NCBI GenBank assembly: GCA_023262855.1
Contig: JALQYQ010000051.1
Span: 1 to 64,000, forward strand
From: Crocinitomicaceae bacterium
GTDB taxonomy: Bacteria > Bacteroidota > Bacteroidia > Flavobacteriales_D > Crocinitomicaceae
DNA length: 64,000 bases
Direction: 5' to 3'
Shown: in pieces, positions 1 to 64,000 of the stretch
Numbering within the stretch: position 1 is the first letter of the stretch
Layout: every line of letters begins with the position of its first letter
Position numbers and translations under genes: made by a program
Notes under the pieces: model-generated
What the model saw: only the letters and a program-made list of their open reading frames with translations
Database searches by the model: none
Told to the model about the DNA's origin: nothing

Positions 1-1
1 C

Positions 2-139
2 GCCTTCTACATGACCCGCCTCGTCATCGTCGCCTTCTTGGGCTCGCCGAGGAATGAAGCAGTCTCCCACGCTCACGAATCGCCCGCACTGATGACCCTT
101 CCGCTCATCATCCTCATGATTTTGTCAGTGATTGGGGGA
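2..139 (+). CDS. nuoL: NADH-quinone oxidoreductase subunit L fragment (foreign, chimeric end)
   Basis: Frame 2 encodes an internal piece of NuoL, the proton-pumping antiporter-like subunit of respiratory complex I. It contains FYMTRLVIVAFLGSPR followed by HAHESPALMTLPLIILM, which matches the family pattern FYMTR..F.GxPR...HAHESP..M..PL. No start is present and the frame runs into an unrelated stop at 149-151. Bases 1-120 are about 59% GC (71/120) against about 37% at 181-300, with codons rich in C at the third position, unlike everything downstream. Similarity fades at about 127-139, where an alpha/beta-hydrolase frame takes over. I infer that this stretch comes from another, GC-richer organism and was joined by an assembly or library artefact; a natural insertion is less likely. 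Confidence 0.75.
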
Positions 140-432
140 GACAATTTTTAGCGTATCAGGCAGCCACCTATTTAAAAAAGATTAAGGTTCCAGTTTTAGC
201 AATTAACGGATCAAAAGATATTCAAGTTCCTCCAGTGAGTAACCAAGCAGGATTTGCGAAAAATTTTTCTACGAAATCGCTTCCACAATCAAAGGCAATC
301 GTTGTTGATGGATTAAATCATTTGTTTCAAACATGTACAACTTGTACAACAAGCGAATATGCTGAATTGGAAGAAACATTTTCAGAGGCCGTTTTGAAAG
401 AATTGACAAGTTGGATTAAGGGATTGAATTAA
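121..432 (+). CDS. Alpha/beta hydrolase, C-terminal part only
   Basis: The frame through 121-432 reads like the end of a serine alpha/beta hydrolase. It has the strand and acid-turn region VPVLAINGSKDIQVPP, in which Asp of GSKD would be the catalytic acid, and then GLNHLFQTC, in which His would be the catalytic histidine. The C-terminus is an amphipathic helix ending in LTSWIKGLN. The nucleophile elbow and the N-terminal half are missing because the foreign sequence at 1 to ~135 replaces them. In intact genomes this C-terminal pattern belongs to secreted or cytoplasmic dienelactone-hydrolase-like esterases; substrate unknown. Its stop overlaps the stop of the convergent gene at 429. Confidence 0.6.
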   Translation, partial: FVSDWGRQFLAYQAATYLKKIKVPVLAINGSKDIQVPPVSNQAGFAKNFSTKSLPQSKAIVVDGLNHLFQTCTTCTTSEYAELEETFSEAVLKELTSWIKGLN

Positions 433-1694
433 TCCTTTTTCTCCACTTCGTTGTCTCTGAACGCAGAAGGAATTAAATCTGGAATTACTTTTAGAACAAT
501 TGGCAGTAACACAGCTCCTCCGGGAAGCATAAAAATTGCGAGCGAAGGCATTGATTTCACCAAATCCTTGAATTGGGTTTTGACCATCTCTTTCTCTTCT
601 TTGCTTAATTCTGTTGTAGTAGATTTTCGAATTAATTGAACTAATTCTTTGCTTTGTTTTAATTCGACCGCCAATTTATCCTTGTTTCGACCCAATATTT
701 TAACCCATCGTTTTGACAAGCTGCTGTAGACTTTCTCCACCGATGATGAGTTTTTCAAAAAGGGAATTCTGCTCTGATTGGTTAGAATAAACTGTTCTGT
801 GAGGGCGAGTGATTCGTTTAATTCCATTTCGTTCAATCCCAACTTTTCACCCAATTCTGACAAGTATTTCTTCTCTTCAATATCAGCTTCATGGTTCGAA
901 AAAATAACAAAAGACGATAAATCAACCAAAAAGCGTTTGAACAACCAATTTGACTCAACAACATCCGTGAAATCATCAAATGAGGCGCCAGATTTGAAAC
1001 GCGACTCAGCTAATTCACGATGAATATCTGAAAGATTTGCTGAAGCTAAAAAGACCGAAAACATTGACTTTTCTTGCGATTCAATTGTTCCATCTGAATA
1101 GGCTGCCAAGGTAATTGCGTTTAGTGCATTCAAGGCCAATTCATCGTAATTGTAAAAGGTACTTTTCTTGCGGTGTTCCATAAACTCATTGAACAAAATA
1201 ACATCCAAGTAGATGAACACGTTGTTCAAATAATTCACCCAGAAACGATTTTCCAAAAAATTGGATTTGATATCGACACGTTTCGCTAGGATCGTTTCCA
1301 GTTTCTCATCCTTCGTTTCCTTTAAGAAAAAGGTGAATATTTTAGAAATGGAAGACGCATTGTATTTCCCGTAAAAATCAACCAAGGTATTGATGAAGTC
1401 ATTCTTGTCGATTTCTTCTTCAGGGTTGTTTAAATTCACTTTGTAAACGAAAAGATGGCATTCAAACAAGAGCAATTTCAGTTTTTCTTCTGACGTCCAT
1501 TTTGAATCGTCGAGTTCTTTGGCAAATTGCAAGCGGGAAGGGAATCCAAAAATGATTCCTGTGCGACCCAAGGCAGCATGAATAAATGAATGTTTATCTA
1601 CCTCGTCAGGTAAATCGCACATCAAATCGAACTGGTTTTTTTCAACCAAATCGAAGTATTTATTGATCCATCCTTTTGAACCTGGTTGCAACAT
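429..1694 (-). CDS. LETM1-related protein (TerB-like centre)
   Basis: A 421-residue protein with no signal peptide. The middle (about residues 185-300) has the acidic helical pattern ITLAAYSDGTIESQEKSMF and SSFVIFSNHEADIEEKKYL, typical of TerB-like metal-binding domains. The end (residues ~383-413) has PSLAIFMLPGGAVLLPIVLK and DLIPSAF, the hydrophobic signature of LETM1-type proteins. The family is common in Flavobacteriia and sometimes named 'LETM1-related biofilm-associated protein'; no biochemical role is known to me. The ATG at 1694 is the first in frame. The gene converges on the hydrolase fragment and is 63 bp downstream of the small outer-membrane gene on the same strand. Confidence 0.65.
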   Translation of the reverse strand: MLQPGSKGWINKYFDLVEKNQFDLMCDLPDEVDKHSFIHAALGRTGIIFGFPSRLQFAKELDDSKWTSEEKLKLLLFECHLFVYKVNLNNPEEEIDKNDFINTLVDFYGKYNASSISKIFTFFLKETKDEKLETILAKRVDIKSNFLENRFWVNYLNNVFIYLDVILFNEFMEHRKKSTFYNYDELALNALNAITLAAYSDGTIESQEKSMFSVFLASANLSDIHRELAESRFKSGASFDDFTDVVESNWLFKRFLVDLSSFVIFSNHEADIEEKKYLSELGEKLGLNEMELNESLALTEQFILTNQSRIPFLKNSSSVEKVYSSLSKRWVKILGRNKDKLAVELKQSKELVQLIRKSTTTELSKEEKEMVKTQFKDLVKSMPSLAIFMLPGGAVLLPIVLKVIPDLIPSAFRDNEVEKKD

Positions 1695-1757
1695 TCAATT
1701 ATCTTTCTGCAAATTTACAACAAATCAACCCATGAATCTGAAAGAAATAGAAAAGAT

Positions 1758-2237
1758 TTACAGCGCATAGCGCAAGGCCATACCACCACAAATAGTTGCT
1801 CCGAAATAGGGAAAGACTCTAAATGTTGGTCCGATGTCCATTGCAAAATTAATTGGTGCTTGTTTAAAGGTATATTCCCAACCGATGACAGCATCAGCAC
1901 CCGCCCATCTTCCAGAATAATAGGATTGATTCGGCTTGCTGTAAAATTGAAAACCATTTCTCCATGTTCCAATATCTGCTCCAACACCCCAATACCATTC
2001 AATTCCGCGTGATAAAGGATAATTCATTTCAAAAAGTCCTTCAAGCCAAAAATCATTTTTACCGCCACCAACATTCCATTCGAAAGCGCCATTGCTTTTC
2101 ACAAAATGTTTCACACTCAAGGAAGCTCCACCATTGTAATGGCGACCGCCTTTTATTCCAATTGCCGCTGAATACTGTTGATTGAAAGCCACAAACGAAT
2201 TGGTCAAAATGAAAATGACAATTACTACTGTTCTCAT
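1758..2237 (-). CDS. Small predicted outer-membrane beta-barrel protein
   Basis: 159 residues with an N-terminal signal peptide (hydrophobic VVIVIFILTNSFVAFN, cleavage near residue 20). The remainder alternates short Gly/aromatic-rich beta strands (AIGIKGGRHYNGGASLSVKHF, FEWNVGGG, WYWGVGADIGTW, AVIGWEYTF, FAMDIGPTFRVFPYFGATIC), as in small 8-stranded outer-membrane barrels. It lies 12 bp after the stop of the lamin-tail protein gene and is probably co-transcribed with it. No more specific family is recognised. A periplasmic beta-sandwich is the main alternative. Confidence 0.5.
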   Translation of the reverse strand: MRTVVIVIFILTNSFVAFNQQYSAAIGIKGGRHYNGGASLSVKHFVKSNGAFEWNVGGGKNDFWLEGLFEMNYPLSRGIEWYWGVGADIGTWRNGFQFYSKPNQSYYSGRWAGADAVIGWEYTFKQAPINFAMDIGPTFRVFPYFGATICGGMALRYAL

Positions 2238-2249
2238 ACTAAATTTTGC

Positions 2250-4838
2250 TTAGAGCTTTCCAGCAACGACGAATGCTTTTGTTTTTGAAAACTGGGTTTC
2301 TCCATCCAACGAAAATGCTTGAAAAACCGCTACATAGGTTCCGATGCTGGCTTTTACATCTTTATCTGTAACGCCATCCCATGAAAAAGTTCCACTTGTC
2401 GCCAATAATTCATTCGAAAAAAGTGATTTTATCAACCTCCCACGATCATCGTAAATGGTGAATTTACCCAACAATCCAGGCTCATTCATTTCATAACTGA
2501 TCAGCAAGACATCTTCGAATCCATCGTTATCGGGTGAAACAGTTTCGCTAGTGAAGGAGAAATTACCATTCGAAACAGCAGGATAATATTGCGAGTTCTT
2601 GCCTCCTGGTGTTGCAAAGCCAATTGCTTCTGCGGCTGAATGCCAATTTGATGCATTGTCTGAAACTCCAGCTGGATCAATGCGCTCCAAGGAAACACCA
2701 TCTGTCACATCCAACAGGGAAAAATGCCAATCGCTTGTGTAAGAAACTTTGTCCATTACTTGAAAATTCCAAATCAAGAAAACAGTGCTTGAATCCACAT
2801 TCATACTTGGTAAGTCCATTTGGTAAAATGTTCCTGGTATGGTTGCTGGATAGTTCATTTTGACAAAGTTCGAATCTTTACCTAGCACAACATATTCTCC
2901 TGGCGATAAAATGTAGTGATTCGAAATTACCTTGTTGTTGTCAATTGTATCGTTGTCAAAATTTGCGAATTGCCAATCTTTTAAATCGATCGTTTTGTTC
3001 GATGTATTCAGTAATTCAATCCAATCATATCCTCCAGTAAAAGGATCGAACAAGATTTCGTTGATTACGATATCGCCTTTCACAGGATTTTCTGGTAACA
3101 CAAATGTTCCATTCAAATCAGTTGTGTTTAACCAACAATCTCCCACATTTTGCAACAGGATTGCATAGGTTTGACTTCCCACTAAGTTTTCATTGAATTC
3201 AAACGTAACGGTTATTGGGAATGGGTCTAAAATGTAGGTGTTTGAAAGTGTCAACGAAGGATTCACAGAAACAAGTGCATTTGCCAATAAGGTAGAATCC
3301 ATTCCTTCTGAAAAGTTGATGGTAACAAGATTTGGTGAAAGTGCAATTAACTCGGTGATAAATGGATTTTGTGTATCTGCCGTGATATCATAGACGGAAT
3401 TTTGTGCCCCAGGAGTTCCACCTAACGCATCATTACTTGCTTTCCAATTGTCTGCTGCCGAACATGGATCGTTAGGATTGATTAATTCTATTGAATAACC
3501 TCCATCCGCTTTTGTTGGATCTTGGTACCAAGCATCTGTGTAGGAAATGCGGTCCAATTCAAGTCCTGAATTTGTTTTTAGAACAATGTCATCTCCAGCG
3601 TTATTCAAACTTGGAAAACTCGTTACTGCAACAGCTGTTGTCATCGTAAAGGTATCCACATTGGCGGTTGAGCACAAAATCTTATGTTCTCCAGGATACA
3701 ACCAAGCGCTTTGAATTGTTCCATCAGCTGAAGCATCACCCAATTTCCAATCTTGGATGTTAAAGTATTTGGTTGATTTATTGTAAATTTCAACGTATTC
3801 GACAGCAGGAAGGCCAACAGCAGGTGATTCATCACAGACAAATTCATTGAGAATTACATCACCTTTTACCGGTGTTTCAGCTACTAAATAACTAAAATTC
3901 GTCGATTGAATTCCAGCCGCATTCAAGGCAACATCTTCAATGTTTTGTGCAAATAGTTGATAGGAACTACCATTCGTTAAAGGAGCTGTCAAGGTCAAAT
4001 GAACCAAACTTAAATTCGTCGCATCACGTTGCGCTGAAGCAATTGTTACAAAAGGTTGAATGTCATAATTTGCTACAGTTTCAGCACTTGTTTGATCTAC
4101 ATTTTCATCAAAAAGCACATCCACCTGAGTGGCATTGATTGCAGTTGCTGAAAGTAAAACGGGTGGTGTTACATCCAAAATAATTGGTCCAACATAGATG
4201 TCATCAAAAAAGTGTTTCTGAAAAAACGAAGCGGTTGATTGTGTAATTGAAATTCCAAAGAAACTACATGTTGCAATTGTTGCATCGTTGATGGTTCCTT
4301 CTGTAAAATAACTCACTCCCGTTCCCGTAATATCTCTCGATAAGGTCCAATCGTTTGCACTTGTTCGAATGACTTTAATTTTCAGGATGTTGTTACTGAT
4401 GTTTGTTACGCCGTCTGTTCCATCAATAATTTTTACAGCCGTTCCCGCCACTTTTCTGTATAGTGAAATTTCGTCTGTTGTACCACCAATTCGAACGAAA
4501 TAGCCATTCAATGTTCCACTTAACAAATTGGATTGATCGGACATTAAGTAAATGTCAACATAATTGGCGCTTGAGGTATTGAACGTTAAATTTGTATACA
4601 ATTCCCATTGCGCATTTGAAGCTTGTGCGCTAGGCGTTGCTAAATAAAAGCTTGAATTCGTTTGCAATTTATTGGAACGCAAGTGCATATCGCCAGCAAC
4701 ATCAACTACCGTATAAACAGAGTCATCGCCAATCCACGCTGGATTTACCGAAAAATTTCCATCTGTAAAGTTGTCATTTAATTGCGCTTGTAGTCCGAGA
4801 GCAGTTAAGAAAATAACAAAGGTCAAAAAGTATTTCAT
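2250..4838 (-). CDS. Secreted lamin-tail-domain protein with C-terminal FlgD/CTD-like domain
   Basis: 862 residues. A signal peptide (FLTFVIFLTALGLQAQ) is followed by a jelly-roll-like N-terminal region, Ig-like segments (TPPVLLSATAINATQVDVLF) and two lamin-tail domains, starting near KGDVILNEFVCDESP and KGDIVINEILFDPF; each has the family's 'I.E......DWIEL.N' core. The last ~90 residues (SPDNDGFEDVLLISYEM, IYDDRGRLIKSLFS, GTFSWDGVTD, GTYVAVFQA) form a FlgD-Ig/type B sorting-like domain, the usual export signal for the type IX system. The protein is therefore predicted to be at the cell surface or released. Lamin-tail domains in Bacteroidota often accompany nucleases or adhesins, but no enzyme domain is seen here. 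Confidence 0.75.
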   Translation of the reverse strand: MKYFLTFVIFLTALGLQAQLNDNFTDGNFSVNPAWIGDDSVYTVVDVAGDMHLRSNKLQTNSSFYLATPSAQASNAQWELYTNLTFNTSSANYVDIYLMSDQSNLLSGTLNGYFVRIGGTTDEISLYRKVAGTAVKIIDGTDGVTNISNNILKIKVIRTSANDWTLSRDITGTGVSYFTEGTINDATIATCSFFGISITQSTASFFQKHFFDDIYVGPIILDVTPPVLLSATAINATQVDVLFDENVDQTSAETVANYDIQPFVTIASAQRDATNLSLVHLTLTAPLTNGSSYQLFAQNIEDVALNAAGIQSTNFSYLVAETPVKGDVILNEFVCDESPAVGLPAVEYVEIYNKSTKYFNIQDWKLGDASADGTIQSAWLYPGEHKILCSTANVDTFTMTTAVAVTSFPSLNNAGDDIVLKTNSGLELDRISYTDAWYQDPTKADGGYSIELINPNDPCSAADNWKASNDALGGTPGAQNSVYDITADTQNPFITELIALSPNLVTINFSEGMDSTLLANALVSVNPSLTLSNTYILDPFPITVTFEFNENLVGSQTYAILLQNVGDCWLNTTDLNGTFVLPENPVKGDIVINEILFDPFTGGYDWIELLNTSNKTIDLKDWQFANFDNDTIDNNKVISNHYILSPGEYVVLGKDSNFVKMNYPATIPGTFYQMDLPSMNVDSSTVFLIWNFQVMDKVSYTSDWHFSLLDVTDGVSLERIDPAGVSDNASNWHSAAEAIGFATPGGKNSQYYPAVSNGNFSFTSETVSPDNDGFEDVLLISYEMNEPGLLGKFTIYDDRGRLIKSLFSNELLATSGTFSWDGVTDKDVKASIGTYVAVFQAFSLDGETQFSKTKAFVVAGKL

Positions 4839-4987
4839 CCGATTCTTTTCTATGCTGCTAAATATACTAATTTTGGCAGAAGTTTAAATTAAATAATTAT
4901 GAAATAGCCTTGTATATGATTTGCTGAAAAGGCAATAAAGTATTTGAGGCGTATTCCATATGACAAATAAAAACAAATTAAAGACAT

Positions 4988-5974
4988 ATGAAAGTTGCGG
5001 TTGTTGGTGCTACGGGAATGGTTGGAAACGTGATGTTGCAAGTTTTGCGTGAACAGAATTTTCCAATTACAGAATTAATTCCTGTTGCTTCTGAAAAATC
5101 GGTTGGTTCTGAAATCGATTTTGGAGGTTTAAAGTTCAAGGTTGTTGGTTTGGAAACAGCTGTTAACATGCGACCTGATGTAGCCATCTTTTCAGCAGGT
5201 GGAGAAACTTCATTGGAATGGGCTCCAAAGTTTGCTGAAGTAGGTACAACTGTCATCGACAATTCTTCCGCTTGGAGAATGGATCCAACAAAGAAATTAA
5301 TCGTTCCAGAAATCAATGGAAATGAATTAACTGCAACAGATAAAATCATTGCGAATCCAAATTGTAGTACCATTCAATTGGTTCTAACCTTGGCTCCTTT
5401 GCACAAAGCATTTAAAGTGAAACGCGTTGTTGTTTCTACCTATCAATCCATTACTGGAACTGGTGTAAAAGCTGTTCAGCAAATGGAAAATGAGCGAAAT
5501 GGCATCAATGGCGACATGGCTTACAATTACCCGATTGATAAAAATTGTATTCCTCAATGTGATTCTTTCACCGATAACGGTTACACGAAAGAAGAAATGA
5601 AGTTGACGAATGAAACAAAGAAAATATTAGATCCGAGCATTAATGTTACAGCAACGGCTGTGCGTGTTCCTGTTGTTGGAGGTCACTCAGAAGCGGTGAA
5701 TATCGAATTTGAAAACGATTTTGATTTAGCGGAGGTTCGCAAATTGTTGCACGAACAAAGCGGAATTACTTTGAAAGATGATCCAACGACTTATTCGTAT
5801 CCAATGCCGAAATATGCTGAAGGAAAAGACGATGTATTTGTTGGACGCATTCGCCGTGATGAATCACAAGCAAATACCTTAAACTTGTGGATAGTTGCTG
5901 ATAACTTGAGAAAAGGAGCTGCGACAAATGCCGTTCAAATCGGAAAATTATTGATTGAAAAAGGGCTGATATAA
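4988..5974 (+). CDS. asd: Aspartate-semialdehyde dehydrogenase
   Basis: Reduces aspartyl-4-phosphate to aspartate semialdehyde with NADPH, the branch point to lysine/diaminopimelate, threonine and methionine. The 328 residues are full length. The Rossmann motif GATGMVG is at residues 7-13, the nucleophile Cys126 is in NPNCSTIQ, and the active-site Arg226 and His233 are in VRVPVVGGHSEAV. The ATG at 4988 follows AAAGACAT; the family starts with the same short strand before the GATG loop. Divergent from the lamin-tail gene with a 149-bp intergenic region; the sulfatase gene follows 19 bp downstream and may share the transcript. Confidence 0.95.
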   Translation: MKVAVVGATGMVGNVMLQVLREQNFPITELIPVASEKSVGSEIDFGGLKFKVVGLETAVNMRPDVAIFSAGGETSLEWAPKFAEVGTTVIDNSSAWRMDPTKKLIVPEINGNELTATDKIIANPNCSTIQLVLTLAPLHKAFKVKRVVVSTYQSITGTGVKAVQQMENERNGINGDMAYNYPIDKNCIPQCDSFTDNGYTKEEMKLTNETKKILDPSINVTATAVRVPVVGGHSEAVNIEFENDFDLAEVRKLLHEQSGITLKDDPTTYSYPMPKYAEGKDDVFVGRIRRDESQANTLNLWIVADNLRKGAATNAVQIGKLLIEKGLI

Positions 5975-5993
5975 CCCGTTCGAGGCACGTATT

Positions 5994-8396
5994 TTGAAGC
6001 GTATTCAACAGCATTTTAGACAAGGTCAACGTTGGTTTTTACCGCTTTTACTCTTGCTATGGTTGTTGCGCATTTACCTGTTTTTTTCTTTGCAGAACAG
6101 TTCCATTGCACGAGATACTTCTTTGCATGTGAATTGGTTCGGTTTGATTTTTGACGCTTGGTTGGTCCTTGCTGTTTGGCTAATCACTGCCTCGTTAAAT
6201 GCGCTATTCAGTTTTTGGAACAAATGGCCAAAGCACTTGTTAGCTCCACTGATTGGATCCGTTGTTTTGTTTTCGTGCATTGCCTTGGATCAATACTACA
6301 TGACCATGTTTCAACCTTTGGATGAATCGTTTTTCTTCTTTTCGTTTGAAGAGTTGATAATGATCATTGGTTTGAAAGAACGCTTGTCTGTGGCTATGGT
6401 GCTCAGCTTGCTTGGGATTTTTGGGTTTTATTTCTTTTTGTCTTACTGGTTGAATAAACGAATTAAGTCAGAAAGTAAGGTAAATACCGCTCTTTTTTAC
6501 TCAAGCTTGCTCGCCTTTTTTACCTTGCCATTTGCCCATTTCAGGTTCGAAAATGATTTGGCAAAGGAAGGACTCGCGAACAATCGGTTGATTTTATTTG
6601 TCGATCAAAGCATTCGCTACGGATTAACACCTGAATCGGATATCAAAACCATCTTTCCGCGTGATTTCAAGCAATTGGATGTTTCGTTTTATTCCAATTC
6701 GACGGAGAATCCTTTGTTTCCCTTGTGGCATAAATTACCCGCAAAAAGCGTTTTAGATCCTTATTTTAATCCAACTTCCGATGGTAAGGCGCCGAATGTT
6801 GTTTTCATTATTGTCGAAAGTTTGTCATCTGATTTATGTGGTGAGCGCGCGTATAAAACTGGACACATTATGCCTTTTTTGGATGAGTTGGCTGGAAAAT
6901 CATTGTACTTTCCCAACACCTTTTCGACTTCGCAACGCACGCACAATGTGTTACCCGCAACCTTGTCTTCCGTTCCAAATGTGATGGATGGAAATGTCTT
7001 CCAGCAAATCGAATTTCCGAATCATTGGTCCTTGATGCGCTTGTTGAATAAGACCTATCAAACCCGTTTTTTCTGTGGTGTTTATTTGGAATATTTAAAC
7101 ATGCGTGGATTCATGAATTACCAAAAAGCAGATTACTTGGTTGATGACTGGTCGGAAGAAGCAATCGCTCACAATGAAGCAGTGGGAAGTCCATGGGGAT
7201 TCCCAGATGAAGATTTATTCAAGCAATCGTTTGTTGATTTACCAGAAGAAAATGAAGAACCTTTATTCGATGTTTTCCTGACAATTTCAACACATGATCC
7301 CTTCGTTTATCCTAATAAAAGGATGTATACAAAAATAGTAAAACGCAAAGCAAAACGAATCAAAGACCGTGAATTACGATTAAATATTGCGGAAAATGCT
7401 GAAAAATTTGGGTCATTTGCTTACACAGATGCCGCATTACGTGCTTATATTAATGCATGGAAACAGCGAAAAGATTTTGAAAATACGATTTTCATCATCA
7501 CCGGCGATCATGGTTCAGAATTGTACACACCGAATAAATTAACAAAGTACAACGTCCCAATTATCATTTATTCACCTTTATTGAAAGAAGGAAAAATCTC
7601 TCATTCGGTAGTTTCACATTTGGACATTACACCAACAATTTATAATTATTTGCGTGTTCGTTACAACAAGAAACTTCCCCCATCTGTTCCTTTCGTTGGG
7701 AAAGAATTGGTCATTGATTCTGCTTTTAATACAAAGCGATCCTTGGTTTTTACAACGAATAAATTAAAAACAAGTGAGTTGTTTTACAATGGTTTTGCCT
7801 ACCTGGAAAACACTCTTTTTTCAGTCAATGAAAATTTTGAAATCAAGGAATCACCGGATGTCTTTTTAAAAAACAAATTGAAGAAACAATTGGAGTTGTA
7901 TCAGTTGTTTAGTCAATATACCATCCGTCAAAATCACCTTGTCCCACCAAGGGAACATGCGCATTGGTTTTACACGAAAAAATGGAAAGAGAAATCGCGT
8001 TTCGAAATTGAGGTCGACACAACACTTTCCAGGGATAGATGTATCGCATTGGGCTCCTGCTCATTTTCACCCAAGACAGACAATTCACTGCGCATACAAG
8101 TTCAAGCAGAACTTTATTGTGAAACCCCAGATGATTTAAATTCTTTGGCGGATCTGGTGGTCAGTTCAAAACAAATCAGTTGGTTGGATCGTCGAGTCAT
8201 ACTATTCAAAGCTATACGACCAACTTTTGTAGATAAATTCAAAGCAAGTGCGACAAACAAAATTGTTTACACGATTGAATGTGTTGGATTGAGACAATCG
8301 AAATTATTGAAGAGCCATCAATTGTTTTTCACCTTGTACAACAAGGATCACATTGAGCAACCATTTGATCGTGTTAGGGTAGTGGTGTCGAATTAA
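5994..8396 (+). CDS. Membrane-anchored sulfatase, LTA-synthase/phosphoglycerol-transferase type
   Basis: 800 residues. Five membrane helices occupy roughly residues 14-34, 51-73, 83-101, 131-151 and 164-180. A large extracytoplasmic alkaline-phosphatase-fold domain follows: PNVVFIIVESLSSD (metal-ligand Glu275), TSQRTHN with a likely nucleophile Thr316, FLTISTHDPF, and TGDHGSEL (metal-binding Asp-His). This is the LtaS/MdoB/EptA-like layout, so the enzyme probably transfers a phospho-alcohol group onto an envelope lipid or glycan; the substrate is not known. The best start is a TTG at 5994, with no in-frame ATG before the first helix. A ~200-residue C-terminal extension after the sulfatase domain is beta-rich and unassigned. 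Confidence 0.8.
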   Translation: MKRIQQHFRQGQRWFLPLLLLLWLLRIYLFFSLQNSSIARDTSLHVNWFGLIFDAWLVLAVWLITASLNALFSFWNKWPKHLLAPLIGSVVLFSCIALDQYYMTMFQPLDESFFFFSFEELIMIIGLKERLSVAMVLSLLGIFGFYFFLSYWLNKRIKSESKVNTALFYSSLLAFFTLPFAHFRFENDLAKEGLANNRLILFVDQSIRYGLTPESDIKTIFPRDFKQLDVSFYSNSTENPLFPLWHKLPAKSVLDPYFNPTSDGKAPNVVFIIVESLSSDLCGERAYKTGHIMPFLDELAGKSLYFPNTFSTSQRTHNVLPATLSSVPNVMDGNVFQQIEFPNHWSLMRLLNKTYQTRFFCGVYLEYLNMRGFMNYQKADYLVDDWSEEAIAHNEAVGSPWGFPDEDLFKQSFVDLPEENEEPLFDVFLTISTHDPFVYPNKRMYTKIVKRKAKRIKDRELRLNIAENAEKFGSFAYTDAALRAYINAWKQRKDFENTIFIITGDHGSELYTPNKLTKYNVPIIIYSPLLKEGKISHSVVSHLDITPTIYNYLRVRYNKKLPPSVPFVGKELVIDSAFNTKRSLVFTTNKLKTSELFYNGFAYLENTLFSVNENFEIKESPDVFLKNKLKKQLELYQLFSQYTIRQNHLVPPREHAHWFYTKKWKEKSRFEIEVDTTLSRDRCIALGSCSFSPKTDNSLRIQVQAELYCETPDDLNSLADLVVSSKQISWLDRRVILFKAIRPTFVDKFKASATNKIVYTIECVGLRQSKLLKSHQLFFTLYNKDHIEQPFDRVRVVVSN

Positions 8397-8568
8397 GCTT
8401 CGAGAGAATTTCGACATGCTCAATATAACACCTCAGCTTCCATTCGAGAGCATTGAACCGTTGCCTTCGAGGACCTCAGTCAACGGTTCAATAAACCACC
8501 ACAGAAAGTGTTGCCTTCGAGAGCCTCAGTCAACGGAAAAATTGGTGGCTGAGGCTCTCGAAGCCACA
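8397..8568. repeat. REP-like palindrome cluster A
   Basis: Four units of one short repeat sit between two convergent genes. A long unit (8397-8437) has CTTCGAGAG and CCTCAGC separated by an AT-rich insert. A second unit (8453-8491) carries the core flanked by an 11-bp perfect stem (TTGAACCGTTG / CAACGGTTCAA). Two further cores are opposed, CTTCGAGAGCCTCAG at 8515-8529 and its exact reverse complement at 8549-8563, each with its own flanking stem (GTTG/CAAC; GTGGCT/AGCCAC). The paired, head-to-head arrangement resembles REP/BIME elements. The cluster could also act as a bidirectional terminator. Confidence 0.85.
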
Positions 8569-8573
8569 ATTTG

Positions 8574-9929
8574 CTATTCCTTCACCAACTTTAAAGGCGT
8601 ATGCTTCTCACCAATTTGCAATAAGTAATTACCTCTAGCGATTTTAGATAAATCCAACTGGGTTGTTGTTCCGGTTATGGATTCTTCAAGCACCTTTCTG
8701 CCTTGAGGGTCGAAAAGTATGTACTTCTCATTCGATAAGGTACTTGTTGAAATAATGAGTTGATTTGTGGCCGGATTTGGTGCGATGCTAAAGTCTTTGT
8801 TTAATTCTGAAATACCCGTAAAGTCTAGTGACAAATTCAATGTAATTGTACTGTCACAACCCGAAGCATTTGGAATTACTTGTGTATACGTTCCTGATTG
8901 CGTATACGTTTGACCGTTTAGGGTGTAAGAATCTAGTGCCGTTTCTGTGAGGCTTGAGGAGGAAGTCGGTATTAACTCAACATGCATGGTATCCGTTCCA
9001 ATACAACCGTTTGCATCTTGGCCTAAAACTGGATAATCCATTGAAACTGTTGGCATGAAAGGCACGCCATCCACAACCGAGTTGTTCCATACATAATTTG
9101 TTCCACCGGAACCGTTAAGTGTAATAAACTCACCTTCACAAACCGTTTGGTCTGGCCCAGCACTTATTCCTGCCGCAGAATTCAATTGTGCATGGTATAA
9201 ATCTTGAATTTCGCATTGCGTTAATGCACGGTTCCAGATTCCGATGTCGTCTAGTTTTCCTTGATAAAAACGAACCGCCTTATTCGATTTTCCAAACACG
9301 AGATTTGATAATGATAATGTATTCACATTTGTAGAACCGTTGTAAGAGGACGAAATAACGAAAGCACCATCTATATAAATTTTAATGGCATCAAAATTTA
9401 ATCCATCTAAATTTTCATAAGTAAAAACAACATTGTGCCAATTTACATCTATGTTCGTATTACTATATGTTGCTGTGCAAGTTCCATCTGCTCGTGCCGA
9501 TAATCCATTATAATTAAAAAAACCTAATTCAAAATCTCCACCAGCTTGTGCGCAAGAAGCGGAATTACCTCCAAAGGCAATGGCAGAAAAATCATTTGGT
9601 AAAGGGATTGTGGGGATTTGACAATAAAAAGAAACTGTTCGATTTGAATTTCCCAATATCGTGATTGAATTCAATTCAATAAAATCATTCACCCCATCAA
9701 AACTATACGCCTTATTCGCCAAACCAAAACGATCCGTCGTCAACGTAGCACCATTCACTGTTCCATTATTATTCCCACTTTCATCGTTTGCATTGCCATT
9801 GAAAGGCCAATAGCCTACAAGACCGTTGGTTGGGACGTAGTTTGGTACTTGAGCGAAGGAGGAACAAGGAGCAATGAATAAGGAACAAATACTTGTTCCA
9901 ATAAATAAGTGAAGTAGTTGATTTTTCAT
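8574..9929 (-). CDS. LamG-domain secreted protein with T9SS type A sorting domain
   Basis: 451 residues with a signal peptide (LFIGTSICSLFIAPCSSFAQ). Residues ~35-235 form a concanavalin-like LamG/laminin-G_3 domain: GLVGYWPFNGNANDESGN, then AYSFDGVNDFIEL, DDIGIWNRALTQCEI. A PKD/Ig-like linker follows, and the C-terminus (FSIAPNPATNQLIIS ... YILFDPQGRKVLEES ... GNYLLQIGEK...LKLVKE) is the T9SS type A tail. It is predicted to be exported by T9SS and bound to the cell surface. The last ~115 residues are nearly identical to those of the next gene upstream. The stop is 6 bp from repeat cluster A. Confidence 0.85.
   Translation of the reverse strand: MKNQLLHLFIGTSICSLFIAPCSSFAQVPNYVPTNGLVGYWPFNGNANDESGNNNGTVNGATLTTDRFGLANKAYSFDGVNDFIELNSITILGNSNRTVSFYCQIPTIPLPNDFSAIAFGGNSASCAQAGGDFELGFFNYNGLSARADGTCTATYSNTNIDVNWHNVVFTYENLDGLNFDAIKIYIDGAFVISSSYNGSTNVNTLSLSNLVFGKSNKAVRFYQGKLDDIGIWNRALTQCEIQDLYHAQLNSAAGISAGPDQTVCEGEFITLNGSGGTNYVWNNSVVDGVPFMPTVSMDYPVLGQDANGCIGTDTMHVELIPTSSSSLTETALDSYTLNGQTYTQSGTYTQVIPNASGCDSTITLNLSLDFTGISELNKDFSIAPNPATNQLIISTSTLSNEKYILFDPQGRKVLEESITGTTTQLDLSKIARGNYLLQIGEKHTPLKLVKE
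8623..8965. repeat. Copy 1 of a 343-bp duplicated T9SS-tail segment
   Basis: This segment encodes the last Ig-like linker and most of the type A sorting domain. It aligns without indels to 9990-10332 at roughly 90% identity by eye (for example, both read CCAACTGGGTTGTTGTTCCG). The genes' other regions are unrelated, so only the 3' module was copied or homogenised. Confidence 0.85.
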
Positions 9930-9940
9930 GGTTGTTTATA

Positions 9941-11494
9941 TTATTCTTTAATCAATTTCAATGGTGTTTGGCATTCTCCGATTTGAAACAAGTAATTACC
10001 TCTAGCGAGTTTCGATAAATCCAACTGGGTTGTTGTTCCGGTTAAGGATCCTTCAAGCACTTTTCTGCCTTGTGGGTCGAAAAGCGTATACCTCTCGTTC
10101 GATAAGTTATTTGTGGAAATCGTGAGTTGATTTGTGGCCGGATTTGGTGCGATGCTAAAGTCTTTGTTTAATTCTGAAATACCCGTAAAGTCTAGTGACA
10201 AATTCAATGTAATTGTACTATCACAACCTGCAGGATTTGGAATAACTTGTGTGTAGGTTCCTGATTGCGTATAGGTCTGACCGTTTAGGGTGTAAGAATC
10301 CAGTGCCGTCTCTGTGAGGGTTGAGGAGGAAGAGCCATTTGAAACATTGAACGTATCGATAGCACAAGACGTATTCCCATTACTCAAATACAATACATTA
10401 TAATTATCTGATGGGATTACATTGCCAACATCGCCAATTTGTCCATTACTCCATTGATAGTATGTTCCGCAGTATGGGTTGATAATTACTTTTTCTATAA
10501 TAAATGTATAACTACCTGAATTATCACCTAAACAACAATCATAAGCCCCAAAATCCTGCGGATTGCCATCACCGATGATATAGAAATTATATACATGATT
10601 GGGATTATATCCGTCCGGTTCAGGTCGAAATTCCGTTAAACTTCCGAATTGGTTTCCATTGAAACGCCATTGAATATTTTCAATAGGTACTAATGGATAA
10701 TTAGAATATGCTCCGTCAGCTTGGTTTCCGGCCCCTCCTCCATATGAAACAGCATTCTTTACTTTTAACCGATACAGCTGGCCTTTATCTAATGAAACAG
10801 AGGAAATCGTGGTATTATTGATTGGTAAATTAAGGCTATCAACTACCTGATACAAAGTATCACAATTTAAAGGAGGAAGTGTGATTTGAAAAGAATTGTC
10901 GTTACAAGTTAATGTATCGGGAATTTGAATATTTAGTGACGGAATTAAGCTAACAAAAACTGAATCATGTTGATAAGGGGTACAAATTAATTTAAGGAAA
11001 AGTAATTTTTGAGTTCCTATACAAGGGTCAGGAAATTGTCCAGATTGATAAACGAAACTAGTCTTTCCTATTAGACTTCTCAACACAATTGACGTCACAT
11101 CGATATTACATGAGCTAGGAGATGGATTGGTACAGTTGGTATTAGGAGTTCCCCAAAACGCATTTTGAATTCCAGAAATTAAATACCCTGTTGGAACATT
11201 CAGCACTGAAGTGTATCCATTCGATACATCAAATGTATTGCACACTGAAATATCATTTCCTGTTCCAGGATTTAGCGAATAAACATGGTACCAACCTGAT
11301 GAATTGACGACCATCGATTGAGCTACTACCGTTTCACCTTCCCCTTCCTTTGTCCAAACATTCATTGAGGTGGGATTTTGCAAATTTATGGTATAAGATG
11401 ATTGACCACAGACAATTATACTGTCAAGTTGAATTTGCGAAATGACTTGCAAAGAAATCATTGCAAAGAATAAAATTAATAGCGGTTTTTTCAT
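9941..11494 (-). CDS. Secreted protein with T9SS type A sorting domain
   Basis: 517 residues. The signal peptide is LLILFFAMISLQVISQ. The N-terminal ~370 residues are Cys-containing and beta-rich with no family I recognise. They include a repeated 'CNTFDVSNG' / 'CAIDTFNVSNG' motif at either end (residues ~105 and ~378), suggesting Ig-like or propeller modules. The C-terminus (SIAPNPATNQLTIS, FDPQGRKVLEGS, GNYLFQIGE) is the type A sorting tail, shared almost exactly with the downstream LamG gene. It lies 11 bp upstream of that gene and 1 bp downstream of the SIR2-like gene, so all three are probably one transcript. Confidence 0.8.
   Translation of the reverse strand: MKKPLLILFFAMISLQVISQIQLDSIIVCGQSSYTINLQNPTSMNVWTKEGEGETVVAQSMVVNSSGWYHVYSLNPGTGNDISVCNTFDVSNGYTSVLNVPTGYLISGIQNAFWGTPNTNCTNPSPSSCNIDVTSIVLRSLIGKTSFVYQSGQFPDPCIGTQKLLFLKLICTPYQHDSVFVSLIPSLNIQIPDTLTCNDNSFQITLPPLNCDTLYQVVDSLNLPINNTTISSVSLDKGQLYRLKVKNAVSYGGGAGNQADGAYSNYPLVPIENIQWRFNGNQFGSLTEFRPEPDGYNPNHVYNFYIIGDGNPQDFGAYDCCLGDNSGSYTFIIEKVIINPYCGTYYQWSNGQIGDVGNVIPSDNYNVLYLSNGNTSCAIDTFNVSNGSSSSTLTETALDSYTLNGQTYTQSGTYTQVIPNPAGCDSTITLNLSLDFTGISELNKDFSIAPNPATNQLTISTNNLSNERYTLFDPQGRKVLEGSLTGTTTQLDLSKLARGNYLFQIGECQTPLKLIKE
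9990..10332. repeat. Copy 2 of a 343-bp duplicated T9SS-tail segment
   Basis: Partner of 8623-8965: same length, no indels, ~90% identical by eye, and in the same reading frame of the neighbouring secreted-protein gene. Confidence 0.85.
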
Positions 11495-11495
11495 G

Positions 11496-12431
11496 TTATT
11501 TATGTTTAAAAAGTTCTTCTAATTTATTCCATTGTTCATCGAACGTCAAGCCTTTAAATAGTGGTTGAAACCATTCATGCTGAGCATCATGTTTGCATTC
11601 ACATTCGCGCATTTGGAAGATAGGGAGTGTCTCACCATTGGCTCGCTCACGTGAGGTTAATGTATACCACATATCCCATTCGTTGGGTGACATACCTGCA
11701 CCGATTATAATTACAGGGTTATTTATTAATTGTAAATACCAAGTATTGTCCTTTTCGTTGTTCTTTTTCGCTCTTATGTAGTGGTTTCTAATACGTAATG
11801 AGTTTTTAACCATGTAGGCATATCGATGTAATCCTAATACAATACTTTTTCCATCGTCAACATAACCGTGCGGATGCCAATAACGTATTGATCCACGACC
11901 ATCGAAATGAATTTCTTTATGTCGTGTAGAAAGATAGACGCAAGATGATTTAGAGACTTTTTTATTTGCTTCTTTCGGTAAAGAAAAACTGGAGTTATTG
12001 ACAAATTTGCCAACCTGAACGCCTGCTTTCTTGTCAAGCAATAACTCAGGTACCTTGTCAAAATTCAAGGAAATAACATCCGAAACCTTAGCAGGATTGA
12101 AGATTCCGAGTGGATAGCAATTTGTATATTCATCCAATACTTTATCCTGTGCTTCTCTAATAAGTTTTAGAACACACTCAATTAATCGCTCCTCAGTTTT
12201 ATGAGAGTCCTCACACGTAATTTTTTTCGATTGTATGATCTTCTCAAAATCGAGGTGGAATTGACCTGTTAATTCGGTTGAAGGGTTTAGTTCCTTCAGT
12301 AATTTATTCCAAGAGCTGAGAATTGAATCTCCGCCTATTACATTGCGATGAAAACCAGAGCCGAGGATAATTGTGAATTTTACTTTTGGGTTCTTCAATA
12401 ATTTAAGAAACTCTTTGTTGATCAAGTTCAT
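11496..12431 (-). CDS. SIR2-like (NAD-binding) domain protein
   Basis: 311 residues from the ATG at 12431; a longer frame to 12542 would overlap the preceding gene by about 100 bp and lacks conserved features. SIR2-type landmarks in order: FTIILGSGFHRN (nucleotide-binding GxG strand), SSWNKLLKEL, VISLNFDKVPELL (the TTNYD position), WHPHGYVDDGKSIVLG (the catalytic His position) and VIIIGAGMSPNEWDMWYTL (the late GxG-type loop). Family members of this type are often NADases in antiviral defence or orphan regulators. The first loop is GSG rather than GAG, and no partner gene (Argonaute, HerA, ThsB) is nearby. The start is 8 nt after the preceding stop, indicating co-transcription. Function is inferred only. 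Confidence 0.55.
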   Translation of the reverse strand: MNLINKEFLKLLKNPKVKFTIILGSGFHRNVIGGDSILSSWNKLLKELNPSTELTGQFHLDFEKIIQSKKITCEDSHKTEERLIECVLKLIREAQDKVLDEYTNCYPLGIFNPAKVSDVISLNFDKVPELLLDKKAGVQVGKFVNNSSFSLPKEANKKVSKSSCVYLSTRHKEIHFDGRGSIRYWHPHGYVDDGKSIVLGLHRYAYMVKNSLRIRNHYIRAKKNNEKDNTWYLQLINNPVIIIGAGMSPNEWDMWYTLTSRERANGETLPIFQMRECECKHDAQHEWFQPLFKGLTFDEQWNKLEELFKHK

Positions 12432-12439
12432 TATGGTTC

Positions 12440-12829
12440 TTAAGGTACAACGTTGAATTCTAGAATACTGAAAAAATATGGCCTTGCTTGACAAAATTGA
12501 TTTGAAATCATAACAGAAATGATATCCCCAGCCTTTAACCAAATTGGATTGAAATTGGTTGACAATTGCATTTGAGTTCCATTATTATTTCCCCAAACAG
12601 CCAAATAATGATTATTGTATTGTGAATTGTTAAAATATATGCTCACTTCATTGCTATTTGTCCAAGATTCGATTTTCCATATCTTACCAATTGGAACGGT
12701 ATCAATATTTACCAATGTGCACGGACTGGGTGTACCATTTAAAGTTATAACCTGGTTAAATTGTAAATTACCCTGAGCATTTAGTTTAAATGCAAAAGAA
12801 AGAAATAAGAATAAAAAGATGTTTTTCAT
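12440..12829 (-). CDS. Small secreted protein of unknown function
   Basis: 129 residues with a clear signal peptide (IFLFLFLSFAFKLNAQ). The mature ~110 residues are beta-rich, with two Cys (CTLVNIDTVPIGKIWKIES and QFCQARPYF) that could form a disulfide. The 'P.GKIWKIES' motif recurs in small Bacteroidota secreted proteins, but I do not know a named family. There is no T9SS tail. It is encoded between the collagen-like gene (15 bp) and the SIR2-like gene (8 nt) on the same strand. Confidence 0.6.
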   Translation of the reverse strand: MKNIFLFLFLSFAFKLNAQGNLQFNQVITLNGTPSPCTLVNIDTVPIGKIWKIESWTNSNEVSIYFNNSQYNNHYLAVWGNNNGTQMQLSTNFNPIWLKAGDIISVMISNQFCQARPYFFSILEFNVVP

Positions 12830-12844
12830 GTTTTATAATTTAAA

Positions 12845-13867
12845 TTAAAATCCTATTGTAGTGTATATCAACGTGTTTGAATTGCTTCCAGAAATATTAT
12901 TTGAATTCCCATTGCACACAAACTTGGTCTGTGATGAAATTATTTCACCATTATCCAAGACCCCATTCGAATTTACATCCAAGCCAGTTTCAATCTTTGT
13001 TCCACCATTCGCACAATTTGCACCTGCCGCTTCTGTGGTGGTTTTTATCAATGCGTTTAAGCCGTTGGTTCCATTTGTACCAGCAACTCCTTGTGCGCCA
13101 GTGGCTCCGGTTGGACCAGTTAATCCAATTGGTCCTTGAGGACCTGTAGCTCCCGTTGCTCCTGTTGGACCAGTTAACCCAATTGGCCCTTGAGGACCGG
13201 TAGCTCCCGTTGCTCCTGTTGGGCCAGTTAACCCAATTGGACCTTGAGGACCGGTAGCACCCGTTGCACCTGTTGGACCAGTTAATCCAATTGGCCCTTG
13301 GGGACCTGTAGCTCCCGTTGCACCTGTTGGGCCTGTCAACGAAGCAATAAAATCTGATTCAGAACCAACATTTCCTAATGATAACCAAACTTCATAAGCG
13401 CTCAAGCCATTATTTCCATTTGTTCCCGCCGGTCCTTGTGGACCAGTTGATCCTTGGGGACCAGGTGTTCCTGAATTCTCAGCATATAATGCATATGGAA
13501 CACTCATGAATTGTTGTGTACCTATAACTGTGTAATTCGTTCCGCCACTAATATCTACTCCTGTTTCAATAAAATATGGCCCATTTCCCCAATCAATTGT
13601 ATTAAAAGCCCCAGCAATGACTGTACCTTGTCCAATAACAAAATTTACGAGCCCAATATTTGTTGTAGTAGGAGTGAATTTTTCAACATACAATGCAATA
13701 CCAGTTGTTGATCCTTGTAATATTCTTAATTGTATTCCAACAGCAGTGTTGTTTACTGTTGTTCCATTTGCGTTGCGCACAACGGCTTGATAGTTTATTC
13801 CTTGTGGAGCTTGACCTAAAAGAAAAGTAACACTGAGAATAAAGGTAAGAAGCGATAGATATTTCAT
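12845..13867 (-). CDS. Collagen-like repeat secreted protein
   Basis: 340 residues. Signal peptide, then a conserved N-terminal domain ([17 protein letters not shown] ... [12 protein letters not shown]) seen in many Bacteroidota surface proteins and resembling phage tail-fibre heads. Gly-X-Y collagen-like triplets follow, including four identical 18-residue units ([18 protein letters not shown], residues 179-250). The C-terminal domain ([35 protein letters not shown]) is a Cys-paired module that commonly follows such repeats. It is probably a trimeric fibre on the cell surface. The ATG overlaps the preceding gene's stop (TAATG), so translation is coupled. There is no T9SS tail, so the export route is unclear. 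Confidence 0.8.
13118..13333. repeat. Four 54-bp tandem repeats (collagen-like)
   Basis: Each unit encodes [18 protein letters not shown] in the collagen-like gene. The protein copies are identical while the DNA copies differ at scattered third positions (GGACCAGTTAA versus GGGCCAGTTAA), indicating selection on the protein after duplication. Repeat number is a likely site of strain variation. Confidence 0.9.
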
Positions 13868-14370
13868 TAGATTGATTTTATGATATTGATTCTTTTGTTA
13901 AAGGTTTTACCGTCACTGAGTATTAAGTGATACATACCAAAAGATAATTGCTCCAATGATAAAATAGTCGATGAATCACTAATAATAATTTCGTAAATTA
14001 CTCGCCCTGAGACATCTGTAATTTGAGCATTCAAATTACTATGATAGCTGTGAACAATGTATATTGAAGAGTTAAACGGATTAGGATAAACATTGATTTC
14101 TAGATTATTCAGTTGTTCAACAAACAGATTTTCAATTGGCTCGGCGTCGAGAAATGCTTTTTTTCTGATTGGCTGATTAAATCCCTGAGAAAGAACATTA
14201 TTAGATGCAACTACATATTGAGTAACTGTTTCACCTATTGTATTGTCTATAGAAAAATTAGAAGAAGTAAATGAATTACCTGCACTGGAAAAAACAGAAT
14301 TTTGAATATCAACTTGTGACAAGCCAACAAAAGTTAATAAAGAAAAAAAAGAAAAAAAGTAAACTTTCAT
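13867..14370 (-). CDS. Short secreted protein with T9SS type A sorting domain
   Basis: 167 residues from the ATG at 14370 (an in-frame ATG at 14394 adds eight polar residues before the signal peptide and is less likely). Signal peptide [18 protein letters not shown] short middle contains [15 protein letters not shown] and LSQGFNQP, a pattern of the small proteins that precede a sorting domain. The C-terminus ([14 protein letters not shown] ... [13 protein letters not shown] ... [19 protein letters not shown]) is a type A tail. Its stop overlaps the start of the collagen-like gene, so the two are translationally coupled and may act together at the surface. Confidence 0.75.
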
Positions 14371-14473
14371 TAAGTTTTTGTTTGATACATTCAAAACTAG
14401 CCCTCTTCGATTAGAAACTCCTTGAAAAACGAACGAAACAAAGCTATTTCCCTTATTTCGCTAATTTTTTATC

Positions 14474-15823
14474 CTATTCTCCTACTTGGAATTTCGGATT
14501 CAATTCTATGATTTTCAGCCGCCTATCCAATGGGTGTTGGTGCATGATAAAAATTTCATCGGCACTTAAGCCTGAAACTAAAGTTAACTTTTGACGCAAC
14601 TCTTTTAATAGAACTTCTCTTCGCTTCTTAAGTGTATCAATAGAAATTCCATCTTCGTCTACAAATGCATTTAATCGGGTCAATTCCAAACGACGGTCTT
14701 GGTTTGCTAAGAATAGTTCCAAAATCTGCCTTTCTTTTTCTGTAAGCATTTCAGTTGGGACATTTAAATTCAAGTTTTTATTAAATTTCTTGTTCAAAAA
14801 GAAAATCAAAACAACCACTAGAATAAAACATCCAACCCCAACCAACCAGTATAACCTAGGAGATGATTGAACTTTATCGACAAAAATCGGTCCTGAATAT
14901 ACCTTATTTCGTAAAAGTTGATTGACGGGTAGAACCTGTAATGTGAATTTTTGATTTCCAGAAGAGGCAAGCCAAACCAAAGCTAATTTCCCTGTAGGCT
15001 CAACAATTGTGCGGGCATTTTGATTATCAAATATGTTTTGAAAGGCTGAGAAAGTATTCGTCTCAAAATTAAAACTGAAATAGTAATTTCCAATTGGACT
15101 GTATTCATGTATCTGAGAAAGGGTACCTCGTCCTTTTAATAAATTAGATACTAAAAAAGGATTTATTTCACCACAATACTTCCATTTCTGAGTTAAAAAA
15201 TCAAAAAACCAAGCATCTTTCATCTTTTTTGTTTTCTCTCCTTCAATGTAAAAACCACCAAGTATGTATAATTTCTTTTTTTGGATGTAAAATGGAAAGT
15301 CGCAACGTGGTTCAGGCATTTCACCTTTATTGCCAATTTCAATCCATTCCTTCGTTAAATAATTAAACTTCAACAATGTGTTATTGGTTCGAAAAAGACC
15401 ATAACCGGCAAATTGAAAAATTTGATTCTCTAAAGAAAAAAGTGCAGATCCATATTTATTTCTATGCTTAAATGACCTATCAATTCGACGGATTATCCCA
15501 TTTTTATAGTGGTAAACTTCACCTCCCGAACAATGAACAAAAAACACCTCTTTTGAGGTTGTTATTGGAATAAACTCTCTTTTAAATTTTGAAATAGAAT
15601 CTGAAGAATAAAATTTTAGGTTCTTTTTGTGCCACGTTTTACTTTTGAAACTATAAAAATGAACTAAAGTGCTGTCATCGATACACGAAAATTCTTTGTT
15701 AATCGGATCAAAAAAGAGTAACGGATTATCCGAGCATTCTAATATTTGCTGACTCCTAGAAATAAGACATGTAAGCACAAATAAAACTCCTACAACACGT
15801 CTTAAAGTTAAGAATGAATTCAA
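14474..15823 (-). CDS. Kelch-propeller membrane protein with C-terminal winged-helix-like domain
   Basis: 449 residues. Signal peptide, then kelch-like propeller blades (IFQFAGYGLFRTNNTLLKF, KLYILGGFYIEGE, DAWFFDFLTQKWKYCGE) outside the membrane. One membrane helix lies at residues ~325-344, followed by a basic stretch. A cytoplasmic domain at ~358-449 begins LTEKERQILELFL and continues DTLKKRREVLLKELRQKL, resembling a LuxR/response-regulator-type winged helix. This is a one-component signal-transducer layout: outside sensor, inside DNA-binding or partner domain. It is divergent from the HTH gene at 15949, which suggests a regulatory pair. The HTH assignment of the C-terminus is inference. 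Confidence 0.6.
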   Translation of the reverse strand: MNSFLTLRRVVGVLFVLTCLISRSQQILECSDNPLLFFDPINKEFSCIDDSTLVHFYSFKSKTWHKKNLKFYSSDSISKFKREFIPITTSKEVFFVHCSGGEVYHYKNGIIRRIDRSFKHRNKYGSALFSLENQIFQFAGYGLFRTNNTLLKFNYLTKEWIEIGNKGEMPEPRCDFPFYIQKKKLYILGGFYIEGEKTKKMKDAWFFDFLTQKWKYCGEINPFLVSNLLKGRGTLSQIHEYSPIGNYYFSFNFETNTFSAFQNIFDNQNARTIVEPTGKLALVWLASSGNQKFTLQVLPVNQLLRNKVYSGPIFVDKVQSSPRLYWLVGVGCFILVVVLIFFLNKKFNKNLNLNVPTEMLTEKERQILELFLANQDRRLELTRLNAFVDEDGISIDTLKKRREVLLKELRQKLTLVSGLSADEIFIMHQHPLDRRLKIIELNPKFQVGE

Positions 15824-15908
15824 TGAGTGAAGATTTTAATGGTTAACTGTATGGTTACTGGGATTTAAGCTCAAAAATAACATCTTTTTTACATTTATGT
15901 TTCTTTTA

Positions 15909-15926
15909 TGCGCATTTTATTGCGCA
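15909..15926. promoter_or_regulatory. Paired TGCGCA palindromes in a divergent promoter
   Basis: Two copies of the self-complementary hexamer TGCGCA (15909-15914, 15921-15926) lie 12 bp apart, about one helical turn, in the 125-bp gap between the kelch membrane protein gene and the small HTH gene. An AT-rich TACATTTTTG element follows. The layout would suit an operator for a dimeric HTH protein; the binding protein is not shown. Confidence 0.35.
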
Positions 15927-15948
15927 AATACCTTTACATTTTTGTGAC

Positions 15949-16275
15949 ATGCAACACAAAGGTGAAATCGTAGAAAAAGCAGTGCGTGAGAGTGGTTATT
16001 CTATTACGAAGCTGGCTGCGCGACTTGGTAAGAGTCGCAGATGGGTCTACGATGCCTTTCAAAACAGAAATTTATCCATTGATGTGATTCTGGAAATTGG
16101 TAAGGTTATTTTTTATGATTTCAGCAATGAAATACTCGAACTAAAGCGCTTTAAAGTGAACGCTCAAGATAGTGCACAATTCACTTATCAGGTGGATGAA
16201 AACTCAGTGGAATACTGGAAGAATAAATACCTGGACTTATTGGAGAAATATAATCGAATTTTGGAGGGGAAATAA
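15949..16275 (+). CDS. Small helix-turn-helix DNA-binding protein
   Basis: 108 residues. An N-terminal HTH spans ~5-50: GEIVEKAVRESGYSITKLAARLGKSRRWVYDAFQNRNLSIDVILEIG, a Cro/C1-like or homeodomain-like pattern with helix 3 at SRRWVYDAF. The C-terminal ~40 residues (SVEYWKNKYLDLLEKYNRILEGK) form a short coiled coil likely used for dimerisation, similar to small HTH proteins with C-terminal zippers in Bacteroidota. Divergent from the kelch/TM protein, with two TGCGCA palindromes in the shared promoter, so autoregulation is plausible. Repeat cluster B begins at its stop. Confidence 0.65.
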   Translation: MQHKGEIVEKAVRESGYSITKLAARLGKSRRWVYDAFQNRNLSIDVILEIGKVIFYDFSNEILELKRFKVNAQDSAQFTYQVDENSVEYWKNKYLDLLEKYNRILEGK

Positions 16276-16485
16276 ACGTGGGCTTCGAGAGCATTTCAAC
16301 AAGTTCAATATATCACCTCAGCCTACGTTTATATTTCTTATCAGCCACGAATTTTACAGTTGACTGAGGTTCTCGAAGGCAACACCCCACTGAAACACTG
16401 ACCGCATATTTAACGTTGACTGAGGTTCTCGAAGGCAACACTTAATGAGGTTCTCGAAGGCAACACTTACTGAGCCCTCGTTGCC
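16272..16485. repeat. REP-like palindrome cluster B
   Basis: A long-form unit at 16272-16330 is bounded by AAACGT/ACGTTT with the core split by an AT-rich insert, like 8397-8437. It is followed by inverted-orientation units CTGAGGTTCTCGAAG flanked by GTTG/CAAC at 16359-16383 and 16415-16439, a partial unit at 16445-16463 and a decayed one to 16485. The spacing is irregular and there are no cas genes. The units lie between the HTH gene and the GIY-YIG nuclease gene. Confidence 0.85.
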
Positions 16486-16487
16486 CA

Positions 16488-16787
16488 CTACTTTATATCT
16501 TTCAAATCGCGATAGGCTTTTGCGAACTCTGGGAGTTGCTCAAGTTTTCCTGAAATCAATGCTTCTTTTTTCTTTCTGCTCCAACCTTGGATTTGTTTTT
16601 CTCGGTTAAATGCATAATCGATTCTTGGATATTCCTCAATATAAACCAATTTAATTGGTGGATGTTTTTTTGTGTGGTTTGCACCTTCCCCGTTTTTGTG
16701 TTCAGTAAAGCGTCTGGGTAAATCAATCGTGCTCCCAGTATAATAACTGCCATCGCCACATTCTAAAATGTAAGTCCAACCTTTCAT
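16488..16787 (-). CDS. GIY-YIG nuclease domain protein (single domain)
   Basis: 99 residues, the UPF0213/YhbQ-like size. Motifs: WTYILECGDGSYYTGST (the GIY...YIG strands with the catalytic Tyr), LPRRFTEHKNGEGANHTKKHPP (catalytic Arg) and NREKQIQGWSRKKKEALI (the metal-binding Glu and basic helix). These enzymes nick or cut DNA with a divalent metal; the family's cellular role is not settled. The gene is enclosed by REP-like clusters B and C, and its two flanks carry opposed palindromes. A second, more diverged GIY-YIG gene at 46410 also sits among palindromes. Confidence 0.85.
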   Translation of the reverse strand: MKGWTYILECGDGSYYTGSTIDLPRRFTEHKNGEGANHTKKHPPIKLVYIEEYPRIDYAFNREKQIQGWSRKKKEALISGKLEQLPEFAKAYRDLKDIK

Positions 16788-16823
16788 AGATAATTAATTG
16801 TAAAAGTTGTATTGAAGATAAGA

Positions 16824-17024
16824 AAAAAATGGGGCTTCGAGAGCCTCAGCCACCATTTTTTCTAAAAATATTATATTCAAATGCAATCGCCTTATAAACA
16901 ATTGTTTATAAACTATTTATTGATTCAGTCACGAATTTATCGTTGACTGAGGTTCACGAAGGCAACTCTTACTGGGGCACTCGAAGACAATGGTGTATCG
17001 TGGGCTGAGGCTCTCGAAGCCCAC
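16824..17024. repeat. REP-like palindrome cluster C
   Basis: Unit 1 (16824-16861) is a hairpin AAAAAATGG ... CCATTTTTT around the core CTTCGAGAGCCTCAG, upstream of the GIY-YIG gene. Unit 2 (16942-16966) is an inverted unit with one change (TTCACGAAG). A decayed copy lies near 16972-16988. Unit 3 (17000-17024) is GTGGGCT ... AGCCCAC around CTGAGGCTCTCGAAG and ends 4 bp from the Sufu-like gene's stop. The tract between units 1 and 2 is AT-rich and shows no gene. Confidence 0.85.
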
Positions 17025-17027
17025 AGC

Positions 17028-17645
17028 TTATCTTCTCAATCGCCATTTACTTTTCAGTACAGTACTTCTATAATCATCGAGCTTTTCAGTGACTCCTTGA
17101 TTGGCTAATTTTTGTAAGAATTTGAAAGTTCCTTTTCCCTGTTTGTAATCCATTTCATCTGGGAAAATTGGAATAATGGCCAACATGTAAACCGTTTTTC
17201 CATCCAAGTGGATTGGTTCTAATTGCTGTTCCAAAAGCAAAGGATCAGACAATAAAAAGTGGTTTTGACGCATCGTTTCTGAAAGCTCTTTCATTTCCTT
17301 CCCACAAGGCAGCGTGTGTCCAGCGCCAAACCAGGTTTGTTTGTCAACAACGTATTTTGCAAGTCGCTGAATCCATGGAAAGATCCAATTCATACGCGGA
17401 TTCTCCAAATCTTCCCATTCCCAATAACTTGGTAAACAAAAATAAATCTCGTTGAACTCACGTCCAGCTACTTTTTCAGGTACCGGCATTTTGTAATCAC
17501 TCAAGCCATTTGTCATGATGACAGTAACCGGTGTATTCAATTCTAAATCCAAGGCAAGCAAAGGCATTTCGCCTTCTAAGGTTGGAATTTCAGAAACCCG
17601 GTGTTCACCGAATCGATTGGCAAGAGCTGCCTGCAATGCTGTCAT
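17028..17645 (-). CDS. Suppressor-of-fused (Sufu) domain protein
   Basis: 205 residues matching the bacterial Sufu fold: VTVIMTNGLSDYKMPVP, EIYFCLPSYWEW, WFGAGHTLPCG, LLLEQQLEPIHLDGKTVYMLAIIPIFPDEMDYKQGKG. Bacterial Sufu proteins occur in contact-dependent polymorphic-toxin immunity loci and as stand-alone cytoplasmic proteins; no toxin gene is adjacent here, so a stand-alone role is more likely. The gene is 6 bp downstream of the DUF2911 gene's stop, on the same strand. A REP-like unit abuts its stop. Confidence 0.75.
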   Translation of the reverse strand: MTALQAALANRFGEHRVSEIPTLEGEMPLLALDLELNTPVTVIMTNGLSDYKMPVPEKVAGREFNEIYFCLPSYWEWEDLENPRMNWIFPWIQRLAKYVVDKQTWFGAGHTLPCGKEMKELSETMRQNHFLLSDPLLLEQQLEPIHLDGKTVYMLAIIPIFPDEMDYKQGKGTFKFLQKLANQGVTEKLDDYRSTVLKSKWRLRR

Positions 17646-17651
17646 TTCAGA

Positions 17652-18503
17652 TTAATTTTTCTTCGACCACTCTTCGATCGATTTTTTGTTCATTTCAACG
17701 TAATCCTTATTCCCAGCTTTCTCTGCGCTTGCAGATGAAATTTTTGCCGTTTCAATCGCTCCTTTAAAATCTTTTAATTCAGCTTGGATCAATGCTTTTT
17801 TGCGGTAGACATAAAATGGCGTATCTGCACCTTTCATCGCAACATATTTATCTATCCAAGCCAAAGCTTGTTTCATGTCTAATTTTGCATTGAAATAGTA
17901 ATCAGCTGCTGCGTAATAATCGTTTGCTGTTGGTCCAGCCAATGTTTTATCGATTGATGCTTGCATTTTCGCTTTTGTTGGAACTGAAAACGGAACTGAA
18001 ACACGTGTTTTATCCCATGAGAAGATCAAATTCGCCGTTGACGTCGTGATGTTGTCAACTCCAATAGTGAACGTTTCAACAACATCTGATGACATCACAA
18101 CAGCTGCAGAAAGTTTCAATACCACTTTTGAATCATCCCACGTTTCAGGTAAACCCCAGTTCGAATAATCATTGTAAAAGTAAATTTCCCATGACTTTTC
18201 AGTAGGTTTTGTGTACAAAGCATAGGTTCCAGCTTTCAAGGTATCCGTTCCAAAAACGATTGCATCTGAAGTTGTGAATTTTGTGTTTTCATTTGCACCT
18301 GTTCTCCATGTTTCGTTGAACGGAACAACATCACCAAATACAACACGACCACTTTTAGAAGGGCGATAATATTCCACTTTCAAATCAGTTAAACCAACTT
18401 TTTGTTCAACTTTTCCTTGTGGACTCAAACGCGGTCCTTGAATTTGAGAAAAACCTAGAATTCCGAATCCTGCGGCAAAAATAAGTGATAATGCAATTTT
18501 CAT
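17652..18503 (-). CDS. DUF2911 domain secreted protein
   Basis: 283 residues from the ATG at 18503, preceded by AAAAGAC; the longer frame to 18524 adds a polar leader before the signal peptide. Signal peptide IALSLIFAAGFGILGFSQ. The DUF2911 core is diagnostic: RLSPQGKVEQKVGLTDLKVEYYRPSKSGR, WRTGANENTKFTTSDAIVFG, LKAGTYALYTKP, WEIYFYNDYSNWGLPETWDDSKVVLKLSA. The last ~90 residues are TPR-like helices (DYYFNAKLDMKQALAWIDKYV). The family is Bacteroidota-centred, periplasmic, with unknown function. Confidence 0.85.
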   Translation of the reverse strand: MKIALSLIFAAGFGILGFSQIQGPRLSPQGKVEQKVGLTDLKVEYYRPSKSGRVVFGDVVPFNETWRTGANENTKFTTSDAIVFGTDTLKAGTYALYTKPTEKSWEIYFYNDYSNWGLPETWDDSKVVLKLSAAVVMSSDVVETFTIGVDNITTSTANLIFSWDKTRVSVPFSVPTKAKMQASIDKTLAGPTANDYYAAADYYFNAKLDMKQALAWIDKYVAMKGADTPFYVYRKKALIQAELKDFKGAIETAKISSASAEKAGNKDYVEMNKKSIEEWSKKN

Positions 18504-18594
18504 GTCTTTTCTTTTTTGGTACACAAAAATAACATAATTCGGAGTAGAATGTTCGTTCTATTCGACACGAATGAACTTATTACATCATTTGATT

Positions 18595-18960
18595 TCAGGA
18601 AAACATATGCGTTCCGTAGGCTGCAGCAATGAAAAAAGAGGCGACGGACATAATTAGACCTAAGATTCCAAGTAAGTTCTTTTTGATTGCAGGATACACA
18701 CACATTAAAAATGGAACAATTGAAAAAATCAATAACATCGTACCCAGATCAACTGGTTTTTCATACGCATCAAAAGCGACTTGGTATTCTGGAATTTCAT
18801 AAAGCGACGCAGCGCCACTTCCAATTGGATTTTCAGCTGAAATACGCTCCATGTCTTTTTCGGCCATTTCAGCTGAAGGAACAATCACTAACATGAGATA
18901 CAAGGCAAACAATAACGCGCCAAGTCCCAATGAAAACCCAATAAGCGATAGTTTTTGCAT
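18595..18960 (-). CDS. Small integral membrane protein, unknown function
   Basis: 121 residues. Helix 1 is LIGFSLGLGALLFALYLMLVIV; helices 2 and 3 are LGTMLLIFSIVPFLMCVYPA and LLGILGLIMSVASFFIAAAYG. The ~40-residue loop between helices 1 and 2 (EMAEKDMERISAENPIGSG...) is acidic and probably periplasmic. No family recognised. It is transcribed alone, 91 bp upstream of the DUF2911 gene. The 189-bp gap upstream holds only a possible 28-codon frame that I do not support. Confidence 0.55.
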   Translation of the reverse strand: MQKLSLIGFSLGLGALLFALYLMLVIVPSAEMAEKDMERISAENPIGSGAASLYEIPEYQVAFDAYEKPVDLGTMLLIFSIVPFLMCVYPAIKKNLLGILGLIMSVASFFIAAAYGTHMFS

Positions 18961-19149
18961 AGGTCAATTTTCACCTAATTTAATCATTTCCATTGATTTA
19001 CAAACTATTAATTTGGATTTTTAATCTCGCACTTCGAACTTTTTTATGAGTGAGGAACAACGATTCGTTTTTACTCGAATTGCCATCCAATTCTTAAAAA
19101 CAAGAAAAGTGACAATTGAAGAAACGAAATAAAGACAAAATGAATTCTG

Positions 19150-19626
19150 TTAATTCTGTACAATCGACAATGAAAGTGCCGTCCAAAATTGACTACTCGA
19201 TAGCACACATCCTTGTTCAATCATTTCGTGAATTTCGGCTTCTCGATTTTTGGAATAGGGTTTTTCGGTTTTAAAAAAGTTCAATTGATCGGCATCGTTT
19301 TTCAATGCTTCATGAATTGATTCGATTGTTGACAAATCTGCTTCACTACTTGCTTTTCGGTGAATGGAAATCAATTCGATTTTCTCTTGGCACAAATGAA
19401 AAACCATACAGGTGTCAACCGAACGAAATTCCACGTATTCTATTTTTTCATATACTTTTTGCAAAACGGTATCGCTGAATACTTCAACTAATTGAACCGC
19501 CTTATCAACATCCTTTTTATTTAATGCTTCCCATTCCTCAGCATGTACGCCATTCACGATTAAGAAATGTTTGAAATCTTCTTCCAAGTGACTCAATTCT
19601 TCGTTCGATAAAATGCGGTACTTCAT
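19150..19626 (-). CDS. DUF6495-like protein
   Basis: 158 residues starting MKYRILSNEELSHLEEDFKHF at the ATG at 19626; an in-frame ATG at 19644 gives six extra residues that are not family-like. The pattern LEEDFKHFLIVNGVHAEEWEALNKKD, LVEVFSDTVLQKVYEKIEYVEFRS fits a small cytoplasmic family common in Flavobacteriia (DUF6495 as I recall it). The rest is helical and acidic with no catalytic motif evident. It stands alone between two minus-strand genes of unknown function. Confidence 0.6.
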   Translation of the reverse strand: MKYRILSNEELSHLEEDFKHFLIVNGVHAEEWEALNKKDVDKAVQLVEVFSDTVLQKVYEKIEYVEFRSVDTCMVFHLCQEKIELISIHRKASSEADLSTIESIHEALKNDADQLNFFKTEKPYSKNREAEIHEMIEQGCVLSSSQFWTALSLSIVQN

Positions 19627-19735
19627 TTGACATATTTTTTGCAAAAATAAAGAAGCTTTGACACAACACCTAATTACCCCGCATGATTCCTACAGAAATC
19701 ACACAAGGTAAGTTAGGTATTAACGTGTCGTTTGG

Positions 19736-20797
19736 TTAGTAAAAGGTGTAGGTGTAATTTGTTGTTGAATAGATTTTTTTCCCATTTGAATTGCTATAAA
19801 TCGAAATGGTTCCATTATCATTATACTTCAAGGTCGTTTTTGAACGTAATTTACCTTTTGGCAAATAACTGTTTTCAAGCGTTTGCTTTTGATCATTGAA
19901 TTTTTGAATCGTTTCGTATCTGACTTTCTGGTGCTTGTTGTAATTAATGTGATGCGTTTGGTTTTTTTCAAACATCGTTTTATTTACCAAAACAGAATCA
20001 TTTTCAAATGTTTCACTTAAATACATAATTGAATCCTTCGTAAAATGATTTTTCACCAAAACGTCCTTGCCATCCCTTATTTGTCGAAAAAATACTCTGT
20101 ATGAACCATCGTTGCTTTGCTCTTCGTAACGACACATACTTTCAAGTGCTGCTTTTTTATCATCTGAACGTACACCTTCTTCTTTGCACTCGTAAGTCCA
20201 TGTTTTCTTCACTTTACCATTGACCAAAAATTCCTGGTATTTCAATTTATTTCGCTCAAAATATTGGTAGTGCATTTCGTACGTTTTCTTCTTTTTAAAG
20301 TCAATGATTTGACTTCTTTCAATAAATCCTTCGCCATTATACGTATACAATTCCTGATAACTTATCTTACCATTTTTTTGTTGTTGAACGAAAGTCAGTT
20401 TGTTTTCAGCATTGTAGTTTCTTTCTACAATCACAACTTCATTCTTTTTGATTGTTTCCATTCGTTTAATCAACGTGTCATTCAAGTATTCGTAGCTTGT
20501 TTTCTCTTTTTCCGTTTGTCGTGAAAGGATTTTTCCCTTTGTATTGAATGTTAATTCATACGAGTAATTTTCTTTGCCTTTTTTGTCGAGAACAGAACAT
20601 TTCAATGATTTCACGTGTTCTCTTGCAAGTATATCTGATTTATTTGCGTTCAAAGGAGAATAATAAAATTCGTTTTCTGGATTTCCATTTGAATAAAAAG
20701 TTCTATTCATTGTGTATTGAACATTCGAAAAATTGAAAAGTTGAGCACTTAGCGTTGAGTAAAATACAAGAAGGATTGTGGTAAGGAGTGTTTTCAT
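19736..20797 (-). CDS. Secreted YD/MORN-like repeat protein, unknown function
   Basis: 353 residues. Signal peptide LLTTILLVFYSTLSAQ. The mature protein is a long chain of short beta-strand pairs of the type 'Y.NGNPENEFYY', 'FNTKGKILSRQTEKEKTSYEYLNDTLIKRM', 'YNAENKLTFVQQQKNGKISYQELYTYNGEGFI', 'LKYNDNGTISIYSNSNGKKIYS', resembling RHS/YD-repeat or YwqK-type sheets. It is Lys/Glu-rich with no T9SS tail or lipobox. Probably periplasmic or outer-surface; no function can be assigned. Divergent from dxr with a 92-bp gap. Confidence 0.55.
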   Translation of the reverse strand: MKTLLTTILLVFYSTLSAQLFNFSNVQYTMNRTFYSNGNPENEFYYSPLNANKSDILAREHVKSLKCSVLDKKGKENYSYELTFNTKGKILSRQTEKEKTSYEYLNDTLIKRMETIKKNEVVIVERNYNAENKLTFVQQQKNGKISYQELYTYNGEGFIERSQIIDFKKKKTYEMHYQYFERNKLKYQEFLVNGKVKKTWTYECKEEGVRSDDKKAALESMCRYEEQSNDGSYRVFFRQIRDGKDVLVKNHFTKDSIMYLSETFENDSVLVNKTMFEKNQTHHINYNKHQKVRYETIQKFNDQKQTLENSYLPKGKLRSKTTLKYNDNGTISIYSNSNGKKIYSTTNYTYTFY

Positions 20798-20877
20798 ATT
20801 AATAATTTAGTTGCAAAGTATAAGGAAAAAAGGATGAATTGGTTACAGATAAAATTAAAGTTAACAGCAGAAAATCG

Positions 20878-20885
20878 TAATTTTG
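20878..20885 (+). promoter_or_regulatory. Bacteroidota -7 element close to the dxr start
   Basis: TAATTTTG matches the TAnnTTTG -7 consensus and ends 4 bases before the dxr ATG (20890). Transcription would begin at or within a few bases of the start codon, giving a leaderless or nearly leaderless mRNA. No clear TTG box is seen at the expected -33 position. Confidence 0.45.
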
Positions 20886-20889
20886 AACT

Positions 20890-22053
20890 ATGAATCAAAA
20901 GAAAGGAATAGCAATACTTGGATCTACAGGATCTATTGGAACACAAGCGTTAGAAGTGATAGAAGCCTATCCTGATTATTTTGATTTACAAGTTATTACG
21001 GCTGGTAAAAATGCTGACTTGCTGATAGAACAAGCCTTGAAATACAAGCCAAATACGGTTGTAATTACCGAAGAAAGCTTGTACGACAAAGTAAAATCTG
21101 CCTTGATCGATGAAGATGTTCATGTATATGCAGGTTCCGAGTCGCTTTGTCAAGTAGTTGAATCGAATGAAGTGCATACTGTTCTTACCGCTTTAGTTGG
21201 TTACGCAGGATTAAAACCAACCTTGCGCGCAATTGAAGCTAAAAAGACGATTGCTTTAGCGAACAAAGAAACGTTGGTTGTAGCAGGAGAATTAGTTACT
21301 CGTTTGGCAAAAGAAAATGGAGTCAACATTTACCCTGTTGATTCTGAACATTCCGCCATCTTCCAATGTTTGGTGGGTGAATTCCAAAATAAAATTGAAA
21401 AAATCTACTTAACAGCTTCTGGCGGACCGTTCCGCGGTTGGACATTGGAGCAATTAAAGGATGTGAAGAAAGAACAAGCCTTGAAACATCCGAATTGGAC
21501 GATGGGCGCAAAAATCACGATTGATTCAGCGAGTTTGATGAACAAAGGTTTGGAGGTTATCGAAGCGAAATGGTTGTTCAATTTAACACCTGATGAAATT
21601 GATGTCATTGTGCATCCGCAATCAATTGTGCATTCCTTGGTTCAATTTGAGGACGGAAGCATGAAAGCTCAAATGGGTTTACCAGATATGAAATTGCCTA
21701 TACAATTTGCCTTAACGTTTCCAGCGCGATTTAAAACAGACTTTCCACGATTTAATTTTATGGATTATCCGCAACTGACTTTCGAAAAACCAGATCGTTC
21801 GGTGTTCAAGAATTTAGATTTGGCTTATCGTGCAATGGAAATGGGTGGAACTGCTGCTTGTGCTTTAAATGCTGCGAATGAAATTGCTGTTGAAGCCTTT
21901 TTAAATGACCAAATTGGTTTCTTAGATATCGCAAACATCAATGAAGCAACAATGTTGCATATTCCAGTGATTCAACAACCGATTTATGAAGACTTCGTGA
22001 AGAGCGACGCTGATGCACGTGCATTTGCAACATCACTTGTGCTAAAAAATTAA
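20890..22053 (+). CDS. dxr: 1-deoxy-D-xylulose-5-phosphate reductoisomerase
   Basis: Converts DXP to 2-C-methyl-D-erythritol 4-phosphate with NADPH, the first committed step of the non-mevalonate isoprenoid pathway. 387 residues, full length. NADPH-binding GSTGSIGTQ is at residues ~11-19, ALANKETLVVAG holds a substrate Lys/Glu, VDSEHSAIFQ carries the metal Asp and Glu, TASGGPFRG follows, and HPNWTMGAKITIDSASLMNKGLE is the substrate loop. All key residues are present. Single gene, ended by the hairpin at 22079-22102. Confidence 0.97.
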   Translation: MNQKKGIAILGSTGSIGTQALEVIEAYPDYFDLQVITAGKNADLLIEQALKYKPNTVVITEESLYDKVKSALIDEDVHVYAGSESLCQVVESNEVHTVLTALVGYAGLKPTLRAIEAKKTIALANKETLVVAGELVTRLAKENGVNIYPVDSEHSAIFQCLVGEFQNKIEKIYLTASGGPFRGWTLEQLKDVKKEQALKHPNWTMGAKITIDSASLMNKGLEVIEAKWLFNLTPDEIDVIVHPQSIVHSLVQFEDGSMKAQMGLPDMKLPIQFALTFPARFKTDFPRFNFMDYPQLTFEKPDRSVFKNLDLAYRAMEMGGTAACALNAANEIAVEAFLNDQIGFLDIANINEATMLHIPVIQQPIYEDFVKSDADARAFATSLVLKN

Positions 22054-22078
22054 CAACTTATTCAAATAAGGTCATAAA

Positions 22079-22102
22079 AAAAGTCGCTTTTCAGCGACTT
22101 TT
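22079..22102. terminator. Bidirectional terminator after dxr and the BlaI-like gene
   Basis: AAAAGTCGCTTTTCAGCGAC followed by TTTT: the stem AAAGTCGCT/AGCGACTTT has A-tract and T-tract on opposite sides, so it can end both the rightward dxr transcript and the leftward regulator transcript. Confidence 0.85.
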
Positions 22103-22106
22103 TTCG

Positions 22107-22400
22107 TTATATATTAGCTACAAAAGCTTGTTTATCACCATCAAAGTAATTTTCTAGGAGATGATTGACTAAAAATTCTCGGTACTTTTCACGTGTCACT
22201 TTTGGCGCGTAAATGTATCCTCTTCCAACAGATTGATGCTTGATGAATTTCTTCCTTTCAAGTATCCTAACAATTGTGGATGTTGTATTATAGGCGGGTT
22301 TCGGATTTTTATACAATTCCTGTATATCCTTTACAGCCGCTTTTTGAAGTTGCCATAACTTCAACATCACTTGTTCTTCTGCTGGGGTTAAACGTTCCAT
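22107..22400 (-). CDS. BlaI/MecI/CopY-type repressor, C-terminally short
   Basis: 97 residues from MERLTPAEEQVMLKLW at the ATG at 22400; the longer frame to 22442 begins with a Cys/Lys leader not seen in the family. The winged helix is clear: AAVKDIQELY, AYNTTSTIVRILERKKFIKHQSVGRGYIY. Family members are usually ~120 residues, with a C-terminal dimer helix after 'NFF...'; here the protein stops after LLENYFDGDKQAFVANI, about 25 residues early. The usual partner, a BlaR1/M56 membrane peptidase, is absent nearby. It may still dimerise weakly or be a decaying orphan. Confidence 0.75.
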   Translation of the reverse strand: MERLTPAEEQVMLKLWQLQKAAVKDIQELYKNPKPAYNTTSTIVRILERKKFIKHQSVGRGYIYAPKVTREKYREFLVNHLLENYFDGDKQAFVANI

Positions 22401-22475
22401 TCTTGCCGTTATTGTTTCTTTAAATTTACAACAATAAAACAAGAAAAACTAGTTTATCCCTTAAAATTCAATCAA

Positions 22476-23693
22476 TTATAAATTTAGTTTCTTTTTCAAG
22501 GTTGGCATTACACCATCTTTGTGAACGTAAACATTGATTGTTTTGTATTTGAAATAGTTCTCAGAAACGTACAAATATCCTTTTGGATAATTTCCAGTTC
22601 CCCAAGAATTTTTTACCAAGAAATAACGTGTACCATTTTGGTCTTTGTACAAACCAACAATGTGCATTCCGTGATCATCTGTCGTTGTTTTTTGGTCATA
22701 GCCCTTTTGGCGCAATTCAGGTGTAATTTCCAATTCTTTCATTGGGGTTACAAAGGCATTTGATGCTTTATCAGCTCCAGCGTCAGAGAAATTTTTGTTA
22801 TCCTTTCCTTTCACTTCAATCGTTGATGGATCAGCAGGAACGATTGCCAAACCATTTTTAAAGCTGAATCCTTTTTCAGAAACATCAGCTCCCCACGCCA
22901 AGGTATAACCATTTTTCAACGCATATTCTGTAGCATCGAATAAATCTTGTAAACCAACATTGTAGCTTTCTCCCCATGCCCAATTGTCAGGAATTGCCAA
23001 CATGCATTTTTGATACATTGTATGGTTTGTGAAAGAAGTCAATGAAACATATTCATCCATGTTCAAGCCAATTGCTTTTGCGTATGAAACTGGCGTATAT
23101 TTTTTCCCTTTGAATTCGAATTCTTTGATGTCTTTTCCTAAATACGCATCTAAAATTCCGTTCATTGCAGACATCCAAGAAGTTGTTAATGGAGCACCAT
23201 GTGAATTTTGCATGTTTGTAAGCAAACCTTGCATTGCACCGTTTAACACTGCAAATAATTCACTGTGATCATGCGTTTCAGAACCATAATTTAATCCTGA
23301 ATATACTTCTAAAGGAACAATTCCGTAGTTACGAATTACAAATGGAATATCATGAAAAGCACCACCTTCAGAGAAGTTGATTTTTCCATCCATACGGATA
23401 AATTTTTCTGCTTTACTCTCATACGCTTTACGTACAATGAACATTTCTGATAAAATATCAGGTGTTTTATTTCCTTTGCGGATTAATTCTGATTCAAAGT
23501 AAGAAAGTGCAGAGAAACTCCAACATGTTCCTGTCATTCCTTGCGATTGCACAGGTGTTGCATCTAAATGTGCTACTTTCGTAAATTGATATTCACTTCC
23601 TTCAGCGTTTTTTACTGGTTCAGAATAGCCAAATTGCGCTAAACTCACAGTTGACATTCCTAAGAATAGGAAAGAGAAAAATATTCGTTTCAT
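22476..23693 (-). CDS. C1-family cysteine aminopeptidase (PepC/bleomycin hydrolase-like)
   Basis: 405 residues from the ATG at 23693, where a signal peptide begins (FFSFLFLGMSTVSLAQ). The papain-like triad is visible: Cys in QGMTGTCWSFSALS (with the Gln of the oxyanion hole), His in DDHGMHIVGLY and Asn in LVKNSWG. The internal insert and the layout 'F..W.....TDEYVSLTSF' match the PepC/bleomycin hydrolase group, but this version is exported. It probably degrades peptides in the periplasm. An upstream in-frame start at 23747 is rejected because it precedes the signal peptide with a hydrophobic, non-conserved leader. Confidence 0.85.
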   Translation of the reverse strand: MKRIFFSFLFLGMSTVSLAQFGYSEPVKNAEGSEYQFTKVAHLDATPVQSQGMTGTCWSFSALSYFESELIRKGNKTPDILSEMFIVRKAYESKAEKFIRMDGKINFSEGGAFHDIPFVIRNYGIVPLEVYSGLNYGSETHDHSELFAVLNGAMQGLLTNMQNSHGAPLTTSWMSAMNGILDAYLGKDIKEFEFKGKKYTPVSYAKAIGLNMDEYVSLTSFTNHTMYQKCMLAIPDNWAWGESYNVGLQDLFDATEYALKNGYTLAWGADVSEKGFSFKNGLAIVPADPSTIEVKGKDNKNFSDAGADKASNAFVTPMKELEITPELRQKGYDQKTTTDDHGMHIVGLYKDQNGTRYFLVKNSWGTGNYPKGYLYVSENYFKYKTINVYVHKDGVMPTLKKKLNL

Positions 23694-23780
23694 CGTTTTT
23701 GATTTTAGAAAAGTAAAGATAATCGAAAATAGCCAAATTGATGCCAAGATGGACGATGAACTTAAAGAAAGAGAAAAGGC

Positions 23781-24914
23781 TTATTTTTTAAGAACCCAAC
23801 CTTGTTGTCCTATAGCTTGAACAGCAGAAATCACTGATTGTAATTCAGCATCGGAATTTGCACCACCAGCACTAATTCTGTGAAGACCATTTGTGAAATC
23901 AAGAATATACGCGTTCACTCCTTTTTGTTTCATGGATTGAATCAATTTATTCGCATTCTCTTCACTCCCAAAACAGCCAACGATGTATTCACGCGAGAAG
24001 TTTGTTACTTGAGGAGTTGAAGCTTCAATTTCAGGAAGTTCAGTTGAGGCCGAATCGTTTGCTAAGAAATCTAAATCACCTGCCAAGTTGTATGGACGTT
24101 GATTGTACGTTTCATTCACCACAGAAATCGCATTATCCAAGTTGAATGTCATAGTTTGATGCGTTGCAACTTTGAATGCATTCACACTTGAAGCTGGTTG
24201 ACTTTTATGGAAGGGGTTAAAATCATCCACTGAAATTACACCCGATTTCAAAACGTTCGTTTTCATAGGTAACCAAAACGAATAAAAAGCAATTGGCAAG
24301 AAACAAGCCGCAGCAACATAACGCCAAACTTTTGTTTTCGACTTTAAGGCTGGATGTTGAATTACAACTGGTTCAGCATGTACTGTTTTTTGTGCTTCTG
24401 ATTCTGTATTGAAAACAATTGCTGGTTGCGCATCTGTTTTTTCACTTTCGATGATTGCTTTTTCAATCGTTGTTTTTTGGACTAATTGAACATCTGATTC
24501 AGTCAAGAAATGAACTTTCCCTAAACCATACGATTCTAGCAATAAATTGAAGAAACGATCTTGTTCGAAACAAATGTTTTTCTCTTGATCAAAAAACAAA
24601 AATCCCACTTTATCAATGGTAATGCGTTCACCTTTTCGCAGTTGTTCATTCCAATTTTCAACCACTTCACGCACAGAAGCAGTTGCTTCATTGTAATGAA
24701 TTGAATTTTGAACAGCCAATTCGGCAATCAATAAACCATCGTTGTTAATCAACTGACGATTAAACAACAGTGATTTTTTCGGTGGGGAAATTAAGCCATT
24801 TCGGTAATCAATTGACGCAGACGTTTGTTTTGCAACAAAACCTCCGAAAGAAGGAATTATCACGCAATTGTGTCGTAATAATAATTCGCCAATAAGATGT
24901 TCAACTGTTACCAT
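23781..24914 (-). CDS. HU-CCDC81 / SPOR domain membrane protein
   Basis: 377 residues. The N-terminal ~130 residues are the HU-like CCDC81 domain typical of Bacteroidota (VTVEHLIGELLLRHNCVIIPSFGGFVAKQ ... LLFNRQLINNDGLLIAEL). A single membrane helix follows at ~212-230 (WRYVAAACFLPIAFYSFWL), then a linker and a C-terminal SPOR domain (EYIVGCFGSEENANKLIQSMKQKGVNAYILDF ... HRISAGG), which binds denuded glycan strands of septal peptidoglycan. It is predicted to link a cytoplasmic, possibly nucleoid-binding domain to the septum. Lies 58 bp downstream of kdsB on the same strand. Confidence 0.8.
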   Translation of the reverse strand: MVTVEHLIGELLLRHNCVIIPSFGGFVAKQTSASIDYRNGLISPPKKSLLFNRQLINNDGLLIAELAVQNSIHYNEATASVREVVENWNEQLRKGERITIDKVGFLFFDQEKNICFEQDRFFNLLLESYGLGKVHFLTESDVQLVQKTTIEKAIIESEKTDAQPAIVFNTESEAQKTVHAEPVVIQHPALKSKTKVWRYVAAACFLPIAFYSFWLPMKTNVLKSGVISVDDFNPFHKSQPASSVNAFKVATHQTMTFNLDNAISVVNETYNQRPYNLAGDLDFLANDSASTELPEIEASTPQVTNFSREYIVGCFGSEENANKLIQSMKQKGVNAYILDFTNGLHRISAGGANSDAELQSVISAVQAIGQQGWVLKK

Positions 24915-24972
24915 GCCTCAAAGTTAACAAATTAGGTCAACCTCTGCAAGTTACGAAATTGTGAAGAAAGAG

Positions 24973-25704
24973 TTACAAAAATGCAAGAACTTTTTCGACA
25001 TCATCCGGTACATCAATGTTTGGTGTTTCGATGGTTGTTTCGACCATTTGAATCGTGTAACCGTAATACAACCAACGCAATTGTTCCAACGATTCGATTT
25101 TTTCCAAGGAAGTTGGCTCCAATTTGGTTAATTCTTGTAGCACCGATGAACGATAAGCGTACAACCCAATGTGACGCATATACGGATAGTTTTCCAAGGG
25201 ATTTCCCTTCGAATGGTAGGAATTTGGGATTGCACTTCGACTAAAATAGAGCGCTGTATTTTTTGCATTTACAACCACTTTGATGCGGTTCGGATTATCT
25301 ACATCTTCTTGCGTCAAGGATAAATTTCCCAGTGTTGCAATATCTGTTTGGGGGTTTTCAAAGGCATCAATTAACTGATCTAATTGACGAAAATCGACCA
25401 ACGGTTCATCACCTTGAATGTTAATTACAACATCCATTTCAGGGAAATTAGCAGCGACTTCCGCACAACGATCTGTTCCACTTGGATGGTTTTCGTTTGT
25501 CATCATTGCTTTTCCTCCAAAACGTACTACTTCATCGTAAATTCGTTGATCATCGGTTGCAACAATGACTTCCGCTATGCGCGTTGATTTTTTTGCGCCT
25601 TCATAGACACGTTGAATCATGGTTTTTCCCTTTAAATCAATTAGTGGTTTTCCGGGAAAACGGGAAGAAGCATATCGAGCAGGAATAATACCAAGAACCT
25701 TCAT
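24973..25704 (-). CDS. kdsB: 3-deoxy-manno-octulosonate cytidylyltransferase
   Basis: Activates Kdo as CMP-Kdo for the lipid A inner core, so the organism makes lipopolysaccharide. 243 residues, normal length. Motifs: GIIPARYASSRFPGKPL (CTP binding), EVIVATDD, HPSGTDRCAE, VINIQGDEPL (metal Asp), IGLYAYR and EQLRWLYYGY. The ATG at 25704 is the standard start for this family. Followed by the HU/SPOR gene. Confidence 0.95.
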   Translation of the reverse strand: MKVLGIIPARYASSRFPGKPLIDLKGKTMIQRVYEGAKKSTRIAEVIVATDDQRIYDEVVRFGGKAMMTNENHPSGTDRCAEVAANFPEMDVVINIQGDEPLVDFRQLDQLIDAFENPQTDIATLGNLSLTQEDVDNPNRIKVVVNAKNTALYFSRSAIPNSYHSKGNPLENYPYMRHIGLYAYRSSVLQELTKLEPTSLEKIESLEQLRWLYYGYTIQMVETTIETPNIDVPDDVEKVLAFL

Positions 25705-25754
25705 TGTTGTAATTTTAGTTCAAAGCTACTCAATTTTAAAACTTGTTGAAGCTA

Positions 25755-28082
25755 TTAAAATTTCATTTGTACTTGAAGCAAGAAATTTCTTGGTGCTTGA
25801 ATATCTCCAGGACGAGTAGAGTATTCTGCATTCAATACATTGTTGACCATAAAACCAACACGATAGTGTTCTTTGAACGAATATCCTATACGCGCATCCA
25901 CAACAATAGAACCTCCATTGTGAATTTGACGGTATTCTTTCAAACCAGGTAAAATTTGTGTTCCAAAAACACCATCTTCAAATGTACGATCAATGTTCGG
26001 CATGAAACTATTGTAGCGAACTGAGAATCCGGCACTGAACTGTTTCCAAGTTGCTTCAATATCAGCTTTTGCTAAATGTTTAAAACGGTATTTCAACATG
26101 GTGCTTCCTGAGTCAGAGAAATTTGAAACGTACAAGGAATCACTGTTCAAACTTACTGGATTCATGTAGGTATAACCTACCAATGTCACCAATTCAACTT
26201 GTCCGATTTTTCCTTGACTATTGAATGAAACTTCGCAACCCGTAATGCGAGCTCTTTCTGCGTTTTGCGCTTGGAAGCCCAACCAATTTTTAATATACCC
26301 TGGAGAAGATGGGTCAAACGACAAAACCATTCCTGGTGGAGGATACAATCCGAAGGTAAATTCCATCATGTTGTTGTATTCGTTGATGAATCCAGCAACA
26401 TCGATTAATCCTTTCCACTCACCCATTTTTACGCCTTGTTTGACACCTATTTCAGCTGCCCATCCTTTTTCTGGTTTTAACTTTGAATTTGGAAAAATAT
26501 TCAATGCGCCAACACTTGTAACCGTGTATCTTTCAGCAACCGATGGATAACGAACACCCTGTCCAAAAGAGGCTCTTAAATGCGTGTACTTGGCAATTTG
26601 GTAGTGAACACCTGCTCTGAAAATAGGGTAAACCGGCAATTTTTTTGTTGAATCGGCATTCAAATAAAACTCTGAATCTCCACGACGATTGTCTTGTTCA
26701 AAATATTCAAAACGAACTCCTCCCGTTAAATCAAGTTTACCTATTTTATGTTCGTATTGTCCATAGAGGGCAGAGTTACTTGAAAAATGATCTCCAAAGA
26801 GGTTGGAATTCACCAAATTGTACATTGTTGTTGCTCCGGCCGTTATTACAATCTTATTTTTATACGTTCGTTGAAATTGATAATCGGCATAGGACAATGT
26901 TGAACCAGAACTTTGATCTGGATTAGTCATGTTAACATTGTTGATATGGTATAAACGCGTTTTTAAATTGTGTTTATTATTGTATTTATCTATGTATTTT
27001 ATGTACGGATCAATACTCAAGCGCAAACCTGTGTTGTAGGTCAAAGTTGAGGTCGAAAGACTTGTATCTGCACCTCCACTTGGTGTGTATGCAAATGTGT
27101 CGCTTTGCCAAATGATAAAATTTCCTGTTTTTTGAAATTGAACATTGTAACCAACCCCAGCTTTTATGTTTCGGTATTTTTCTGGTCGAAAGAACATGGT
27201 ACCAGAAACACGCGCTCTATCTTCTGTTTCTCCTTGACGGTAACCTTGATTTTTGAATCCTGTTGCAGAAATTGTATAGCCAAACTTTTTGTGCATTTTT
27301 CCATAATAGGCTTCTACCTGGTAAAACATCGGATTGGATGACCACCATTTTAAGGTCTCTCGTTTCGGATTTCCATAGATTCCCGACATTACTTTTACGC
27401 GTGTTTCACCTTTTGATGTTGGTTCGCGCTCCGTCAAGGAAATAATTCCATTTAATGCTCCACTACCGTATAAAACGGACGAAGCACCTTTCATAATTTC
27501 AATTTGAGAAGCTTGTTCCATGGGAATTGAATTCCATTTTGTATCACCTGCATCACCCGATAAAAGAGGAACACCATTCCAAAGTAACATTACACGACTT
27601 CCGGCTCCGTAGGAGAAACCACTACCTCCGCGGATACTCACTTGGCCATCCATTGCATAAACACCTGGACTTTGGTCTACAGCTTGTTCTAAGTCAGTAA
27701 TTCCTTTGTTATCAATCAATGTTGGTTTAATAATTTCCATAGAAATTGGCACCTCTTCTACTTTTTGAGTTCTTCGCCCAGATACAACAACAGTGGCAAT
27801 GGATTTAATAGGAACTTCTAAATTAATCGTGATTTCACCTGGCCCATTTACAATCGTTGTATCATTAACATAAGACAACATGCTTGTGATGAGTGTAACG
27901 GGATAAGAAGTTACATCAAGTTGAAAATAGCCATTTGCATCTGAAATTGCTTTTGCACCATTAGAAGCACTAATTTTTGCGCCAACAACCGTTTCCTTTG
28001 TTTCAGAAGATTGAATTTTTCCAGTGAGTTGCGAAAATGCCAAAAAAGGCATGAAGCATATAAGTAGTAATCTCGTTTTCAT
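25755..28082 (-). CDS. TonB-dependent outer-membrane receptor (copy 1)
   Basis: 775 residues. Signal peptide LLLICFMPFLAFSQ, an N-terminal carboxypeptidase-regulatory-like beta-sandwich (residues ~17-100, GKIQSSETKETVVGAKISAS), a plug (ITDLEQAVDQSPGVYAMDGQVSIRGGSGFSYG ... MKGASSVLYGSGALNGIISL) and a 22-strand-type barrel ending in the aromatic FLLQVQMKF. It imports an unknown large substrate (siderophore, vitamin or glycan) using TonB. It is adjacent and parallel to a same-length paralogue at 28166 and is probably the product of a tandem duplication. No SusD partner follows, so a Sus-type glycan system is unlikely. Confidence 0.9.
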   Translation of the reverse strand: MKTRLLLICFMPFLAFSQLTGKIQSSETKETVVGAKISASNGAKAISDANGYFQLDVTSYPVTLITSMLSYVNDTTIVNGPGEITINLEVPIKSIATVVVSGRRTQKVEEVPISMEIIKPTLIDNKGITDLEQAVDQSPGVYAMDGQVSIRGGSGFSYGAGSRVMLLWNGVPLLSGDAGDTKWNSIPMEQASQIEIMKGASSVLYGSGALNGIISLTEREPTSKGETRVKVMSGIYGNPKRETLKWWSSNPMFYQVEAYYGKMHKKFGYTISATGFKNQGYRQGETEDRARVSGTMFFRPEKYRNIKAGVGYNVQFQKTGNFIIWQSDTFAYTPSGGADTSLSTSTLTYNTGLRLSIDPYIKYIDKYNNKHNLKTRLYHINNVNMTNPDQSSGSTLSYADYQFQRTYKNKIVITAGATTMYNLVNSNLFGDHFSSNSALYGQYEHKIGKLDLTGGVRFEYFEQDNRRGDSEFYLNADSTKKLPVYPIFRAGVHYQIAKYTHLRASFGQGVRYPSVAERYTVTSVGALNIFPNSKLKPEKGWAAEIGVKQGVKMGEWKGLIDVAGFINEYNNMMEFTFGLYPPPGMVLSFDPSSPGYIKNWLGFQAQNAERARITGCEVSFNSQGKIGQVELVTLVGYTYMNPVSLNSDSLYVSNFSDSGSTMLKYRFKHLAKADIEATWKQFSAGFSVRYNSFMPNIDRTFEDGVFGTQILPGLKEYRQIHNGGSIVVDARIGYSFKEHYRVGFMVNNVLNAEYSTRPGDIQAPRNFLLQVQMKF

Positions 28083-28165
28083 AAATTAGGCTTTAAACCG
28101 TCTTGCATTGTGCTAAAAATACCAAAAATGCTGAATTATGCCTAAAAATTTAATAAATGAGTGCT

Positions 28166-30493
28166 TTACAAGATAAATTGAAGCTGAAGCAAAAACGTTC
28201 TTGGCGCTTGAATATCAGCAGGCCTACTCACATATTCTGCATTAAAGACATTATTAATCATAAACCCAACTCGATAGTGATCTTTGAATTTATAACCACA
28301 TCTAACATCAAACACTAGGCTTCCATGTTGATTTCTTTCACGATAATCTTTTAAACCAACCAAGAATTGTTGTCCTAAGAAACCATCCTCAAATGGAGCG
28401 TCTATGTTCGACATGTAGCTGTTGTAGCGCATAGAAAAACCTAAACTCATTTTTTTATAGCTTGCTTCCACGTCAATTTTAGCCAAATGTTTGAAACGAT
28501 ATTTCAAGATGTTTGTCCCCGAATCAGAGAAGGTACTCATGTAGATGGAATCTTTGTTCAAACTAATCGGATTCATGTAGGTATAACCAATTAATGTTTG
28601 AAGTCCAACTTGCCCAATTTTACCTTCACTGGCAAACGATGTTTCAATTCCAGTAATTCTGGCTTTTTCCGCATTTTTGGCTTGAAAACCAACCCAATTT
28701 TTAATGTACCCAATATCGTTTGGATTGAACGATAATTGAATCGTATCAGGAGGATACAAACCAAAAGTAAATTCCATCATATTTGAATATTGGTTAATAA
28801 ATCCAGCTACGTCAATAAACCCTTTCCAATTACCCAATTTTACTCCTTGCTTAAAACCAATTTCTGCAGCCCACCCTTTTTCAGGGTTTAGTTTTTCATT
28901 TGGAAAAATAATGACACCACCAACCGAAGTTGCAGCATATCGTTCAGCTACAGATGGAAAACGAATACCTTGACCAAAAGAAGCGCGCACATGTGTGTAT
29001 TTTGCTAATGGGTAATGCAGACCTAAACGAACAATTGGAGCAATTGGTAAGGAAGAATTTCCCAATTGTATTTTAGAATCCGGAGTACGTGCATCTTGCT
29101 TAAAATATTCTATACGTACTCCTCCTGTTACGTCCAATTTTTTCCATTTCACTTCATATTGGCTATAAGCAGCAAGATTCACAGACAGGTGGTTCCCAAA
29201 TACACTACTCAAAATGCGGTTGTTTAGGGATGTTCCTCCGAACGTAATTGAACCAAGTTTCTTGAATTTGTGTTGCACCTGATAATCGGCGTAATACATT
29301 TCTGCTTTTGAAGAAGCAAAAACATCTGTTTCATTACCTGTTGTTACAAGGTAATACCTCGTTTTTAATTCATGCTTGTTTCCATGTTTATCAACCATCT
29401 TAAGATATGGATCCACGTTAACTCGAATTGAACGTTGATAGGAAATTGAAGAACCAGAAGCATGCGGATCTTGACCTCCAAGCGCAATGTAGCCGAGGGA
29501 ATCACTTTCCCACAAGATAAAAGCACCTTGATATTGGTATTGAGCATTGTAATTTACTCCCGTTTTTAGCTTTGGAAATTTTGTTGGCTTATAGATAAAC
29601 GCTCCATTTAGACGAACTCTATCTTCCACTTCCCCTTTTCGATATCCATCACTTGTATAACCATTTAAAGAAAATGTATATCCAATTTGTTTGTGCATTT
29701 TACTTAAGAAAAAATCAGCTGTATGAAACATAGGATTTGTTGTCCACCACTTTAAACTTTCGCGTTTCGGATCACCATAAAGTCCAGATTGAACCCTGGC
29801 TCTTATTTGCAATTTATTGGTAGGATCATTTTCAGTAAGCGAAATAATCCCATTCAAAGCACCACTACCATATAAAACAGACGATGCTCCTTTCAAAATT
29901 TCAATTTGCGATGCATTTTCCATTGGAACAGCATTCCATTTTGCATCACCTAAATCAGGAGAAATCATTGGAACTCCATTCCAAAGCAATAGAACGCGAC
30001 TTCCAGCTCCGTAGGAATAACCACCACCACCACGGATACTCACCTGTCCATCCATTGCATAAACACCAGGGCTTTGGTCAACCGCTTGCTCCAAATCTGT
30101 AATTCCCTTGTTATTGATTAAAGCGGGCTTTAAGATCTCCATTGAAATCGGAACATCTTCTATGCGTTGTGATCTTCTACTCGCTGTTACGACAACAACA
30201 TCCATTTTTTTCAACTCCAATTCCAAAGAAATTACCAAGGTAGTATCCTTCGTTACTGTCATTGTATCTGTTTTGTAGGTTGCCATGGATACAATTAGCG
30301 TGAATGGGGTTTTTGATACAGTCAATTGAAATCCACCATTCAAATCTGTCAATGTTTTTTCTCCAGATGAACAACTAATTTTTGCTCCGATAATCGGTTC
30401 GTTGGTTTCTTTATCAATTACTTTTCCGTTTGTTTGAGAAAAGATAATTACAGGTAATAGCATACATAGTAGTAGTAATGCTTGACGTTTCAT
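28166..30493 (-). CDS. TonB-dependent outer-membrane receptor (copy 2)
   Basis: Same length (775) and same domain order as the downstream copy. Some blocks are identical, including NNKGITDLEQAVDQSPGVYAMDGQVSIRGG (with one Lys/Asn context change) and MMEFTFGLYPP; the extracellular loops of the barrel differ most. Signal peptide LLLLCMLLPVIIFSQ. The divergence pattern suggests duplication followed by specialisation for related ligands. 83 bp separate the two genes with no obvious terminator, so they are probably one transcript. The upstream 137 bp separates it from divergent dprA. Confidence 0.9.
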   Translation of the reverse strand: MKRQALLLLCMLLPVIIFSQTNGKVIDKETNEPIIGAKISCSSGEKTLTDLNGGFQLTVSKTPFTLIVSMATYKTDTMTVTKDTTLVISLELELKKMDVVVVTASRRSQRIEDVPISMEILKPALINNKGITDLEQAVDQSPGVYAMDGQVSIRGGGGYSYGAGSRVLLLWNGVPMISPDLGDAKWNAVPMENASQIEILKGASSVLYGSGALNGIISLTENDPTNKLQIRARVQSGLYGDPKRESLKWWTTNPMFHTADFFLSKMHKQIGYTFSLNGYTSDGYRKGEVEDRVRLNGAFIYKPTKFPKLKTGVNYNAQYQYQGAFILWESDSLGYIALGGQDPHASGSSISYQRSIRVNVDPYLKMVDKHGNKHELKTRYYLVTTGNETDVFASSKAEMYYADYQVQHKFKKLGSITFGGTSLNNRILSSVFGNHLSVNLAAYSQYEVKWKKLDVTGGVRIEYFKQDARTPDSKIQLGNSSLPIAPIVRLGLHYPLAKYTHVRASFGQGIRFPSVAERYAATSVGGVIIFPNEKLNPEKGWAAEIGFKQGVKLGNWKGFIDVAGFINQYSNMMEFTFGLYPPDTIQLSFNPNDIGYIKNWVGFQAKNAEKARITGIETSFASEGKIGQVGLQTLIGYTYMNPISLNKDSIYMSTFSDSGTNILKYRFKHLAKIDVEASYKKMSLGFSMRYNSYMSNIDAPFEDGFLGQQFLVGLKDYRERNQHGSLVFDVRCGYKFKDHYRVGFMINNVFNAEYVSRPADIQAPRTFLLQLQFIL

Positions 30494-30630
30494 TTAAACA
30501 GTTTTCAATTCGGTTTGGTGTAAAAATACTTATTTAATTTTCATACAGATTGTATTTCAAAAAAACTTTCGCTGTGCTTTTATTATCGGGTAATATTTCA
30601 TAACTTCAGTAGACCTTAATACTTTTTACA

Positions 30631-31737
30631 TTGAACAAATCAAGCATCATTTATCAGATTGGGCTCACATTTTTGCACGGAATTGGGCCAAAAAAAGCGA
30701 GTATTCTAGTTTCAAAACTCGGAACTGCTGAAGCTGTATTTCATGAAAAACTACATGTTATACATCAACGAACTGGCCTTAGTGAATCAATTCTTGTGAA
30801 CATGAAGCGCGATGACGCTTTAAAACGTGCTGAAAACGAAGCAAATTACTGTCTAAAACATGGCATACAAACCCACTTCTATTTGGAGCAAAACTATCCG
30901 CGACGCTTGAAACAATGCGATGATGCACCACTATTGTTGTATAGTAAGGGAAATTTTGATTGCAACCCGGAAAAATCCATTGCGATTGTCGGCACACGGA
31001 ATGCAACAGCATACGGATCGGACTTATGTCATGAATTCATAGAAAATCTTGGTTCCAAGGGAATTCAAATTATCAGTGGGATGGCTTATGGAATTGATAT
31101 TATTGCCCATCAGTTGAGTGTTAAACATGGTATCCAAACACTCGGGATTTTGGGCCATGGATTGGACCGTTTGTATCCGAGTTCTCATCGTAGAACAGCC
31201 GAGCAAATGTTCGAGAACGGTGGCTTAATGACTGAATTTGTTCCTGGGACAAAGCCTGATCGTGAAAATTTTCCGATGCGCAATCGCATTGTAGCGGGCA
31301 TGGCAGATGCAACAATCGTCGTTGAGAGTAAAACTTCCGGTGGATCCCTAATCACGGCTGAATTGGCCAATGATTATAATCGGGATGTGTTTGCGTTTCC
31401 GGGAAATGTTGGTCAACAATTTTCAGCTGGTTGTAATTTGTTAATCAAACAGCAAAAAGCGCAAATGGTCTTGAATGCCGAAGATTTTCTGGAGCAAATG
31501 GGATGGAATACTGACAACGAAGTTTTGAAGCAAGCCATACAGCGCAGTTGTTTGGTTGAACTTGATGATCAAGAAAAAGCAATTTTTACGGAATTAGAAA
31601 ACAATTCACAGGAACATATTGATGTACTTTCCTACAAAACAAAGATTCCAATTTCCAATTTGAATGTAAAGTTGTTTCACTTAGAAATGAAAGGATTGAT
31701 TAAATCTTTGCCTGGAAAAAAATACTGTTTGGCATAA
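30631..31737 (+). CDS. dprA: DNA-processing protein DprA
   Basis: Loads RecA on incoming single-stranded DNA during natural transformation. 368 residues. An N-terminal helix-hairpin-helix-like region (LTFLHGIGPKKASILVSKLG), a Rossmann-like DprA core (SIAIVGTRNATAYG, QIISGMAYGIDIIAHQ, LGHGLDRLYPSSHR, NFPMRNRIVAGMADATIVVESKTSGGSLITAELA, FAFPGNVGQQFSAGCNLLI) and a C-terminal winged helix (YKTKIPISNLNVKLFHLEMKGLIKSLPG). The best start is the TTG at 30631, because there is no ATG before the conserved N-terminus. Divergent from the TonB receptor pair and ended by the hairpin at 31741. Confidence 0.93.
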   Translation: MNKSSIIYQIGLTFLHGIGPKKASILVSKLGTAEAVFHEKLHVIHQRTGLSESILVNMKRDDALKRAENEANYCLKHGIQTHFYLEQNYPRRLKQCDDAPLLLYSKGNFDCNPEKSIAIVGTRNATAYGSDLCHEFIENLGSKGIQIISGMAYGIDIIAHQLSVKHGIQTLGILGHGLDRLYPSSHRRTAEQMFENGGLMTEFVPGTKPDRENFPMRNRIVAGMADATIVVESKTSGGSLITAELANDYNRDVFAFPGNVGQQFSAGCNLLIKQQKAQMVLNAEDFLEQMGWNTDNEVLKQAIQRSCLVELDDQEKAIFTELENNSQEHIDVLSYKTKIPISNLNVKLFHLEMKGLIKSLPGKKYCLA

Positions 31738-31740
31738 AAA

Positions 31741-31767
31741 AAGGTGTTGCACAACGTACAACACCTT
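31741..31767. terminator. Bidirectional terminator between dprA and the PpiD-like gene
   Basis: AAGGTGTTG ... CAACACCTT forms a 9-bp stem with a 9-nt loop. It is preceded by an A-run (serving the leftward transcript) but followed by only a short T-run on the right. Confidence 0.7.
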
Positions 31768-31787
31768 TACTATCAAACTGGTTGATA

Positions 31788-33995
31788 TTATCTTCTAACT
31801 CCTGCTTTCAAGAAACGACGATTATCCATCACTTCCGCTTTCTTTTTCAAGCCATTCATTACCATTCCTTGAATGTTACCTTTCGCAGATGCTAACAATT
31901 GTTCTTTTTCTTTTTTGAAATCTGCAGCTGCTGGTGCTTTAATTGATTTATCAATACGGATTACATAAACACCCAATTTACCTTTTAATGGTAATGTAGT
32001 TTGTCCAGGTTTAAGTCCTGAGAAAATAGAACCTACCAACTCTGGTTCAAAACCAGCACCTGTAATTTGAGGATTCGCGAACGTAACTTCCGCTTTCATG
32101 ATTTCTGTTCTCGTTTTTTGAGCAATCGCTTTCAACGATTTTGCTTTAGACAACTGCGCTGTAAAACGTTTCGCTTTTTTCTCTTCCAATAAATCACGTT
32201 TCATCACAATCTCAGCGTCTTCAAACGTAGGAACACCTTTCTCACGAATTGATGAAACAATTGCGATAATGTAACGCTCTTTATCCTTGATTGGTGCAGA
32301 TGTCATGTCACCAACTTTTGCTTCTTCGTTGAACGCTAATTTCAAGATTTTGTCTTCAGCTAATGTTGTAGTGAAACCATATAATTTTGGCGCTTCTTCC
32401 AGAATACTCAATGGACGAACGAAATAACCAGCTTGTTGAGCGATTGTATCAAACATTGCTAATTTCTTTCTGATATCTTCCAATTGAGAAAGTTTACCGT
32501 CCAATTTGTACAACAATGAATACACTTCACTATCTTTTCTATCAACTGTTTCTTGACTTGGTTTGAATGTTTTAACAACAGAAGCCAACACTGGCAATGT
32601 CGTTGCATCACGCTCCATCACCTCAATAATGTGGTAACCAAAATCAGACTTAGCAATTCCAATAGTTCCAATTGGTTTTGTTGCACAGAAGGTAGCAAAC
32701 TCAGGAACCATATCTGCTTCAATGAAGTTATCAATCACACCACCTTGAGGAACAGATCCTTTGTCGTCTGAGAATTTGGTAACATATTCACTGAAGTTGT
32801 CTTTGTTCACCAATTTCAATAAGCTATCAGCTGTTTTTTGTTTAACATCCAATACTTTTTTGTCTTTTGACTGGTTTGTAGCAATTAAAATGTGACGTGC
32901 TTTCAATCTTGATGGTGTGAAACCAATTACTTTAGAAATTACAACATTTCCTTTACTATCGTATGGACCAACTACTTGACCGACAGTTGCTGTTTTAAAC
33001 ACAGTATCCATGTATTTTGGATACGATTGTAATTTTTGCGCTTTCTCATTGTCTTCTGGCACTGCAGTTGCTCTTTTATCAGAGATATATACAGGAACCA
33101 TACTGTTTTTTAATACAAACAAAGAATCGTTCGTCGCAGCAGAAAATTCATTTTTCAATTTTACCATTTCACGATTGAAACGAATTGAATCGTATTTAGA
33201 TGGGTTAACAACAACATCAAAATAACGAACCTCTCTACTTGCGCTTCTGTTTTCGTATTTTTTATCGTTTTTGTGCTCTTCGTAGTACGCTTTCAATTCT
33301 TCGTCAGAGATTTTAATTTTCTCGTCTTCGATTTCACTGTAACGTTTAACAACATACGAAATTGCTTTCTTCTCATTTTGAGCGTAGTATTCTTCTTCAG
33401 CTTCTAATTTTGTGACATACAATCCTTGACCAACAATAGCGAAGTATTTTTCTTGTTTTCTCTTGTCAGTAAATTGTTTTCTAGCATCTTCCCATTGTTT
33501 TTTCACGTTAGGATCAGCTGATGTTTCCATTTCTTGAATGCGTTTTTCCAACAATTTGTAGTTGAACATACCCGTAATAGAATCTGTAAATCCTTGTTGC
33601 AATTCAGGTAAAACTGAAAAACCATCTTGACCATATAAATATGATTTCAACTCATTATCACTTACATCGATTCCTAAAGCTTCATATTCTTTTTCGAAGA
33701 TGATAGACTCTACCACATAGTTCCAAGCTTTGTCAGCCGAAGCATCTTGATCTTTTTGCGTGTACTCGCGTTGTTGCTGTTGGAACTGCATTTGATCTTG
33801 TTGCTGAAATAAGTTGTTTGCCTCTTCGTATTTTTTGAAGTCAACCATTTCACCGAATACTGTTCCATAACCAATTTGCTCATCAGAACCCGTACCCATC
33901 TTACCATATGCTCCCAAAATGAAAGCTACCAATGCAAGTCCAATTATCACTACAAGTAATACAGATTTTTCTCGAATTTTTCCGATTAATGCCAT
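31788..33995 (-). CDS. SurA/PpiD-like periplasmic peptidyl-prolyl isomerase
   Basis: 735 residues anchored by one N-terminal membrane helix (VLLVVIIGLALVAFILGAYG, residues 12-31). A SurA_N_3/PpiD-type chaperone region follows (VVESIIFEKEYEALGIDVSDNELKSYLYG). A rotamase (parvulin) domain lies at about residues 365-465: KARHILIATNQ, DNFSEYVTKFSDDKGSVPQGGVIDNF, VPEFATFCATKPIGTIGIAKSDFGYHIIEVM. A second degenerate parvulin-like segment lies near the C-terminus. The role is folding of outer-membrane and secreted proteins in the periplasm. It is followed downstream by the convergent dprA terminator. Confidence 0.88.
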   Translation of the reverse strand: MALIGKIREKSVLLVVIIGLALVAFILGAYGKMGTGSDEQIGYGTVFGEMVDFKKYEEANNLFQQQDQMQFQQQQREYTQKDQDASADKAWNYVVESIIFEKEYEALGIDVSDNELKSYLYGQDGFSVLPELQQGFTDSITGMFNYKLLEKRIQEMETSADPNVKKQWEDARKQFTDKRKQEKYFAIVGQGLYVTKLEAEEEYYAQNEKKAISYVVKRYSEIEDEKIKISDEELKAYYEEHKNDKKYENRSASREVRYFDVVVNPSKYDSIRFNREMVKLKNEFSAATNDSLFVLKNSMVPVYISDKRATAVPEDNEKAQKLQSYPKYMDTVFKTATVGQVVGPYDSKGNVVISKVIGFTPSRLKARHILIATNQSKDKKVLDVKQKTADSLLKLVNKDNFSEYVTKFSDDKGSVPQGGVIDNFIEADMVPEFATFCATKPIGTIGIAKSDFGYHIIEVMERDATTLPVLASVVKTFKPSQETVDRKDSEVYSLLYKLDGKLSQLEDIRKKLAMFDTIAQQAGYFVRPLSILEEAPKLYGFTTTLAEDKILKLAFNEEAKVGDMTSAPIKDKERYIIAIVSSIREKGVPTFEDAEIVMKRDLLEEKKAKRFTAQLSKAKSLKAIAQKTRTEIMKAEVTFANPQITGAGFEPELVGSIFSGLKPGQTTLPLKGKLGVYVIRIDKSIKAPAAADFKKEKEQLLASAKGNIQGMVMNGLKKKAEVMDNRRFLKAGVRR

Positions 33996-34068
33996 TTTCT
34001 TTTTTCTTTAAGGTTGCGAATATAATTAGATGAATTGATTTTTAAAAATTTATCGAGCACTTTAAAAA

Positions 34069-34099
34069 AGAAAAGCCGTTCTTATGGAACAGCTTTTCT
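34069..34099 (-). terminator. Terminator of the 14-repeat barrel gene
   Basis: Read on the minus strand, AGAAAAGC(T)GTTCC ... GAAC(G)GCTTTTCT forms a long stem followed by T6. It lies 18 bp after the stop of the 1679-residue protein gene and before the PpiD-like gene, so these two are separate transcripts. Confidence 0.85.
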
Positions 34100-34116
34100 C
34101 AGATTTTATGTCTTTT

Positions 34117-37100
34117 TTATAATCCTCCTCTACCCGTTGTCGGTGTTTTTGGAGTCGATTCTGAAGGTTTTAATTCTGGTTTTCCTTCCAATTTGATTTT
34201 ATTTTCAGGACAAGCTCCAATTTTATCACCATGTGCTTGATGCGCTGGCCACTCAGATAAAGGAATTTCTAATGTTGTAGAAACTCCATTTTCAGTGTGA
34301 CAAATTGTTGTTTTGGCATGTCCAATTTGACCTCCATTTCCTGTTGTTCCAGATCCATCACCAGTTGAACCGCTATTGTCACCACTTCCAGATGTTGAAG
34401 GAACATAATTAACTGTAATTGTTTCAGTTGTCGTTCCGCAATCATTTGTAACAGTCAACATGATTGTGTTTGTTCCTTGAATTAATGGAAGATTTGCATT
34501 GAACAAACTTGTTGAATTGTCATAACTAAATGCAGTAATTGCACGGTTATTTAATTTCAAAGCCATTACATTTCCTGGATTCAAAACCGAAGCAGAGAAC
34601 GCAAAGTTTTGATCGGAAACAGTCATACCATTTGTCGCTGGACTAATAAACGTAATTACCGGTGCAACACATGGCTGGTAAGTAACTGTGATTGTTTCAG
34701 AAACCGTTCCACAATCATTTGTAGCTGTAACAACAAACGTGTTTAATCCAGTATTCAAATTCACTTTTCCTGTCAATCCAGTTGATTGATTGAAACTAAA
34801 TCCTTGAATTGGCGAACCATTTTGAGTTACATTCACGCTTGAGTTAGCTGTCAGATTTGAAATTGAAGCATTCAAACTCATTGAAGCCGTATTCACCACC
34901 ATTCCGCTTGTTGAAGGATTTGTGAAAGAAATCACTGGCATCACACATGGCGTATAGTTAACAGTTACTGTTTGCGTTGTTGTTCCACACGCATTTGTTG
35001 CTGTAATAACGAATGTATTTGCACCATTGTTCAAGGTTATTTTTCCAACTAATCCAACACTTGAGTTGAATGTAAAATTCGTAAGTTGATTTCCATTTTG
35101 CGTAAACACAATGTTCGAACTATTTTCCACATTCAATACAGAAGCATTTAATGTGAATGAAGACGAATTAACTGTCATTCCTGAATTTGCAGGATTTACA
35201 AAGGTTACAACCGGCAATACACAAGGCTTGTAAATTACTGTGTATTGTTGAGAGGCTGTACCACATGCATTCGTTGCATTTACAACAAAGGTATTAACAC
35301 CAGTTACCAACGTAACATTGCTCGATAAAGCTCCAGTTGTACTGTTGAAGTTAGCTGGAACAGAATTACTTCCGTTAAATGAATACGTAATTCCTTGGCC
35401 ATTACCCATGTTCGTTAACAAGGCATTAAATGTAAATGCTGGATTGCTCACCGTTGCTCCTGATGCAACTGAATTTGTTAGACTCACAGTTGGTGGAACA
35501 CAGTTGTTGTAATTCAATGTTAACGTTACTGCATCAGTTCCACAAGGTGTTGTTATTGACAATACAATTGTATTTAAACCAGGCACCAAATTAATTGTAC
35601 TTTGGAAAGCACCTGTTGCATTGTTAAAACTGAAATTAGTAATTCCTCTACCATTCACATTCAAGGTAATTCCTTGGCCATTTGTTGCATGTTGAATTGT
35701 TGCGCCCAACACATAAGATGATGACGTCACAGTTGTTGATGCTGGCATGTTCAAGGTAATTGCAGGGGCAATACAATTGTTATACGTAACGACTACAGTT
35801 TGTGAAGCTGTACCACAAGGTGTAGTGATAGAAACAAGAACCGTGTTTTCTCCTGGATTCAAGGTCATTGAAGCTTGAAGAGCACCTGTCGCATTGTTGA
35901 ATGAGTAATTTGTTACAGGAACGTTGTTTAATTTCAACGAAATACCTTGTCCATTGTTTGAATTTGTAATTAAGGCACCAAACGTAAAGTTTGCGGTTGT
36001 TTGTGTGCTGTAATTCATCGATGGTGTAACAACTGTAATTGTTGGAGCCACACAAGGAGTGTACGTAACCGAAACTGTTTCAGCATCTGTTCCACAAGCA
36101 TTCAACGAACTTAAAACAAAGGTGTTGATTCCAGGATTTAATGTCACAGTGCTTTGGAAAGCTCCAGTTGCATTGTTGAAACTGAAATTCGTTACGTTGT
36201 TTCCATTTTGATTGAACGTAATACCTTGTCCATTGTTTGAATTTTGAATCGTTGCATTTAAAACAAATGTTGGATTAGAAACATTCGTTCCGTTTGAAGC
36301 CGGTGTAACAAAATTGACAACAGGAGCAGTACAATTCGAATAGTTAATTGTAATTGTTTCTGTGTCTGTTCCACATGGTGTATTCACTGTTACAATAAAT
36401 GTATTCAATCCAGGAACCAATACAACTGAACTTGTTAAACTTCCTGTAGCGCTGTTCAAACTGTAATTAGTAATTGCTCTACCGTTCAACGACAAAGAAA
36501 CGCCTTGTTGACCAGTACCCACATTTTGAACCAATGCTGAGAAGTTGAAATTAGCATTGTTCACTGTTGTACCGTTTGTACTAGGAGTTACAATAGTAAT
36601 TACTGGTGGAATACAGTTGTTATAGGTAACAGTTACCGTTTTAGAATCTGTTCCACAAGCAGTTGTTGCTGTAATAACAAACGTGTTCAATCCTGGTGCT
36701 AAGCTGACATTTGCTTGTAAAACACCAGTTGTCGCATTGAACGAATAATTTGTAATGGCAGTGTTGTTCAATTTAACAGCAATTCCTTGTCCATTGTTTG
36801 TGTTTTGGATCAATGCAGTTAAGTTGAAACTTGCACTTGTAACAGTTAAACCATTCGAAACTGGCGAAGTAATGTTAACCGTTGGCAATACACAAGGTTG
36901 GTAATTTACAACCACTGTTTCAGCATCTGTACCACAAGATGTAGTTGATGTTAAAATGAATGTATTCAAGCCTGGTAACAAATTCACTGTTGCTTGAATT
37001 GCTCCAGAAGCATTGTTGAAACTGTAGTTTGTGATTGAAGCATTGTTCAATTTCAAAGAAACCCCTTGACCGTTGTTTGAATTTTGAATCAATCCACTGA

Positions 37101-39156
37101 ACGTGAAACTTGGTGTAGAAACAACCATTCCATTCGAAGCTGGAGATGTAACACTTACAACAGGAACCAAACAAGGTTGATAATTGATTGTAATCGTTTC
37201 TGTGTCTGTTCCACAACTGTTTGTAGATTTAATCACAATTGTATTCAAGCCAGGATTCAACGTTAATGTTGCTTGCAAATTACTTGTAGCATTGTTGAAT
37301 GAGAAGTTTGTAATCGCACGAGTGTTATGCGTTACCGTGATTCCTTGACCATTGTTTGAATTCAAAACAGATGCATTCAACACAAAATTTGGTGAAGAAA
37401 CTGTTGTGCCATTTGATGCAGGTGCAATTGGAGTAATTACCGGAGCAACACACGTTTGGTAATTCACAGTTACTGTTTCTGTCGCTGTTCCACAACTATT
37501 TGTAGAAGTAATAACAAATGTATTTAAACCTAAAGCCAAGGTAACTGTTGCTTGAGCAGCGCCTGTTGAAGCATTGTAGTTTACATTCGTTAAGGCGCGT
37601 GTGTTGTGTGTTACTTTAACTTGACTATTAGCACCATTTTGAATTAAAGCAGACAAGGTAAAGTTTGCTGAACTCACTGTTGTTCCACTTGTCGTTGGAG
37701 AAACTAAAGTAATACTTGGAACAATACATGTTTGATAATTCACAGTATAAGTCTGTGTCATTGTTCCACATGCATTTTGAGCTGTAATCACAAAAGTATT
37801 CATTCCAGGAGCCAAGTTCACAGAACTTTGAAGTGCCCCAGAAGTGGTATTGAAGGTGAAGTTCGAAATATTCACATTGTTTTGTGATACCGTAATTTGT
37901 TGGTTGGAAGCATTTTGAACAACAGCACTTAAGTTGAAAGGTGCCGATGTAACTGTTTGTCCACTAACTGTTGGATTCACCATTGTAATAATTGGTGATT
38001 TACATTCTTGGTAATTAACGGTAATGATTTTTACATCAGATCCACAGCTGTTTTTTGCAGAGATTTCAAACGTATTCATTCCAGGAACTAGCACAACTCC
38101 AGCTTCTAAACGATCGGTTTCTGCATTGTAGCTGAATGTGTAATTGTTCACGTTGTTTTGAAGAACAACAATGTTTTCTCTTCCAAGTACATTTTTAATC
38201 TCCGCTACAAGTTGGTAATTTTGAGTTGTTGCAACTACTCCATTCGAAGTTGGATTGATATACATGACTGTTGGGTTCAAACAACCACCAGCTGTATTGT
38301 AGTTATCAACGTTTCCAATTGTATTTTCTGTGTGATCTGCTCTTCCACCTCTAAAACGGAAATTCACAAATGCAGAAGTGTAGTGATAAATATCACGGTA
38401 TTTACTAGAAGGATCAATATAACCATCGAAATTATCAACTAAGGTAAATGTTGTTTTGTGCTCCAATCCAATTGTCACACGTTTTCCAACTTGATAACCA
38501 ATTCCAAAACCTAAGCTTGGCATGAACTTCACATTATAGGTGCTTTCTTTGGTTCCATCTAATGGTGAATCATACATTCCATCTACCAAACTATTGATAT
38601 ATGGTTTGCTTGTTACTTGATTTGGATCATAATTATAGTAACTGTCTGTAAGGTCAATTTGGTTTTGCAAATCGCCATACGATTGATACCAAGTAAAACC
38701 AACACCTCCAAAAATGTATGGATCAATTCCTGTACGCTCGCGAACACCATTGGCGTGAAGCACAAGTTCCAAGGCAAGACGATGTACATCTGCTTGGAAG
38801 TTGTTTATCGTGAATCCCAATGAATCCTTGTACGTTTGTAGCGCGTAGCCAGGTTGATTTGTTGGATTGTAACTGTTTAAAGATGTAGAATCATAATCTT
38901 GACCGTACCAGAATCCACGCAAGTAGCGGGCACGGATGTCAAAATATATTCTCTTTCCGTAATTGTAGTTATATGATCTACCCAAGGTTAATCCATATCC
39001 AACATTATTACGGTTTGCCACATCAGTGGTTTGCCAAGTTGTTCCAAGATTGAATCCTAAGAACCACTTCGAACTATTATCGTAATCTATCTTTTGGGAA
39101 AATAATGATCCCATGGATAGAAGTAGGCTGAATGCGAGAGTAACTATTTTGTTCAT
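34117..39156 (-). CDS. Giant outer-membrane barrel plus 14 Ig-like repeats
   Basis: 1679 residues. Signal peptide (VTLAFSLLLSMGSLFSQ). Residues ~25-270 look like an outer-membrane barrel (KWFLGFNLGTTWQ, YIFGGVGFTWYQSYGD, SLGFGIGYQVGKRVTIGLEHK, FVNFRFRGG). From residue ~292, fourteen ~92-residue repeats follow, each beginning Cys-x-x-P, with 'TNFSFNNATGA', 'LNPGLNTFV' and 'NxCGT.....TVNY'. The paired Cys at the start and in CGT would form a disulfide in each repeat. The last ~100 residues have a Gly/Ser linker, then TTICHTENGVSTTLEIP ... PAHQAHGDKIGAC, a His/Cys motif found at the ends of many Bacteroidota surface proteins. A barrel carrying a long repeat rod suggests an adhesin, but there is no recognised sorting tail. 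Confidence 0.7.
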   Translation of the reverse strand: MNKIVTLAFSLLLSMGSLFSQKIDYDNSSKWFLGFNLGTTWQTTDVANRNNVGYGLTLGRSYNYNYGKRIYFDIRARYLRGFWYGQDYDSTSLNSYNPTNQPGYALQTYKDSLGFTINNFQADVHRLALELVLHANGVRERTGIDPYIFGGVGFTWYQSYGDLQNQIDLTDSYYNYDPNQVTSKPYINSLVDGMYDSPLDGTKESTYNVKFMPSLGFGIGYQVGKRVTIGLEHKTTFTLVDNFDGYIDPSSKYRDIYHYTSAFVNFRFRGGRADHTENTIGNVDNYNTAGGCLNPTVMYINPTSNGVVATTQNYQLVAEIKNVLGRENIVVLQNNVNNYTFSYNAETDRLEAGVVLVPGMNTFEISAKNSCGSDVKIITVNYQECKSPIITMVNPTVSGQTVTSAPFNLSAVVQNASNQQITVSQNNVNISNFTFNTTSGALQSSVNLAPGMNTFVITAQNACGTMTQTYTVNYQTCIVPSITLVSPTTSGTTVSSANFTLSALIQNGANSQVKVTHNTRALTNVNYNASTGAAQATVTLALGLNTFVITSTNSCGTATETVTVNYQTCVAPVITPIAPASNGTTVSSPNFVLNASVLNSNNGQGITVTHNTRAITNFSFNNATSNLQATLTLNPGLNTIVIKSTNSCGTDTETITINYQPCLVPVVSVTSPASNGMVVSTPSFTFSGLIQNSNNGQGVSLKLNNASITNYSFNNASGAIQATVNLLPGLNTFILTSTTSCGTDAETVVVNYQPCVLPTVNITSPVSNGLTVTSASFNLTALIQNTNNGQGIAVKLNNTAITNYSFNATTGVLQANVSLAPGLNTFVITATTACGTDSKTVTVTYNNCIPPVITIVTPSTNGTTVNNANFNFSALVQNVGTGQQGVSLSLNGRAITNYSLNSATGSLTSSVVLVPGLNTFIVTVNTPCGTDTETITINYSNCTAPVVNFVTPASNGTNVSNPTFVLNATIQNSNNGQGITFNQNGNNVTNFSFNNATGAFQSTVTLNPGINTFVLSSLNACGTDAETVSVTYTPCVAPTITVVTPSMNYSTQTTANFTFGALITNSNNGQGISLKLNNVPVTNYSFNNATGALQASMTLNPGENTVLVSITTPCGTASQTVVVTYNNCIAPAITLNMPASTTVTSSSYVLGATIQHATNGQGITLNVNGRGITNFSFNNATGAFQSTINLVPGLNTIVLSITTPCGTDAVTLTLNYNNCVPPTVSLTNSVASGATVSNPAFTFNALLTNMGNGQGITYSFNGSNSVPANFNSTTGALSSNVTLVTGVNTFVVNATNACGTASQQYTVIYKPCVLPVVTFVNPANSGMTVNSSSFTLNASVLNVENSSNIVFTQNGNQLTNFTFNSSVGLVGKITLNNGANTFVITATNACGTTTQTVTVNYTPCVMPVISFTNPSTSGMVVNTASMSLNASISNLTANSSVNVTQNGSPIQGFSFNQSTGLTGKVNLNTGLNTFVVTATNDCGTVSETITVTYQPCVAPVITFISPATNGMTVSDQNFAFSASVLNPGNVMALKLNNRAITAFSYDNSTSLFNANLPLIQGTNTIMLTVTNDCGTTTETITVNYVPSTSGSGDNSGSTGDGSGTTGNGGQIGHAKTTICHTENGVSTTLEIPLSEWPAHQAHGDKIGACPENKIKLEGKPELKPSESTPKTPTTGRGGL

Positions 39157-39270
39157 ATGCCATTATATTAAATTGTTCGGCGAAAAAAAACCTATTATTG
39201 TGCCAAAAAAACATAACTTCATCTTTTTGGCGGATTAAAACTATACATTTTATTCCAAGGCTGATTAAAT

Positions 39271-39287
39271 TTGTTGTTATTTGTTAG
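39271..39287 (+). promoter_or_regulatory. Upstream element shared with the OmpA gene (copy 1)
   Basis: TTGTTGTTATTTGTTAG, 22 bp before the start of the type B CTD protein. It matches 16 of 17 bases of 41608-41624, upstream of the OmpA-family lipoprotein gene. It may be a promoter or binding site that co-regulates the cluster. Confidence 0.4.
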
Positions 39288-39308
39288 AAAAACAAGGGGT
39301 TGAAGAAC

Positions 39309-40595
39309 ATGAAACTGAAGGTTGTTATTTTATTGTTAATGCCGTTTTTGCACCACAATTTGTTGGCGCAACAGTCTTACAATAAGTGTAATTCAGCTCT
39401 TGAACTTTGCCCAAATCAGCTCTTTTCGGTTTCGAATATCGATGCCAATAAAACATTTTGTCCGGGTTGTGAAGATGATTTTACCTTTTGTTTCACCTCC
39501 AATAATTCAATTTGGTTCACGTTTACAACGAATGCAACAGGTGGAGCAGTTCAAGTTGATTTTACCAATTTAGTTTTTCAAACAAATCCTGGTCAGGACA
39601 ATGCCCTTCAAGCAACGATGTTTTCTGCCACAGTTCCTTGTAATGCCGCTTCTTACACTGCTATTGGAAATTGTGTTTCGAATGGTACGGCACCTTTTTC
39701 CTTAACAAGCGCAGCACTTTTACCTTCGACTACTTATTATATTGTTGTTTCAGGCGATATGAGTGGGGCTGGAATTACTGCCGCCGCCGAATGTTCGTTT
39801 GATTTATCCATAAGTGGTGCCGCTGTAGACCGTCCAATTCCTTCAATTTCCTTAACAACAAGTTCAACAGCTATTTGCTTGAATGAAATTTTCACAGCCA
39901 ATGCAACTGTAACTGACTGTCCAGATACAGGAAATTATACGTGGTTTGTGAATGGAATTGAAGTTGCAACAACTACGCTTCCAAGCTTTCAATCAAGTAG
40001 CTTGCAGGATGGAGATATTCTTTCTGTAGAAACAAGTTGTTATTTATTGTGCGCTGAAATTGTCACTACAGCAACACCTGCCATTTCAGTTTATTCCTTT
40101 CCACTTGATGCAGGATCCGACCAAACAATTGCAACGGGATCATCTACGACACTTTCAGGAACAACAACCGCACCCGTTTATTCTTGGTCTCCAACATTTT
40201 ACGTTAGCAATCCAAACAGTTTGACACCAATTGCATTTCCTGAAACAACAACGTTTTTTACATTAAGTGCAACAGAGAATGGCTGTACACAAGAAGATTA
40301 TGTCACAATTACAATCACTGAAGAGCTTGTTTTTCCAACCACTTTTTCACCAAATGATGACAATACAAATGACGTTTGGGAAATTACAGGGGTAAGTAAT
40401 TATCCAAATTGTTTTGTACGCATTTTTGATCGTTGGGGACAAGAAGTGTTTCAATCGACTGGCTATTCGAAACAAAAAGCATGGGACGGAACAAGTAAAG
40501 CTGGAAAATTGGCAGAGGGCGTTTACTTCTACATTGTTGAATTACGCGATCCTGATAAGCAAGAATTTAAAGGAAGCATTACCTTGATTCGATGA
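39309..40595 (+). CDS. Secreted protein with gliding-motility-type (type B) C-terminal domain
   Basis: 428 residues from the ATG at 39309 (a TTG at 39300 would add three residues). Signal peptide VVILLLMPFLHHNLLAQ. Residues ~25-170 form a Cys-rich beta domain (YNKCNSALELCPNQLFSVSN ... FCPGCEDDFTFCFTSNNSIWFTF), followed by an Ig/PKD stretch. The C-terminal ~85 residues (VFPTTFSPNDDNTNDVWEI ... FVRIFDRWGQEVFQS ... WDGTSKAGKLAEGVYFYIVEL) are the classical type B sorting domain. The gene overlaps the PorP/SprF gene by 4 bp (ATGA). Type B proteins are typically paired with a PorP/SprF partner, and this is the expected gene order. Confidence 0.88.
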   Translation: MKLKVVILLLMPFLHHNLLAQQSYNKCNSALELCPNQLFSVSNIDANKTFCPGCEDDFTFCFTSNNSIWFTFTTNATGGAVQVDFTNLVFQTNPGQDNALQATMFSATVPCNAASYTAIGNCVSNGTAPFSLTSAALLPSTTYYIVVSGDMSGAGITAAAECSFDLSISGAAVDRPIPSISLTTSSTAICLNEIFTANATVTDCPDTGNYTWFVNGIEVATTTLPSFQSSSLQDGDILSVETSCYLLCAEIVTTATPAISVYSFPLDAGSDQTIATGSSTTLSGTTTAPVYSWSPTFYVSNPNSLTPIAFPETTTFFTLSATENGCTQEDYVTITITEELVFPTTFSPNDDNTNDVWEITGVSNYPNCFVRIFDRWGQEVFQSTGYSKQKAWDGTSKAGKLAEGVYFYIVELRDPDKQEFKGSITLIR

Positions 40596-41530
40596 AAAGC
40601 AGGTGGATTACATATTGCTTTTTCATGCTTTCAATCTTTGGAAGCGAACTTGTTCTTGCTCAACAAACGCCTCAATACACACAATGGTCGATGCACCAAT
40701 TTGCCTTGAATCCAGCACATGCAGGAATAAAATCGTGTATTGATATTCACACTCTCTATCGTGCACAATGGTTGGGATTTGATGGAGCTCCAAGAAGTGG
40801 ATTTTTGACTTTGAGTACCCCGTTAAAATCAAAACGAAGCAAATACTTAAGTGCGCGACAAGGATTGGGATTGCGCTTTGAAACAGACAAAATTGGGCAA
40901 TTCAACACGAATCGCATGAACATTGCTTATGCGGCGCATTTTAATTTTACACGTGATAATCGTTTGTCATTGGGAATTTATGGCGGTGTCATACAAATGG
41001 GGTACAATCCTGCAAATTCGGTAACAATCAATCCAGACCCTGCAATTTATCAAGAAGCATCGTTTGTTTCACCGGATGCCTCGTTTGGTGCTTGGTGGAA
41101 TGGAAAGAATTATTACTTCGGCTTGGTGATGCAGAATTTATTTCGTCCGAAATGGGATTTAGGAACGGATTCCCGCTATCGTTTTCACACCTTGTTGAAT
41201 GGAGGATATCGTTTAGCGTTGAATGATAAAGTAAGTTTAACACCCGCATTTTTATTAAAAATTCCACCACGTGCTCCAATGGCGCTTGACCTGCAATTAA
41301 TGGCAGATTTTAGTAACAAAGTGAACATTGGAATTGGCTATCGCAACACAGACGCCATGACTTTTTTCGCTGGAATGAAATTCAATCAACGCTTATCCAT
41401 TCAATACTCATTTGACTTAACACTTTCTGCTTTACGCAACGCGAGTAGCAACACACACGAATTATCGATTAGTTTCTCAGCATGTAAACCCGAAAATACA
41501 AATCAATCACGCTGTCCGTTGTTTGAGTGA
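40592..41530 (+). CDS. PorP/SprF-family T9SS outer-membrane protein
   Basis: 312 residues. Signal peptide, then the family hallmark QTPQYTQWSMHQFALNPAHAGIKSCIDIHTLYRAQWLGFDGAPRS (the 'QQ.PQ...Y.....NPA.AG' block) and barrel strands (GLRFETDKIGQFN, LSLGIYGGVIQMGY, SFGAWWNGKNYYFGLVMQNLF, VNIGIGYRNTDAMTFFAGMKF). PorP/SprF proteins are outer-membrane components or partners of T9SS, specific for type B cargo. The 4-bp overlap with the upstream gene implies translational coupling and probably a cognate pair. Confidence 0.93.
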   Translation: MKSRWITYCFFMLSIFGSELVLAQQTPQYTQWSMHQFALNPAHAGIKSCIDIHTLYRAQWLGFDGAPRSGFLTLSTPLKSKRSKYLSARQGLGLRFETDKIGQFNTNRMNIAYAAHFNFTRDNRLSLGIYGGVIQMGYNPANSVTINPDPAIYQEASFVSPDASFGAWWNGKNYYFGLVMQNLFRPKWDLGTDSRYRFHTLLNGGYRLALNDKVSLTPAFLLKIPPRAPMALDLQLMADFSNKVNIGIGYRNTDAMTFFAGMKFNQRLSIQYSFDLTLSALRNASSNTHELSISFSACKPENTNQSRCPLFE

Positions 41531-41607
41531 TTAAGACCCACCACCCGAAGTTATTCAATTTTCACTGTTTATAATTCGCCTTTCCTCGTGCTTTTGGAAG
41601 CCGTAAC

Positions 41608-41624
41608 TTGTTGATATTTGTTAG
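41608..41624 (+). promoter_or_regulatory. Upstream element shared with the CTD-protein gene (copy 2)
   Basis: TTGTTGATATTTGTTAG, 16 bp before the OmpA gene ATG; one mismatch to 39271-39287. Confidence 0.4.
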
Positions 41625-41639
41625 GCTAAAATAAATGTT

Positions 41640-42602
41640 ATGAGATTAAGTGGTGTTATCCTTGGATTATTGGTGTTCGGAGCTTGTGTTCCTGCAAAAA
41701 AATACAACGATTTAGTGGCGCGTGAGAAAAAGTGCAGCGAAGAATTGGAAATGTACAAAACCAATGCACTTAATTACGAAGGCAAGGCAAAAGATCTAGA
41801 AGCACGTTACGATGTGTTGAAGGCCGATGTTGAAAAACTGAAAGGCGATACAACACGCATCGGAAACGAATACCGCATTCTACAAACACAGTACGATAAA
41901 ATGGTTGTTCAAAATGAATCATTGGAAAAAGCATTCGATAAATTGCGTTTATCTGGGGCAAAGGAAACTGCCAATTTACAAGCTGAGTTGGAAAGTAAAA
42001 ACATCGAATTGCAGCGAAAAGAAGATGCTTTGATGACTCTTGAAACAGATTTGAAAGCCAAAGAAGTGTTATTGGCTGAACGTGAACAACGTGTAAATGA
42101 GCTGGAAGAAGCAATTAAACGCAAAGACGAAGCAACGAAATTATTAAAAGCCAAAGTGGCAAACGCATTAAAAGGATTTGAAAGCCAAGGTTTATCTGTG
42201 GTTCAAAAAAATGGTAAAATCTATGTGAGTATGGAAGCGAAATTGTTGTTTGCTTCTGGAAGCACAAGCGTTGAAGCGAATGGTAAAAAGGCCTTGGTTG
42301 AATTAGCAAAAGTATTGGAAAACGAAAAGGAACTGGAAATCATCGTTGAAGGTCACACCGATACTGATAAATTGGTCAGCACAACACATCCAAAATCAAA
42401 TTGGGAATTGTCGGTTCTTCGTGCAACATCTGTAATCGATATTTTGTTGTCTAATTCAAAAATGAATCCAGCACAATTAATGGCAGCTGGTCGTTCTGAG
42501 TTTCATCCTGTGGATCCAAACGACAAAGCAAAAAATCGTCGCATTGAGATTATTATTTCTCCGAATTTGAATGAATTGTTCGATATCATCAACAAAGACT
42601 AA
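41640..42602 (+). CDS. OmpA-family lipoprotein with coiled-coil
   Basis: 320 residues. A short lipoprotein signal (VILGLLVFGAC) has Cys16 as the acylation site. Residues ~20-165 are a long charged coiled coil (CSEELEMYKTNALNYEGKAKDLEARY and following). The C-terminal OmpA domain (~205-315) binds peptidoglycan: FASGSTSVEANGKKALVELAKVL, IIVEGHTDTDKL, NWELSVLRATSVIDILL, AGRSEFHPVDPNDKAKNRRIEIII. It sits 109 bp after the PorP/SprF gene, so it may anchor that export machine to the wall, as OmpA-like proteins of other T9SS clusters do. That role is inference. Confidence 0.88.
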   Translation: MRLSGVILGLLVFGACVPAKKYNDLVAREKKCSEELEMYKTNALNYEGKAKDLEARYDVLKADVEKLKGDTTRIGNEYRILQTQYDKMVVQNESLEKAFDKLRLSGAKETANLQAELESKNIELQRKEDALMTLETDLKAKEVLLAEREQRVNELEEAIKRKDEATKLLKAKVANALKGFESQGLSVVQKNGKIYVSMEAKLLFASGSTSVEANGKKALVELAKVLENEKELEIIVEGHTDTDKLVSTTHPKSNWELSVLRATSVIDILLSNSKMNPAQLMAAGRSEFHPVDPNDKAKNRRIEIIISPNLNELFDIINKD

Positions 42603-42667
42603 ATTCAACGATTTATCGCTTCGAACTACTTCGTTCTTTGCTGAAAATCTTTTAAACGATTAGAGAA

Positions 42668-42697
42668 TTGCTAACCAAGCACGATTGCTTATTTTTG
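42668..42697 (+). promoter_or_regulatory. uvrC promoter with very short leader
   Basis: TTG at 42668-42670, then 19 bp, then TATTTTTG (42690-42697), matching the Bacteroidota TTG/TAnnTTTG promoter. The ATG at 42702 follows after four bases, so the transcript is predicted to be leaderless or nearly so. Confidence 0.55.
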
Positions 42698-42701
42698 CAA
42701 C

Positions 42702-44510
42702 ATGTCGTCTGTAAAAGAACATCTTCAGTTAAAACTCAAAACGCTTCCTGAGAAACCGGGAATCTATCAGTATTTTGATGCTGGAGGTACGATCATTTAT
42801 GTCGGTAAGGCGAAGAACCTTAAGAAACGTGTTTCTTCCTATTTCAATAAAACACTGGACAATGGCAAAACAGTGATGTTGGTAAAACGCATTGCTGATA
42901 TTCAATACATGGTTGTTGACACCGAATTGGATGCTTTGTTGTTGGAGAATAACCTCATCAAAAAATACCAGCCGAAATACAACATTCAGCTGAAAGATGA
43001 CAAAACATATCCTTGGATTTGTATTAAAAAAGAACCATTCCCACGTGTGTTTTCAACGCGCAATGTAATCCGTGATGGTTCAGCCTATTACGGTCCGTAC
43101 CCAAGTGGAAAGGTCATGCATACCTTGCTTTCGCTGATCAAAGAATTGTATCCTTTGCGCAATTGCGCTTATGATTTGGCAGCAAATAAAATCGAGGAAA
43201 AACGCTATAAAGTTTGTTTGGAATATCATTTAGGAAATTGCTTGGCTCCATGCGTTGGCTATGAATCCAAAGCGAATTATGATGAAAAAATTGCGCAAAT
43301 TGAGAACTTGGTGAAAGGTAATATTTCATCCGTGATGCAATTTCTCAAAGATAAAATGGTGCAACATGCCTCCAATCAAGAGTATGAATTGGCGCAAGAA
43401 ATGAAGGTGAAATTACAAACGCTCGAAAATTACAAAGCGAAATCGACCATTGTTTCACCAAGCATACATGAGGTTGATGTTTGTACTTTACTCGATGAAC
43501 CAGATGCAGCGTTTGTGAACTACTTGTGTATTCACAATGGATCAATTATCCACGCATATACCGCCGAAGTCAAAAAGAAATTGAATGAAACCCGTGAAGA
43601 AGTTTTAAGTTATGTTTTGCCCGAATTACGCGAGCGATTTTCAAGTGTTTCAAAAGAAGTTTTGTTGGATGAACCTTTAAATTTAAAGCTCGAAGGCATT
43701 CAGTTTTCCGTTCCCCAACGTGGTGATAAAAAACAATTGGTCGAACTTTCGATGCGCAATGCGAAGTTTTACCGTTTGGAAAAAAACAAACAGGAAAAAA
43801 TTGTAGATCCAGAACGTCATACGAAACGCATTCTCGAGCAAATCAAAACCGATTTCCGCCTAACGGAATTGCCTGTTCACATGGAATGTTTCGATAACTC
43901 CAATATTCAAGGAACGAATCCCGTATCTGCATGCGTTGTCTTTAAAAATGGAAAGCCAAGCAAAGCAGATTACCGTCATTTCAATGTGAAAACCGTGGAA
44001 GGTCCTGATGATTTTGCTTCGATGGAAGAAGCAGTTTATCGCCGTTATCGTCGTTTGTTGGAAGAAGGACAATCCTTGCCGCAAATGATAATTATCGATG
44101 GTGGAAAGGGACAATTAGGTGCAGCATTGAAAGCGTTGGAAAAATTGGATTTACGTGGAAAGGTTGCTATCGTTGGTATTGCGAAACGATTGGAAGAGAT
44201 TTTCTTTCCTGGAGATTCGTTGCCTATTTACATTGACAAGCGATCGGAGAGTTTAAAGGTTGTTCAGTTCATGCGCAATGAAGCCCATCGCTTTGGTATC
44301 ACACATCATAGAAATCGTCGAAGTAAAGGAGCGCTTACATCTGAATTAACCTCAATCACAGGTATTGGACCAAAAACCCAAGAAGATTTAATGAAAGCAT
44401 TTAAAACCGTTTCGGCAATTAAAAATGCATCAATGGATTCACTGGTGTCGGTGATTGGCGCTGCAAAAGCGAAAATTGTACACGGTTATTTTTCAACCGA
44501 GTCCAAGTAA
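42702..44510 (+). CDS. uvrC: UvrABC excinuclease subunit C
   Basis: Makes both incisions in nucleotide excision repair. 602 residues, normal length. N-terminal GIY-YIG domain (PGIYQYFDAGGTIIYVGKAKNLKKRVSSYF, catalytic Tyr and Arg, then TELDALLLENNLIKKYQPKYN with the metal Glu), a Cys-containing region (CLEYHLGNCLAPCVGY), a UVR coiled coil (~215-240), an RNase H-like nuclease core (MECFDNSNIQGTNPVSACVVF, IIDGGKGQLGAAL) and tandem helix-hairpin-helix at the C-terminus (TGIGPKTQEDLMKAF). Single gene with its own promoter. Confidence 0.97.
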   Translation: MSSVKEHLQLKLKTLPEKPGIYQYFDAGGTIIYVGKAKNLKKRVSSYFNKTLDNGKTVMLVKRIADIQYMVVDTELDALLLENNLIKKYQPKYNIQLKDDKTYPWICIKKEPFPRVFSTRNVIRDGSAYYGPYPSGKVMHTLLSLIKELYPLRNCAYDLAANKIEEKRYKVCLEYHLGNCLAPCVGYESKANYDEKIAQIENLVKGNISSVMQFLKDKMVQHASNQEYELAQEMKVKLQTLENYKAKSTIVSPSIHEVDVCTLLDEPDAAFVNYLCIHNGSIIHAYTAEVKKKLNETREEVLSYVLPELRERFSSVSKEVLLDEPLNLKLEGIQFSVPQRGDKKQLVELSMRNAKFYRLEKNKQEKIVDPERHTKRILEQIKTDFRLTELPVHMECFDNSNIQGTNPVSACVVFKNGKPSKADYRHFNVKTVEGPDDFASMEEAVYRRYRRLLEEGQSLPQMIIIDGGKGQLGAALKALEKLDLRGKVAIVGIAKRLEEIFFPGDSLPIYIDKRSESLKVVQFMRNEAHRFGITHHRNRRSKGALTSELTSITGIGPKTQEDLMKAFKTVSAIKNASMDSLVSVIGAAKAKIVHGYFSTESK

Positions 44511-44601
44511 TTTCCTTCTTTCGGTTGACTTTCAACGCGGTATTAACAATCATTTCTTCGTAAGCTTTTTCTAGCAGGTGTTTTTTAAAAAGAACAGGTT
44601 T

Positions 44602-44609
44602 TATTTTTG
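44602..44609 (+). promoter_or_regulatory. -7 element close to the amidase start
   Basis: TATTTTTG fits TAnnTTTG and ends five bases before the ATG at 44615, the same short-leader arrangement as for uvrC and dxr. No clear -33 box. Confidence 0.4.
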
Positions 44610-44614
44610 TTCGC

Positions 44615-45571
44615 ATGAAAATGCTGCTTTTACTTTTCTGCTTGAGTGCACTAAGCATTCAAACGTTTGCTCAGAAAGACAAAATCATTGTGGTGATTGA
44701 TCCAGGACATGGAGGAAGTGATCCAGGACATTTATCGAGCAACAAGAATCATTTGCCTGAGAAGGATTTGAATTTGTTGATTGCTAAAAAATTTGGTTCG
44801 TATATCGAGCAAAATATGAAAAATGTGACAATCATTTATACGCGTACAGACGACTCATTCCCTTCTTTGGATGATCGCGTTGAAAAGGCCAATAATGCAA
44901 AAGCTGATTATTTCATTTCGATTCACTGTAATGCGAATGCGCGCACGAATGTTCACGGCACAGAATCGCATGTTCATTCAATGAATTCAAAGAAAGCAGT
45001 GAGTTTAGCAAAAGAGTTTGAAAATGAATTTTCTACTCGTGCAGGTCGACATTCCAGAGGTGTAAAAGACACAGACGATCGCGAACATTCGTTACAAGTA
45101 TTGAAATTCACAAACATGACAAGTGTTTTAGTGGAATGTGGATTTTTAACCAATGAAAAAGAGGCGAATTACTTGAACACAACGAATGGTCAAGATATTA
45201 TTGCTTCAGCGATTTACAGAGGATTTCGCACAACAATACAAAAGGATTTTCCATCCATTAGCTTCATGAAAAATGCGGGCGGCACGAACTCAACGGCAAA
45301 CACAAAGTCAACAAATAACACGACTAACACATCAACTGCTTCTGGCAAATTCACGATACAGATTATGTCTTCGAAGGAACCAATGGATACAGGAGGAGAA
45401 AGTTTCAAAAAAATAGGCTTACCTGTAACGCGCAAGAAACTAAACACCTCAAGTGCTTACAAATATTTATATACAGTAGGAAGTTACGATTCACAAGATG
45501 CAGCTAAGAAAGACTTGGAAAAGGTGAAGAAAAACGGCTTTAAAGATGCTTATATCGTTAAGGTTGAGTAA
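44615..45571 (+). CDS. N-acetylmuramoyl-L-alanine amidase (Amidase_3) with SPOR-like tail
   Basis: 318 residues. Signal peptide LLLLFCLSALSIQTFAQ. The zinc amidase domain (~22-215) has all ligands: DPGHGGSDPGH (His), LPEKDLNL (Glu), FISIHCNA (His) and the catalytic Glu in VLVECGFLTN. It cuts the bond between MurNAc and the stem peptide during septation or turnover. A Thr/Asn-rich linker leads to a C-terminal ~75-residue SPOR-like domain (GKFTIQIMSS ... YKYLYTVGSYDSQDAAKKDLEKVKKNGFKDAYIVK), which would target it to septal glycan. Confidence 0.92.
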   Translation: MKMLLLLFCLSALSIQTFAQKDKIIVVIDPGHGGSDPGHLSSNKNHLPEKDLNLLIAKKFGSYIEQNMKNVTIIYTRTDDSFPSLDDRVEKANNAKADYFISIHCNANARTNVHGTESHVHSMNSKKAVSLAKEFENEFSTRAGRHSRGVKDTDDREHSLQVLKFTNMTSVLVECGFLTNEKEANYLNTTNGQDIIASAIYRGFRTTIQKDFPSISFMKNAGGTNSTANTKSTNNTTNTSTASGKFTIQIMSSKEPMDTGGESFKKIGLPVTRKKLNTSSAYKYLYTVGSYDSQDAAKKDLEKVKKNGFKDAYIVKVE

Positions 45572-45668
45572 ATCCTTTCTATTTTCCGTATTTAGAATTA
45601 TTCCAAAAAAGAACTTTTTTTGACAATTACCGTAGTGTTTGTTACATTCACGGTATAAACTATGCAAA

Positions 45669-46112
45669 ATGGCGACGGTATTTGAAACACGATTAATTGG
45701 TAACATCGGGAAGGACGCTGTTGTGAAAAACATGGAAAGAGGCGTAATTGCCATTAATTTTCCCGTTGCACACAACAAAAACTGGAAGGACAAACGTACA
45801 GGAGAGACTAAAACAAAAACAACTTGGGTAAACTGCACAATCTGGAAAAAAGACGGCGCGAACCTAAGAATCTTAGATTTTTTAAAGAAAGGTGCATTGG
45901 TTGAATTGGAAGGAACGCCTTTTGCGAAAGCCTATGCTCAGGAGGATGGTTTCATTCGCACAGAAATTCGTTTAAATGTTTCAAAAACAAATATTTTACG
46001 TCCTGCCAAATGTGAAGATGGCAATTGTGAAGATTTAGTTGATAGTGATCAATGTGAAGACAGCTTTGATGCTTCAATTGATGATTTCACGTTGGATGAA
46101 GATGATTTTTAA
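45669..46112 (+). CDS. ssb: Single-stranded DNA-binding protein
   Basis: 147 residues from MATVFETRLIGNIGKDAVVKN at the ATG at 45669; the upstream in-frame start at 45639 gives a non-conserved leader. The OB fold is clear (AINFPVAHNKNW, TTWVNCTIWKKDGANL, LKKGALVELEGTPFAKAY, IRTEIRLNVS). The C-terminal region is acidic and ends DFTLDEDDF, the tip that docks repair and replication enzymes. A TTTTTTG/TACATTCA pair upstream, near the TTGACA at 45620, is a plausible promoter. Confidence 0.93.
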   Translation: MATVFETRLIGNIGKDAVVKNMERGVIAINFPVAHNKNWKDKRTGETKTKTTWVNCTIWKKDGANLRILDFLKKGALVELEGTPFAKAYAQEDGFIRTEIRLNVSKTNILRPAKCEDGNCEDLVDSDQCEDSFDASIDDFTLDEDDF

Positions 46113-46163
46113 GGAATTAGCGGGAAACGCTCACTTTTCCTGAATTTTTTTTTCAAAATAGCA

Positions 46164-46192
46164 TTGCAGAATAAATTCTTTCTTTATATTTG
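46164..46192 (+). promoter_or_regulatory. Promoter of the tRNA-Asn region
   Basis: TTG (46164-46166), 18 bp, then TATATTTG (46185-46192), a perfect TAnnTTTG. Transcription would start near 46199, ahead of the decayed tRNA copy at 46226 and about 100 bases before the intact tRNA-Asn. No other good promoter lies between them. Confidence 0.6.
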
Positions 46193-46225
46193 CATTCGCT
46201 TTTCGGAAACGATGGTGAAATTTTT

Positions 46226-46269
46226 TAGCTAAGTTGGTTGAGTCCCGTAACTACGTGATTAATCAGAGG
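46226..46269 (+). pseudogene. Decayed tRNA-Asn copy with palindrome replacement (copy 1)
   Basis: TAGCTAAGTTGGTTGAG matches the D-arm region of the intact tRNA-Asn with two changes, and TTAATCAGAGG (46259-46269) matches the 3' side of its anticodon arm. Between them, where the real tRNA has CATCTGACTG, stands the 16-nt imperfect palindrome TCCCGTAACTACGTGA (46243-46258; 7-bp stem with one mismatch, 2-nt loop). No T-arm or acceptor pairing remains. It cannot be a functional tRNA. Confidence 0.75.
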
Positions 46270-46298
46270 AGCCGAGAAATTTGAAATAAAGGTAATAT

Positions 46299-46372
46299 TC
46301 CTTCTTAGCTCAGTTGGTTAGAGCATCTGACTGTTAATCAGAGGGTCGCTGGTTCGAGCCCAGCAGAAGGAG
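46299..46372 (+). tRNA. tRNA-Asn (GTT)
   Basis: 74 nt. Acceptor stem TCCTTCT/AGAAGGA with discriminator G, D-arm AGCTCAGTTGGTTAGAGC, anticodon arm TCTGA-CTGTTAA-TCAGA with anticodon GTT, and T-arm GCTGG-TTCGAGC-CCAGC. CCA is not encoded. All four stems pair perfectly. Decayed copies lie on both sides. Confidence 0.97.
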
Positions 46373-46380
46373 CAAAAAAA

Positions 46381-46403
46381 TCCCGCAAGTGCGGGATTTT
46401 TTG
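46381..46403 (+). terminator. Hairpin terminator after tRNA-Asn
   Basis: The 16-nt palindrome TCCCGCAAGTGCGGGA (7-bp stem, 2-nt loop, 46381-46396) is followed by TTTTTTG. It is repeated with one mismatch plus the same T-run at 46755-46777 after the decayed copy, so each tRNA copy keeps a matching terminator. The GIY-YIG gene begins just after this hairpin. Confidence 0.85.
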
Positions 46404-46409
46404 TTTTAT

Positions 46410-46718
46410 GTGACCTATTACATTTACATCATTCATTCCAACAGTATCGATAGATATTATGTTGGCTATTCTTCCAATCCTTGGTTGCGTTTAGAGCAAC
46501 ATCTTTCTAATTCCACCGACAAATACACAGGTAAGGCTAAAGATTGGAGGTTAAAAGCAGTTTTCGAGGTGTCAAACAGCGAAGGTGATGCAATTAAAAT
46601 CGAACGTTTTATTAAAAAACAAAAATCACGCAACTTGATTCTAAGGTTATGTGATCCAGGGTTTATTCCTACGGGATCGTTAGCTCAGTTGGTTAGAGTC
46701 CCGCACTTGCGGGATTAA
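46410..46718 (+). CDS. GIY-YIG nuclease encoded between tRNA-Asn and its decayed copy
   Basis: 102 residues from the GTG at 46410; another GTG at 46389 lies inside the terminator hairpin and is unlikely. Motifs: YYIYIIHSNSIDRYYVGYSS (GIY/YIG strands, catalytic Tyr), NPWLRLEQHLSNS (catalytic Arg), GDAIKIERFIKKQKSRNLI (metal-binding Glu, basic helix). The last residues, GSLAQLVRVPHLRD, are translated from the decayed tRNA copy (D-arm and palindrome), and the stop is formed in its TTAATCAG. The gene body is thus flanked by two hairpin terminators and two tRNA segments. Probably a DNA-nicking enzyme that moves or maintains this unit; the mobile role is inference. Confidence 0.8.
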   Translation: MTYYIYIIHSNSIDRYYVGYSSNPWLRLEQHLSNSTDKYTGKAKDWRLKAVFEVSNSEGDAIKIERFIKKQKSRNLILRLCDPGFIPTGSLAQLVRVPHLRD

Positions 46719-46777
46719 TCAGAGGGTTACCGTACGAACGGTATTCGAGCCCAGTCCCACACTTGCGGGATTTTTTG
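46681..46777 (+). pseudogene. Decayed tRNA-Asn copy with three 16-nt palindromes (copy 3)
   Basis: Segments identical to the intact tRNA (TAGCTCAGTTGGTTAGAG 46681-46698; TTAATCAGAGGGT 46715-46727; TTCGAGCCCAG 46744-46754) alternate with 16-nt palindromes: TCCCGCACTTGCGGGA (46699-46714) in place of CATCTGACTG, TACCGTACGAACGGTA (46728-46743) in place of CGCTGG, and TCCCACACTTGCGGGA (46755-46770) plus T6, in place of the 3' acceptor strand and spacer. The retained parts have no substitutions, so the rearrangement is recent or the copy is kept similar by conversion. Confidence 0.85.
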
Positions 46778-47034
46778 TTTTTTACTGCTCGCAATCCTGT
46801 TTGGACTAGTTGCGACCTTTCGTTCAACATATTTCTCTCGGCTTCTGTTAAACCTATAGTTAAATGTCTTTTCTCATTTATAACAGTATTTTCGGTAGAT
46901 TTACTTCTTAAAAATAGGCGTTTTTATGGTAGAATTATCTTATTTATTACCTATAGTATTTTAGCAAATTGAATAGACAAAACCATGCATCGATGGTTTC
47001 ACTTTTTTACCTTTAACGCACTAATCGTAGTGCT
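46778..47034. other. Intergenic region without a supported gene
   Basis: About 260 bases of AT-rich sequence between the decayed tRNA copy and the acyl-CoA synthetase gene. A plus-strand frame (46763-46972) starts inside the hairpin and has no family features. A minus-strand frame through 46935-46690 without a start codon reads like protein (LTEAERNMLNERSQLVQTGL) and continues into the tRNA copy. A TACCTTTA at ~47007 may be the -7 box of the downstream gene. Confidence 0.5.
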
Positions 47035-48918
47035 ATGAAAACATATCAAAAAGTCTATCAGGAAAGCATCGAACAACCTGCTTTATTTTGGGCAAAACAA
47101 GCAGAAAAAATCACGTGGTTCAAACAACCACATCAACCGTTCAAACTAAATTCAAATGGAACCGCACATTGGTTCGAAGGAGGAACACTGAATACTTCTT
47201 ACTTGTGCCTAGATGTACATGTGAACAATGGTTTGGGTGATAACATAGCACTGATTTACGATTCACCTGTTACGAATACAATTCGAAAATATTCCTATTC
47301 AGAATTGTTGCACTTGGTTTCAAAATTTGCGGGAGCACTGAAAGAAAAGGGATTAACAAAAGGTGATCGCGTGATTATCTATATGCCGATGGTACCCGAA
47401 GCGACCATTGCCATGTTGGCGTGTGCGCGATTAGGATTGATACATTCCGTTGTGTTTGGTGGATTCGCCGCTCACGAGTTGGCATTACGAATAGATGATG
47501 CCGGAGCAAAAGCAATTATCACGGCTGACTATGGAATTGAAATTCAACGTATCATTCCTTATCACCCCATAATCGAGAAAGGAATTGAAGAATCTACTTT
47601 GAAACCTGAAATTGTGATTTCGTTCAATCGTATGACCGAAGATGTTCCACGCTCCGAACACTTTGAAGATATGCATTCATTATTGCAAGCTGCCAAACCT
47701 GAAAGCTATGTTGAAATGGCTTCGGAAGATCCTTTATACATTCTTTACACTTCTGGAACAACGGGAAAACCGAAAGGAATTGTTCGTGATAACGGCGGAC
47801 ATGCAGTTGCTTTGCGCTATTCGATGGAAGCCGTTTACAATGTGAAGCAAGGTGATGTGTTTTGGGCGGCATCTGACATTGGTTGGGTCGTTGGACATTC
47901 CTACATTGTGTATGCACCATTGATTACAGGAGCAACAACGATTGTCTTTGAAGGAAAACCGATCAAAACTCCAAATGCTGGAACGTTCTGGCGTGTAATA
48001 GACGAACACAAAGTGGATGTTTTCTTCACTGCTCCAACAGCCATTCGTGCGATTCGTAAAGAAGATCCACACAATCAGTTTTACAAACCAGAAATGACAA
48101 AATCTCTGCGTACCCTGTTTCTTGCAGGTGAACGTTGTGATGTTTCAACCTTAGAATACGCCCAAAATTTGTTACAAAAACCAGTTATCGATCATTGGTG
48201 GCAAACAGAAAGTGGCTGGCCGATGCTTGCAAATATGCAAGGGGTTGAACCATTACCGGTAAAACCAGGTTCGGCATCTGTTCCTGTTTCGGGCTACAAC
48301 ATTCAAATCTTACATGACGACGGCACGCGAGCAGAAGCACATGAACAAGGGTTTGTAGCCATAAAATTACCGCTTCCTCCGGGATGTTTACCAACGCTTT
48401 GGCAAAACAATGAACGCTTTGAGGCTGGATACTTATCTCGTTTTCCTGGTTATTATTTCACTGGCGATGGTGGATATATAGATGAAGAAGGCTATGTTTT
48501 TATCACTGGTCGCGTGGACGATGTTATCAATGTTGCAGGACACCGTTTATCGACTGCAGAAATGGAAGAAATCATTGCTGCAATGTCATGTACAGCTGAA
48601 TGTGCTGTAATCGGCGCAGCAGATGAACTAAAAGGTGAAGTTCCGTTAGCTTTTGTTGTGTTGAAGGATACAGAAGTGAGAGATCAAGGAACCATTCGTG
48701 CGGAAATCAAAGACAAAATTCGTACTGAAATTGGTGCGGTTGCTTCTATAAAAACAGTGTTATTTGTGGAACGCCTGCCGAAAACACGTAGTGGGAAAAT
48801 TTTACGAAACATATTAAGAAGCTTAGCAAACAATACGGCTTATGTTGTTCCGGGAACAATAGAAGATGCACTCGTTATCGAAGAAGTAAAACAACTGTTA
48901 GAAATGCGCATGCATTGA
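47035..48918 (+). CDS. prpE: Propionyl-/acyl-CoA synthetase (PrpE-like)
   Basis: 627 residues, AMP-forming acyl-CoA ligase of the acetyl/propionyl class. Motifs: IYMPMVPEATIAMLACARLGLIHSVVFGGF, P-loop LYTSGTTGKPKGIVRDNGG, DIGWVVGHSYIVYAPL, HWWQTESGWPM, YFTGDGGYIDEEGYVFITGRVDDVINVAGHRLSTAEME, and the C-terminal LPKTRSGKILR with the conserved Lys that is acetylated in this family. 'GIVRDNGGH' and 'WWQTESGWPM' favour the propionyl-CoA synthetase branch over acetyl-CoA synthetase. It would activate short-chain acids for entry into central metabolism. No methylcitrate or methylmalonyl genes are adjacent, so the substrate call is moderate. Confidence 0.75.
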   Translation: MKTYQKVYQESIEQPALFWAKQAEKITWFKQPHQPFKLNSNGTAHWFEGGTLNTSYLCLDVHVNNGLGDNIALIYDSPVTNTIRKYSYSELLHLVSKFAGALKEKGLTKGDRVIIYMPMVPEATIAMLACARLGLIHSVVFGGFAAHELALRIDDAGAKAIITADYGIEIQRIIPYHPIIEKGIEESTLKPEIVISFNRMTEDVPRSEHFEDMHSLLQAAKPESYVEMASEDPLYILYTSGTTGKPKGIVRDNGGHAVALRYSMEAVYNVKQGDVFWAASDIGWVVGHSYIVYAPLITGATTIVFEGKPIKTPNAGTFWRVIDEHKVDVFFTAPTAIRAIRKEDPHNQFYKPEMTKSLRTLFLAGERCDVSTLEYAQNLLQKPVIDHWWQTESGWPMLANMQGVEPLPVKPGSASVPVSGYNIQILHDDGTRAEAHEQGFVAIKLPLPPGCLPTLWQNNERFEAGYLSRFPGYYFTGDGGYIDEEGYVFITGRVDDVINVAGHRLSTAEMEEIIAAMSCTAECAVIGAADELKGEVPLAFVVLKDTEVRDQGTIRAEIKDKIRTEIGAVASIKTVLFVERLPKTRSGKILRNILRSLANNTAYVVPGTIEDALVIEEVKQLLEMRMH

Positions 48919-48923
48919 TTAAT

Positions 48924-49994
48924 CTATTGGTGCGTTTCTAAAAAGCGGAGATAAATATCCTGTTGCGCTTCAGATTGCCATTTTGGATTATGTTTCAGTT
49001 GCTGGCGTTTAGCACCATTCTCATGAAGCGCCGTTGTAAAGTCGCGATTGAAATGTATTGGATCATAAAAAAAAGAGGCCTGCTGTAAATCCAATTCGTT
49101 CTGAAAAGCAACATGCATCAAAAGTGGAATGTGATAACCGAAGGACAAGGTAAAAGCGCCTGAAATTTGATTGACCACATATTGTTCCGCACTTTGAGTA
49201 GTTGGGTGAATTAGCGGTAATAAGAAATCTGTTTTTGTTAAATACCCATCGAAGGTTTCAGCATCAATAAATGAATCAAAATAAACAATTCTGTTCATCA
49301 GATTACGTGCCTTTAGTTCTTCAAAAAGTTGTCCAACATCTTCTCTTGTAACATCCGTTTTTCCTAAAAAAATAAAGCTCACATTTGCCGGTGTTTGTTC
49401 CACCAACGAAACAAATCCTGTCAAATCCTTTCTTCTATTTTCAACGCCTCCTGTAAGCGTCACCCAACAAGCATCATCAGATTTATGGATATCTTTTCCT
49501 AAACGTGGGAAATCAATTGGGTAAAAACTACCTATCGTACTATTTTTTTGAGGAGCAATACGCTTTAATAAATCATCACTTAAAACCAAGAATTTCTTTA
49601 TTTTTCGATTGATGATTTTGTGCGTAAAACTGCCGTGAAATTTGCGAATTGTATGGATTATTCCAAACGCCTGAATTCGCCCTGGAAGTAACAAAGAAAT
49701 ATTTCTGATTTGTCCCCCTTGAGCTGTGTTGAATACCACCTTTTGAATGTCCTGTTGTTTAAAAAAGCGGACCAGTCTTCGCGCATTTTTAAAATCTGCT
49801 ATTGCTTTACCAGAAGTTTCGAAAAAATAGGTGTGATGAATGTACGGTAGGAAATGTTTATTTCGATCGTAAACTTCTCTTGTTGTAACAAAGGTGATTT
49901 CCGCTTCAATGCTGGATAATGCCAAAATTTGGGTGAATAGGCACTCATCGTGCGATCCTCCAATTTCCACCAGTGCTATTCGTAATTTAATCAC
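48924..49994 (-). CDS. Glycosyltransferase-like protein (GT-B fold)
   Basis: 356 residues. The N-terminal half begins RIALVEIGGSHDECLFTQILAL, and the C-terminal half has WVTLTGGVENRRKDLTGFVSL, VSFIFLGKTD, RIVYFDSFIDAETFDGYLTKTDFLLPLIHP, which is the layout of a GT4-type nucleotide-sugar enzyme (strand, 'TGG/R-K-D', late acidic loop). I cannot name the donor or acceptor. The start is a GTG at 49994. Its stop is 6 bp from the stop of the convergent acyl-CoA synthetase gene. No other glycan genes are nearby. Confidence 0.6.
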   Translation of the reverse strand: MIKLRIALVEIGGSHDECLFTQILALSSIEAEITFVTTREVYDRNKHFLPYIHHTYFFETSGKAIADFKNARRLVRFFKQQDIQKVVFNTAQGGQIRNISLLLPGRIQAFGIIHTIRKFHGSFTHKIINRKIKKFLVLSDDLLKRIAPQKNSTIGSFYPIDFPRLGKDIHKSDDACWVTLTGGVENRRKDLTGFVSLVEQTPANVSFIFLGKTDVTREDVGQLFEELKARNLMNRIVYFDSFIDAETFDGYLTKTDFLLPLIHPTTQSAEQYVVNQISGAFTLSFGYHIPLLMHVAFQNELDLQQASFFYDPIHFNRDFTTALHENGAKRQQLKHNPKWQSEAQQDIYLRFLETHQ

Positions 49995-50092
49995 ACCACA
50001 AATTTGCAGTTTTATAGTTAAAGTTTAACAAATGGATGTGATTTTTTACGTTCAAAAATCAAGATTTGCCTAATCAGCTGTTCAACCAAAAA

Positions 50093-50590
50093 TCAATTTT
50101 CTTCCTGGGGATTATTCACCAAGAATCGACTACTTAAATCTACCTTTCGGAAGGTAAAATCGGTTCCAATCGACAATAGGTATTTTCCATAAGTTAACAC
50201 AGATTCTAAGGCTTCAGAACAATTGAAAAGTTCCAACGATTGCGCACATTTCGACAAACGAATTGGCCAATCGTGCCATGATTGATTTTCCATTGGTGAA
50301 AGAATAAGGCATTTGTTTTTTAAATCCCAGCCCCACGAAAGTAGCAGAAGTTCAACTCCTCGCAAGTAATTTCTCATAAATTCAGCATCCTGCTTGAGTT
50401 TGTCAACATCGTCTTGTTGCACGGTATAAGCGAATCCTAAGCGACTCGGTTGGTCAATTGGAAACATCCACCAATCATAATGTGCATCATGAAATGCCAG
50501 CCAATTGTTTTCTTCTGCCCAACTCTCAAACTTAATTAGTTGTTCTTTTTGCTTTTCTTTCAACCTTTTTATTCCGACAAACGTTTCCAT
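50093..50590 (-). CDS. Hypothetical protein
   Basis: 165 residues, no signal or membrane segment. Trp-rich N-terminal half (ENNWLAFHDAHYDWWMFPIDQPSRLGFAYTV) and a helical second half (RLSKCAQSLELFNCSEALESVLTYGKYL). The first half resembles a small sensor or DUF fold seen in Bacteroidota, but I do not recognise a family. Single gene, 98 bp upstream of the glycosyltransferase-like gene, facing the secreted-protein gene. Confidence 0.45.
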   Translation of the reverse strand: METFVGIKRLKEKQKEQLIKFESWAEENNWLAFHDAHYDWWMFPIDQPSRLGFAYTVQQDDVDKLKQDAEFMRNYLRGVELLLLSWGWDLKNKCLILSPMENQSWHDWPIRLSKCAQSLELFNCSEALESVLTYGKYLLSIGTDFTFRKVDLSSRFLVNNPQEEN

Positions 50591-50667
50591 CTCATGTAAA
50601 TTAATTTCCCATAGAAAAGTACGAATTTTTCACATTTAGACGTTGAAATGTGGTATCCTCACAAACG

Positions 50668-50698
50668 TTTGCTTCGATGAAATTTTTACTTAACTTTG
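50668..50698 (+). promoter_or_regulatory. Clear Bacteroidota promoter
   Basis: TTTG (50668-50671), 19 bp, TAACTTTG (50691-50698), the best match to the -33/-7 consensus in the window. Transcription would start near 50704, giving a ~20-nt leader for the secreted-protein gene. A four-codon mini-frame (ATG 50715, stop TGA overlapping the true ATG as ATGA) lies in the leader. Confidence 0.65.
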
Positions 50699-50725
50699 GA
50701 ATTCAAAACGTTAAATGAAAAAATT

Positions 50726-51463
50726 ATGAAAAAACTACTACTTGTTATTTCTTTAGTAAGTGTTGCTGCAGCTTCTGCAACTGCACAATGTACACCAGAT
50801 GTTACATTACCAGCTCCAAATTATGCTGATTCAACTTTCGGTGCATGGCCTGATACAGTTGAGAACTTTGGTCCAGCAGCTGTAGGTGTTGCTTATGTTC
50901 AAGACTTACAATTTAAAGTTCCTTTAGATGCTGGAGATGTTGATCCAATTTTAGCTGGAAATACTATTCAGGATTTTACAGTTGATGCTGTGAATGGTTT
51001 GCCTGCAGGTTTATCTTACGCTTGTAATATCCCATCATGTACATTTGCTGGTGGTTCTGTAGGATGTGCTCAAATCACTGGAACATGTACAACACCTGGA
51101 ACTTATCCTATTACAATCGATGTAACTGGAAACATTTTGATTTTCGGTTTTCCAGCTCCAGCGCCATACACGTTCTCAGGGTATAAAATTGTTGTTGGAA
51201 CGGCAGGTTTAGTTGAAGCGATCATCAACCCAATTACTTTGCACCCAAATCCAGCAAATGACAAAATCACCTTATCTGGTTTGAATTCACAAATGAAAAT
51301 TACTTCAGCAGTGATTACAAACATGGAAGGTAAAGTTGTTAAAACATTGGACATTACAGCAGCAACAATGGATGTAAACTTAAACGGAATGGACAATGGT
51401 GTTTATTTTGTTGTAGTTAACCACGCTGGTGGAACTGAAACATTGAAATTCATTAAAGAATAA
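50726..51463 (+). CDS. Secreted protein with T9SS type A sorting domain
   Basis: 245 residues from the ATG at 50726 (MKKLLLVISLVSVAAASATAQ, clean signal peptide); an upstream in-frame TTG at 50696 is inside the promoter and rejected. The middle is a Cys-containing beta domain (AYVQDLQFKVPLD, GLPAGLSYACNIPSCTFAGGSVGCAQITG, PGTYPITIDVTG), like a Calx-beta/putative-Ig unit. The end (LHPNPANDKITLSGL ... ITNMEGKVVKTLDI ... NGVYFVVVNHAGGTETLKFIKE) is the type A tail. A strong promoter and terminator suggest it is a well-expressed single gene. Confidence 0.82.
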   Translation: MKKLLLVISLVSVAAASATAQCTPDVTLPAPNYADSTFGAWPDTVENFGPAAVGVAYVQDLQFKVPLDAGDVDPILAGNTIQDFTVDAVNGLPAGLSYACNIPSCTFAGGSVGCAQITGTCTTPGTYPITIDVTGNILIFGFPAPAPYTFSGYKIVVGTAGLVEAIINPITLHPNPANDKITLSGLNSQMKITSAVITNMEGKVVKTLDITAATMDVNLNGMDNGVYFVVVNHAGGTETLKFIKE

Positions 51464-51481
51464 TCATCGTTCTTATAACTA

Positions 51482-51518
51482 AAAACCCCGTCTGGATTGA
51501 ACTAGACGGGGTTTTTTA
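51482..51518. terminator. Strong terminator
   Basis: AAAACCCCGTCTGG ... CTAGACGGGGTTTTTT: a GC-rich stem ACCCCGTCT/AGACGGGGT with A-tract and T-tract, serving both the secreted-protein gene and the leftward bestrophin gene. Confidence 0.9.
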
Positions 51519-51531
51519 TGCGCTATATTTT

Positions 51532-52398
51532 TTAACCTAATACCTCTTGAACATTTGCACGAATGCGTTCACATATAGTATCGGTTGGCAAATCATTATC
51601 ATCTGAACCAAAAGGATCTTCAATTTCTTCAGCTAAGACTTCCATACTCACTAATACATAAAAGACAAATGTTGCAATCAAGGCTGAGAAATAGCCAAAT
51701 TGATTGACAAATGCCAATGGTAAAGTTGTCACATAAATGAAGATAAACTTCTTAATAAATAAACTGTAGGAAAAGGGAATTGGTGTATTTTTAATGCGCT
51801 CGCACGCTCCTACGGCATCCATGAACGAATTGATGTTTTTATCAAACGTAATGTACTCTTCTTCTGAGATTTTTCCGCTTTTCTTTAACTCAACCAATTT
51901 TTTGTACAACAATTCTGAAATCGCTAATGGAACATGATTCTTCTGCATTAAAACTTCTAATTCCTCGGCAGTAAGTTCAAGTTCTTCAAACAAAACACCA
52001 TTGCGCAAATGTTCCTTGGCTGCAAAAACAAAGTTGGGAACCATTCGCTTAAAATATGATCGATCTTCCTCATCCTTTAATACCGCAGAAAGTTTAATGG
52101 CCAAATTCCGTGAATCATTCACCATTTCACCCCATTTTCTTCGTCCTTCCCACCAGCGATCATAGGCCGTATTAGTTCGGAAAACCAATAATAAGGAAAT
52201 AACAAAACCAATAAGGGAATAAACACTAATCAGTTTATCCAGTACCTCAGTTTTTGGAAAATAAGTTATATCTACATAGGCCAATGCCGAAGTAAATAAT
52301 CCAATATAGATGATTTCCTTCCACAACATGCGGAAGGTATCACTACGATGAAATGCAAATATTAAAGTTACCCAACTTTTAGGATTGTAATTGATCAT
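51532..52398 (-). CDS. Bestrophin-family anion channel
   Basis: 288 residues. N-terminal YNPKSWVTLIFAFHRSDTFRMLWKEI, membrane helices (IIYIGLFTSALAYVDITYF; VYSLIGFVISLLLVFRTNTAYDRWWEGRRKWGEM), the family signature 'FRTNTAYDRWWEGRR', and a C-terminal helix pair with FVNQFGYFSALIATFVFYVLVSMEVLAEEIEDPFG. UPF0187/bestrophin members form pentameric chloride or bicarbonate channels in the inner membrane. Its ATG overlaps the stop of the upstream T9SS protein gene by 4 bp (ATGA), an unexpected but real coupling. Confidence 0.85.
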   Translation of the reverse strand: MINYNPKSWVTLIFAFHRSDTFRMLWKEIIYIGLFTSALAYVDITYFPKTEVLDKLISVYSLIGFVISLLLVFRTNTAYDRWWEGRRKWGEMVNDSRNLAIKLSAVLKDEEDRSYFKRMVPNFVFAAKEHLRNGVLFEELELTAEELEVLMQKNHVPLAISELLYKKLVELKKSGKISEEEYITFDKNINSFMDAVGACERIKNTPIPFSYSLFIKKFIFIYVTTLPLAFVNQFGYFSALIATFVFYVLVSMEVLAEEIEDPFGSDDNDLPTDTICERIRANVQEVLG

Positions 52399-53591
52399 TT
52401 TTGAATGTTAATTTTTACAGGCTTCGCGTTGTAAGCGTCTGCAAAAATAAGCAAATATGTACCAATCGGTAAATTGCTCAAATCAAAAGAATTGTTAAGA
52501 ATATGTGTTGATGCAACATTTTGTCCTGCCAACGAATAGACTTCAACTACGGTATTCTCCGCAACACCATTTACCGAAAACAATCCTTCTGAAGGGTTTG
52601 GATAGACTTGCACATTCACAATTCCGAATTCCGATAAACCAACCGAACATCCAGGTTGACAAAAAGTGATTCCAGCACCCACTGTTCCGATGTTAAAATC
52701 AATATTTCCTCCTGTATTGTCACAAAAATCGTACGTTCCATTCATGTCACCAGCGTTATAGGTTTCATTTGCCACACAAAAATTTCCTGAACCAAATACT
52801 TCATAACTATTGTAGAAATCATTCCAAATTTCAATTGAACCGTTATTCGTTAATGTTGCAATTCCACCTAAGGAATCTCCATTGTAGAAATCATTATGAG
52901 CCATAATTTCGTTATTTGTTCCAACACCAAATACACCAATGTTGAACCAATTTTGCTGCACCTCTAAAAATCCTGTTCCAGACATATCAAAAATGCCTGA
53001 GTTTCCAAAAGCATTGCACATGATATAGCCACCAGTCATGGTAAAACTTCCTGTGTTTCCTAAAGAATCAGCTCCAATTGGACCAGATGTATTTGCAAAA
53101 CCTACATTTAAGAAGTTACCCGTATAAACAGTTCCTGAATTATTGAAATCTCCTTCAGACATTAAACTATCCAAACCGTCGACCAAACCAGAATTTGTAA
53201 AAAATGAATTTGCCCCAACATAAGCTGCTTTTGTCATGGAGAAATGTCCGTCATTTGTTAAAGCACCACCATTTGTAAAAGCAATTTGGTCAAATGCACT
53301 ATTTCCATGATTGATGTATTCTGAATTCATTCCATCTACCAACAAGTTTTTTAAACCTGCTTGTAATAATGCTCCAGATGAATTAACAGTAATACTACCT
53401 CCATTTGTAACAGCCCAATTCACATCCATCGTCAATGTGTGATTGATGATTACATGATCATCAGTTGTTGGTAAACAAATACAATCCCATGTCAGCGGGT
53501 TCGAAGCAGAACCATTTTGCGTCGAAGTAATTGTTTGTTGTGCGCTTAATGCAAAAGGTAAACAGAAAGCAAAAAGTAGACGTGATTTCAT
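52395..53591 (-). CDS. Secreted repeat protein with T9SS type A sorting domain
   Basis: 398 residues. Signal peptide LLFAFCLPFALSAQ. Residues ~20-310 are a right-handed helix-like series of short repeats around 'NSG.........N.G', 'GSFTMTGGYIMCNAFGNSGIFDMSGTGFLEV', 'NNGSIEIWNDFYNS'. The C-terminus (VQVYPNPSEGLFSVNG ... VEVYSLAGQNVAS ... LPIGTYLLIFADAYNAKPVKI) is a type A sorting tail. Surface-exposed, function unknown; the repeats suggest a beta-helix adhesin or glycan binder. Confidence 0.75.
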   Translation of the reverse strand: MKSRLLFAFCLPFALSAQQTITSTQNGSASNPLTWDCICLPTTDDHVIINHTLTMDVNWAVTNGGSITVNSSGALLQAGLKNLLVDGMNSEYINHGNSAFDQIAFTNGGALTNDGHFSMTKAAYVGANSFFTNSGLVDGLDSLMSEGDFNNSGTVYTGNFLNVGFANTSGPIGADSLGNTGSFTMTGGYIMCNAFGNSGIFDMSGTGFLEVQQNWFNIGVFGVGTNNEIMAHNDFYNGDSLGGIATLTNNGSIEIWNDFYNSYEVFGSGNFCVANETYNAGDMNGTYDFCDNTGGNIDFNIGTVGAGITFCQPGCSVGLSEFGIVNVQVYPNPSEGLFSVNGVAENTVVEVYSLAGQNVASTHILNNSFDLSNLPIGTYLLIFADAYNAKPVKINIQK

Positions 53592-53712
53592 AGTTCGTTT
53601 ATTAATGTTGATGTATACAAATATACAACGTGTTTTTATACGAAACCGTTGGGTTTATAATTTGGGTCATTCTTGTGATTTCAAACTATAATGTTAATAT
53701 TTTAACAAGCGC

Positions 53713-53742
53713 TTGCGTAGGATTGCGCATTTTTTACCTTTG
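53713..53742 (+). promoter_or_regulatory. Promoter of the tryptophan dioxygenase gene
   Basis: TTG at 53713-53715, 19 bp, then TACCTTTG (53735-53742). The start would be near 53748, leaving a leader of about seven bases before the ATG at 53755. Confidence 0.5.
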
Positions 53743-53754
53743 CTATGTTAAATT

Positions 53755-54711
53755 ATGAACATGGAAATAACACCCGAAATCCAACAGCGTCTTGATCAAT
53801 TAAATGAGAAATATTCTGCATTGGGTCAAGATTTACTTTCGTATTTGGATGGTTTGCTATACGCAGACACAGTTAAATACTGGGACTATATTGAGGTTGA
53901 TACCTTATTAAGTTTACAAAAACCGCGTACAAACTTTCCTGATGAAGTTATTTTCATCATGTATCATCAAGTAACGGAATTGTATTTCAAATTGTCGTTG
54001 AATGAATTTGAACAACTTTCTAACGAAAAAGATATTACAGCCAAGTTCTTTATCAATCATGTTTCACGCATCAATCGTTATTTTGAAGCTTTGATTAAAA
54101 GTTTTGAGATTATGATTGTTGGGATGGATCGCGATCAGTTCATGAAATTTAGAATGTCTTTGTTACCAGCAAGTGGATTCCAATCAGCACAATATCGTTT
54201 CATTGAAATGTTTAGCACGGATTTCATTAACTTGGTCCATAAAGACAAACGAGCAGAATATACGGTAAACTCTCCAATCGAAGATATGTATGAGCATATT
54301 TATTGGAAAGAAGGAGCAACTGAATTGGCTACAGGTAAAAAAACATTGACGTTAGTGCAGTTTGAAGAGCGTTATCAAGATGAATTTATAGCACTTGGTA
54401 AAAAATGTCGCACTGAAAATCTGTGGCAAGTGTACAAACGTTTGTCTGTAGAAGATCAAAAAAATCCAGCAGTGATTAATGCTATGAAACAAAATGACGT
54501 CAATGTAAATATCAATTGGCCATTAGCGCATTACAAATCTGCTGTTCAATATTTGAACAAAGATTCTGCGGATATCGCTGCAACAGGTGGAACTAACTGG
54601 CAAAAATACTTACCTCCGAGATTCCAAAAACGCATTTTCTATCCAGCACTTTGGTCAGAACATGAAATGAATGAATGGGGAAAAGCGTGGGTTGAAGAAG
54701 CCTTATCGTAA
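53755..54711 (+). CDS. Tryptophan 2,3-dioxygenase family protein
   Basis: 318 residues. PDEVIFIMYHQVTELYFKLSLNEFEQL contains the family's substrate-side motif (H-Q-x-x-E-L-W/Y-F-K). RIFEALIKSFEIM-type helices, FRMSLLPASGFQSAQYRFIEMF (the GxxSxQ/Y-R substrate loop) and WPLAHYKSAVQYL follow, consistent with the heme-binding helix region. The enzyme opens the indole ring of tryptophan to N-formylkynurenine. No other kynurenine genes are in the window. Two ATGs (53755, 53761) are possible. Confidence 0.82.
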   Translation: MNMEITPEIQQRLDQLNEKYSALGQDLLSYLDGLLYADTVKYWDYIEVDTLLSLQKPRTNFPDEVIFIMYHQVTELYFKLSLNEFEQLSNEKDITAKFFINHVSRINRYFEALIKSFEIMIVGMDRDQFMKFRMSLLPASGFQSAQYRFIEMFSTDFINLVHKDKRAEYTVNSPIEDMYEHIYWKEGATELATGKKTLTLVQFEERYQDEFIALGKKCRTENLWQVYKRLSVEDQKNPAVINAMKQNDVNVNINWPLAHYKSAVQYLNKDSADIAATGGTNWQKYLPPRFQKRIFYPALWSEHEMNEWGKAWVEEALS

Positions 54712-54721
54712 TTAAATTTGA

Positions 54722-54755
54722 AAAGGAACAGGTCATGGATTTGTTCCTTTTTTGT
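54722..54755 (+). terminator. Terminator after the tryptophan dioxygenase gene
   Basis: AAAAGGAACA, a 10-nt loop, then TGTTCCTTTTTT. Stem AAGGAACA/TGTTCCTT followed by T-rich sequence. Confidence 0.75.
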
Positions 54756-54757
54756 TT

Positions 54758-55420
54758 TTAGTTGAACGATTCCAATAACAATCCCATGTCCTCAAATTGG
54801 TAATCAGCAAGAATCAATTTCGGTTCTGGAAAATGTGTTTTTTCTGGAATACATACCACTTTCATTTTAGCGGCTTTCGCTGAGATAATTCCGTTCAAGG
54901 AATCCTCAATCACCAAGCATTTTCGCGGATCAACTTTAAAATAATCTGCAACAGTTAAATAAACAGCAGGATGTGGTTTTCCATAGGCTTCCATCTCTGC
55001 AGAATGTGTGCAATCGAAGGATGCTTTTAAATCCAATACCTCCAAAACGCTATCGATTAAAACACGGTACGACGAAGTAGCCAAGCCAATTTTCTTGTTG
55101 TGTGAACGCAAATAATTTAGTGTTTCAACAACTCCCGTTAAAGGAGTTCCATTTGCGCGTATTAATTCTTGCATTTTGGAAACAATTTGCTGTTCTACCT
55201 CTTCAGGAGAAACATTTTTCCAACCTTCGTGTTGGTGCCAAAATTGAATTACTTCATCCAAGCGCAATCCAACCGTTTTTTGAAAATCCTGTCGTGTGAG
55301 TTTTGATCCAACCGCTGCAAAAACTTGTTCCATCGCAATTTTCCACAAGGGTTCGGAGTCTATTAAAACGCCATCCATGTCAAAAATCACGGCATCAAAA
55401 TCTTCAAGGTTTAATTTCAT
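54758..55420 (-). CDS. HAD-superfamily sugar-phosphate phosphatase
   Basis: 220 residues. HAD motif I VIFDMDGVLIDSEPLW (nucleophile Asp, acid Asp), motif II LATSS, motif III GKPHPAVYL (Lys), motif IV VIEDSLNGIISAKAAKM. The helical cap follows motif I. It is of the PGMB/2-deoxyglucose-6-phosphatase (HxpB-like) type, acting on hexose or hexitol phosphates; the exact substrate is unknown. Its ATG overlaps the upstream gene's stop (ATGA). Confidence 0.85.
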   Translation of the reverse strand: MKLNLEDFDAVIFDMDGVLIDSEPLWKIAMEQVFAAVGSKLTRQDFQKTVGLRLDEVIQFWHQHEGWKNVSPEEVEQQIVSKMQELIRANGTPLTGVVETLNYLRSHNKKIGLATSSYRVLIDSVLEVLDLKASFDCTHSAEMEAYGKPHPAVYLTVADYFKVDPRKCLVIEDSLNGIISAKAAKMKVVCIPEKTHFPEPKLILADYQFEDMGLLLESFN

Positions 55421-56256
55421 TTTTTACGAATTGTATATAAGAAAGGACCACCAAGTACTTTATGTTTTTCCGCAGCCACAAAAAATTGTTTGTCACTCAA
55501 CACCAGAATTGCTTCTTTTTGATTGTAGTCCTTGAAAACATAATCGCTCTTTTTAACAAAGGCTCCTTCCATTTTTTCAAAATCAATCATCCGGTTGTAA
55601 GTCAATAAATACAAATGATTGTTCTTAAAATCGGCACTTGTCACAGCATCAAGTCTCCAACCATTTTTACCGATTTCAATGCTGTATCGTTTCTTTGCAA
55701 TTTGCTGTTTACCTGTTGTAGCGATGCCGTAAATATTGGAAATTCCTGTCCAAGGTTTTGCATACGATTTTGTGACCATAAAAATGGAATCATTGTCCCA
55801 GAAAATACTTTCACAATCGAAATTTTTATTGGCTTCTTTTGGTGGAAAAGCATCCTGATCTTCATAGGTAAAATTCAATTTTTCCACCTTGACGCTGTCG
55901 TTTTCAAAAGCCAATTTAGCATCAACTTTTAGAATCACTAAATCGTGTCGTTTATTTTCATTGTTTCCACAATCAGCAATGTATACAAAGCCTTTTGAAT
56001 CAATGGTTAAGTCTTCCCAATCGTTGTTTTTAGCATTTGTTATTCTACACGTATGAACAAGCTTTCCTTTAAAATTGATAAAAAACAATTGCGGTTTGTT
56101 TCCACTATCATTCATGGTAATCAACAAGGTGTCTTGAAAGAGTGCCAATCCGGAAATCTCATTGAGGTCGTTGGATAGTTTTTCACATGATTCTTTTGTT
56201 TGCCCAAAAGAACAGAATGTCAGAATCGAAAAGAGAAAAATAATTGTACTTCGCAT
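55417..56256 (-). CDS. Secreted beta-propeller protein (SdiA-regulated/phytase-like)
   Basis: 279 residues. Signal peptide IIFLFSILTFCSFGQ. Propeller-blade features: LNEISGLALFQDTLLITMNDSGNKPQLFFI, KNNDWEDLTIDSKGFVYIADCGNNENKRHDLVILK, FDCESIFWDNDSIFMVTKSYAKPW and WRLDAVTSADFKNNHLYLLTYNR. The 'NDWEDL....G..YIADCGNN' signature occurs in Bacteroidota secreted esterase-like/phytase-like propellers. No catalytic residues can be named. The stop/start overlaps on both sides (TAATG upstream, ATGA downstream) place it in a three-gene transcript with the CorC-like and HAD genes. Confidence 0.6.
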   Translation of the reverse strand: MRSTIIFLFSILTFCSFGQTKESCEKLSNDLNEISGLALFQDTLLITMNDSGNKPQLFFINFKGKLVHTCRITNAKNNDWEDLTIDSKGFVYIADCGNNENKRHDLVILKVDAKLAFENDSVKVEKLNFTYEDQDAFPPKEANKNFDCESIFWDNDSIFMVTKSYAKPWTGISNIYGIATTGKQQIAKKRYSIEIGKNGWRLDAVTSADFKNNHLYLLTYNRMIDFEKMEGAFVKKSDYVFKDYNQKEAILVLSDKQFFVAAEKHKVLGGPFLYTIRKK

Positions 56257-57521
56257 TAATCCAATTTTACGATTCGTACCACTTCTATGCGTCGATCACT
56301 TACTTGTTCAATGAACAAACGCAATCCATCACATTCAATTTCAGTTCCTGCCTCAGGAATCGATTCCAATTCATTAATGATGAATCCACCCAGTGTTTCA
56401 TATTCTTCCGATTCCGTGAGATTCAAGTTGTATTCTTCATTCAAGTAATCAATCTCAAGACGTGCTGAAAAACGAAATTCTCGCTCTGAAAGTTGTTCTT
56501 CCAAACGCAATTCAACATCGTGTTCATCCTCAATTTCACCAAAAATTTCTTCGATGACATCTTCTATCGTAATTACACCAGCCGTTCCACCATATTCATC
56601 CACTACAACTGCGATATTTCCGGACTGCTTCGTGAACAATTCCAACAATTCTTTTCCAGGCATTGCCGCTGGAACATAGCTAATTGGAAGAAGAATTTGT
56701 TTGATTAATTGCGGTTTTTTAAACATTTCAAATGAATGAACGTAACCAATTACGTTGTCTATGCTTGTTCTATAAACCAATATTTTGGATAATCCTTTAT
56801 CAATAAAAAGTTGTTTTAAGACTTCAATATCTTGCTCAACATCTACTGCGATAATTTCAGTTCTTGGAATCATGCAATCACGCGCTTTAATTTCCGAAAA
56901 GTCCAACGCGTTTTGCAAAATTTGCATTTCATTTCCCAATTCCTCCTCTTCTTGTAAGCGGGAAGACAAATCTTGTACGTAATCTTCAAGGTCAATTTTG
57001 GAAAATACCTTTTCAGAATTTTTACGATCAATTCCCAACATCCAAAGGAAGAAATTACTCACAAGCATTACTACTTGAGTTGGTAGGTACAATAAAATGT
57101 ACACCAAATACATTGGAGCTGTTGCCCATTTCAGGAAACCATTTGGATTCAATTGAACCAAAACTTTGGGTAGAAACTCTGCCGTAATAAGTACTAAAAG
57201 AGTTGATAAAAGTGTTTGAATTAACAGTATAGACGTATCGTTGCTTATTCCCCACGTTTCGATCACATCATGGTTTAACATGCTCGCAAAGGAAATACCA
57301 AACAGTACGAGTGAAACATTATACGCAAGAAGTAGAAGAGCAATAAAAAACGATTCTTTACTATAGAAAGTACCCATCATTTTTCCATTCATGGTTCCTT
57401 TTGCTCGATCAAGTTCAACTTTTAAGCGATTGGAAGATAGAAAAGCAATTTCCATCCCTGCGAAAAAGGCGCAAAAAATAAGGGAAATAACAATAAGCAG
57501 TACGGTGACGGAAGGGTCCAT
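56256..57521 (-). CDS. CorC/HlyC-type membrane protein (CNNM-CBS-transporter-associated)
   Basis: 421 residues. The CNNM/DUF21 membrane domain (residues ~1-190: FCAFFAGMEIAFLSSNRLKVELDRAKGT, LVLITAEFLPKVL with the conserved 'AEFLPK') is followed by two CBS domains (ALDFSEIKARDCMIPRTEIIAV, IAVVVDEYGGTAGVITIEDVIEEIFGEIEDEHD) and a C-terminal transporter-associated domain (LEIDYLNEEYNLNLTESEEYETLGGFIINELESIP). Known members affect magnesium/cobalt efflux or, as GldE, gliding. The usual gldE neighbours (gldD, ssb) are not adjacent, so it is called only by family. Confidence 0.88.
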   Translation of the reverse strand: MDPSVTVLLIVISLIFCAFFAGMEIAFLSSNRLKVELDRAKGTMNGKMMGTFYSKESFFIALLLLAYNVSLVLFGISFASMLNHDVIETWGISNDTSILLIQTLLSTLLVLITAEFLPKVLVQLNPNGFLKWATAPMYLVYILLYLPTQVVMLVSNFFLWMLGIDRKNSEKVFSKIDLEDYVQDLSSRLQEEEELGNEMQILQNALDFSEIKARDCMIPRTEIIAVDVEQDIEVLKQLFIDKGLSKILVYRTSIDNVIGYVHSFEMFKKPQLIKQILLPISYVPAAMPGKELLELFTKQSGNIAVVVDEYGGTAGVITIEDVIEEIFGEIEDEHDVELRLEEQLSEREFRFSARLEIDYLNEEYNLNLTESEEYETLGGFIINELESIPEAGTEIECDGLRLFIEQVSDRRIEVVRIVKLD

Positions 57522-57560
57522 TTATCAATTATTCTTGCTCTAATATACTAAATTAGAGTG

Positions 57561-58835
57561 TTATAGCACATCGAAACCGATGTCTTTTCGATAATATGCT
57601 CCGTCGAACTCAATTTTTGCAGCAGCGTCATACGATTTTGCCAAAGCGCCATCCAAGTGTTTTCCGTAAGAAGTGATTGCTAGTACACGACCACCTGCTG
57701 ACAGAACAGCTGGTCCATCTGAAGCCGTTCCAGCATGAAAAACAATACTATCTGTGATCGCATTTAAACCATAAATTTGTTTTCCTTTCTCGTATGCTTC
57801 TGGATAACCACCAGCAACCATCATTACTGTCGCAGCACATTTATCGATGAATTGAACATCACGTTCTGAAAGTGTATTCGTTGCAACACCTTCAAACAAA
57901 TCAAGAATGTCTGATTTTAAACGTGGAATAACAACTTCTGTTTCTGGGTCACCCATTCTGCAATTATATTCAATAACGAATGGTTCGCCTTTCACATTGA
58001 TTAAGCCGAAGAAAATAAATCCTTTGTATGGAATATTATCTTGTTTCAAACCTTTCACGGTTGGGATGATAATTTGATTTTGGACTTTGTCCATAAAAGC
58101 AGCATCCGCAAATGGTACTGGAGAAACAGCTCCCATTCCGCCTGTATTTAAACCTGTATCACCTTCACCGATACGTTTGTAATCTTTCGCTTCTGGCAAC
58201 AATTTATACGAATCACCATCCGTAATTACAAATACTGATAATTCGATTCCTTTTAAAAATTGTTCAATGACAACTCTAGAGCTTGCTTCACCGAATTTTG
58301 CATCAGCCAACATGCTTTTCAACTCAGTTTTCGCTTCTTTCAAATCGTCAATAATCAAAACTCCCTTTCCTGCAGCTAACCCATCAGCTTTCAAAACATA
58401 CGGAGGTTTCATGGATTCTATAAAGGTATAACCTTGTTCAAGGGTATCTTTCGTAAATGTTGCGTATTTCGCAGTTGGAATGTTGTGACGAAACATGAAT
58501 TGTTTCGCGAAATCTTTACTTCCTTCTAGTTGAGCTGCATATTGATTTGGACCAATTACTGGAACATTTTTCAATTCGTTGTCTGCTAAAAAGAAATCGT
58601 GTATTCCTTTCACAAGAGGTTCTTCCGGACCAACAACTACCATGTCAATTTGGTTATCAAGGACGAAATTTTTGATTGCTGGAAAATCTGTTGTGCTCAT
58701 TGCAATGTTTTTTCCGAACAAACGCGTTCCAGCATTTCCAGGAGCGATAAACAGCTCTTCCAACATTGAACTTTGTGCCATTTTCCATGCTAATGCATTT
58801 TCTCTACCACCGGAACCAAGAAGTAATACTCTCAT
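57561..58835 (-). CDS. purD: Phosphoribosylamine-glycine ligase
   Basis: Joins glycine to 5-phosphoribosylamine, the second step of purine synthesis. 424 residues from the ATG at 58835 (MRVLLLGSGGRENALAWKM); the longer frame to 58856 overlaps purQ. ATP-grasp features: VVVGPEEPLVKGIHDFF, PPYVLKADGLAAGKGVLIIDD, VIEQFLKGIELSVFVITDG, NTGGMGAVSPVPFAD, FGLINVKGEPFVIEYNCRMGDPETEVV. Normal length. 14 bp after purQ on the same strand. Confidence 0.96.
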   Translation of the reverse strand: MRVLLLGSGGRENALAWKMAQSSMLEELFIAPGNAGTRLFGKNIAMSTTDFPAIKNFVLDNQIDMVVVGPEEPLVKGIHDFFLADNELKNVPVIGPNQYAAQLEGSKDFAKQFMFRHNIPTAKYATFTKDTLEQGYTFIESMKPPYVLKADGLAAGKGVLIIDDLKEAKTELKSMLADAKFGEASSRVVIEQFLKGIELSVFVITDGDSYKLLPEAKDYKRIGEGDTGLNTGGMGAVSPVPFADAAFMDKVQNQIIIPTVKGLKQDNIPYKGFIFFGLINVKGEPFVIEYNCRMGDPETEVVIPRLKSDILDLFEGVATNTLSERDVQFIDKCAATVMMVAGGYPEAYEKGKQIYGLNAITDSIVFHAGTASDGPAVLSAGGRVLAITSYGKHLDGALAKSYDAAAKIEFDGAYYRKDIGFDVL

Positions 58836-58849
58836 GTTAATTGTTGCTT

Positions 58850-59536
58850 TTAGCAATATTTTAAAAGGGATTCAAAAATTAATTTACCGTCTTCGTTTGC
58901 AATGAAACGATCGGCAGCACGCTCTGGATGCGGCATCATCCCAAATACATTTTTACCTGCATTTGTGATGCCAGCGATATTTTTCAACGCTCCATTTGGA
59001 TTGAATTCATCTGAAACAATACCATCTTCAGAACAATATTTGAAAATAATTTGATCGTTGTCTTCAATTTTCTTGATTGTATCATCTGACGCAAAGAATC
59101 TTCCTTCACCGTGTGCGATTGGAATTTTAAACGTACGATCTGTGCTCAATCCTTTTGAAATTGCAGCGCTTTCAGATGTTGGTTTTAGAAACACATTTTT
59201 ACAAATGAATTTCTGATTGTTGTTATGAAGCAAAGCTCCTTCTAACAATCCAGATTCTGTCAAAATTTGGAATCCATTACAAACACCAAGAACAAAACCT
59301 CCTTTGTTTGCGTGATTAATTACTTCCGTCATAATTGGCGATAATTTTGCAATTGCACCTGAACGCAAATAATCACCGAATGAAAATCCACCAGGAAGTA
59401 CAACAAAATCAACACCTTTCAAGTCGGTATCTTTGTGCCAAAGGCGTTCAACTTTTTGACCCATGATGTCTTGTAAAACATATACCATGTCTTCATCACA
59501 GTTCGAACCAGGGAAAGTAACTACTCCAAATTTCAT
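58850..59536 (-). CDS. purQ: Phosphoribosylformylglycinamidine synthase subunit PurQ
   Basis: The glutaminase subunit of FGAM synthase; it supplies ammonia for step four of purine synthesis. 228 residues. FPGSNCDEDM at the start, VLPGGFSFGDYLRSG, the nucleophile Cys in GVCNGFQIL, HGEGRF, and C-terminal GMMPHPERAA with the catalytic His/Glu. Its presence implies a separate small-type PurL and PurS, elsewhere in the genome. Operon with purD. Confidence 0.95.
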   Translation of the reverse strand: MKFGVVTFPGSNCDEDMVYVLQDIMGQKVERLWHKDTDLKGVDFVVLPGGFSFGDYLRSGAIAKLSPIMTEVINHANKGGFVLGVCNGFQILTESGLLEGALLHNNNQKFICKNVFLKPTSESAAISKGLSTDRTFKIPIAHGEGRFFASDDTIKKIEDNDQIIFKYCSEDGIVSDEFNPNGALKNIAGITNAGKNVFGMMPHPERAADRFIANEDGKLIFESLLKYC

Positions 59537-59614
59537 TTAATCAAGAATTTCGTGGCAAAACCACATATCAATTTGGGCGTAAAATTAGTCAAATTAACGC
59601 TGATTAACGGTCAA

Positions 59615-60568
59615 TTATTGGAAAAAATTAATCAACGAATAACCAAGTGTTAGATAAAAGAGCACCATTGCTACAATTCCAAATGTTTTATTGGAAAAAG
59701 AAAAGGTAAGGAAGAATGAAAGTGGAATCATCAAGAAGCTAAAACGTTCAATCTGGCGAAAGAAGATAAAATCGACCAAACCATAAGCAATACCAACACC
59801 AACAAGCCACCACAAAATGCGAACAAGTTTTTTTAAGCGAATAGATGACTTTTGCATCTTTCCTCGGATACTCACAAGACTCAACAAGAACAACAATGTA
59901 AACAACACTGCTGTTACCAAGAAATCGGTTTGTTTTTTGAAATAATTTGTTGTTTGTTCCAGAATTTTTAAGTCAATTGAGTGACCGTTGTACCAAACAA
60001 AAACGGCAGCATAAAGAAGAGGAACACTGAATGCTAAGATTGCAATTATTGTCTCACGAAAAATAAACGGTCGAATGTTCCAAGCCATGATTAACACAAA
60101 TGGAATAAGGGCAATCATTGGTGGATGGAAACTCGCTGCTAATCCAGCGAAAAAAGCACCATTAAAAATTGTTTTACGCCCATCTTCGTTTTGGCGCAAT
60201 TTAAACAATTGATACAACAAAATTATCAGGCATGTGTGCGCAATAAGTAATCCGTCTAAACTGTAAAACGAATGGTAAAAACTCATTAAAACAACATACA
60301 AAAGTGAAGACATGTAGCTATTTCGCTCTAAGAATTCATTGGTGTTGAACAACCAATTTATCCCAAAGGCATTGATTGTGATCAACAAACCCGCAGCAAT
60401 GTTTGCTATTAATGGAAAAATGACAACCGCTTCACCCCAAAGACCAAGATTAGCAGTACTATTTTGAGTGTAATAATTTGTTTGATGATTCAATAAAAAA
60501 TAGATTGATACAATTACAGGTATCAACAAAAGAACTCCGGCTCTATTTCCCAAAAACAATTTTACCAC
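59615..60568 (-). CDS. Multi-spanning membrane protein (DUF6427-like)
   Basis: 317 residues with about nine membrane helices (VLLLIPVIVSIYFLL; VVIFPLIANIAAGLLITINAFG; YMSSLLYVVLMSFYHSF; LLIAHTCLIILLYQLF; AFFAGLAASFHPPMIALIPFVLIM; TIIAILAFSVPLLYAAVFVWY; ...). The loop LRQNEDGRKTIFNGAFFAGLAASFHPP is the family's conserved part. In other Flavobacteriales this family lies near purD, as it does here. The start is a GTG at 60568 that overlaps a 24-residue frame. The role is unknown. Confidence 0.65.
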   Translation of the reverse strand: MVKLFLGNRAGVLLLIPVIVSIYFLLNHQTNYYTQNSTANLGLWGEAVVIFPLIANIAAGLLITINAFGINWLFNTNEFLERNSYMSSLLYVVLMSFYHSFYSLDGLLIAHTCLIILLYQLFKLRQNEDGRKTIFNGAFFAGLAASFHPPMIALIPFVLIMAWNIRPFIFRETIIAILAFSVPLLYAAVFVWYNGHSIDLKILEQTTNYFKKQTDFLVTAVLFTLLFLLSLVSIRGKMQKSSIRLKKLVRILWWLVGVGIAYGLVDFIFFRQIERFSFLMIPLSFFLTFSFSNKTFGIVAMVLFYLTLGYSLINFFQ

Positions 60569-60636
60569 GGGACGAAGATAAGTAAAACTGTTCCAACGAA
60601 GAAAGTTCCTCCAAAATAGTCGATAAATAGTCTCAT
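60562..60636 (-). CDS. Possible 24-residue membrane peptide
   Basis: The frame MRLFIDYFGGTFFVGTVLLIFVPW ends in a stop overlapping the GTG of the DUF6427-like gene. It is one hydrophobic segment, with an ATG, and would place translational coupling ahead of the downstream gene. It could instead be leader sequence read by chance. A conserved small protein of this type precedes related genes in some Flavobacteriia, but I cannot confirm that here. Confidence 0.25.
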   Translation of the reverse strand: MRLFIDYFGGTFFVGTVLLIFVPW

Positions 60637-60656
60637 TTTGTTAATCTTTTTTTTAC

Positions 60657-60686
60657 TTGATACTTTGCTTTTTTCCGTTATATTTG
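60657..60686 (+). promoter_or_regulatory. Promoter of the DksA-like gene
   Basis: TTG (60657-60659), 19 bp, TATATTTG (60679-60686). Start predicted near 60692, leader about 42 nt. Confidence 0.55.
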
Positions 60687-60733
60687 TTCGTCTTGGTGAA
60701 AACCAAAGAACTGTTAGAGAAAAAACGAATACT

Positions 60734-61117
60734 ATGTCACAAGAGAAAACAAGATATTCTGATGCTGAATTAGCTGAATTCAAAGAGTTAATTCAAGAAA
60801 AATTGAAAGAAGCGCACGTTGATTACACGTTGTTGGTTGGATCACTATCACACAATGATGATCACGGAACAGATGATACAGGTCGCACATTTAACATGAT
60901 GGAAGATGGTTCTGAAACTCTTTCTCGTGAAGAGGTTGCTCAGTTAGCAGCTCGTCAAGAAAAATTCATTCAGAGTTTACAAGCGGCGTTGGTTCGTATT
61001 GAAAATAAAACATACGGAATTTGCCGTGTAACAGGTAAATTAATTCAAAAAGAACGTTTACGTTTGGTTCCTCATGCAACCATGAGTATTGATGCAAAAA
61101 ACGCTCAAAACAGATAA
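60734..61117 (+). CDS. TraR/DksA-family regulator
   Basis: 127 residues from the ATG at 60734 (MSQEKTRYSDAELAEFKELI); an in-frame start at 60638 reads through the promoter and is rejected. N-terminal coiled coil (AELAEFKELIQEKLKEAH ... LAARQEKFIQSLQAALVRIENKTYGICRVTGKLIQKERLRLVPHATM). The C-terminal zinc-finger position YGICRVTGKLI...RL has one Cys; the usual four Cys are reduced, as in many Bacteroidota members. It is expected to bind RNA polymerase secondary-channel-wise like DksA. The lspA gene follows within 5 bases. Confidence 0.82.
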   Translation: MSQEKTRYSDAELAEFKELIQEKLKEAHVDYTLLVGSLSHNDDHGTDDTGRTFNMMEDGSETLSREEVAQLAARQEKFIQSLQAALVRIENKTYGICRVTGKLIQKERLRLVPHATMSIDAKNAQNR

Positions 61118-61121
61118 TTTA

Positions 61122-61826
61122 GTGAAAAAGAATTTAATGATAGTGGGGGCTTTAGTGGCCCTCATTTTGCTTATAGACCAATTGGTGAAAATCTATGTGA
61201 AAACACATTTTCAACCAGGAGAATCTGTGAATGTTTTTGGTGATTGGTTTGTGTTGGAATACATTGAAAACCAAGGAATGGCCTTTGGAACTACATTTGG
61301 TAATAAAATCTGGCATAAACTGGCCTTGAGCATTTTCCGCATTTTCGCCATTGGAGGAATTTGTTACTATTGGTATCAACAAGCAAAAGTAGGCGCGAAA
61401 CGTGAATTTCTAGTAGCCATCGGTTTGATTTTGGCAGGTGCTACTGGAAACCTCATCGATTCGATGTTCTATGATTTCGCTTTTCCTTATGATCCTTGCA
61501 TGGGATACAATCATTTGGAAGGTTCCGGTGTTTGGACCAATTGTGATCAATATTTTGTTGGAAAGATTGAAACAAAACACAGAGGTTTTCTTCTTGGAAA
61601 TGTAGTCGATATGTACAAATTCCAAGCAACTTGGCCGCAGTGGGTTCCTTGGTTGGGAGGAAAAGATGTATTTCCTGCGATTTGGAACACAGCCGATGCA
61701 TCGATTACAATTGGAGTTGCAATGGTCTTTTTAAGACAGCGTGCTTATTTTCCAAAACGAAAAAAAGAGCAAATCGTTCAATCGGGTGAACAAACAGCAA
61801 CACCAACAGAAGGCGAATCAAATTAA
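61122..61826 (+). CDS. lspA: Signal peptidase II (prolipoprotein signal peptidase)
   Basis: Cleaves lipoprotein signal peptides after lipidation. 234 residues starting at the GTG at 61122; the first hydrophobic segment (LMIVGALVALILLIDQLVKIYV) holds the family motif D-Q. Catalytic Asps: AGATGNLIDSM and PAIWNTADASITIG. A ~40-residue insert between them (PYDPCMGYNHLEGSG ... TKHRGFLLGNVVDMY) is longer than in E. coli and typical of Bacteroidota. Bridges DksA-like gene and terminator at 61850 in one transcript. Confidence 0.93.
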   Translation: MKKNLMIVGALVALILLIDQLVKIYVKTHFQPGESVNVFGDWFVLEYIENQGMAFGTTFGNKIWHKLALSIFRIFAIGGICYYWYQQAKVGAKREFLVAIGLILAGATGNLIDSMFYDFAFPYDPCMGYNHLEGSGVWTNCDQYFVGKIETKHRGFLLGNVVDMYKFQATWPQWVPWLGGKDVFPAIWNTADASITIGVAMVFLRQRAYFPKRKKEQIVQSGEQTATPTEGESN

Positions 61827-61849
61827 TAATTGAATTTTCATTCATACAA

Positions 61850-61880
61850 AAAGCCCCATCACCAATTTAGTAATGGGGCT
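61850..61880. terminator. Bidirectional terminator between lspA and the barrel gene
   Basis: AAGCCCCAT, a 13-nt loop, ATGGGGCTT followed by T5, with A-run on the left. Confidence 0.85.
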
Positions 61881-61908
61881 TTTTTATAGCTATTTCTTTT
61901 ATTTCAAC

Positions 61909-63624
61909 TTAGAATCGTGCTGTGATTCCACCCATAAATTGGAAAATTTGAACTGGGTGATTGTACCAACGGTTGTAACGTTGTGATGCAATGTTGTTCA
62001 TTTGAATAAAGGCAGAAATACGTTTATTATAACGGTATTCCAATCCTAAATTAATGTCAGCAATCAAACCAAGCGATTTTGCCATTTGGTTGTTTTCAAC
62101 CGTAACATCATCTTCCAAGGCATAAACCAACGCTTTTCTTCCACCTTCAAAATTTAAATCAAGGTTGACCAAGAATTTATCGAATAAATTGTAGCTACCT
62201 CTTGCAATTGCCTGCCATTGAGGCAAGTTCCACGCATAGGTATTGTTCAATAAACTGTACGAATAAAAACGACCAATTCCATCAATTTTCAGTTTTTCGT
62301 TCAATTGGTAGGACAATGAACCTTCAATTGTTGTTAAGTTCAGAGTATCGAACAATAAATTGAATTTATTTCCAACAGAATAGGTTGTATCCGTTACGAA
62401 AAGTGCTTTGTTTTGAACTCGTGCGAAACTTGCACTCAAGTTGAAACTCATACGTTTTGATAAGGTTCCTTTTATTCCCCCATAAACATCAATTGCTGTA
62501 TTTTCATTGCGCAGAGCAACATTTGGCAAGATGAATTCATTATCCGCTGTCAACGATTTGAAGGTTGTTTGTTTCAATCCTCCTCTTAATCCAATGTATG
62601 GTATAAAAATATCATTGAACATTGAGTATTTCAATTCAGCCACTGGATAGATATGTGCTTTTGTTTTTACGTTTGCATCAATAACAATGTCAACTCCAAT
62701 TTTCGCTTTAAATCGGTTGTTAAACAAATACGTTGAAATCGTTGGTTTTAAATTGATAATTGTATTGTTTACGACAATTCCAGTATCGATAATTGAAGTG
62801 TTTGTATCTCCAGCTACACCATATTTGTAACCGTTGTAGCGCACATTGAAATCAGCTGCATAAATTTCTTTACCCATTTTATAGAAGGCGCTTGAGTTGA
62901 CTGCAAAGAAATTCTCACGCGCTCTCCAATCCGACAAACTATCTTCCAATGGTTTTTTCGATCCAAAATTGTTGTATTCGATGCCTACTTTATAGTTCAA
63001 GGTTGCGCTATCTTTTTTGTGAGAAGCAAAGGAGAAGGCTCCTCCCACATCCTGATAACGTTGAGCAGTTGTTGCTCGATCAACTGAATCAGTAGGGATT
63101 TTCCAACCATAATAGTGCAATCCTTGATTGTTGTAATGCAAATCACCTCTTAAGGAATAGTTCTTTTCATTCAGTGCACCATATAATCCAAGTTTGGTTC
63201 GGTCAAATTGCGCTGGTGCATAATCACTGAAATTACCATACGAGCTTAAATGTTTCGCATGCACACCATAAACAAACTTACGAGAACGTTTTGAATCAAA
63301 ATAAACTTCTCCCAAAGGCATTAATTCTGTACCAATTCCAACTTTTACATAGGTGCTGTACAACTGATTCAATTTCTGTTCTGTTTTTATCGTAGCCGGA
63401 TTAATTGGTTCGACTTCAATTTTTGTAGGTTGTTGCAGCACCAACAGTGGAAAATCAATTACGGGATTGGCAATTGTTGTATCAATGATTTTTGGACTTT
63501 CCGTCATACGGTAGGCTGGCTCCACTTGACGCAGACCTGTAGCCGTAATTTCAACGTCCGGAACACCTTGTCCAAATAAGAAGGACGTAAATCCAACAAA
63601 CGAGCATAAAATGTACTTTTTCAT
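61909..63624 (-). CDS. Outer-membrane beta-barrel protein (TonB-receptor-like, no plug)
   Basis: 571 residues. Signal peptide KKYILCSFVGFTSFLFGQG, then a Pro-rich N-terminal segment (EVEPINPATIKTEQ) and strands of a large barrel (YVKVGIGTELMPLGEVYF, VYGVHAKHLSSYG, KLGLYGALNEKNYSLRGDLHYNN, LRGGLKQTTF, MSFNLSASFARVQNKALFV), ending FQFMGGITARF with the terminal Phe used by the BAM machinery. There is no plug or carboxypeptidase-like domain, so transport by TonB is unlikely. It directly follows a TPR protein gene (one base apart); this gene pair is found together in many Flavobacteriales and likely acts as an outer-membrane unit. Confidence 0.7.
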   Translation of the reverse strand: MKKYILCSFVGFTSFLFGQGVPDVEITATGLRQVEPAYRMTESPKIIDTTIANPVIDFPLLVLQQPTKIEVEPINPATIKTEQKLNQLYSTYVKVGIGTELMPLGEVYFDSKRSRKFVYGVHAKHLSSYGNFSDYAPAQFDRTKLGLYGALNEKNYSLRGDLHYNNQGLHYYGWKIPTDSVDRATTAQRYQDVGGAFSFASHKKDSATLNYKVGIEYNNFGSKKPLEDSLSDWRARENFFAVNSSAFYKMGKEIYAADFNVRYNGYKYGVAGDTNTSIIDTGIVVNNTIINLKPTISTYLFNNRFKAKIGVDIVIDANVKTKAHIYPVAELKYSMFNDIFIPYIGLRGGLKQTTFKSLTADNEFILPNVALRNENTAIDVYGGIKGTLSKRMSFNLSASFARVQNKALFVTDTTYSVGNKFNLLFDTLNLTTIEGSLSYQLNEKLKIDGIGRFYSYSLLNNTYAWNLPQWQAIARGSYNLFDKFLVNLDLNFEGGRKALVYALEDDVTVENNQMAKSLGLIADINLGLEYRYNKRISAFIQMNNIASQRYNRWYNHPVQIFQFMGGITARF

Positions 63625-63625
63625 A

Positions 63626-64000
63626 TTAGTTTCCTCCTTCGTTTACTTCAATAATTGTTTCACCAGGTTGCTCAACAGCTTTTGGTTTGTTTTTCAATTG
63701 CATCAACTCATCATACAGTTCATTTGCTTCCGACAAAATTCCGTCTTCTTCATCTGGATAATGGTCGATTACCGATTTCAATGTTTGTTCAGCTTGGAAC
63801 AAATCATTTTGAATTATTAGAATTCGTGACTGTAAAATCAACCCTTTTGCCACCCAATAATTATACGATGGTTTCATTTTAATCAACACGCGAATCTCAG
63901 CATCTGCTTTTTTGTAGTCTTCTTGTTTGAAATACATTTCACATAACGAGTATTTCGCTTCTGCACCTTGAACAGTTGTCGTGTTTTTTACAATCCATTC
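63626..64000 (-). CDS. TPR protein, C-terminal part
   Basis: The frame is open to the window edge, so the start is outside. Visible TPR-like helices: GAEAKYSLCEMYFKQEDYKKADAEIRVLIKMKPSYNYWVAKGLILQSRILIIQNDLFQAEQTLKSVIDHYP, ending in an acidic tail (EEDGILSEANELYDELMQLKNKPKAVEQPGETIIEVNEGGN). Probably a periplasmic or outer-membrane scaffold for the adjacent barrel protein. The stop is one base from the barrel's ATG. Confidence 0.75.
   Translation of the reverse strand, partial: EWIVKNTTTVQGAEAKYSLCEMYFKQEDYKKADAEIRVLIKMKPSYNYWVAKGLILQSRILIIQNDLFQAEQTLKSVIDHYPDEEDGILSEANELYDELMQLKNKPKAVEQPGETIIEVNEGGN

Follow-up and report, generated by a model that had tools for sequence, protein, structure and literature searches.

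At the tRNA-Asn gene of the window (by which we mean the whole stretch of DNA analysed, 64,000 nucleotides) lies a probable cassette of some 380-400 bp, present as a single copy and wedged into that gene; it is made up of a terminator, a small GIY-YIG gene and a partial tRNA copy interrupted by a palindrome. That such cassettes are inserted at tRNA genes is well supported. We consider it probable that these are free-standing, homing-type nuclease cassettes whose insertion into a tRNA gene still leaves one copy that works, and, jointly with this, that they form a family which is widespread in Bacteroidota and has clades linked to tRNA isotypes.

The cassette at the tRNA-Asn gene

The locus is bordered upstream by ssb (named by eye), which ends at 46112, and downstream by an acetyl-CoA-synthetase-type gene (Pfam AMP-binding and ACAS_N), which starts at 47035. 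An earlier note, made from the sequence alone, had read an intact tRNA-Asn(GTT) between two decayed copies of itself. The intact gene is confirmed on the plus strand at 46299-46373 by ARAGORN and by Rfam (tRNA, 70.5 bits); it is the sole tRNA that ARAGORN finds in the 64,000 nucleotides, and a pattern search with 3 mismatches found no second one in its genome. Both copies, at 46225-46269 and 46680-46770 on the same strand, are real, but they are not simply decayed, as in each of them a palindrome replaces bases of the anticodon arm.

The upstream copy, recognised in the sequence and by a similarity search of its own genome, runs from the D-arm through a palindrome that replaces the 5' side of the anticodon arm to TTAATCAGAGG, and a short spacer then leads to the intact tRNA. 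As had been noted, its hairpin lies in the anticodon arm: it is a single imperfect palindrome, TCCCGTAACTACGTGA (46243-46258, no strand assigned; sequence and pattern search), of the same kind and at the same place as that of the downstream copy. With the downstream segment as the query against its own genome, the two copies match at 85% (E 6e-7). The upstream copy is absent at the syntenic position of the closest relative (genome G002, locus L148); after the intact tRNA, that genome has a different hairpin in place of TCCCGCAAGTGCGGGA.

The downstream copy, which we read as the right end of the element and the displaced 3' part of the tRNA, bears three palindromes, the first two without an assigned strand. 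The first, TCCCGCACTTGCGGGA (46699-46714), replaces the anticodon arm on its 5' side and in its loop, such that the bases CATCTGACTGT are swapped for TCCCGCACTTGCGGGAT, and it is backed by covariation (see below); the second, TACCGTACGAACGGTA (46728-46743), is seen in the sequence of the variable/T-arm region; the third, TCCCACACTTGCGGGA (46755-46770), closes the 3' end of the copy and forms with its T-run a terminator-like element (46755-46785, plus strand). A terminator-like hairpin with a T-run also stands 3' of the intact tRNA, TCCCGCAAGTGCGGGA (46381-46396, within 46379-46404, plus strand), in agreement with the earlier description of one such hairpin after each of these two copies.

A GIY-YIG gene had been placed between the first terminator and the downstream copy. 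The gene is there; its ORF, in contrast to that placement, ends inside the downstream copy, whose D-arm and palindrome make up the final 12 codons (LAQLVRVPHLRD, then the stop), the stop being a TAA directly after the palindrome. The gene probably occupies 46410-46718 on the plus strand (102 aa), with the GTG at 46410 as the likely start according to the alignment with relatives; the longest ORF begins at 46389. The product matches PF01541 with 49.1 bits (cut-off 22.6), and across 21 diverse relatives the residues Y, Y, G, R, H and E, which we take to be the catalytic positions of GIY-YIG enzymes, are invariant. The AlphaFold model has the GIY-YIG fold (pLDDT 90). Its nearest structural neighbours are HIGLE and Slx1, with modest Z scores of 8.7-8.0 over 98-100 aligned residues, followed by UPF0213 and I-TevI (Z 5-6); Foldseek returned nothing at E 0.001 (the best, Slx1, at 0.0011), and a sequence search of solved structures returned none at 1e-3 (the best being UPF0213 proteins at 0.004 and 0.008). 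HIGLE and Slx1 act on branched DNA, and an enzyme that reads hairpins or branches would suit the palindromes, although likeness of fold alone shows no function.

Apart from the nuclease, the cassette contains one ORF of at least 50 aa, an antisense ORF of 55 aa, and encodes nothing else that is recognisable; no integrase ORF is present between the tRNA copies. According to Rfam and the ORF list, the nuclease gene is free-standing, outside any intron, and a group I intron was rejected since Rfam gives the tRNA alone above cut-off at the locus, with no intron family. Carriage as phage or plasmid cargo was also rejected, as the phage and plasmid searches gave one weak match each; these point to no vehicle for the cassette, which counts against the reading that we prefer. 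The nuclease falls in no PHROG family at 1e-3. A scan of viral contigs with the profile A1 (see below) and a search in another phylum were unproductive. The window holds a second, different GIY-YIG gene (16566-16784), with no tRNA nearby and encircled by a repeat of its own.

Filled and empty sites, and the palindrome in other genomes

The earlier note had put forward a small mobile unit whose targets are tRNA genes and which regenerates a tRNA end; comparison within the genus, together with the tRNA proximity described below, argues for such a unit. The anticodon arm of tRNA-Asn was found (pattern, 3 mismatches) in 20 of the 26 genus genomes, once in 19 of them and twice, at two contig ends, in G016; G001 gave a 21st pattern match with a different anticodon, and 5 of the 26 gave none. 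Eight of the 21 genus loci (in G006, G025, G023, G022, G007, G014, G011 and G015) are the empty sites that had been expected among relatives, with an intact tRNA-Asn and at least 800 bases after it without a GIY-YIG match. Four are filled: those of the window's own genome (G000), of G002, where an insertion of about 5.8 kb splits the nuclease gene, of G004, and of G024, where the nuclease gene is decayed. The remaining 9 are partial or too short, namely a broken copy at a contig end (G010), an upstream copy, the tRNA arm being followed by 126 bases (G021), four further loci that are too short and three without the arm in the stretch.

The pair G004 and G015 sets a filled allele beside an empty one. 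From some 40 bases upstream of the tRNA to a point just beyond its end, the two are 98.4% identical; some 300 bp absent from G015 then follow in G004, and bases 423-610 of G004 realign at 88% to the tRNA of G015 and about 107 bp of its right flank. The filled allele therefore reads as the empty allele plus a unit plus a second tRNA segment, with the reservation that G015 bears small repeats of the tRNA end and is thus not a pristine site. The intact tRNA stands on one side and the displaced piece on the other, as in integrative elements that target tRNA genes.

Beyond the genus, contigs of GTDB genomes were scanned; of 130 loci confirmed, 79 were kept. The scan is biased towards the present arrangement, because its peptide patterns include the tail AQLVRVPH, and with this bias 60 of the 79 loci have the D-arm, the palindrome and TAATCA after the ORF; most of the 19 that do not fit still have a palindrome. 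An intact tRNA-Asn lies upstream in 58 of the 79 (53 close, 5 further away), and 11 of the other 21 are cut by the contig start. The hosts named belong to Flavobacteriales, Cytophagales, Chitinophagales, Sphingobacteriales, Bacteroidales and, once, Saprospirales. Two metagenome bins carry other names (Thioalkalivibrio for L100, Chlorobiota for L106), which may be binning errors.

The pattern of a palindrome-bearing tRNA copy exceeds chance: with 2 mismatches allowed, GTTNGAG-TCCCGN6CGGGA-TTAATCA is found in 15 of 200 genomes from the same family as the window, and the reversed pattern, as a control, in 0. The exact palindrome TCCCGN6CGGGA has 8 copies in the window's genome, a number on which a genome-wide REP-like repeat was rejected, and at least one in 52 of 60 relatives whether the nuclease is present or not. 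In the covariation set A2, which consists of the window and 27 of 60 matched tails with most variant repeats left out and L084 left out for its length, the palindrome covaries as a 7-bp stem. Paired cells reach 95.4% vs 88.8 in shuffles, both sides have changed in 9 cells vs 1.5, and the covariation score is 0.187 vs 0.062, with slid frames at 0.076 or below. Double-change pairs were not above the shuffles (73 of 500 as high), nor were further pair types (398 of 500 as high); the set A3 has 19 rows. Plain decay of the tRNA copies was rejected on the stem covariation and on the palindromes that lie between tRNA pieces.

tRNA genes as the sites of a wider family

Among the stretches fetched round more distant relatives, 12 of 18 hold a tRNA gene (Ala, Leu, Asp, Arg, Val, Asn). 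A profile built on 21 relatives (A1) was then used on 99 Bacteroidota genomes, 62 of which gave matches at E 1e-8, and the best 100 of at least 123 or so clusters, from 46 genomes and 14 families, were taken as the locus sample; the domain is present in all 100, and loci that share a genome are not independent. In 86 of these best 100 loci a same-strand tRNA gene lies within 1 kb, and in 70 within 100 bp, figures that describe the family found by A1 and not all small GIY-YIG genes, as the loci are the top-ranked ones and some members of A1 are linked to tRNAs. The nearest tRNA is on the opposite strand in 0 of the 100. UvrC, also a GIY-YIG protein and searched in the same frame, has a tRNA in 0 of 29 loci of 3.3-3.5 kb each; the enrichment near tRNA genes that the earlier note had asked about is therefore present in the family. 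In eight of the 14 sampled loci without a tRNA, the contig end leaves fewer than 500 bases in front of the first nuclease gene. The nuclease follows the tRNA in 76 of the 86 tRNA-adjacent loci and precedes it in 10, and in the best 100 loci 26 anticodons and 15 isotypes stand beside nuclease genes, with at least one tRNA-adjacent case in 43 of the 46 genomes.

Besides the intact gene, 67 of these 86 loci contain further pieces of that very tRNA, compared with 18 of 430 in a control with tRNAs of other types; the 19 loci where no second piece of the adjoining tRNA was found count against the reading that we prefer. A tRNA-like segment after the nuclease, another expectation of the earlier note, is present as a 3'-end piece in 50 of the 86, and a 5' piece before the intact tRNA in 18. 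Of the 5' pieces, 20 of 33 end at tRNA positions 25-30, 13 of them at 27-28, and 3' pieces, with Ser and Leu omitted, start at 43-46 in 15 of 40 and at 56-60 in 19 of 40. Where two pieces of one tRNA adjoin, the insert between them holds a palindrome (stem of at least 5) at 25 of 37 junctions, and 20 of the 26 loci concerned have such a junction; shuffled inserts give an expectation of 4.1 of the 37. Twenty of the 37 junctions are in the anticodon arm, 13 of these being palindromic. At 11 junctions no tRNA base is missing and only 4 of the 11 inserts are palindromic, which also counts against the preferred reading. The unit, measured from the tRNA 3' end to the displaced 3' end, has a median length of 383 bp (n=48), in agreement with the spacing of tandem nuclease genes, which is 344-429 bp in 24 of 31 cases.

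The nuclease-domain tree (101 domains, 80 columns) has 12 well supported inner branches out of 98. On it, for the loci of the best 100, tRNA isotype takes 31 changes vs 62.4 when shuffled and host family 44 vs 59.6, and the closest relative from another host family shares the isotype in 52 of 87 cases, where 8.0 are expected. This pattern fits nucleases that would be target-specific and have crossed family borders, or a very old residence with many losses. A tree of the tRNA-Asn cassettes (71 of the 79 loci plus 4 rows; host order known for 57 of the 75) takes 15 changes of host order over these 57 rows, with a shuffled mean of 29.4 and a possible minimum of 5. It largely tracks host order, so transfer between orders is occasional rather than frequent, and this, with the clustering of host families on the wider tree, indicates that much of the inheritance is vertical, a point against the preferred reading. 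The earlier note had not seen that a palindrome takes the place of the anticodon arm, that many tRNA types are involved, that the genes form tandem arrays, or that nuclease clades are specific to isotypes.

Proposed homing into tRNA genes, rival readings and known systems

From the sequences compared, we infer that the cassette moves, through homing driven by the nuclease and with a role for the palindrome. The substrate of the nuclease would be the tRNA gene or a hairpin that this gene forms, cut in the anticodon arm or a different one, and repair against a cassette-bearing copy, by way of tRNA homology at both ends, would copy the cassette in. The outcome would be what the comparisons display, an intact tRNA on one side and a displaced tRNA part on the other, the latter often bearing a palindrome at the break point. 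The palindrome could be the cognate site of the nuclease, could render the displaced copy uncuttable and non-functional, or both, and recombination between tRNA repeats may have produced the tandem arrays that are seen. It speaks against this scheme that the intact tRNA adjoining the cassette retains the presumed target. Free-standing GIY-YIG enzymes typically cut their donor allele inefficiently, according to PMC13096335, and such inefficiency could be one possible answer to how the intact tRNA escapes.

In a stronger and more tentative form, which we hold to be possible but not the likelier case, the cassettes would make up a new class: integrase-free, single-nuclease cassettes that home into bacterial chromosomal tRNA genes, each clade with its own isotype and palindrome, most isotypes being colonised across Bacteroidota, and the palindrome in an arm of the sacrificial copy serving as a mark of recognition or immunity that spares one working tRNA. 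Were this true, the tRNA genes of a whole phylum would house a minimal selfish nuclease, with one gene, no integrase, about 400 bp and isotype-matched clades; nucleases with their tRNA-gene targets and palindromes would be on offer as a natural set, the tRNA fragments and the protein tails of the 'AQLVRVPHVRD' type in Bacteroidota genomes would be accounted for, and it would become possible to test how an element inhabits an essential tRNA gene without killing its host.

Ssn of Neisseria is a site-specific GIY-YIG nuclease acting on single strands, associated with palindromic NTS repeats in hundreds of copies. A system of that type, in which the enzyme recognises and cuts its own palindrome when the DNA is single-stranded (as in natural transformation, for instance) and the tRNA copies are a mere storage place with no homing, seems to us doubtful, although the distribution of palindromes speaks for it. 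In the best 100 loci, 178 palindromes lie in 45.9 kb near the nuclease genes (3.9/kb) and 60 in 198.5 kb more than 900 bp away (0.30/kb), a density about 13 times higher near the genes; for the class TCCC..GGGA, whose core presumably resembles the Neisseria repeat, the counts are 76 and 5. Palindrome class also clusters on the nuclease tree, with 25 changes vs a shuffled mean of 36.4 for the 59 loci that have a class, and it differs with the isotype: TCCGCC..GGCGGA at Met (4 of 5 loci with a class), TGGCGC..GCGCCA at Pro (3 of 5), CTCCGA..TCGGAG at Lys (2 of 2) and CCTGCC..GGCAGG at Arg (2 of 4). The other GIY-YIG gene of the window, away from tRNAs and within its own repeat, would likewise be at home in such a system. 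What it leaves unexplained is the same-strand tRNA location of 86 of the best 100 loci and the isotype-specific clades; moreover, the exact palindrome occurs 8 times in the window's genome, where hundreds of copies are the rule for Ssn, and in most relatives regardless of the nuclease. No palindrome is found near the gene at 16 of the best 100 loci, and at 9 more it is of the terminator-like kind alone, which counts against the homing reading as well. Ssn and the cassette are alike, from the general description of Ssn, in a small GIY-YIG protein with a palindrome nearby; to our knowledge, Ssn has no link with tRNAs.

Local tandem duplication alone, whereby tRNA repeats with a passenger nuclease expand and contract by recombination, the copies are mutated and the palindromes are stray terminators, is rather improbable. 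It draws on the tandem arrays of 2-8 genes found in 20 of the best 100 loci. The 45 bases after the displaced end resemble those after the intact tRNA (at least 0.80) in 24 of 54 cases, with a likeness of 0.62 or less in 27; near-copied flanks are expected from simple tandem duplication too and weigh against the preferred reading. Host order is largely retained in the tRNA-Asn clade, and 38 of the 178 nearby palindromes in the best 100 loci are terminator-like (4 of 60 far away). Duplication does not account for the 25 of 37 junctions, spread over several unrelated tRNA types, at which a palindrome parts two pieces of the same tRNA, for the patchy presence inside one genus, or for the isotype common to the nearest relative of another family in 52 of 87 cases. 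The T-stem of the copies bears on homing itself: it agrees in 23 of 34 tRNA-Asn comparisons, on which a donor/host mosaic of the tRNA 3' half was rejected as a general rule, and it differs in 11, a difference that counts against the homing reading; clear mosaics are few (L064, L098), several others being palindrome damage.

It is highly improbable that the palindrome-bearing tRNA copy is transcribed into an RNA partner that steers the nuclease to the tRNA gene. Transposon-encoded nucleases offer a parallel, with a guide RNA overlapping the 3' end of their gene; in favour, the ORF here ends within the structured tRNA/palindrome segment, the stem covaries, and tRNA pieces share 97.5% identity with the intact gene of their locus (100% for 101 of 138 pieces, values that lean high as the pieces were found by similarity). 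Against it, a DNA palindrome would show the same covariation, broken copies lie upstream in some loci, and we know of no RNA-guided GIY-YIG enzyme.

For the homing reading, the nearest described case would be SegB, with Ssn second. SegB, one of the Seg enzymes of T-even phages, is a free-standing GIY-YIG homing endonuclease. According to PMC13096335 it is associated with many tRNA isotypes, its cleavage peaks fall within tRNA genes, and a segment that carries segB and a tRNA undergoes tandem amplification; PMC2988022 gives a tRNA intergenic region as its target. Both appear to be small free-standing GIY-YIG nucleases among tRNA genes. SegB belongs to phage genomes, whereas the cassette resides in bacterial chromosomes with clades matching tRNA isotypes, and no palindrome-interrupted tRNA copy is described in the parts consulted of PMC13096335 and PMC2988022. 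Likeness in sequence, judged via the phage searches alone, amounts to the one weak phage match and no PHROG family at 1e-3 given above. A literature search of partial coverage found neither GIY-YIG genes at bacterial tRNA genes nor a tRNA/palindrome cassette: in the parts consulted, PMC8314537 and PMC9037040 (both bacterial) have GIY-YIG and tRNA in unrelated places, PMC3434094 has nothing bearing on cassettes, and the words 'nuclease' and 'Bacteroidetes' are absent from PMC9897764. The tRNA/palindrome cassette stands a fair chance of deserving a class of its own.

Three other kinds of element share some features with it. Integrative elements whose attachment site is a tRNA gene restore its 3' end, and like the cassette they insert in the gene, keep an intact tRNA and leave a displaced fragment at the far end; the cassette differs in that it has no integrase ORF, measures about 400 bp, and has its break points in the anticodon arm and at other positions, together with an added palindrome. 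The group I introns of tRNA genes sit at the anticodon loop, so that invasion of tRNA genes at the anticodon arm is common to both, whereas at the present locus there is no intron, a second tRNA copy is intact and splicing is unneeded. REPtrons, which consist of a RAYT transposase with REP palindromes, resemble the cassette in having one small nuclease gene flanked by its own palindromes, the enzyme being of the Y1 HUH kind in the REPtron, and GIY-YIG and bound to tRNA genes in the cassette. Fragments of tRNA at integration sites in tRNA genes are the subject of PMC9897764, and group I introns in tRNA genes, with homing endonucleases, that of PMC3984707.

Palindromes at the tRNA-Asn gene

The hairpin that follows tRNA-Asn in G002, the closest relative of the window's genome, has the sequence AAGGTCAATCG..TTGGCCTTTT (locus L148, G002:C21:295400-303300) and differs from the one at 46379-46404 in the window, where the family palindrome occupies its place. 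It is as if terminator hairpins were also replaced by palindromes. Elsewhere, a TCCCG palindrome is nested within another TCCCG palindrome near position 2205 of locus L106, and the D-loop of a tRNA-Asn copy holds a CCTGCCTGCCGG stretch near position 3258 of locus L120. It may be that one palindrome can insert into another or take its place.

Units without the nuclease and genes with no tRNA within 2 kb

Nuclease-free units precede the intact tRNA at three loci, L150 (G036:C2), L155 (G088:C10) and L136 (G021:C54, from a genus relative). Each repeat comprises the 5' part of the tRNA, a palindrome and a leader; the repeats are spaced at about 83 nt, and three of them are present in G036. The nuclease was not seen in G088 or G021 within the short stretch examined 3' of the tRNA. 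At L255 (G272:C34:4988-11766), eight GIY-YIG genes lie in tandem with a spacing of about 365 bp and palindromes of the form TCCGCC..GGCGGA; a search for a tRNA within 2 kb of this array found none.

An insertion and integrase ORFs at the tRNA-Asn locus

About 5.8 kb of inserted DNA divides the nuclease gene of G002; among the ORFs of at least 150 aa listed there, none resembled a transposase when judged by eye. In the genus relatives G007 and G023, ORFs with integrase domains (Pfam Phage_int_SAM_5 and Arm-DNA-bind_5; positions 3-1142, minus strand, of L135 and L129) begin soon after tRNA-Asn, so that integrase elements apparently use the same tRNA as well.

Further GIY-YIG genes in the genome

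A second member of the nuclease family in the window's genome lies about 50 bp after a tRNA-Val(TAC) gene (L165, G000:C27:21300-23400), and the 3' end of its ORF carries the palindrome TCCCGATGCATAGCAATCGGGA. The window itself holds another small GIY-YIG gene (16566-16784, minus strand), distinct from the nuclease of the tRNA-Asn locus and not near a tRNA. It is surrounded by the repeat CTTCGAGANCCTCAG, with four copies in about 225 bp (region 16350-17020); this gene and its repeat are perhaps a further nuclease/repeat pair. Genome-wide, CTTCGAGANCCTCAG has 13 exact copies, and the reversed control pattern has 0.
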